Source: a virus. Taken from it: a DNA stretch of 20,327 nt. Each line of letters begins with the position of its first letter. Position 1 is the stretch's first letter. Position numbers and translations under genes: made by a program. The notes under the pieces are model-generated. The model did not search any database. It had not been told where the DNA came from and was given only the letters and a program-made list of their open reading frames with translations. The DNA lies in IMG/VR virus record IMGVR_UViG_3300033143_002256, positions 1 through 20,327 of that record, one strand, 5' to 3'. Below are positions 1 to 20,327 of this stretch, one piece after another.

Positions 1-3000
1 TACCTTCTCTAGCTACTGCATTGCCTGTTCCGCCAACAGTCCACCCAGACGGTGCTACAGAAGTTCCGGCATACCAGTTGTTAAAATTACCGTTGTTTAA
101 TAAATTATGGGAACTTATATTTTTACTTAATACTTCATTATCTAACCCACCTAAAGCAGAAGTATCTCCTACTAAATATTTAGGTTGAGTTAATTCAGAT
201 ATTGTTGCAGAATAAACACCATCTGTTAAATCGCCAACAGTAGTAACATTTCCATCCTTATCTACTGCAAATTTTTCTACATTATTTACTTCACATTGAA
301 TAAAATCCCCACCAAATCCGGTTTGCATATCAGCATGAAATGCGACTGCTGCTGCATTTGCTGAATCACCTGTAACTTGAATAGCTTCCATTGCTTCATC
401 GGCTGCACCAATGTCAATTCTCAAAAGTTTAGATGCACCAGATTGAGTATCTGAAACCATTAAATTAACTAATGCCGCTGTATTTACATTATTAGCACCC
501 GCAATAGACATTGCTGTTCCAGCAGCCCCACTTTGATAAATGTGAACCCCAGTTCCAGAAGGTATTGTTGTTGCACTCCAATTATAACCACTAGCATTAT
601 TATTTAATATAAATATACCAGAGTTAATTCCAGCCCCAGCATTATTATCAATAGTTCCATGTAATAACGATACATTATTTGCAGAATTTGTATTATTAGT
701 ATCTAAATTAATTAAATCTAAATCACTATTTGCATTAGTATTAACGGATATTGTTAAACCATCTCCCGCCACACCAGAAATACTATCGCCCCAAATAAAA
801 TCAGCATCATTATCGTCTACATATTTTTTAGTAGCCGCATCTTGATCATCTGCTGGGTCAACTACTCCAACAATTTTATGAGTATTCATGTCTAAATTTT
901 CAGATTGAGCACCTAATGCAGTATCACTATTTTGTGTATGCTTTGCTGATGTATTCGCTACAATTTCGTCCCATTTATCGGCACCAAGTAATCCAGCAAC
1001 AAGTGTAGTTGCTTCTGGTAATACAATATCATCTACACCACCATCTGAAGTAATACCATAAGTTGTGGCGTTAACTGTACCGGCTTCTAATGTCGTAGAA
1101 ACATTGGTATTTTTTGCGGTGTTTAACCCGATTGCGGTTAACATTATTTCTATTTGGTCTCTGATAACATTCTTTGTTGCAGCATCTGAATTTGCTTGCC
1201 ATGTGCCTTCATTATAAGCTGTATCATCTGTAGCTACATTACTTACATTATTTAAACTTAGATCTGTTTTTGTTTCGGCAATAGTTCTAATTTCATAAGT
1301 GTCTTCTGCTGTCACTTTAATAAAAGAATCGGTAACATATGTTAACCCAGCTATGCTAGTCAAAGAAGCATCATAAGCCTGAACATCGGTTCCTATAACC
1401 AAAGTTAATTCAGCCGGCGTTACACTATGAGGATTGCCAGAATTTAATTGCGAATGTGAATAAGCTGTTTCAAAATGTGTTTCCTGTGTTAATGTTATAA
1501 TCGCATTTGTAGAACCGTCAACAATAGAATCGGCATCTATACTATCACCGCTATTCCATTTTGTTGAACCTATTGTAAAATCTTGACCAGTAGGTAATGT
1601 TAATGAACCGCTTGCTCCCAATGTTACATCATCTAACCATTGTGTTAATTCATCATGTTCTGCCTGTGTTAAATGCTGATAGTCTCCACTATCTAATCCA
1701 GATAAATCATTATGTACTGTAACTAAATTAAAACTTTCTTCACTTTTTCCAGCTCTAATATCTTGCCATGTTGTATTTGTAAAATCAGTATCATTTGAAT
1801 TATAAACTATTGCTGTTAATTTTGGAACTATAGATAATCCAGTTGGCATAGGCGGTAAAGCCGCATCTAATGCTTGTGCCTTTGTATTAAAATACTCTAT
1901 TGGATAAACCCAACCTACCTTGGCATCCATAAAGATAAAATAAGATTTAACCCATTTATTTCCGGGGAGAGATTCTAATCCTTGACCACCAACTTTATTT
2001 GGGTTATCATAATTAGCCATATCAACTTCATCATCGGTATCAGAATCTAATACACCGGCTGTATGAAAATGTCTTACTAATGCTGTATCATGCGATTTAA
2101 TTTCTGATGGTGTTTTTCTATCAATACCATCTTTATATACTACTCCAGCACTCATTATAATATCTAAATCTGAAGTAGGAGCATATACTGTAGTATCTTC
2201 ACTAACGACCATTCCACTAATAACTATTGTTGGAAATGATTCTCTTAATGCCCTTCGAGTATCAGCAGTGGATTCATTCATTAATGTTATTTCTCTATAA
2301 GAATTTACAACACCGTTATAAACAGTAAATTTCGCTATTAAAACTTCATCACCAGAAACATCATCTGTACTAACTATAAGTGCCGTTCCACTAACCCATT
2401 TAAGATAATTAAGTTGATTATCAGCTACATTACCACTTCCTGAATCAGTAGCAACGAATATATTATTGCCTTCATCATAAAGTTCACCCGAAGTCCAAGT
2501 TATCCCTAAACCACCAGGCGTAGCTACTGTAATAGTAGATGCTACTCCTCTATTAATTATGTGACAATCAATTAATGTAGCATCGATTCCGTCTACTTTT
2601 ATTTGTAAATTATTTCCACTCAATCCAAAATGATTACTGTCATAATTAAATGTTAATTCTTGTGTAGATAATGTTAATGGTGCACCCGCAACTGTAACCG
2701 CTGGATGTAGTGCTGCATATTCAGCAGCGGATAAATGTAAATAATCACCCTCGTTTAAATTAGACAATGAATTATGGGCATAAGATGTTAGATCTGTTAT
2801 GTCAATCACATGGGGGTTTCCCGTTACAATTTGTGAATGACTATACCCTGTTTCAAAATGTGTTTCTTGTGTTGATGTGATTAAAACTAATCCACCGCCA
2901 TCGGTAAAATTATCAATCCCAAAAACAGGTGTAGAAGCATTAACAACACTCTGATCAATGTAACTGTGGTCAGAGCCATTAGAAGTTCTATGTGTAGTAT

Positions 3001-5209
3001 TTAATCCTATTGCTGTATCTTGTGTACCACCATCATGTTTCAAACTAACAGCTGATTCAATATCTGCACCAGCCGAAGTGATGTCTGATAAAACATTAAC
3101 AGTGTCAAGTTTTTTAACAAAGGTGGCTTCAAAAGTGGCATCTAAATCGGTATCACTATTTTGTGTGTGTTTTAGTGAAATAGCACTCGCTACATCACTA
3201 TCTGCTTTAACATCTGTAATTATTGTTGCCTCTGATTTATTATCAACATTTCCTAATCCGACATCAGATTTAGAAACGGCATGTGGATTACCTGAAGTAA
3301 CTCCGCTATGTGTATATCCAGCTTTTGCTTGTGTGGCTGAAACTTCATTAGCTCCACCATCATCTAATTTTTGGTCAGTTCCTTGTATATGTTTTAATGA
3401 AATAGCAGAAGCAATGTCTGTGTCAAGTTTTACCTCAGCTAATGTTAAATCTGATTTAGCATTCCATGTTGATTTTTCAGTATCAGTAACCAATCTATGT
3501 GTTGAATCATCACTTAAATCTGATAACGCTGTTGGAATAGTTGGTTTATTTAAAATTAATGAATCACCACTAATAGAATTCCAATCTGACTGTACATTAA
3601 CTTCTGCACCAGATGCTATACCGTCTAATTTTGACTTTAATGTGGATGTAAAATTTTCATCAGACTGAACATCAGCTGAAATAACACTGGCTGTTATTGT
3701 TATTCTACTTCCTATTTTAACTCCACCTAAAATTAAATCTGTAGCTGTAGGTAATGTATAAGCTGTATAATCTGTGATATCGGTTATTACATGTGTATGA
3801 CCAGTTGCTGATTTTGCATCTAAGGCTGATTGCAAATCTGTTTGGTCAGAAATGGTACCAGTAATACTTCCCCAAGTTCCTCCTCCACCGCCACCAGATT
3901 CATCTACACATTCCCATTTTTCAGTTGTAGAATTATATTTTAATATTTTTTCATTAGCAAGGTCTGTTAAATCAACATCTGTTAAATCTGACATTGCAAC
4001 TGAAGATGTTCCACCTGAACCAATATTAGCAAATGTAACACCATCATTACTGTATTGCCAGGTTTGTGTATCAATATGATATCTTAATTCAGCTTGATTT
4101 ATTGGTGTAGCATCGTTAGCAACTATCCTCTTATCTTCATCATTAGTCCCATCACCAATATGAAATGTATTTGAAGTAGTGCAAGTATCAGAATTTTGTG
4201 TATGCTTTTTAGATACCGCATCAGATAAATTTGCTTCTGTTTGTAAATAAGTATCTAATAGTGCTTTATTTATATGCGAATGTAATTCAGTGTGGTCATA
4301 AGTAGCATTGTGTGTGTTAAATAATCCATCAACTTCCGTATCTAAATAATACCTATCATCGTGATTATGCGTAATAGATGCCTTTGCAGCTAACAGCACA
4401 TCTAATTCTGTTTGTGTATAATAGCGTGAATCTAAAAGTCCATTATCAAATTCTGTTTGAGTATAATATAAATCGTTATGTGTATGAATTAATAATGCCT
4501 TTGCCGCCAATAAAACATCAACCTGTGCTGTAGTATATTTATCTAAATCTGTAATATTAGCTTCAGTATGCTCATGTGATAATGCAGCTTTTAAAGATAA
4601 TAATGAAGTAATCTCTCCCTGTGTAAATTTGTCCAAATTTGTTACATCGACTTCAGTATGCGCATGACCTAAAATAGCTTTAGCGGCTAATAATGTATCA
4701 ACCTGTGATTGTGAATAACGGTCTAAATCCGTAACATCTGATTCAGTATGAGTATGAATAGTAGCGGACTTTAAATTAAGTTCAGTACTAATTTTACTAG
4801 CACTCCATAATTCGACTCCAGACGTTCCGCTATCATTTATAATCCTATGTTCATACTGCGAAAAATTCAATAATTGGTCGTGATCAATCTTAGACTGGTT
4901 AAGTGTTATCTTATTTGCAGCCATTATAATCTGTGTTCCTTCAACATACCCACTTAAAAGGGTTGAAAACGCCTGATTTACCCACTTTTCCGATGAGTTA
5001 TCGTATTTTAGGATGTGAAGGTCGTCTACCCCATTTAATTGAACGTCGGTCAAATCATCTAATGCTGTATCGGTAGCTATTTCGTATTTTGTAGTATGTT
5101 TAACGGAATTAAAGTTATACGAAAAAGTTTTCTTAGCAAATTCAAAATAGATGTTTTTTTTGCCGGCTGTATTTATATTTATTTTTCGACTTTTAAAAGA
5201 ATCACTCAT
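1..5209 (-). CDS. Long phage tail fibre protein, C-terminus beyond window
   Basis: The reading frame stays open for 1736 codons from the ATG at 5209 to the window edge, so the C-terminus is missing. An AGGAT-type ribosome binding site lies about 11 nt upstream. Hallmarks of phage fibres are visible: two DLTDV...ILKY(D/N)...EKW blocks (about residues 50-80 and 406-430), a glycine run followed by TWGSITG and SDQTDLQSALDAK (about 440-465), DVGLGNVDN (about 650), DPADDQDAATKKYVDD (about 1445-1462), and an LLNNGNFNNW...APSGW segment near 1703-1723 that resembles carbohydrate-binding-like tail domains. Three exact-length 30-residue repeats sit at 152-241. The protein probably forms a trimeric fibre that contacts the host surface. 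Family assignment rests on these motifs; the receptor cannot be inferred. No cleavage or chaperone domain is visible because the end is cut off. Confidence 0.9.
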   Translation of the reverse strand, partial: MSDSFKSRKININTAGKKNIYFEFAKKTFSYNFNSVKHTTKYEIATDTALDDLTDVQLNGVDDLHILKYDNSSEKWVNQAFSTLLSGYVEGTQIIMAANKITLNQSKIDHDQLLNFSQYEHRIINDSGTSGVELWSASKISTELNLKSATIHTHTESDVTDLDRYSQSQVDTLLAAKAILGHAHTEVDVTNLDKFTQGEITSLLSLKAALSHEHTEANITDLDKYTTAQVDVLLAAKALLIHTHNDLYYTQTEFDNGLLDSRYYTQTELDVLLAAKASITHNHDDRYYLDTEVDGLFNTHNATYDHTELHSHINKALLDTYLQTEANLSDAVSKKHTQNSDTCTTSNTFHIGDGTNDEDKRIVANDATPINQAELRYHIDTQTWQYSNDGVTFANIGSGGTSSVAMSDLTDVDLTDLANEKILKYNSTTEKWECVDESGGGGGGTWGSITGTISDQTDLQSALDAKSATGHTHVITDITDYTAYTLPTATDLILGGVKIGSRITITASVISADVQSDENFTSTLKSKLDGIASGAEVNVQSDWNSISGDSLILNKPTIPTALSDLSDDSTHRLVTDTEKSTWNAKSDLTLAEVKLDTDIASAISLKHIQGTDQKLDDGGANEVSATQAKAGYTHSGVTSGNPHAVSKSDVGLGNVDNKSEATIITDVKADSDVASAISLKHTQNSDTDLDATFEATFVKKLDTVNVLSDITSAGADIESAVSLKHDGGTQDTAIGLNTTHRTSNGSDHSYIDQSVVNASTPVFGIDNFTDGGGLVLITSTQETHFETGYSHSQIVTGNPHVIDITDLTSYAHNSLSNLNEGDYLHLSAAEYAALHPAVTVAGAPLTLSTQELTFNYDSNHFGLSGNNLQIKVDGIDATLIDCHIINRGVASTITVATPGGLGITWTSGELYDEGNNIFVATDSGSGNVADNQLNYLKWVSGTALIVSTDDVSGDEVLIAKFTVYNGVVNSYREITLMNESTADTRRALRESFPTIVISGMVVSEDTTVYAPTSDLDIIMSAGVVYKDGIDRKTPSEIKSHDTALVRHFHTAGVLDSDTDDEVDMANYDNPNKVGGQGLESLPGNKWVKSYFIFMDAKVGWVYPIEYFNTKAQALDAALPPMPTGLSIVPKLTAIVYNSNDTDFTNTTWQDIRAGKSEESFNLVTVHNDLSGLDSGDYQHLTQAEHDELTQWLDDVTLGASGSLTLPTGQDFTIGSTKWNSGDSIDADSIVDGSTNAIITLTQETHFETAYSHSQLNSGNPHSVTPAELTLVIGTDVQAYDASLTSIAGLTYVTDSFIKVTAEDTYEIRTIAETKTDLSLNNVSNVATDDTAYNEGTWQANSDAATKNVIRDQIEIMLTAIGLNTAKNTNVSTTLEAGTVNATTYGITSDGGVDDIVLPEATTLVAGLLGADKWDEIVANTSAKHTQNSDTALGAQSENLDMNTHKIVGVVDPADDQDAATKKYVDDNDADFIWGDSISGVAGDGLTISVNTNANSDLDLINLDTNNTNSANNVSLLHGTIDNNAGAGINSGIFILNNNASGYNWSATTIPSGTGVHIYQSGAAGTAMSIAGANNVNTAALVNLMVSDTQSGASKLLRIDIGAADEAMEAIQVTGDSANAAAVAFHADMQTGFGGDFIQCEVNNVEKFAVDKDGNVTTVGDLTDGVYSATISELTQPKYLVGDTSALGGLDNEVLSKNISSHNLLNNGNFNNWYAGTSVAPSGWTVGGTGNAVAREG
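4487..4756 (-). repeat. Three 30-residue tandem repeats in the tail fibre
   Basis: Three consecutive 90-nt units (4667-4756, 4577-4666, 4487-4576) each encode 30 residues. Each starts HxHTE, continues with a DLDxYS/T or DLDKF segment and ends in a LLAAKA or LLSLKA helix-like stretch. A fourth, longer unit of 39 residues follows directly (from 4486), then another HNH start at 4369. The copies are diverged at DNA level, so they are old. Each unit begins with a His-x-His motif. Confidence 0.85.
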
Positions 5210-5213
5210 TATT

Positions 5214-5582
5214 TTATCCAATCCTAGTTGGTCGTGTAATTGTTAAACGTCCAGATTGTAAAATTTCTTCAGATAAATCGGTTCCGGTTTCACCATTATT
5301 GTATTCAATACTGTAATAATACTGTCCAATAGCTAAACTATTTGTATCAGCTTTAGATAAATAAAGCTCCGATTCACCATTAACTGCATCTGTATGAGTT
5401 GTGACTGTTTTTGTTAATTTTGCATCGGCATCTAAGTCAGATTTCTTCTCTTTAACAGTAAAGTAAATTGTATAATCTGTGATATCTATCGCTGCATTGT
5501 CCTCACTAAACGTTAATGTCCAAACTTCTGTTTTATTTTTCGGTACTTCTAAATCAATGTTTAAAATATTATTACAATCCAT
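5214..5582 (-). CDS. Small Ig-like virion/baseplate protein
   Basis: A 122-residue protein with a GGAGG ribosome binding site that lies within the end of the gene upstream. It is almost entirely predicted beta strand: a D-x-x-x-N-K-x-E-x-W-x-L-T-F start, DITDYTIYFTVKEKK in the middle, and GQYYYSIEY...EEILQSGRLTI at the end. This layout resembles the N-terminal domain of phage baseplate upper (BppU-like) proteins, which link fibres to the particle. Its position directly before the fibre gene (stop 4 nt from the fibre start) fits an adaptor or fibre-attachment role. The fold assignment is by pattern only; it could be another Ig-like decoration protein. Confidence 0.5.
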   Translation of the reverse strand: MDCNNILNIDLEVPKNKTEVWTLTFSEDNAAIDITDYTIYFTVKEKKSDLDADAKLTKTVTTHTDAVNGESELYLSKADTNSLAIGQYYYSIEYNNGETGTDLSEEILQSGRLTITRPTRIG

Positions 5583-5585
5583 GTT

Positions 5586-6170
5586 TTACGCCTCCATCTT
5601 TATTAATGTTGTGCAACCATCCCAAGATTGAAGATGCATTATTAATTTTCTGATTTTTGTCTCTTTAGTTTGAGTTCTTGGATATTTAATAGTAATGTTA
5701 GGTAATTTATATTCTGACCAATTAGGATTTATTAAAATTCCTGCCACCAAAGCAATCATATCTAATTGTTTATTACTTGGAGTTGGTTCAAAATTGTAAT
5801 CACCGTCACCATCAGTTTCTAATTCATAATCCTGACATTCGCTGTATATTGAGATGTATACCAATGCTGCCCTAACATATTCTGCTAAAACTGTATCTGA
5901 ATTTTTATTGTAATACGAATAATTTACTTCTACTTCATCTCCGGCGGTTGGTGTAGCTCCAACTACAGTTACTTTATGCGTAGTAGCCGAATAAGAATAA
6001 GTTTCACCTGAATCTAATGCAGCCCCTCCTATAGTAAGATCATTTACTGCGGTAGCATTTAATTCATCTAATGTGAAAATTAATGAAGTTGTATAGGTGA
6101 ATGTTTGTGTGCCAGTTAAAAGCCAGTCGCCCGAAAGTGCCCTAATCTTAGTCAATACACTTGAAAACAT
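5586..6170 (-). CDS. Probable head-tail connector / head-completion protein
   Basis: The start at 6170 (MFSSVLTK) is preferred because AGGAG sits 8 nt upstream; a longer frame to 6230 has no such site and overlaps the previous gene. The product is 194 residues. Residues about 15-90 form a beta-rich Ig-like segment. Residues about 95-190 look helical (VRAALVYISIYSECQDYE, NKQLDMIALVAGILINPNW, KIRKLIMHLQ), as in small connector or neck proteins that close the portal after packaging. Its place after capsid and before fibre genes supports a virion role. The stop is 4 nt before the next start, so the genes are probably translated together. No family is recognised with certainty. Confidence 0.45.
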   Translation of the reverse strand: MFSSVLTKIRALSGDWLLTGTQTFTYTTSLIFTLDELNATAVNDLTIGGAALDSGETYSYSATTHKVTVVGATPTAGDEVEVNYSYYNKNSDTVLAEYVRAALVYISIYSECQDYELETDGDGDYNFEPTPSNKQLDMIALVAGILINPNWSEYKLPNITIKYPRTQTKETKIRKLIMHLQSWDGCTTLIKMEA

Positions 6171-6171
6171 A

Positions 6172-6603
6172 TTATTTACTCCTTTGCATAAGTATTTGTT
6201 TCCCACGACCTGCCTGAAAAACGAACCCAAATTCTCTTAAAATTTTAATTACTGGATTGTGCTTATTCACCTTAATAAATAATTCCTCTTTTATGTGTAA
6301 TACCATCATTAATATTAATTTATAAATAATAGCGTTATTATCCGCAAGTATTTTCACATATTTTCTTTTAAATTTATCGGCATATCCTGTTATTAAAATT
6401 ATTCCTTTTTCTTCTGTATCATAAATTAAATAATTTCCTTTGGTAAGTCCTTGAAATAAAACTTCTGGATTATCTGATAGGTATAAACGTAAATTTGATT
6501 TGGTATCATAAAATTCGCCATAAAAATCTGGAATCAATCTAAGAATCTGACTAATTGTCAGTTCCTCTTTTTTTGATAATTTTCCTTTTTTAATTTTTAT
6601 CAT
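6172..6603 (-). CDS. Possible GNAT-like acyltransferase-fold phage protein
   Basis: A 143-residue protein taken from the ATG at 6603; a TTG three codons upstream is possible. Neither start has a recognisable ribosome binding site, which is odd beside its neighbours. The sequence runs in the order expected of GNAT folds: an N-terminal helical segment, strands LIYDTEEKGIILITGY, a helix, then ELFIKVNKHNPVIKILREFGFVFQAGRGKQILMQR, where the N-P-x-(I)-x-x-(L)-x-x-x-G-F pattern is typical of the GNAT C-terminal half. The substrate is unknown and the acetyl-CoA loop (RxxGxG/A) is not clearly seen, so it may be a degenerate or structural relative. The gene follows the structured element at 6630-6713. 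Its stop lies 1 nt before the next start, so the two may be translationally coupled. Confidence 0.4.
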   Translation of the reverse strand: MIKIKKGKLSKKEELTISQILRLIPDFYGEFYDTKSNLRLYLSDNPEVLFQGLTKGNYLIYDTEEKGIILITGYADKFKRKYVKILADNNAIIYKLILMMVLHIKEELFIKVNKHNPVIKILREFGFVFQAGRGKQILMQRSK

Positions 6604-6629
6604 GATAATCAAAATGGGTATAACTGTTT

Positions 6630-6713
6630 ATGGAAGAACTGAGTGCTACTAAATGTAGCCAACTTGGTGTGACACTTAGGTCACCAACTGAGGAAGTTCA
6701 GAGAAGAGTCTCT
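6630..6713 (-). ncRNA. Structured element, copy 1 (HNH-adjacent, covarying stems)
   Basis: On the minus strand the element reads: hairpin AGAGA-CTCT-TCTCT, then TTCCTCAG, then TTGG-TGAC-CTAAGT-GTCA-CA-CCAA, then GTTG, then hairpin GCTAC-ATTTA-GTAGC. The same order recurs at 13750-13836. The TGAC/GTCA stem is replaced there by CGGT/ACCG, so three of four base pairs changed on both sides while the CTAAGT loop, the CA bulge and the outer TTGG/CCAA stem are identical. This is what a conserved RNA fold gives and a coding region does not; the frame open in copy 2 has a stop here. It begins at the HNH stop codon and ends about 30 nt before a gene with no good ribosome binding site. Function unknown. 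Confidence 0.55.
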
Positions 6714-7512
6714 AAACCATCAAAATCTGGGTGTCTATAAAATACTGAATCCAGAATTCACGATTCGTATTAGTTGACATATGACAACTTTGGCATAATG
6801 AAACTAAATTATTTAATGTGCAATTTAATTTATCATAATCTATGTGATGTACACTTAATTTACGAGGTATTTCATTTTGTGTAACCCCGCAAATTTGGCA
6901 TTTGTAGTTATCACGTTTGCGAACTTGTTCTTTTAGTTCCTTAGTAAATTCCGTTCCGTATTTTGTATTTTCAAAGGGGATTCCGGTTCCGCCATGACTA
7001 AGACTTAATTTACTACGAGTTTCTTCCGATACCGGTAATCCAAATCTGCCGTTATTTTCGCCTGAAACATCAGCATGATTATCACTCATATTCTGTCGAG
7101 TGGTTCGAGATAAATTTTCTATTTTATTGGCACAAACATTACATCTTCCACCACCATAAATTCCGCACCGAGTAGATATTTTCTTATTACAATCTATACA
7201 AAAATAATCTTTTAAAGTTAATCCTGTTGTATAAGCTGGGTTATTTTTACCCTTTCGTGCACAAGATTTACACAATTTTGAATATCTATAAATTTCTTTT
7301 CCACAATCAGCACATTTGGTGATTAATTTTTCACCGTAATTTCGATGTGCGTCACTCGAATCTCTAGTTATAATTCCATAATCTAACATGTTTCGTTTTA
7401 CAACTCTTCGGTGACAAGGTACTAATTTGGCTATTTTATCCATAGATAATTTTTCAATTAAATATTTTTGTTGTAGCCACACCTTATTAATTGTCTTTTT
7501 AATCTGTATCAT
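6712..7512 (-). CDS. HNH homing endonuclease 1
   Basis: A 266-residue free-standing homing endonuclease. An N-terminal helix-turn-helix-like segment (about 10-50) precedes a first CxxC...CxxC zinc ribbon (C67, C70, C81, C84) and a second one (C105, C108, C124, C127). A NUMOD3-like segment (GENNGRFGLPVSEETRSKLS, 151-170) follows. The HNH nuclease is at 205-244: CQIC, HHID (222-225), N235, and CQSCH with H244. AAAGGT precedes the start. It sits between the capsid gene and the next virion gene, behind its own promoter (7557-7586), and stops at the edge of the structured element. HNH enzymes of this type cut an allele lacking the gene and so spread it. It is a diverged paralogue of the HNH protein at 14142-14975. 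Confidence 0.9.
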   Translation of the reverse strand: MIQIKKTINKVWLQQKYLIEKLSMDKIAKLVPCHRRVVKRNMLDYGIITRDSSDAHRNYGEKLITKCADCGKEIYRYSKLCKSCARKGKNNPAYTTGLTLKDYFCIDCNKKISTRCGIYGGGRCNVCANKIENLSRTTRQNMSDNHADVSGENNGRFGLPVSEETRSKLSLSHGGTGIPFENTKYGTEFTKELKEQVRKRDNYKCQICGVTQNEIPRKLSVHHIDYDKLNCTLNNLVSLCQSCHMSTNTNREFWIQYFIDTQILMV

Positions 7513-7527
7513 TATCTTACCTTTATT

Positions 7528-7557
7528 TTGTAATAAGTTTATTTACTCCTATTACAA
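7528..7557 (-). promoter_or_regulatory. 8-bp inverted repeat at the HNH1 transcription start
   Basis: A perfect TTGTAATA...TATTACAA inverted repeat with a 14-nt loop lies just downstream of the -10 box and overlaps it by one base. The loop holds an AGGAG that has no start codon at the right distance. It could be an operator dyad or a 5' hairpin in the transcript. Confidence 0.35.
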
Positions 7558-7587
7558 GTATACCATACAGGTACCATAGTTGTCAAG
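7556..7587 (-). promoter_or_regulatory. Conserved phage promoter, copy P1
   Basis: On the minus strand: TTGACA (7581-7586), an 18-bp spacer, and an extended -10 TGGTATACT (hexamer at 7557-7562). The spacer holds two ATGGTA repeats 11 bp apart. The 32-bp block recurs at 15753, 17599 and 20265 with a single variable base. It should start transcription near 7550, upstream of HNH1 and the virion genes beyond it. Confidence 0.8.
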
Positions 7588-7591
7588 TGTT

Positions 7592-7622
7592 GAAGGAAGG
7601 GGACTCTTCGTCCCCACCCTTC
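7592..7622 (-). terminator. Strong hairpin after the capsid gene
   Basis: GAAGG-GT-GGGGAC on the minus strand pairs with GTCCCC-TT-CCTTC around a 5-nt loop, giving 11 G/C-rich pairs. It lies between the capsid stop (7681) and promoter P1. No U-run follows in the minus direction, so it is an imperfect intrinsic terminator, or an mRNA-protecting hairpin for the capsid transcript. The rest of 7623-7680 holds nothing recognisable. Confidence 0.5.
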
Positions 7623-7680
7623 TAATTTACTCAATTTATTCATATCAAATGTTGTAACCTGTTGAAAATAAAGAACTTAC

Positions 7681-8619
7681 CTAGACCACATCGTTAGTAC
7701 ATTTTACGATTGACCTAACGTTGGTAATTGCCCAGATAATTTTTTCGTAGGCTATCACTCCGTAGCCAAGTGTGTCCGTGCCGTCGATATTAGTAAGAGC
7801 CTTATCTACAATCAACGCTCTCTGTGCACCATCAACACTAGCACCCATTTGCTGTGCTATAAGCGGACTAACTTTCCGACGTACAAATGCAATCGGTTTA
7901 CCATCAGCGATTCTAGAATTTCTAGCAATCATTATGAATCTATTAGCTGATAACAATGCAGTCATACTTTCATCACCAGTATATTTAACAGAACCATAAA
8001 TCTTAACTACTTCAATACCCATTTTTGCAATTTTCTCTCTAATGGTTACATTATAGTTAAATGTTTCTGCGTTCTCTTTATCATATACATCCAACTTATT
8101 ACTAACAGATGAACCAACTAATAGAAGATATTTATCTCCACGATCTTCAAGTTCCTGTTTTGCCTGAACTATAACATCATACAAATCCTCACCAGAATCC
8201 AAAGTTACGGTCTGAACAGAATCAGAATCGGTAATCGCTTTAAGAATCAAACGAAGTTCAAGTTTATCCATTGCAGCAGAAATACGACCTTTCTTACGTC
8301 CAAGTACTTGCTGGTCAGGTGTATCCATAATCGTATCAAGTAATACATATTCTTTCTTTGAATTCAATCCCTGAAAAGTAAGTTCAGTTACATCCAAAGG
8401 TGATCTTTTTACTGCTGTTACTGCACCAGTTGAAGTATTAACGACATAAATCTCGTCATCATCAGTATCCTCAGATGCATAATACCATGTTTTCTCTCCT
8501 GGTTCTACTACATACGTATCAGCTATTGCTGCAATTTCAACCGGAACGTCTAAATTTGCATTGATCGGTTCGCCAATATATTTCATTATTTCTGTTTGTT
8601 CTTTTGTATACATATCCAT
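7681..8619 (-). CDS. Major capsid protein
   Basis: A 312-residue protein with AAGGAG about 11 nt before the start. It follows portal and protease-scaffold genes, the standard place for the major capsid protein. The sequence fits an HK97-type shell protein: an N-terminal arm, a long central helix (DKLELRLILKAITD, then DLYDVIVQAKQELEDRGDKYLLLVGSSVSNKL), a beta-rich part ending in a surface-loop region (KIYGSVKYTGDESMTALLSANRFIMIARNS), and a C-terminal strand region with conserved turns (DTLGYGVIAYEKIIWAITN). The assignment comes mainly from gene order and size, supported by this pattern. The scaffold is in the preceding gene, so there is no long delta domain. A strong hairpin follows the stop. 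Confidence 0.75.
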   Translation of the reverse strand: MDMYTKEQTEIMKYIGEPINANLDVPVEIAAIADTYVVEPGEKTWYYASEDTDDDEIYVVNTSTGAVTAVKRSPLDVTELTFQGLNSKKEYVLLDTIMDTPDQQVLGRKKGRISAAMDKLELRLILKAITDSDSVQTVTLDSGEDLYDVIVQAKQELEDRGDKYLLLVGSSVSNKLDVYDKENAETFNYNVTIREKIAKMGIEVVKIYGSVKYTGDESMTALLSANRFIMIARNSRIADGKPIAFVRRKVSPLIAQQMGASVDGAQRALIVDKALTNIDGTDTLGYGVIAYEKIIWAITNVRSIVKCTNDVV

Positions 8620-8638
8620 TGTGTGTTTCTCTCCTTTT

Positions 8639-10501
8639 TTATTTTCCTACGTTTTGAAACGCATATTTATTTATACCATCACGAATTTTCTGTGTCTCTG
8701 CATCTATTGCGTTTTTTTGAACAACAGTGCTAATAGTCTCCGTGGCGGTTTCTATATTTGTTACATCTCTCTCTGCTACTTCTTTTCTCAATGTTGCGAT
8801 TTCATAATCCTTCTCGTTAAGGATTTGTTCATCATTCATATCTTTGGCAAAGTCGCCTAATTTATTTCTACGAGTTAAAATTTCTGAAGCATTTGATTTA
8901 TACAGTTCCATTTGTTTAGTTGCAGTTTCAATTTCTAATTTAAATTTACTAATTTCTGAATCATGTTTATTTGTTTCCTCTACTAAATGTGCAATTTCAA
9001 TATCTTTTAAGCTCTTTGTTGCAAAAGCTTCTTTTAATCTGCCTTTCATTTCTCTGGCGATCATTAAAACTCTATTAAACCTTCCTGCGTTACGTCCTAT
9101 GCCTGGTCTACTCGCTCTACGCATTTGACCTCCGCATTTTGAGCATTTTAAATCTTTACAGTGCTCTGCACTATTTTCTTTATTTCCACATTTAATGCAT
9201 TCACAAGCAAATGTTTCTGCCTTTTCTTTCGTTTTTGCTTTTTTCTTTAATGTCATTATTTCATTTGCTAATTTTTTTATACCTTTAATTAACGTAGCCT
9301 TTTCCAATTCCTCATCCTCCAATTCTGTATTTTTTGGTTCTTCATTTATTAATTTAATTTCTTTTATCTTTCTATTTACTTTCATTTTTATGTCAACCGG
9401 AAATTTAATACCACATTTTCTACACTCAGTTTCAAATGGTTCCGAATCATAAAAAGTATCCACTGCTTTTACAGCACCACATTGAGGGCAATGTACCTCA
9501 GTTTCATACAATAAATTTACCATTTGCATTGAATCTGGTTTTTCTGAAGAATGAAATGTTATTTTATATTTCTTTCCGCATCCATTACATTGAACATTTT
9601 GTGTATCTTTTTCATTTGTTAAAATCGTAAAATCTCCATTACATGCCGGACAACTTAATTTATAATCCTTTGTCTGTGGAGGTAATAATACTTCCCCTGT
9701 TGGTGATACAATTGATTTACAAGTCGGGCATGTAAGTTTTAATTCTCCAAGTGTGCCAGGAGTAAATGCGGTTTTACAATTCTGACATGTAACCGTTGAT
9801 ATTGGTGTTGGTGTTACTACCGGAGCCGGTGCTGGCATTAATTCGCTTGTGGCTATTATAACGTCCTCTCTATCATATTTAGTGGCATACTCAATACAAT
9901 CCTTACATAATAAGCCTGTCATATCACAAGCCATTTCTAAAACTTTTGCATCTCTAAATGCCGGAATTTCACCTTCATCTTCAAATACTAATGCTCCGCC
10001 AATCATTGCCATTCCATTTAATTCAAAATTTTTATCATCAACATATTTTCTTAATCTTTTTGGTGCAAATATTTCAAAACTTGAGCTTAATTTACCAGCC
10101 TTACGAAGTAATTTTGCTCTTTTCCATAATTCAGGATATACACTTCGATAAAATGTAGCATAAGCTATTACTTGTTTCTTTTTAGCAATGTATTTAAAAT
10201 CAATATAAGAACCTAAAATAAATTTAGGAATGTGATTTTTATTCATAGGTCTACCAACAATTTGTGGAAGAACTTTTAATAGTTTTTCCTCTACAATAAT
10301 CTGACCATTAGATGATGCTGTATCAGTAAATCCAAAAATAGTTTTAATAACACCTAAGTCGCCAAAATTAGGATCAACTAAAATGCCACGTTTCCTAGCA
10401 GACTCTAATAATTCATTTTTTTCAGTTCCATCCTCTAACACTTCAACCTGAGCAAATTGTTCCATGCTAGATAAAAATTCTTTGACTGCTACACCATTCA
10501 T
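8639..10501 (-). CDS. Prohead protease fused to zinc ribbons and a scaffold-like coiled coil
   Basis: A 620-residue protein with AAGGAG before the start. Residues 1-200 look like a phage prohead maturation protease: GRPMNKNH with a candidate catalytic H90, a strand region KQVIAYATFYRS, and AGKLSSSFEI with a candidate nucleophile at S139-S141. Residues 239-456 carry at least four zinc-ribbon-like pairs: C239/C242 with C258/C261, C284/C287 with C305/C308, C338/C341 with C360/C363, and C435/C438 with C453/C456. Residues about 470-600 are charged and helical, as expected of an internal scaffold. Such enzymes cleave scaffold and capsid arms before packaging. It lies between portal and capsid genes. 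The zinc-ribbon insertion is unusual. Catalytic residues are inferred from position and should be treated as candidates. Confidence 0.7.
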   Translation of the reverse strand: MNGVAVKEFLSSMEQFAQVEVLEDGTEKNELLESARKRGILVDPNFGDLGVIKTIFGFTDTASSNGQIIVEEKLLKVLPQIVGRPMNKNHIPKFILGSYIDFKYIAKKKQVIAYATFYRSVYPELWKRAKLLRKAGKLSSSFEIFAPKRLRKYVDDKNFELNGMAMIGGALVFEDEGEIPAFRDAKVLEMACDMTGLLCKDCIEYATKYDREDVIIATSELMPAPAPVVTPTPISTVTCQNCKTAFTPGTLGELKLTCPTCKSIVSPTGEVLLPPQTKDYKLSCPACNGDFTILTNEKDTQNVQCNGCGKKYKITFHSSEKPDSMQMVNLLYETEVHCPQCGAVKAVDTFYDSEPFETECRKCGIKFPVDIKMKVNRKIKEIKLINEEPKNTELEDEELEKATLIKGIKKLANEIMTLKKKAKTKEKAETFACECIKCGNKENSAEHCKDLKCSKCGGQMRRASRPGIGRNAGRFNRVLMIAREMKGRLKEAFATKSLKDIEIAHLVEETNKHDSEISKFKLEIETATKQMELYKSNASEILTRRNKLGDFAKDMNDEQILNEKDYEIATLRKEVAERDVTNIETATETISTVVQKNAIDAETQKIRDGINKYAFQNVGK

Positions 10502-10513
10502 AATAATTCTCCT

Positions 10514-12004
10514 TTACTTCTTTATAGTTTTTCTCTTTTTTCTTACAATTTTCTTAGTAGCTTTATTATAGTTTCGTTTTTCTACAAGATTTTTTTTATC
10601 ATCTGGAACATCATTATCTTGTACCTTTTTTGGTACAACTTTATTAGTCTGTCTATTAGGGTCAACATCTTTTTCAACGTTTAGAATTACTGGTGGTTCT
10701 TGATCTTCTGGTAATCCACGTTCTTTTTCACGTTTAATTCTCGTTACTTCAGCTTCAAACGGGATTTCAACACCCATTTCAACTGCTGTCTGTCGGCTTA
10801 CAATTCCTCGGTCGTATAAACTACGAATCATAGTTCTAAATTTATCAGTTACAAATCCTTTAACTGGAGAACTTATAATTTCAAAATCTTCATTCATATA
10901 AATTCTATTATTGCTATTCTCTTCAATAACACGGTAAATTAACTCTCTTAAAATGTGTTCCTTAAAATCATTAACGCCTCTTTCAATTTCAGATATAAAA
11001 GCTGTAGGATTAAGAATTGATTCTTTACGATTAGACGATACCGATTCAGCAATGTCAAGAAATCCAAATCCTCCTAAAACTGCTTTCTCAGCTGCTGTAA
11101 ATAATGACGGTTTAAACATAGGTTCCAAATCAGGAATTAGATGTTTAATTTCTTCATCCCATTGTGAACCTCTTGCAAGCATTTCTTTTCTGTATGATGT
11201 AAATGTATCTGCGATTGTGTCTTTAATTTGTTGTAACGAATCCTTTATTTCGGTATCTGTATAAACTTTTCCATTATCTTCTGTTCCCTTTAATGCAGCC
11301 AAAGCTAATGCTTCGCTTCCTTTTTTAAGTAGGAACATATAAGGAACGACCTGATTTAAAATTTCACTTTGTTTTTCTTTTAATGCTTCAATTATTTTAA
11401 AATTATTATAAATGCCTCTTTTTATCATAAATGGTTTAGGATACTTATCGAACCATCTTGCAAAAGGTTTAGTTATAATTACTCCTTTATCTAATGGGTC
11501 AGATTCATCTTTTCCTACAAAATATTTAATATTACCTATTTTTACACCTTTAGATGTATTTGTTTTATCTTGAGCATAAATGCTTTCACCATCAACAAAG
11601 AACATTTTAGTCGGAAATTTTAATCCGTCTACCTTACTCCATTGAACAATTTTTAATACAGGAAATGAAGATGATTTCCAGCGTTCCTTAAAATACTCTT
11701 CTGATAAAGCCTGTAACCCTCTAGGGACTTGACCTTTATAATCAGCATTGATTTCTTTATTTAACCATTGTTTTAATTTTTTATTTAGTTGTTTATTATT
11801 TGTTTCAATAGAATAATTTACTTTGGCACTAGTTACTAAAAAATCACTTAATGAATCAACTAAGCCAGTACAATCATTTCCCTGCATTGTTTTTACACAA
11901 TTTACCTGACTATGAAAATCGGTTGGGACTGATATCTTCTTACCCATACTATTGTATAAAAGATCTACGAGCACACCATTTATTTCCGATGAGGATTGAC
12001 TCAT
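10514..12004 (-). CDS. Portal protein
   Basis: A 496-residue protein directly after the terminase and before the prohead protease, the usual portal position, with a matching length. The N-terminal half holds VDSLSDFLVTSAKVNYSIE and a WLN...GLQALSEEYFKERWKSSSFPVLKI region typical of portals that form the dodecameric DNA channel at one capsid vertex. The middle is strongly helical (LKEKQSEILNQVVPYMFLLKKG; DSLQQIKDTIADTFTSYRKEM), and the C-terminus is a lysine/arginine-rich tail likely to meet DNA or scaffold. Start: AGGAG lies 8 nt upstream, and the ATG overlaps the stop of a 21-codon ORF as ATGA, which suggests coupled translation. No truncation is seen. Confidence 0.8.
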   Translation of the reverse strand: MSQSSSEINGVLVDLLYNSMGKKISVPTDFHSQVNCVKTMQGNDCTGLVDSLSDFLVTSAKVNYSIETNNKQLNKKLKQWLNKEINADYKGQVPRGLQALSEEYFKERWKSSSFPVLKIVQWSKVDGLKFPTKMFFVDGESIYAQDKTNTSKGVKIGNIKYFVGKDESDPLDKGVIITKPFARWFDKYPKPFMIKRGIYNNFKIIEALKEKQSEILNQVVPYMFLLKKGSEALALAALKGTEDNGKVYTDTEIKDSLQQIKDTIADTFTSYRKEMLARGSQWDEEIKHLIPDLEPMFKPSLFTAAEKAVLGGFGFLDIAESVSSNRKESILNPTAFISEIERGVNDFKEHILRELIYRVIEENSNNRIYMNEDFEIISSPVKGFVTDKFRTMIRSLYDRGIVSRQTAVEMGVEIPFEAEVTRIKREKERGLPEDQEPPVILNVEKDVDPNRQTNKVVPKKVQDNDVPDDKKNLVEKRNYNKATKKIVRKKRKTIKK

Positions 12005-12066
12005 TTTATTATTCTCCTATTTGTTAAAACTGTTTGCCAAAATTCTCTGTTACCATTGGTTTTCAT
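12001..12066 (-). CDS. 21-residue ORF made from an HNH endonuclease 3' fragment
   Basis: The ORF starts at 12066 with AGGAAG 7 nt upstream and ends in a TGA that overlaps the portal start. Its first 44 nt (12023-12066) are identical to 14203-14246 inside HNH endonuclease 2, and in the same reading frame: MKTNGNREFWQTVL is the end of the HNH protein. The last residues differ. It is either a translated leader that couples terminase and portal expression or simply the scar of an endonuclease gene once inserted here. Confidence 0.55.
   Translation of the reverse strand: MKTNGNREFWQTVLTNRRIIK
12023..12066 (-). repeat. 44-bp exact repeat shared with the HNH2 gene
   Basis: Identical to 14203-14246 over 44 bp, with clearly different sequence on the high-coordinate side of each copy and only a loosely similar ribosome-binding-site region on the other. 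It marks recombination or loss of an endonuclease gene between terminase and portal. Confidence 0.95.
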
Positions 12067-12081
12067 TAAAATACTTCCTAT

Positions 12082-12912
12082 TTACTTAATACAAACTCCA
12101 ATACCCCAATTAGCTTTAGCTGTATTAGGTTTATTTTTAATTTTAGATTTATTTTTAAACCAACTGATTGCGAAAACTTGAAATGCCTGGTGTAAATGGT
12201 CACAATTAATTTTAGATTTATACTTATTATCGCCGTGCAATCTAGGTGAACTTAGCATATTTGCGAATTCTCTATCTAAATTTAAATCGTATAAACAATC
12301 TATTTTTTTATTATAAAATATATCTTTAATCTGTGCTATTGACCAATCTGAAACATATTCCTGTTCATACTCGTATTTACCATCTTTTTTAATTATCCGA
12401 CCTTGATCGTCTCGTTTATAATCGATATCAATTTTTTCCTGGAATGCCACCCATTCGAGATTTTCTTTTTTAATTGTTTTATTAAGATTACGATAAACTT
12501 GTTTTCCACCGGAATCTGAACAATCGATTCCCGTAATTTCAGCTTGCAATTTCTTAATTAGATATTTAAAAATTTCTGTTTGCTCATCTGGTGTCATTTT
12601 ATATAAACTAATATTATAAACATATTTTAAATTATTATCTTCATTGGTTTTATCAATTTCAAATACTATAATTATTTCCGTAATGTTTTCACCAAAATCA
12701 GAATCAATGTAAGTTGTGGATGCGTTCCCTGGACGTTCAATTATTAAATGAGTTTTCAAATAATACTGTAATTCATTTAAATCTGTAAAATTTAAATCTG
12801 TTTGATTTAATTCAAATCGTTTTACCGGGCGGTTTTTATTCTGTGGATAATAACATTGTCTAATACGTTCCATGTTGTATGTGCCTTCTAAATCCTGAAT
12901 AACTTCAGCCAT
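12082..12912 (-). CDS. terL: Large terminase, nuclease part (downstream of frameshift)
   Basis: This reading frame carries the RNase H-like nuclease of the large terminase, which cuts concatemeric DNA at the end of packaging. Visible acidic motifs are YIDSDFGEN (D70, D72), GIDCSDSGG (D130, D133) and a C-terminal NCDHLHQAFQVFAISW (D238), the usual D...D...DH layout. The ATG at 12912 is probably not the true start: the same frame reads sensibly upstream to about 12996 (28 more residues, beginning SDNWTAERKK), where it would join the ATPase frame. Joined, the protein would be about 545 residues, normal for a large terminase. As given, the gene is split by one base. See the entry at 12888-13718. 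Confidence 0.85.
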   Translation of the reverse strand: MAEVIQDLEGTYNMERIRQCYYPQNKNRPVKRFELNQTDLNFTDLNELQYYLKTHLIIERPGNASTTYIDSDFGENITEIIIVFEIDKTNEDNNLKYVYNISLYKMTPDEQTEIFKYLIKKLQAEITGIDCSDSGGKQVYRNLNKTIKKENLEWVAFQEKIDIDYKRDDQGRIIKKDGKYEYEQEYVSDWSIAQIKDIFYNKKIDCLYDLNLDREFANMLSSPRLHGDNKYKSKINCDHLHQAFQVFAISWFKNKSKIKNKPNTAKANWGIGVCIK

Positions 12913-13718
12913 AATATGAATACGATAAGATGGTGTACTTTCTCCGCCATGTTCTTTAATAGCTTCTTTTTTCCGTTCTGCTGTCCAATTATCTGAAACT
13001 TATCCAAATCAAAAAATATACTTCCTGCTGGTGAATCAGGTGTAAAATTTGTAATTCCAGCAAATCTATGTATGACACCGAGTTCTGATTTAGCATCCGA
13101 TCTAAGTTTTAATACATCATGTGTTTCATAATGCATTTCATCACCATAAAGTTTACTAAAATGCTCGGATTCGAAATACGATCCAGCCTTACTTCCACTT
13201 AGATTCATGTTTACACCGGTAACGGAATGTCCGGCTGGTGTTGTGATTACAATACTATTTTTTCGCTTAGTCTCTGATTGAAATAATTTAAAAAATGGAT
13301 GATTATTCATTACCTTAATGTAAGGCTCTAAAATTTTAGAAACATGTTTTTCATCAAAACTTGTAAACCCGACTGGCCAATCTGAGCAATGATGTGCTGT
13401 GTCTAAACACATATCCATCAATAGACCTACCAACGATTTACCGATTTTGCGGCCGCAATAAAAATACCCTTGACCCGAACCTCGTTGATTGGCGAAATTT
13501 TCTTCAGCACTTATTTCTGGATCATCAGCTAATAAATATTCGTAACTCATAAATGGCAATTGATATAACCTTATTTTCGCACATTCATCTTTTTTATAAA
13601 TCTTTAATGATTCATGATTAAAAAGTTTTTTGGTAAATAATACTTCAGAAAAAAATACAGGGTCTTTTAAATACCCCATAAGCTTAACATCTGTATCAGA
13701 CAGCTTTTCTGTAAGCAT
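12888..13718 (-). CDS. terL: Large terminase, ATPase part (ends in frameshift)
   Basis: This is the packaging motor half of the large terminase. The Walker A variant CGRKIGKS is at 88-95, Walker B KLYGDE at 189-194 with the catalytic Glu, and the coupling motif AGITNFTP at 220-227. Residues 1 to 241 (to about 12996) are in the correct frame. Residues 242-276 look unrelated, and the neighbouring frame continues the protein. The break lies in a run of three T where four would restore the frame: DLDKF would then continue SDNWTAERK. That could be a real mutation or a sequencing indel; no standard slippery heptamer is present. The start has only a weak GAAAG upstream and follows structured element copy 2. 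Confidence 0.88.
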   Translation of the reverse strand: MLTEKLSDTDVKLMGYLKDPVFFSEVLFTKKLFNHESLKIYKKDECAKIRLYQLPFMSYEYLLADDPEISAEENFANQRGSGQGYFYCGRKIGKSLVGLLMDMCLDTAHHCSDWPVGFTSFDEKHVSKILEPYIKVMNNHPFFKLFQSETKRKNSIVITTPAGHSVTGVNMNLSGSKAGSYFESEHFSKLYGDEMHYETHDVLKLRSDAKSELGVIHRFAGITNFTPDSPAGSIFFDLDKFQIIGQQNGKKKLLKNMAEKVHHLIVFILWLKLFRI

Positions 13719-13995
13719 ATTTTCTTTCGATTTATATAGTATTATTTATAGGGGAACTTGATGCTACGGAATGTAGCCAACTTGGTGCGGTACTTAGACC
13801 GCCAACTGAGGAAAACAGGGAATGCAAAGCAATCCCGGTACTTTTTGTACACATGGCACATAAGCTATTTAAAAATTGGGAGTTTTCCATTTAGTCCATT
13901 AGTCTTGAAATGGCGTTGGCATTAACCTTGATGGTATTAACCTCGCTTCAACATCCCTAAAGCAAATTTTCATCCTTGACTTTTTCAATATTTAT
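13719..13995 (-). other. 277-nt intergenic leader of the large terminase
   Basis: No supported gene is present. The low-coordinate half holds structured element copy 2. The other half (13840-13995) has a 10-nt direct repeat (AGGTTAATRC, twice in about 16 nt) and a GTAC...GTAC hairpin. Two short frames (24 and 39 codons) lack ribosome binding sites and are not supported. It is probably the 5' leader of the terminase message or the remains of an insertion. Confidence 0.6.
13750..13836 (-). ncRNA. Structured element, copy 2 (upstream of terminase)
   Basis: Minus strand: hairpin GGGATTGC-TTT-GCATTCCC (one T-T mismatch), TTCCTCAG, TTGG-CGGT-CTAAGT-ACCG-CA-CCAA, GTTG, hairpin GCTAC-ATTCC-GTAGC. 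Compared with copy 1 (6630-6713), unpaired segments and outer stems are identical, and the inner stem differs by compensatory changes at three of four pairs. It lies about 30 nt before the terminase start and about 300 nt after HNH endonuclease 2. Two adjoining stem-loops acting in the nascent RNA would fit an antiterminator-like or translation-control element. This is inference only. Confidence 0.55.
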
Positions 13996-14187
13996 TTAAC
14001 ATTGTTCTTTAGCAATTATATCTAAACTTTTAAATTTAATACCATTAAAAGGTTGTTCAAGAAATTTTTTCTTACATTCTTCACAATAAACACCATTTTT
14101 ACCCTCTGTAGATGTAAATACAGATGCTGGCATTTTACACCCTAAACATATTTTGCGTCCGAAGAATGGTTGATTATTTTTTGACAT
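13996..14187 (-). CDS. Small zinc-ribbon protein (63 residues)
   Basis: AAAGGA lies 8 nt before the start at 14187. The protein has two CxxC pairs, CLGC (about 15-18) and CEEC (about 35-38), enough for one zinc ribbon, followed by a short basic tail. Its first 46 nt overlap the end of HNH2. It lies between the small and large terminase genes and could be a packaging accessory or an old small protein displaced by the HNH insertion. Function not recognised. Confidence 0.6.
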   Translation of the reverse strand: MSKNNQPFFGRKICLGCKMPASVFTSTEGKNGVYCEECKKKFLEQPFNGIKFKSLDIIAKEQC

Positions 14188-14975
14188 TTGTATTTTCCTT
14201 TAGTTAAAACTGTTTGCCAAAATTCTCTGTTACCATTGGTTTTCATATGGCAACCTCTGCATAAGCTAATTAAATTATCTAGGTTCAAATTTTCTTTATC
14301 GTAATCTATGTGATGAACGTCTAATTTACGTTTATTTTGTTTTTCTGTTTTACCGCATAATTGACACTGATGATTATCTCGTTTACGGATTTGTTCTCTT
14401 AATTCTTCAGTCCAACTAATTGGATAAGGTTCAAAACCAATTCCGCCTCTCCAATTAGGTGCATTTTCACCTACCATAAATTTATATGCACAAGAACGAC
14501 ATTTTCCAGATCTAAATCTACCCACCTGATAAGAAATTTCATTATTACAACCTTCTTCTTTGCAATAATATTTCTTTAATGTGATGCCGCCTTTCCAAGC
14601 TGGATTGTTTTTACCTTTAAAATTAATAACTCCCAAACAATGTATTTCTTTCATGGCACAAGATTGGCATCTAATTGCTGACATATTTTTTAATAATTTA
14701 TTACAATCTATACATTTATTAATTTTAATTTGAAATCTTCCGTCTTTATAATTTGGATTATTTTTTCCAATCTGAAATTTCCTACTACATGTTTTGCATC
14801 TTGTTCGTTGATAAGTTATGATTACGCCACAGTCAATACAATGTGGTAAATCACCAGACCGATAGCCGTATTTATATTGATGATTGTTTTTACCTAGTTG
14901 TGCACAATGCCCACATCTTTTAGATTTTAGCTTAATTATTTTACCACAATCAAGACAGTGGTTTATTTTTTCCAT
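14142..14975 (-). CDS. HNH homing endonuclease 2 with four zinc-ribbon modules
   Basis: A 277-residue endonuclease built from repeats. Four CxxC...CxxC-type ribbons (starting at C7, C46, C88 and C138) are each followed by a GKNNPxYKxG-like NUMOD3 motif (28-37, 70-79, 121-130, 169-178). The HNH nuclease occupies 204-244: CQLC, HHID (221-224), N234 and CRGCH. HNH enzymes of this class nick or cut target DNA to copy themselves; the repeated modules probably read the target. The start overlaps the preceding gene by 26 nt, and the 3' end overlaps the next gene, as expected of an insertion into a packed operon. The native end is probably near NREFWQTVLTK; the last residues read through the neighbouring gene's start. 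No strong ribosome binding site precedes it. Confidence 0.9.
   Translation of the reverse strand: MEKINHCLDCGKIIKLKSKRCGHCAQLGKNNHQYKYGYRSGDLPHCIDCGVIITYQRTRCKTCSRKFQIGKNNPNYKDGRFQIKINKCIDCNKLLKNMSAIRCQSCAMKEIHCLGVINFKGKNNPAWKGGITLKKYYCKEEGCNNEISYQVGRFRSGKCRSCAYKFMVGENAPNWRGGIGFEPYPISWTEELREQIRKRDNHQCQLCGKTEKQNKRKLDVHHIDYDKENLNLDNLISLCRGCHMKTNGNREFWQTVLTKGKYKCQKIINHSSDAKYV
14203..14246 (-). repeat. 44-bp exact repeat inside HNH2
   Basis: This is the parent copy of the 44-bp sequence also found at 12023-12066 between terminase and portal. It encodes MKTNGNREFWQTVL near the end of HNH2. Confidence 0.95.
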
Positions 14976-15702
14976 TTTGTTCTTTTTCTTTTAGGTAAAC
15001 TCGATTATATATCCCATCCATATATTCAGGTGAGCATCCAAATATTTCAGCCGCTCGTGTATAATCAATTTTTTTCTCGTCAATAAGTTCCATTACTGTT
15101 TCTGAATAAATATCAGTCGATCTAAAACAAGCCCAATCAAACGTGTTATAATCATCTACTTTACGAAGTAATAATTTTAACTCACCGCAATTAGGGCACT
15201 TAAATGTGAACGCACCTCGATGTGTTACAGCATGTTTGTTTATTTTTTCAAGGAATTCTTGCCAGAAATCCATCCAACCGATCTTCTTTGTTTTATTTAA
15301 TCCTAATTTATTTTTTAAATCTAAATTTTGTTTTTGCATTGATGTTAATGAATCAAGTACAAATTTATTAGGTATTCTATATTCTAGTTTATTACCATCT
15401 TTATCTTCAAATTCAGGTTCCATACTTTTTCTTATTCTATCTTCAAGTATTGTATTAAACACTAAAGTTTTAAGATTTTCCAGGTCAGTAAAACTATCTA
15501 TATGATATCCATTAACATAATTAGCGTAGAGATTGTTTGCTGTTTTAATTTCATTAGAGGCTAGTCCTACCCAATTAACTTTAAGTTTTTCTCGTTCAAT
15601 TTCCTTTAAAGCTAATTCTTTTATTTGCTCTAAGCTCTTGTTGTGATTTTGCTTACGGCTTTTTATTTTTTTCATTCTATTATCTAAAGTAATTTCAGCC
15701 AT
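14950..15702 (-). CDS. Probable small terminase subunit
   Basis: A 250-residue protein at the start of the packaging operon, 45-50 nt after promoter P2 and upstream of the large terminase. The N-terminal part is helical and basic. The middle has WMDFWQEFLEKINKHAVTH and a CPNC (169-172) with C192 as possible zinc ligands. The C-terminal part KIDYTRAAEIFGCSPEYMDGIYNRVY (211-236) resembles a helix-turn-helix. Small terminases bind the packaging start site and recruit the ATPase. Position and DNA-binding features support this, but no conserved family motif is certain. The last residues (about NGKNKPLS) overlap HNH2 and may have been altered by its insertion. Confidence 0.5.
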   Translation of the reverse strand: MAEITLDNRMKKIKSRKQNHNKSLEQIKELALKEIEREKLKVNWVGLASNEIKTANNLYANYVNGYHIDSFTDLENLKTLVFNTILEDRIRKSMEPEFEDKDGNKLEYRIPNKFVLDSLTSMQKQNLDLKNKLGLNKTKKIGWMDFWQEFLEKINKHAVTHRGAFTFKCPNCGELKLLLRKVDDYNTFDWACFRSTDIYSETVMELIDEKKIDYTRAAEIFGCSPEYMDGIYNRVYLKEKEQNGKNKPLS

Positions 15703-15752
15703 AATAATCCTATAGTTGGTTTATTTATATATTATATTTGTTCTTATATATC

Positions 15753-15784
15753 AAGTATACCATACAGGTACCATAGTTGTCAAG
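15753..15784 (-). promoter_or_regulatory. Conserved phage promoter, copy P2
   Basis: TTGACA at 15778-15783, an 18-bp spacer with two ATGGTA repeats, and extended -10 TGGTATACT with its hexamer at 15754-15759. It drives the packaging and head operon beginning at 15702. The 32-bp block is identical to P1. Confidence 0.85.
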
Positions 15785-15795
15785 TCTATTGCTAA

Positions 15796-15865
15796 CTTGT
15801 TAAATAACAAGGAGTTACAAACTTGGTAAATTATTATAAAAATAACCCAAAATTTGTAACTCCTT
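15796..15865 (-). terminator. Long inverted repeat between transcription units
   Basis: A perfect 13-bp inverted repeat (15809-15821 with 15853-15865) extends inward by a TTGG/CCAA step. A second dyad, CTTGTTA-AA-TAACAAG (15796-15811), overlaps its foot, so the two cannot form together. The site lies between the stop at 15928 and promoter P2 and probably ends the upstream transcript. It lacks a clean U-run, so it may need a factor or act as an operator. Confidence 0.5.
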
Positions 15866-15927
15866 TATTTATACTATATTATGATAATTCCATTTTTGGA
15901 AATTTACTTTTTAATTTGCAAAAATAA

Positions 15928-16455
15928 TTAATTTTTATTATCAATAATCTCCTCAATACGGTTAATAATCCTACCAATTATCACCATTGGGCAATAGAAA
16001 GACAAATCATCTATCATTTCTTGCTTCCAATCTGAAACTTCTGGAACTAACTTTTGAATCGTGCAACCTTCTTGATATTCTGCAATAGATTCCGTATCTG
16101 TTACACCTTCTAATAAATTATCCCATTCTAAATCACAAGGTGAAGTATATTTTAACTGTTCTACTTCTACATCTGTTGATAAATCTATTCCTAAACAACC
16201 AACAGTATATAATATTTTTTGTACTCTTTCTAATTCTGGTTTTGTTAATCCAAACACATTCATTAAATTTAATGTTTTCTGATATTCAATATAACATTCA
16301 ATCATTAAATTTAATGTTTTCTGATATTCAATATAACATTCAATCATTAAAGCTATCACATTATAAACAGTTTGACAAAATAATTTAATTTCTTCATAAA
16401 ACAATCCAATCGTAAATATAGTTGCAATTAACAATATTACTAATAAATCATTCAT
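15928..16455 (-). CDS. Membrane-anchored protein with internal 14-residue duplication
   Basis: Read from the ATG at 16455 (175 residues); a GTG one codon upstream is possible, with AAGGATT before both. Residues 2-20 (NDLLVILLIATIFTIGLF) form one hydrophobic membrane segment or signal anchor. The block MIECYIEYQKTLNL is present twice in a row near residue 40-65, from an exact 42-bp tandem duplication. The C-terminal two thirds are acidic and soluble, with several cysteines. No family is recognised. The start overlaps the end of a 21-codon ORF, so it is probably translated after it. Possible roles in superinfection exclusion or membrane attachment are guesses. Confidence 0.7.
   Translation of the reverse strand: MNDLLVILLIATIFTIGLFYEEIKLFCQTVYNVIALMIECYIEYQKTLNLMIECYIEYQKTLNLMNVFGLTKPELERVQKILYTVGCLGIDLSTDVEVEQLKYTSPCDLEWDNLLEGVTDTESIAEYQEGCTIQKLVPEVSDWKQEMIDDLSFYCPMVIIGRIINRIEEIIDNKN
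16261..16344 (-). repeat. Exact 42-bp tandem duplication
   Basis: Units 16261-16302 and 16303-16344 are identical, and the first bases of a third unit (CATTAAA) follow. The length is a multiple of three, so the reading frame of the membrane protein is kept. The lack of differences shows it is recent. Confidence 0.97.
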
Positions 16456-16513
16456 CACACAATCCTTTCATAAAACTTCCAAATAAAACCGTTTGCTGTT
16501 TTTCTTTTTCCAT
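16448..16513 (-). CDS. 21-residue small ORF
   Basis: A 22-codon frame starts at 16513 with GAGGAAT about 7 nt upstream and stops at 16448, overlapping the next gene by 8 nt. The product is short and charged (begins MEKEKQQTVLFG, ends GLCDE). The overlap and ribosome binding site suggest it is translated and coupled to the membrane protein, but nothing else supports a function. Confidence 0.45.
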   Translation of the reverse strand: MEKEKQQTVLFGSFMKGLCDE

Positions 16514-16514
16514 A

Positions 16515-16775
16515 TTATTCCTCACAACTATCTTTTTCAACAATCGGTTCAGTAATTTCACCTTCAAAAGACAAACAAGAAAATACCGGAATAGTTATTG
16601 AAAACATTTGCGACAAATTTTTTATTTTACTGTATATGTAACAATCCCGCATCGAGCTTTGTTTATTACGTTTTTTACAATGGTTGCATAACTCAAATTG
16701 ATCTTCCTTATTTGCTAATTTTTCTTCACCTATTACTGTAATGCCATTTTTATCATAACGTATAATCTTAAGCAT
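16515..16775 (-). CDS. Small cysteine-containing unknown protein
   Basis: The start at 16775 (MLKIIRYDKNG) is chosen because AAAGGAGAG lies just upstream; a longer frame to 16820 overlaps the previous gene and has no such site. The 86-residue product has CNHC and further cysteines that could bind zinc. It ends in EKDSCEE, almost the same tail as the neighbouring protein (16813-17067), and the DNA is identical for 18 nt there. Function unknown. Confidence 0.65.
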   Translation of the reverse strand: MLKIIRYDKNGITVIGEEKLANKEDQFELCNHCKKRNKQSSMRDCYIYSKIKNLSQMFSITIPVFSCLSFEGEITEPIVEKDSCEE

Positions 16776-16812
16776 TTTATTCTCTCCTTTTGGTTTTATG
16801 TTTAAACTGTAA

Positions 16813-17067
16813 TTATTCACAACTATCTTTTTCAGCCGGCTCTATTATTTCTTCCAATCCTTCTATTATTTCTTTACGTTTACTTATTGGAAGATTCACT
16901 CCCTTCCAAGTTGGTAGCCATTCTTCTACTTTTGAATTTGTTTTCTTATTAAATCCAAAATACCATAATCTTATATCTAATTTCAACTTCTGTGCTAATA
17001 CTACCGTGCTAATTATTATCTTTGATTTCTTTGTAATGTTTATTTCTTTAATGATTGTGTTCTGCAT
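16813..17067 (-). CDS. PC4-like ssDNA-binding protein
   Basis: An 84-residue protein with GGAG before the start. The segment LDIRLWYF (30-37), then EEWLPTWKGVNLPISKRKEI (48-67) and a final helix IIEGLEEI match the PC4/YdbC-type pattern: strand with DIR-W, a basic PTxKG turn, L-x-(hydrophobic), and a closing helix. PC4-fold proteins bind single-stranded DNA as dimers and are found in phages, where they may aid replication or late transcription. It is followed closely by a gene with a matching EKDSCE tail. The assignment is by pattern and moderately sure. Confidence 0.5.
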   Translation of the reverse strand: MQNTIIKEINITKKSKIIISTVVLAQKLKLDIRLWYFGFNKKTNSKVEEWLPTWKGVNLPISKRKEIIEGLEEIIEPAEKDSCE

Positions 17068-17080
17068 TTATTAACTCCAT

Positions 17081-17221
17081 TTATTTAAATTGTGTTTTAA
17101 CCCATTTTTCAATGGTTTGATTTTGCTCTTTTATAATTTCTGTTATTTCATTTTGTGATTTAGCATTTTTGATTTTAGTAATATTTTGTTTTAGATATTT
17201 GTTTAATTCTTTTTCATTCAT
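17081..17221 (-). CDS. 46-residue lysine/asparagine-rich helical protein
   Basis: The frame starts at 17221, overlaps the end of the preceding gene by 8 nt, and stops 14 nt before the PC4-like gene. The product is polar and probably one long helix (ELNKYLKQNITKIKNAKSQN, then EITEIIKEQNQTIEKWVK). The ribosome binding site is weak, so coupled translation from the upstream gene is likely. Function unknown. Confidence 0.6.
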   Translation of the reverse strand: MNEKELNKYLKQNITKIKNAKSQNEITEIIKEQNQTIEKWVKTQFK

Positions 17222-17402
17222 TATTATATTCTTTCAATTTTAATTTACTTTCTTCCCATTTTTCATAATAAGGCCAATAAATTTTTTTAGCTTGTTCTAC
17301 TTTTTCAGGAAAGCGATGATTAATATCTACTAATAAAATAAACTCTTCTTTTTTACAATTAATTATTGCATCCTCTTCATTTTCATAAATTCCTTCCGCC
17401 AT
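17214..17402 (-). CDS. Small acidic unknown protein; start uncertain
   Basis: The 62-residue frame from the ATG at 17402 encodes an acidic protein (MAEGIYENEEDAI, then EEFILLVDINHRFPEKV, then a YWPYYEKWEESKLKLKEY helix). It has no ribosome binding site of its own. The frame is open further upstream, with a sensible EVCW before the M. The strong AGGAG at about 17440 instead serves an ATG at 17431 in another frame that stops at 17363 after 22 codons. The gene may have lost its real start through a small indel, or the 22-codon ORF may be a leader. No family is recognised. Confidence 0.6.
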   Translation of the reverse strand: MAEGIYENEEDAIINCKKEEFILLVDINHRFPEKVEQAKKIYWPYYEKWEESKLKLKEYNNE

Positions 17403-17431
17403 CCAACAAACTTCTTTATTATTACTGCCAT
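17363..17431 (-). CDS. 22-residue out-of-frame leader ORF
   Basis: It has the best ribosome binding site in the area (AGGAG 8 nt upstream of the ATG at 17431). The basic product (starts MAVIIKKFVGWRK) ends inside the next gene. It could be a coupling leader peptide, or the true N-terminus of the 17214-17402 protein separated by an indel. Confidence 0.35.
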   Translation of the reverse strand: MAVIIKKFVGWRKEFMKMKRMQ

Positions 17432-17598
17432 ATAACTTTCTCCTATAATTATTATACTATACTCCCGATACTTATATATTAGACCCACCTTTTATGAGGA
17501 AACTAAAAGTTGTGTCACGTTGCACTGAGCTTACTTGTTCATCGCTTGTCGCTCTTCACAAGGTAAAATCAATTATTATTTCTTTTACCCCTTAATTC
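17432..17598 (-). promoter_or_regulatory. Long untranslated leader downstream of P3
   Basis: About 160 nt separate the expected start of transcription near 17593 from the first usable ATG, while the other conserved promoters have leaders of about 40-50 nt. It contains a GGTAAAA/TTTTACC stem near its 5' end and a CTTGT/ACAAG stem enclosing two GCGA repeats. No gene is seen. It may be a regulatory leader. Confidence 0.35.
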
Positions 17599-17630
17599 AA
17601 GTATACCATACAGGTACCATACTTGTCAAG
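17599..17630 (-). promoter_or_regulatory. Conserved phage promoter, copy P3
   Basis: TTGACA at 17624-17629 and extended -10 with hexamer TATACT at 17600-17605, separated by 18 bp with two ATGGTA repeats. It differs from P1 and P2 at one position, 2 bp after the -35 box, and matches P4. It serves the small-gene operon from 17431 down to 15928. Confidence 0.85.
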
Positions 17631-17669
17631 GTTTACTAACTAAAGAATGCTAATTTTTGACGTGCGTAG

Positions 17670-18110
17670 TTAAACAGCAATTTGTCCGAATAAATCATTA
17701 TGTAGTCTTGTAAAAGCTTTATAATGTACCGGCCATTTCTTTTCTAATTTAGGTATCCATCTTTCAAAACCTAATGCGTATTTATTATACTTTTCAGGGT
17801 AATATTTTTTAATACAGTCAAAACAGAATTTCTCAGCCTGATATTCACCTTCCTCACAACAATTATTTGTTCCATCTAAGATATGTCCAATTTCGTGAGC
17901 TAAAGTTTCATAATAACTAAATAAATTATCTTTATGGTGCCGTAAATTAAATTTAATTATAACAATTTCTTCTGCTTTATCAATACATACTCCGGCACCA
18001 CGTATTCTATTATCTCGTTTAAGTATAATATTTTGTTTTATTTTAAAGTCTTTTTTAATAATAGCTGTTTGTTCATTTAGATATTTAAATAGAGCTTTTT
18101 CATTAATCAT
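17670..18110 (-). CDS. ImmA/IrrE-like zinc metallopeptidase
   Basis: A 146-residue protein with AGAGGAT before its start. The zinc-binding helix TLAHEIGHILDG holds HEIGH at 72-76, and EGEYQAEKFCFDCI (87-100) supplies the third acidic ligand expected in ImmA/IrrE-type gluzincins (E-x-x-A-x-x-F). ImmA-type enzymes of mobile elements cleave repressors to switch on gene expression; a phage copy could act on its own or a host repressor. No helix-turn-helix is fused here, and no repressor gene is seen in the window, so the target is unknown. The long C-terminal tail (YNKYALGFERWIPKLEKKWP) is outside the family core. Confidence 0.7.
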   Translation of the reverse strand: MINEKALFKYLNEQTAIIKKDFKIKQNIILKRDNRIRGAGVCIDKAEEIVIIKFNLRHHKDNLFSYYETLAHEIGHILDGTNNCCEEGEYQAEKFCFDCIKKYYPEKYNKYALGFERWIPKLEKKWPVHYKAFTRLHNDLFGQIAV

Positions 18111-18113
18111 TAT

Positions 18114-18341
18114 TTAATCCTCTTTTTCTACATAATCAAATCTTAAATATGGAAGTTTATCAAACTCTTTATAATCTAATTCTTCACGTAAGGTATCAAA
18201 CGCTTTTTCTGGTAGTCTAATAAATCCTTCATAAATAGCATAATGGTGATCTGTGCGATACACTTCAATACGACCCATCTTCCAACCTGGCCAATCATTA
18301 TTTATAATTTCATATTCTGTTATTGTAATCAAATATTTCAT
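18114..18341 (-). CDS. 75-residue unknown protein
   Basis: GGGAG lies 7 nt before the start, which overlaps the upstream gene by 32 nt. The product is acidic and aromatic-rich (NNDWPGWKMGRIEVYR; LPYLRFDYVEKED) with no cysteines or membrane segments, so it is a compact soluble protein. It ends 3 nt before the metallopeptidase start and could be its partner, but only the spacing suggests this. Confidence 0.65.
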   Translation of the reverse strand: MKYLITITEYEIINNDWPGWKMGRIEVYRTDHHYAIYEGFIRLPEKAFDTLREELDYKEFDKLPYLRFDYVEKED

Positions 18342-18675
18342 CTATTTTCTCCCAAATCCAATCATATTTATAATTTTTATTTTCCAACTCCACAATCTTA
18401 GTTTGATATCTAATATTATTTAAACCCAAAATAAAATTATCACTTATTAATACTTTGTTTTCTTCTTGAAGTCTATTAAGTCTTTTTACAAATTCCATAT
18501 TTTTGTACTTATTTAATTTACTTTCAAGTTTTTCAATATCCCTATCCTTTTCAACATTCTTCATAAGCTCTTGGGACAGCTGTTCTTGGAGTTCCTTATA
18601 TTTTTCTTCTGGTACACAAATAACTTTATAGCTGCTTTTCGGTGGCAATGGTTTAATTTTTTCCTTATCGCTCAT
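18310..18675 (-). CDS. Coiled-coil unknown protein
   Basis: A 121-residue protein with AAGGAG before its start. After a basic N-terminus (MSDKEKIKPLPPKSSYKV) almost the whole length is heptad-like helix (EEKYKELQEQLSQELMKNVE, then KDRDIEKLESKLNKYKN, then RLNRLQEENKVL). It probably forms a dimer or a longer bundle. It is transcribed with its neighbours. No family is recognised. Confidence 0.65.
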   Translation of the reverse strand: MSDKEKIKPLPPKSSYKVICVPEEKYKELQEQLSQELMKNVEKDRDIEKLESKLNKYKNMEFVKRLNRLQEENKVLISDNFILGLNNIRYQTKIVELENKNYKYDWIWEKIDEIFDYNNRI

Positions 18676-18689
18676 ATCAATTCTCCTTT

Positions 18690-18785
18690 TTATTTAGCTG
18701 ACTTAGTTGGAATTAAAACTGTTAATGAATTAATAAAATTCTTCATCATTTCCAAACAATCACCTAAATATAATTTAATACTCAT
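18690..18785 (-). pseudogene. N-terminal stub of a DNA methyltransferase
   Basis: A 31-codon ORF with an AGAGGAT site upstream begins MSIKLYLGDCLEMMKN. This closely matches the start of beta-type DNA N6-adenine or N4-cytosine methyltransferases (h-Y-x-G-D-C-L-E-x-h-K), which lies shortly before the catalytic DPPY motif. Here the sequence loses similarity after KN and stops at codon 32, with no DPPY. It is probably the remnant of a deleted methyltransferase, though a short peptide could still be made. It sits directly after the Fic gene and before the coiled-coil gene. Confidence 0.5.
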
Positions 18786-18790
18786 GATTT

Positions 18791-19294
18791 TTAAATCCTC
18801 TGTTTATTTAACGTTTGATAATAATATGATTGCAAAAATGGTATCTGAAAATTATATCCTTCATTTATTGCTTTACTTAACCAAATCAATCTTCCAACTT
18901 TACCATTTAAATCTTGAAACGGATGTATTGCTTCAAATTTATTATGTGCCTCCCAACTGTTCATTCCACTAAAATGATGTATTGCTTCAAATTTATTATG
19001 TGCCTCCCAACTGTTCATTCCACTAAAATCTAACATATATTTACTCATTAAATGTGATACTAAATTAAATTGTGGCGGAAAATAATCACCTACAATTACA
19101 TTATATTTTTTAAATCTACCAACCCAATGCCTATTTAAATATTTACCTAAAATTTTATGTGTTGTTAAAATATCACGTGCTGTATGTATATCACCAGCTA
19201 ATATAAATTCAATAGCATTCATATCGCCAGGATTAATTCTATCTTCACCATCTATGCGATTACTTTCTAACATAAATTTTTTATATTTATTCAT
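18791..19294 (-). CDS. Fic/Doc-family protein with duplicated segment before the active site
   Basis: The ATG at 19294 has GGAGG upstream and is preferred to a GTG at 19306. The 167-residue product follows the Fic fold order: ESNRIDGE near the start, a helix THKILGKYL, then GRFKKYNVIVGDYFPPQ, a helix, and the active loop HPFQDLNGKVGR at 124-135. Fic enzymes transfer AMP or another phosphate-containing group to target proteins; H124 would be the catalytic base. The usual HPFxDGNGRxxR has L for the first G and K for the first R here, so activity may be changed or lost. An 18-residue block is exactly duplicated just before H124 (89-106 and 107-124). A broken second copy of this core lies immediately upstream. 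It could act as a toxin or host-modifying factor; no antitoxin is recognised. Confidence 0.78.
   Translation of the reverse strand: MNKYKKFMLESNRIDGEDRINPGDMNAIEFILAGDIHTARDILTTHKILGKYLNRHWVGRFKKYNVIVGDYFPPQFNLVSHLMSKYMLDFSGMNSWEAHNKFEAIHHFSGMNSWEAHNKFEAIHPFQDLNGKVGRLIWLSKAINEGYNFQIPFLQSYYYQTLNKQRI
18923..19030 (-). repeat. 54-bp tandem duplication inside the Fic gene
   Basis: Units 18923-18976 and 18977-19030 are identical except for the last base. Each encodes FSGMNSWEAHNKFEAIH with one flanking residue. The length is a multiple of three, so the frame is kept. Both copies end at the position of the catalytic His. Confidence 0.95.
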
Positions 19295-19313
19295 TATTTC
19301 CTCCACTGTGATA

Positions 19314-19480
19314 CATTTATTGCTTTACTTAACCAAATCAATCTTCCAACTTTACCATTTAAATCTTGAAACGGATGTATTGCTTCAAATTTATTATGTG
19401 CCTCCCAACTGTTCATTCCACTAAAATTTCAAATTTATTATGTGCCTCCCAACTGTTCATTCCACTAAAATCTAACATAT
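19314..19480 (-). pseudogene. Broken duplicate of the Fic catalytic core
   Basis: This stretch repeats 18862-19038 of the adjacent Fic gene almost base for base, but a 10-nt deletion in the tandem unit puts the parts out of frame. One surviving 40-codon frame runs from MNSWEAHNKF through the HPFQDLNGKVGR loop and ends VSQWRK at the ribosome binding site of the intact gene. A short frame before it ends at LVE. It is a recent duplication scar, though the 40-codon piece could be translated. Confidence 0.85.
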
Positions 19481-19579
19481 CATATCCAAAAATAACGCAC
19501 TAGCTATAAAATACAATATTATAATAAAGACATATATCCAATATAACCATTCATTTAAGGTTGGTTTATATATTTCCAT
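19472..19579 (-). CDS. 35-residue single-pass membrane peptide
   Basis: AAGGAG lies 5 nt before the ATG at 19579 (another ATG is one codon upstream). The product is a short polar start (MEIYKPTLNE) and one long hydrophobic segment (WLYWIYVFIIILYFIASALF), then LDMIC. It looks like a small phage membrane protein of holin-like or inhibitor size, with no family seen. Its last codons overlap the edge of the Fic duplication, so its C-terminus may have been created by it. Confidence 0.6.
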   Translation of the reverse strand: MEIYKPTLNEWLYWIYVFIIILYFIASALFLDMIC

Positions 19580-19616
19580 CATAACTCCTTTCAGTCTATA
19601 TGGTTATTAGTTTTTC

Positions 19617-20066
19617 TTAGTATAAATCCTCACTGAATAAAATTTTTTTTATTTCTTTCCCACTCCAGATAGATTTAATTCCAGCTTTATTTTGTAATAT
19701 ACAAGCCTCTTTTCTTCTCACGTATCTATTTTTAGAAGTAATAAATCCTTGATCTCTACTTAATTTTTTTTTCATCGCCTTGGCGGTTATATAACAATCG
19801 CCATGTCGGTTACCACGCACTATTGTTCCATCATTACATTTTATTGCAGCACAAATACATATTTCATCTTCACTCAAAATCTTCTCCCTTAAAACATGCT
19901 TGTCGGACTTGGCTCTTGTGTTCCATACTTTAATTGCCATAGTAATATGCATCGTTTGTGTACTTGTACCGCATTCTTTGCAAAAGATATTGCCAACAGT
20001 ATAATTTGGGTTTATCCATTTAGCTTCTCCCCCACAAAACGGGCACTCCCTCAATTTATCACTCAT
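19617..20066 (-). CDS. Lar-like zinc ribbon fused to a phage-specific domain
   Basis: A 149-residue protein with AGGAG before its start. Residues 1-52 match the Lar-type restriction-alleviation zinc ribbon: LRECPFCGGEA with C8 and C11, CKEC with C29 and C32, and AIKVWNTR. Lar of the Rac prophage reduces EcoK restriction, but many phages carry ribbons of this pattern with no tested role. Residues 68-149 have a second pattern common in phage early proteins: AAIKCNDG...RGNRHGDC, then QGFITSKNRYVRRKEA and a terminal LFSEDLY. That domain has no established function that I know. The gene is second after promoter P4, which suits an early, host-takeover protein. The fusion of both parts is clear; the anti-restriction role is inference. 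Confidence 0.65.
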   Translation of the reverse strand: MSDKLRECPFCGGEAKWINPNYTVGNIFCKECGTSTQTMHITMAIKVWNTRAKSDKHVLREKILSEDEICICAAIKCNDGTIVRGNRHGDCYITAKAMKKKLSRDQGFITSKNRYVRRKEACILQNKAGIKSIWSGKEIKKILFSEDLY

Positions 20067-20076
20067 TTTGGTTCTC

Positions 20077-20211
20077 CTATTTATCTTTCTTTACAAATTC
20101 AGTTAAATTAACACTATTACATTTAGGACACCTATGACATACTTTTTTCTTATCAACTTTAAAATTTTTTGATTCACCAATGAATTTACATTTATTACAT
20201 TGTAGGATCAT
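20077..20211 (-). CDS. 44-residue zinc-ribbon protein
   Basis: CNKC (5-8) and CHRCPKC (25-31) provide four or more zinc ligands in a short basic protein. I take the start at 20211 with AAAGG about 10 nt upstream; an ATG at 20232 would add seven residues but has a weaker site. It is the first gene behind promoter P4, about 50 nt from the expected transcript start. Small zinc-ribbon proteins in this place often bind DNA or RNA polymerase, but nothing specific is visible. Confidence 0.7.
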   Translation of the reverse strand: MILQCNKCKFIGESKNFKVDKKKVCHRCPKCNSVNLTEFVKKDK

Positions 20212-20264
20212 ATAATTAATACCTTTCTCCATTTAAATTAAACACCAATTTTTATCCTCACTAT

Positions 20265-20296
20265 AAGTATACCATACAGGTACCATACTTGTCAAC
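20265..20296 (-). promoter_or_regulatory. Conserved phage promoter, copy P4
   Basis: TTGACA at 20290-20295 and extended -10 with hexamer TATACT at 20266-20271, 18 bp apart, identical to P3 over the shared block. An AATAATA-c-TATTATT dyad lies just upstream (20302-20316) and could bind a regulator. It drives the operon from 20211 downwards. Confidence 0.85.
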
Positions 20297-20327
20297 CCTA
20301 TAATAATAGTATTATTCAGAAGTACCT

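Follow-up and report, generated by a model that had tools for sequence, protein, structure and literature searches.

A probably structured double-hairpin element in two diverged copies ahead of terminase and head-block genes in a phage DNA fragment

Gene order and the two copies

The minus strand of the phage DNA fragment analysed here (the window, meaning the whole stretch of 20,327 nt) carries a small double-hairpin RNA element in two diverged copies, A and B. The genes and features on this strand follow in the order terS, HNH B, a 63-aa ORF, copy B, terL, portal, a 620-aa protein, MCP, promoter, HNH A, copy A and a GNAT-like gene. The structural gene names rest on synteny and on the sequences themselves, and the family libraries recognised only the HNH proteins. 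The relevant features are the following.

15754-15783, minus strand: promoter near-identical to that at 7557-7586, upstream of terS, HNH B, copy B and terL
14950-15702, minus strand: terS
14142-14975, minus strand: HNH endonuclease B, its start overlapping the end of terS; recognised by family libraries
13996-14187, minus strand: 63-aa ORF lying between HNH B and the terL leader, its cysteines spaced like a zinc ribbon; no family match
13719-13995, minus strand: terL leader, with copy B inside
13818-13836, minus strand: leading hairpin of copy B, GGGA...TCCC plus inner TGC/GCA (4+3 bp)
13747-13813, minus strand: element copy B, 67 nt, hairpins I and II and a AAGTTCCCC tail
13778-13808, minus strand: hairpin I of copy B
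13763-13777, minus strand: hairpin II of copy B
12082-13718, minus strand: terminase large subunit (terL); name assigned from the sequence and from the position in syntenic relatives, the family libraries giving no match
7681-8619, minus strand: MCP
7557-7586, minus strand: sigma70-like promoter (TTGACA-N18-TATACT) preceding HNH A and copy A
6712-7512, minus strand: HNH endonuclease A, inserted between the promoter and the GNAT-like gene; recognised by family libraries
6695-6718, minus strand: leading hairpin of copy A, GGTTTAGAGA-CTCT-TCTCTGAACT, a 10-bp stem holding the HNH A stop codon
6629-6695, minus strand: element copy A, 67 nt, consisting of TTCCT, bulged hairpin I, hairpin II and an AGTTC tail
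6660-6690, minus strand: hairpin I (bulged) of copy A
6645-6659, minus strand: hairpin II of copy A
6172-6603, minus strand: GNAT-like head-block gene, the name being a guess; no family match

The element measures 67-69 nt and its copies are 79-80% identical (53 of 67 columns; BLAST E 4e-13 within the window), forming the sole such repeat pair in the window. Both contain the minus-strand pattern TTCCTCAGTTGG-NGNN-CTAAGT-NNCN-CACCAAGTTGGCTACATTNNGTAGCA. Hairpin I reads in both copies CAG-TTGG-NGNN, CTAAGT loop, NNCN-CA-CCAA-G-TTG, with the CAG/TTG extension around a bulged G, and hairpin II (5 bp, GCTAC/GTAGC) abuts it with no gap. The CTAAGT loop, the CA bulge, the TTGG/CCAA outer stem and GCTAC/GTAGC are invariant between the copies, and when these were folded as 51-mers their best structures were closely alike. 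The initial annotation had reported this two-copy order of hairpins, and its coordinates, sequences and pairings were all found as described. It had also held that the leading hairpin is kept by position and not by sequence, which was confirmed: the stems of 10 bp in A and 4+3 bp in B stand in register and differ in sequence. A tRNA-like element, suggested by the D-loop look of CTCAGTTGG, was rejected, there being no ARAGORN tRNA or tmRNA call.

Compensatory changes and folding energy

The inner 4-bp stem of hairpin I is TGAC/GTCA in copy A and CGGT/ACCG in copy B, so that three of its four pairs are changed on both sides, exactly the three compensatory changes that had been claimed for it. 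Outside this stem, up to column 52, 42 of the 44 columns are identical between the copies. In a random-placement null, 14 substitutions of the same number and type were dropped on copy A, and a trial passed when a helix of four or more base pairs was kept, three or more of them changed on both sides; this happened in 0.035% of 20,000 trials. When the observed positions were held and only the bases were randomised, 9% (any base) or 33% (same transition count) passed, because all six inner-stem changes are transitions, and pair shuffling passed in 59 of 500 cases. It is thus mainly the placement of the changes that carries the signal; it comes from a single sequence pair, and a proper covariation test would need more than two sequences. 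A control by slid pairing gave 22-50% paired versus 100%, which with two sequences mostly restates the fold.

Folding energies were unexceptional: z-scores of element stretches ranged from +0.4 to -1.9 depending on the stretch, and the two 51-mers gave -1.1 and -1.8. The proven structured RNA HK022 putL scored no better (z +0.5). The proposal of a structured RNA with compensatory changes therefore stands within the limits of two sequences, with unremarkable folding energies, and we regard the element as a real, probably structured orphan.

It has to be considered, as an unlikely though serious alternative, that the element is a recent duplicate or mobile scrap without function, and that chance produced the compensatory pattern among 14 differences, most of them transitions. 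Only two copies exist, with none in relatives or in the collections searched, the stem is kept by 9-33% of random base choices once the positions are fixed, and the window holds other HNH-linked scraps (e.g. the 47-nt copy at 12020-12066). Against such an origin, only 0.035% of trials passed under random placement; furthermore the differences avoid the loop, bulge and outer stem of hairpin I, the distance to the start codon is kept, and both following genes are without a Shine-Dalgarno sequence.

Relatives, HNH genes and database searches

Searches of IMG/VR with MCP and portal yielded eleven syntenic contigs (L012 and L143 being the same contig), the nearest of which, L141, has 73% identity in the MCP (capsid) and 63% in the portal. 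In these eleven relatives the covariance model found no element, either at the corresponding loci or in the whole records (four loci also unfiltered), and none was seen when their terS-terL and MCP-GNAT gaps were read by eye. A search of the whole window against Rfam 15, including HEARO and group I and II introns, yielded nothing that covers the element at E up to 5, and on two short stretches at E up to 10 there was one chance-level match adjoining the element (H19_2, 9.4 bits, E 6.1); the absence of any known RNA family, HEARO and group I introns included, was thus borne out at the level of significant Rfam matches. Searches of INPHARED by blastn (one 28-nt match), of PLSDB, and of IMG/VR and GTDB by pattern gave chance matches only. 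The pattern CAGTTGGN{8,24}CACCAAGTTGGC matched 7 times in viral contigs and 41 times in GTDB, all inspected singly and judged chance, while a loop-only pattern matched once, inside a 619-aa ORF. Short BLAST matches in L078 and L142 were rejected since they had no matching fold or lay at the end of the MCP gene. No further homologue with covariation was obtained from any collection searched, and the element can therefore not be put forward as an RNA family; near relatives of the genome may be missing from these collections, so the absence is not proof.

Both copies had been placed downstream of an HNH gene. This is directly so for copy A, but copy B is parted from HNH B by the 63-aa ORF and about 160 nt. 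The proposed link with HNH genes found no support as a general rule: when 80 loci carrying HNH homologues were searched with the covariance model, only the window copies came back, and in L141 an HNH gene occupies the MCP/GNAT-like junction, the same junction as that of copy A, yet the element is absent. The element is therefore not a regular companion of HNH genes. These observations bear on the suggestion, in our view rather unlikely, that the element is an HNH-cassette RNA or 3' UTR, which would travel with or regulate free-standing homing endonucleases and insulate the genes beside the insertion. In its favour, each copy sits 3' of an HNH insertion, HNH A and HNH B are homologous (73% DNA identity over 172 nt), and L143/L012 has neither an HNH gene nor an element at either junction. 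Besides the HNH-bearing loci devoid of the element, what speaks against it is the spacing at copy B, where the DNA behind the 63-aa ORF looks like a native terL leader.

The 5' part of the window terL leader (13922-13979), just behind this ORF, aligns with the start of the L141 terS-terL gap (shuffle frequency 0.008). Owing to this resemblance, copy B sits in terL's own leader and not only in HNH-borne DNA, and the alignment suggests an old terL leader, with copy B in it, ahead of which HNH B and the 63-aa ORF were inserted. Additionally, the fourfold-degenerate sites of HNH A and HNH B match at 12 of 24 positions, compared with 53 of 67 columns in the element; provided that the HNH genes and the element copies are of equal age, this speaks for selection on the element. 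A 47-nt stretch of the HNH B 3' end (14200-14246) recurs between terL and portal at 98% identity, and may be left over from a second insertion of an HNH gene or from recombination involving HNH B.

Two known kinds of RNA are associated with HNH genes. HEARO, the omega RNA of IscB, is likewise a structured RNA near an HNH gene; it sits upstream of a large RuvC/HNH protein, whereas our element is downstream of small homing-type HNH proteins and has no Rfam model match. HNH genes are often found within group I introns, and GACTAATGG upstream of copy B was the reason for considering a group I intron remnant, which was rejected as there is no Rfam match even on short stretches and no room for the 5' half in B.

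Start codons and possible functions of the element

The element had been claimed to lie about 30 nt before two genes without a clear ribosome binding site. The distance from the end of copy A to the ATG of the GNAT-like gene is 25 nt and from the end of copy B to the terL ATG 28 nt, and neither gene has a Shine-Dalgarno sequence (anti-SD duplex -0.7 kcal/mol for the GNAT-like gene and -0.9 kcal/mol for terL), so the claim was upheld and quantified. Anti-SD pairing is absent at three of 16 scored gene starts (terL, the GNAT-like gene and HNH B, whose start overlaps terS), and the chance that both genes following the element are among these three is 3/120 (calculated by hand).

Since the common denominator of the copies is the gene after them and not the gene before, the explanation we tentatively favour is a duplicated cis-acting leader RNA controlling the expression, probably the translation, of the downstream gene. 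The element would be transcribed from the minus strand and fold into a bulged hairpin stacked directly on a 5-bp hairpin. This folded block would stand just outside the expected ribosome footprint, leaving the A/U-rich start region open, and the constant unpaired letters (the CTAAGT loop and the CA bulge) may be presented to a factor that helps, blocks or protects the message. It would thus affect how the downstream message is started or how stable it is. What is directly seen is the repeat, its pairing with compensatory changes, its placement and the missing Shine-Dalgarno sequences; that it is transcribed, folds in this way in vivo and affects translation or mRNA stability we infer. The near-equal start-codon spacing and the double changes keeping the inner stem argue for a leader RNA. 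Against it, the element occurs in no relative, the GNAT-like gene has a Shine-Dalgarno sequence in several of them, the fold is backed by two sequences only, and the folding energies are not exceptional.

Five relatives with a placed terL start (L143, L144, L147, L148, L149) are also without a clear Shine-Dalgarno sequence at terL and lack the element, so that starts of this kind do not require it. For the same reason we rejected the idea that it is a general Shine-Dalgarno substitute of this phage family. The terL leaders in the terS-terL gaps of L141-L150 are often pyrimidine-rich with repeated TTCC, several without a clear Shine-Dalgarno sequence, as though terL were started by some other means or a DNA site lay in the gap.

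Structured 5' leaders of phage genes, such as the T4 gene 32 translational operator, likewise place a folded RNA shortly before a start codon within an operon. Our element shares this arrangement, but its sequence and fold belong to no Rfam family and any protein bound to it would be hypothetical. If it is a working leader RNA, phage terminase and head genes would be under structured control, possibly with Shine-Dalgarno-free translation. At present the element is an orphan motif whose value hinges on a third copy.

Packaging sites often lie near the terS-terL region, and copy B is located there; it is nevertheless very unlikely, in our judgement, that the element is a DNA site and not an RNA, namely a hairpin-forming or dyad site for packaging, recombination or as an HNH target. 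CCAAGTTGG is indeed a 9-mer palindrome around a central G, and TTCC-rich stretches recur in the terS-terL gaps of relatives. A compensatory inner 4-bp stem with a constant hexanucleotide loop, however, is more in keeping with a single strand that folds than with a site in double-stranded DNA, and the second copy lies 7 kb away at another junction.

A put-like antiterminator had also been proposed. In this reading the nascent two-hairpin RNA would bind the RNA polymerase of the phage or the host, which would then read through terminators lying further along the late operons. HK022 put is defined by binding to the zinc-binding domain of the RNA polymerase beta' subunit and by terminator read-through. 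The similarity in shape is evident: our element and HK022 put both measure ~70 nt, with two adjacent stem-loops and two copies per phage, and in the element a bulged hairpin is followed by a second one. HK022 put likewise consists of two adjacent stem-loops with bulges, and its two diverged copies, putL and putR, are found in one phage (PMC9378689). Each element copy, moreover, is downstream of one of four near-identical promoters, and a strong hairpin follows the MCP gene. There is, however, no sequence relationship: the best local alignments of the element with putL scored 5 and 6.3, compared with 25.2 between putL and a downstream plus-strand HK022 stretch, presumably putR, and a search of HK022 with covariance model R1 returned no credible match. 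The location is also different, since the copies lie ~0.9 and 1.9 kb downstream of their promoters, in late head and terminase operons just before start codons, whereas put sites are closer to their promoters: putL directly follows PL, and ~270 nt separate putR from the start site of PR (PMC9378689). The other two promoter copies have no element, and the post-MCP hairpin is kept in relatives without any element. We therefore consider a put-like antiterminator quite unlikely. We also assign little likelihood to an undescribed phage RNA class, either an RNA-only antiterminator unrelated in sequence to put or a switch allowing translation without a Shine-Dalgarno sequence. If the element were an antiterminator, put-like RNAs would seem to have arisen more than once.

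Some further features of the window were recorded. The four minus-strand promoters (TTGACAAsTATGGTACCTGTATGGTATACTT) lie at 7531-7587, 15728-15784, 17574-17630 and 20240-20296; their spacer, with a GGTACC palindrome, is also conserved and is possibly a phage-specific operator, the relatives having the same promoter type with other spacers. The hairpin after the MCP gene (7592-7622) has no T run and is present in most of the MCP-GNAT gaps read (L141-L151). A T4-type late promoter, TATAAATA, was found after copy B only and is absent after copy A. Upstream of copy B, the terL leader contains a possible 24-aa ORF (MKICFRDVEARLIPSRLMPTPFQD; 13899-13973, minus strand), which could be a leader peptide. 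The terL gene itself is split into two frames near 12.9-13.0 kb (12900-13010, minus strand) by a sequencing error or a real frameshift, the halves being in one frame in L141 and L142. Direct repeats of 53 and 114 nt are located at 18862-19480, in and just outside ORF 18791-19306.
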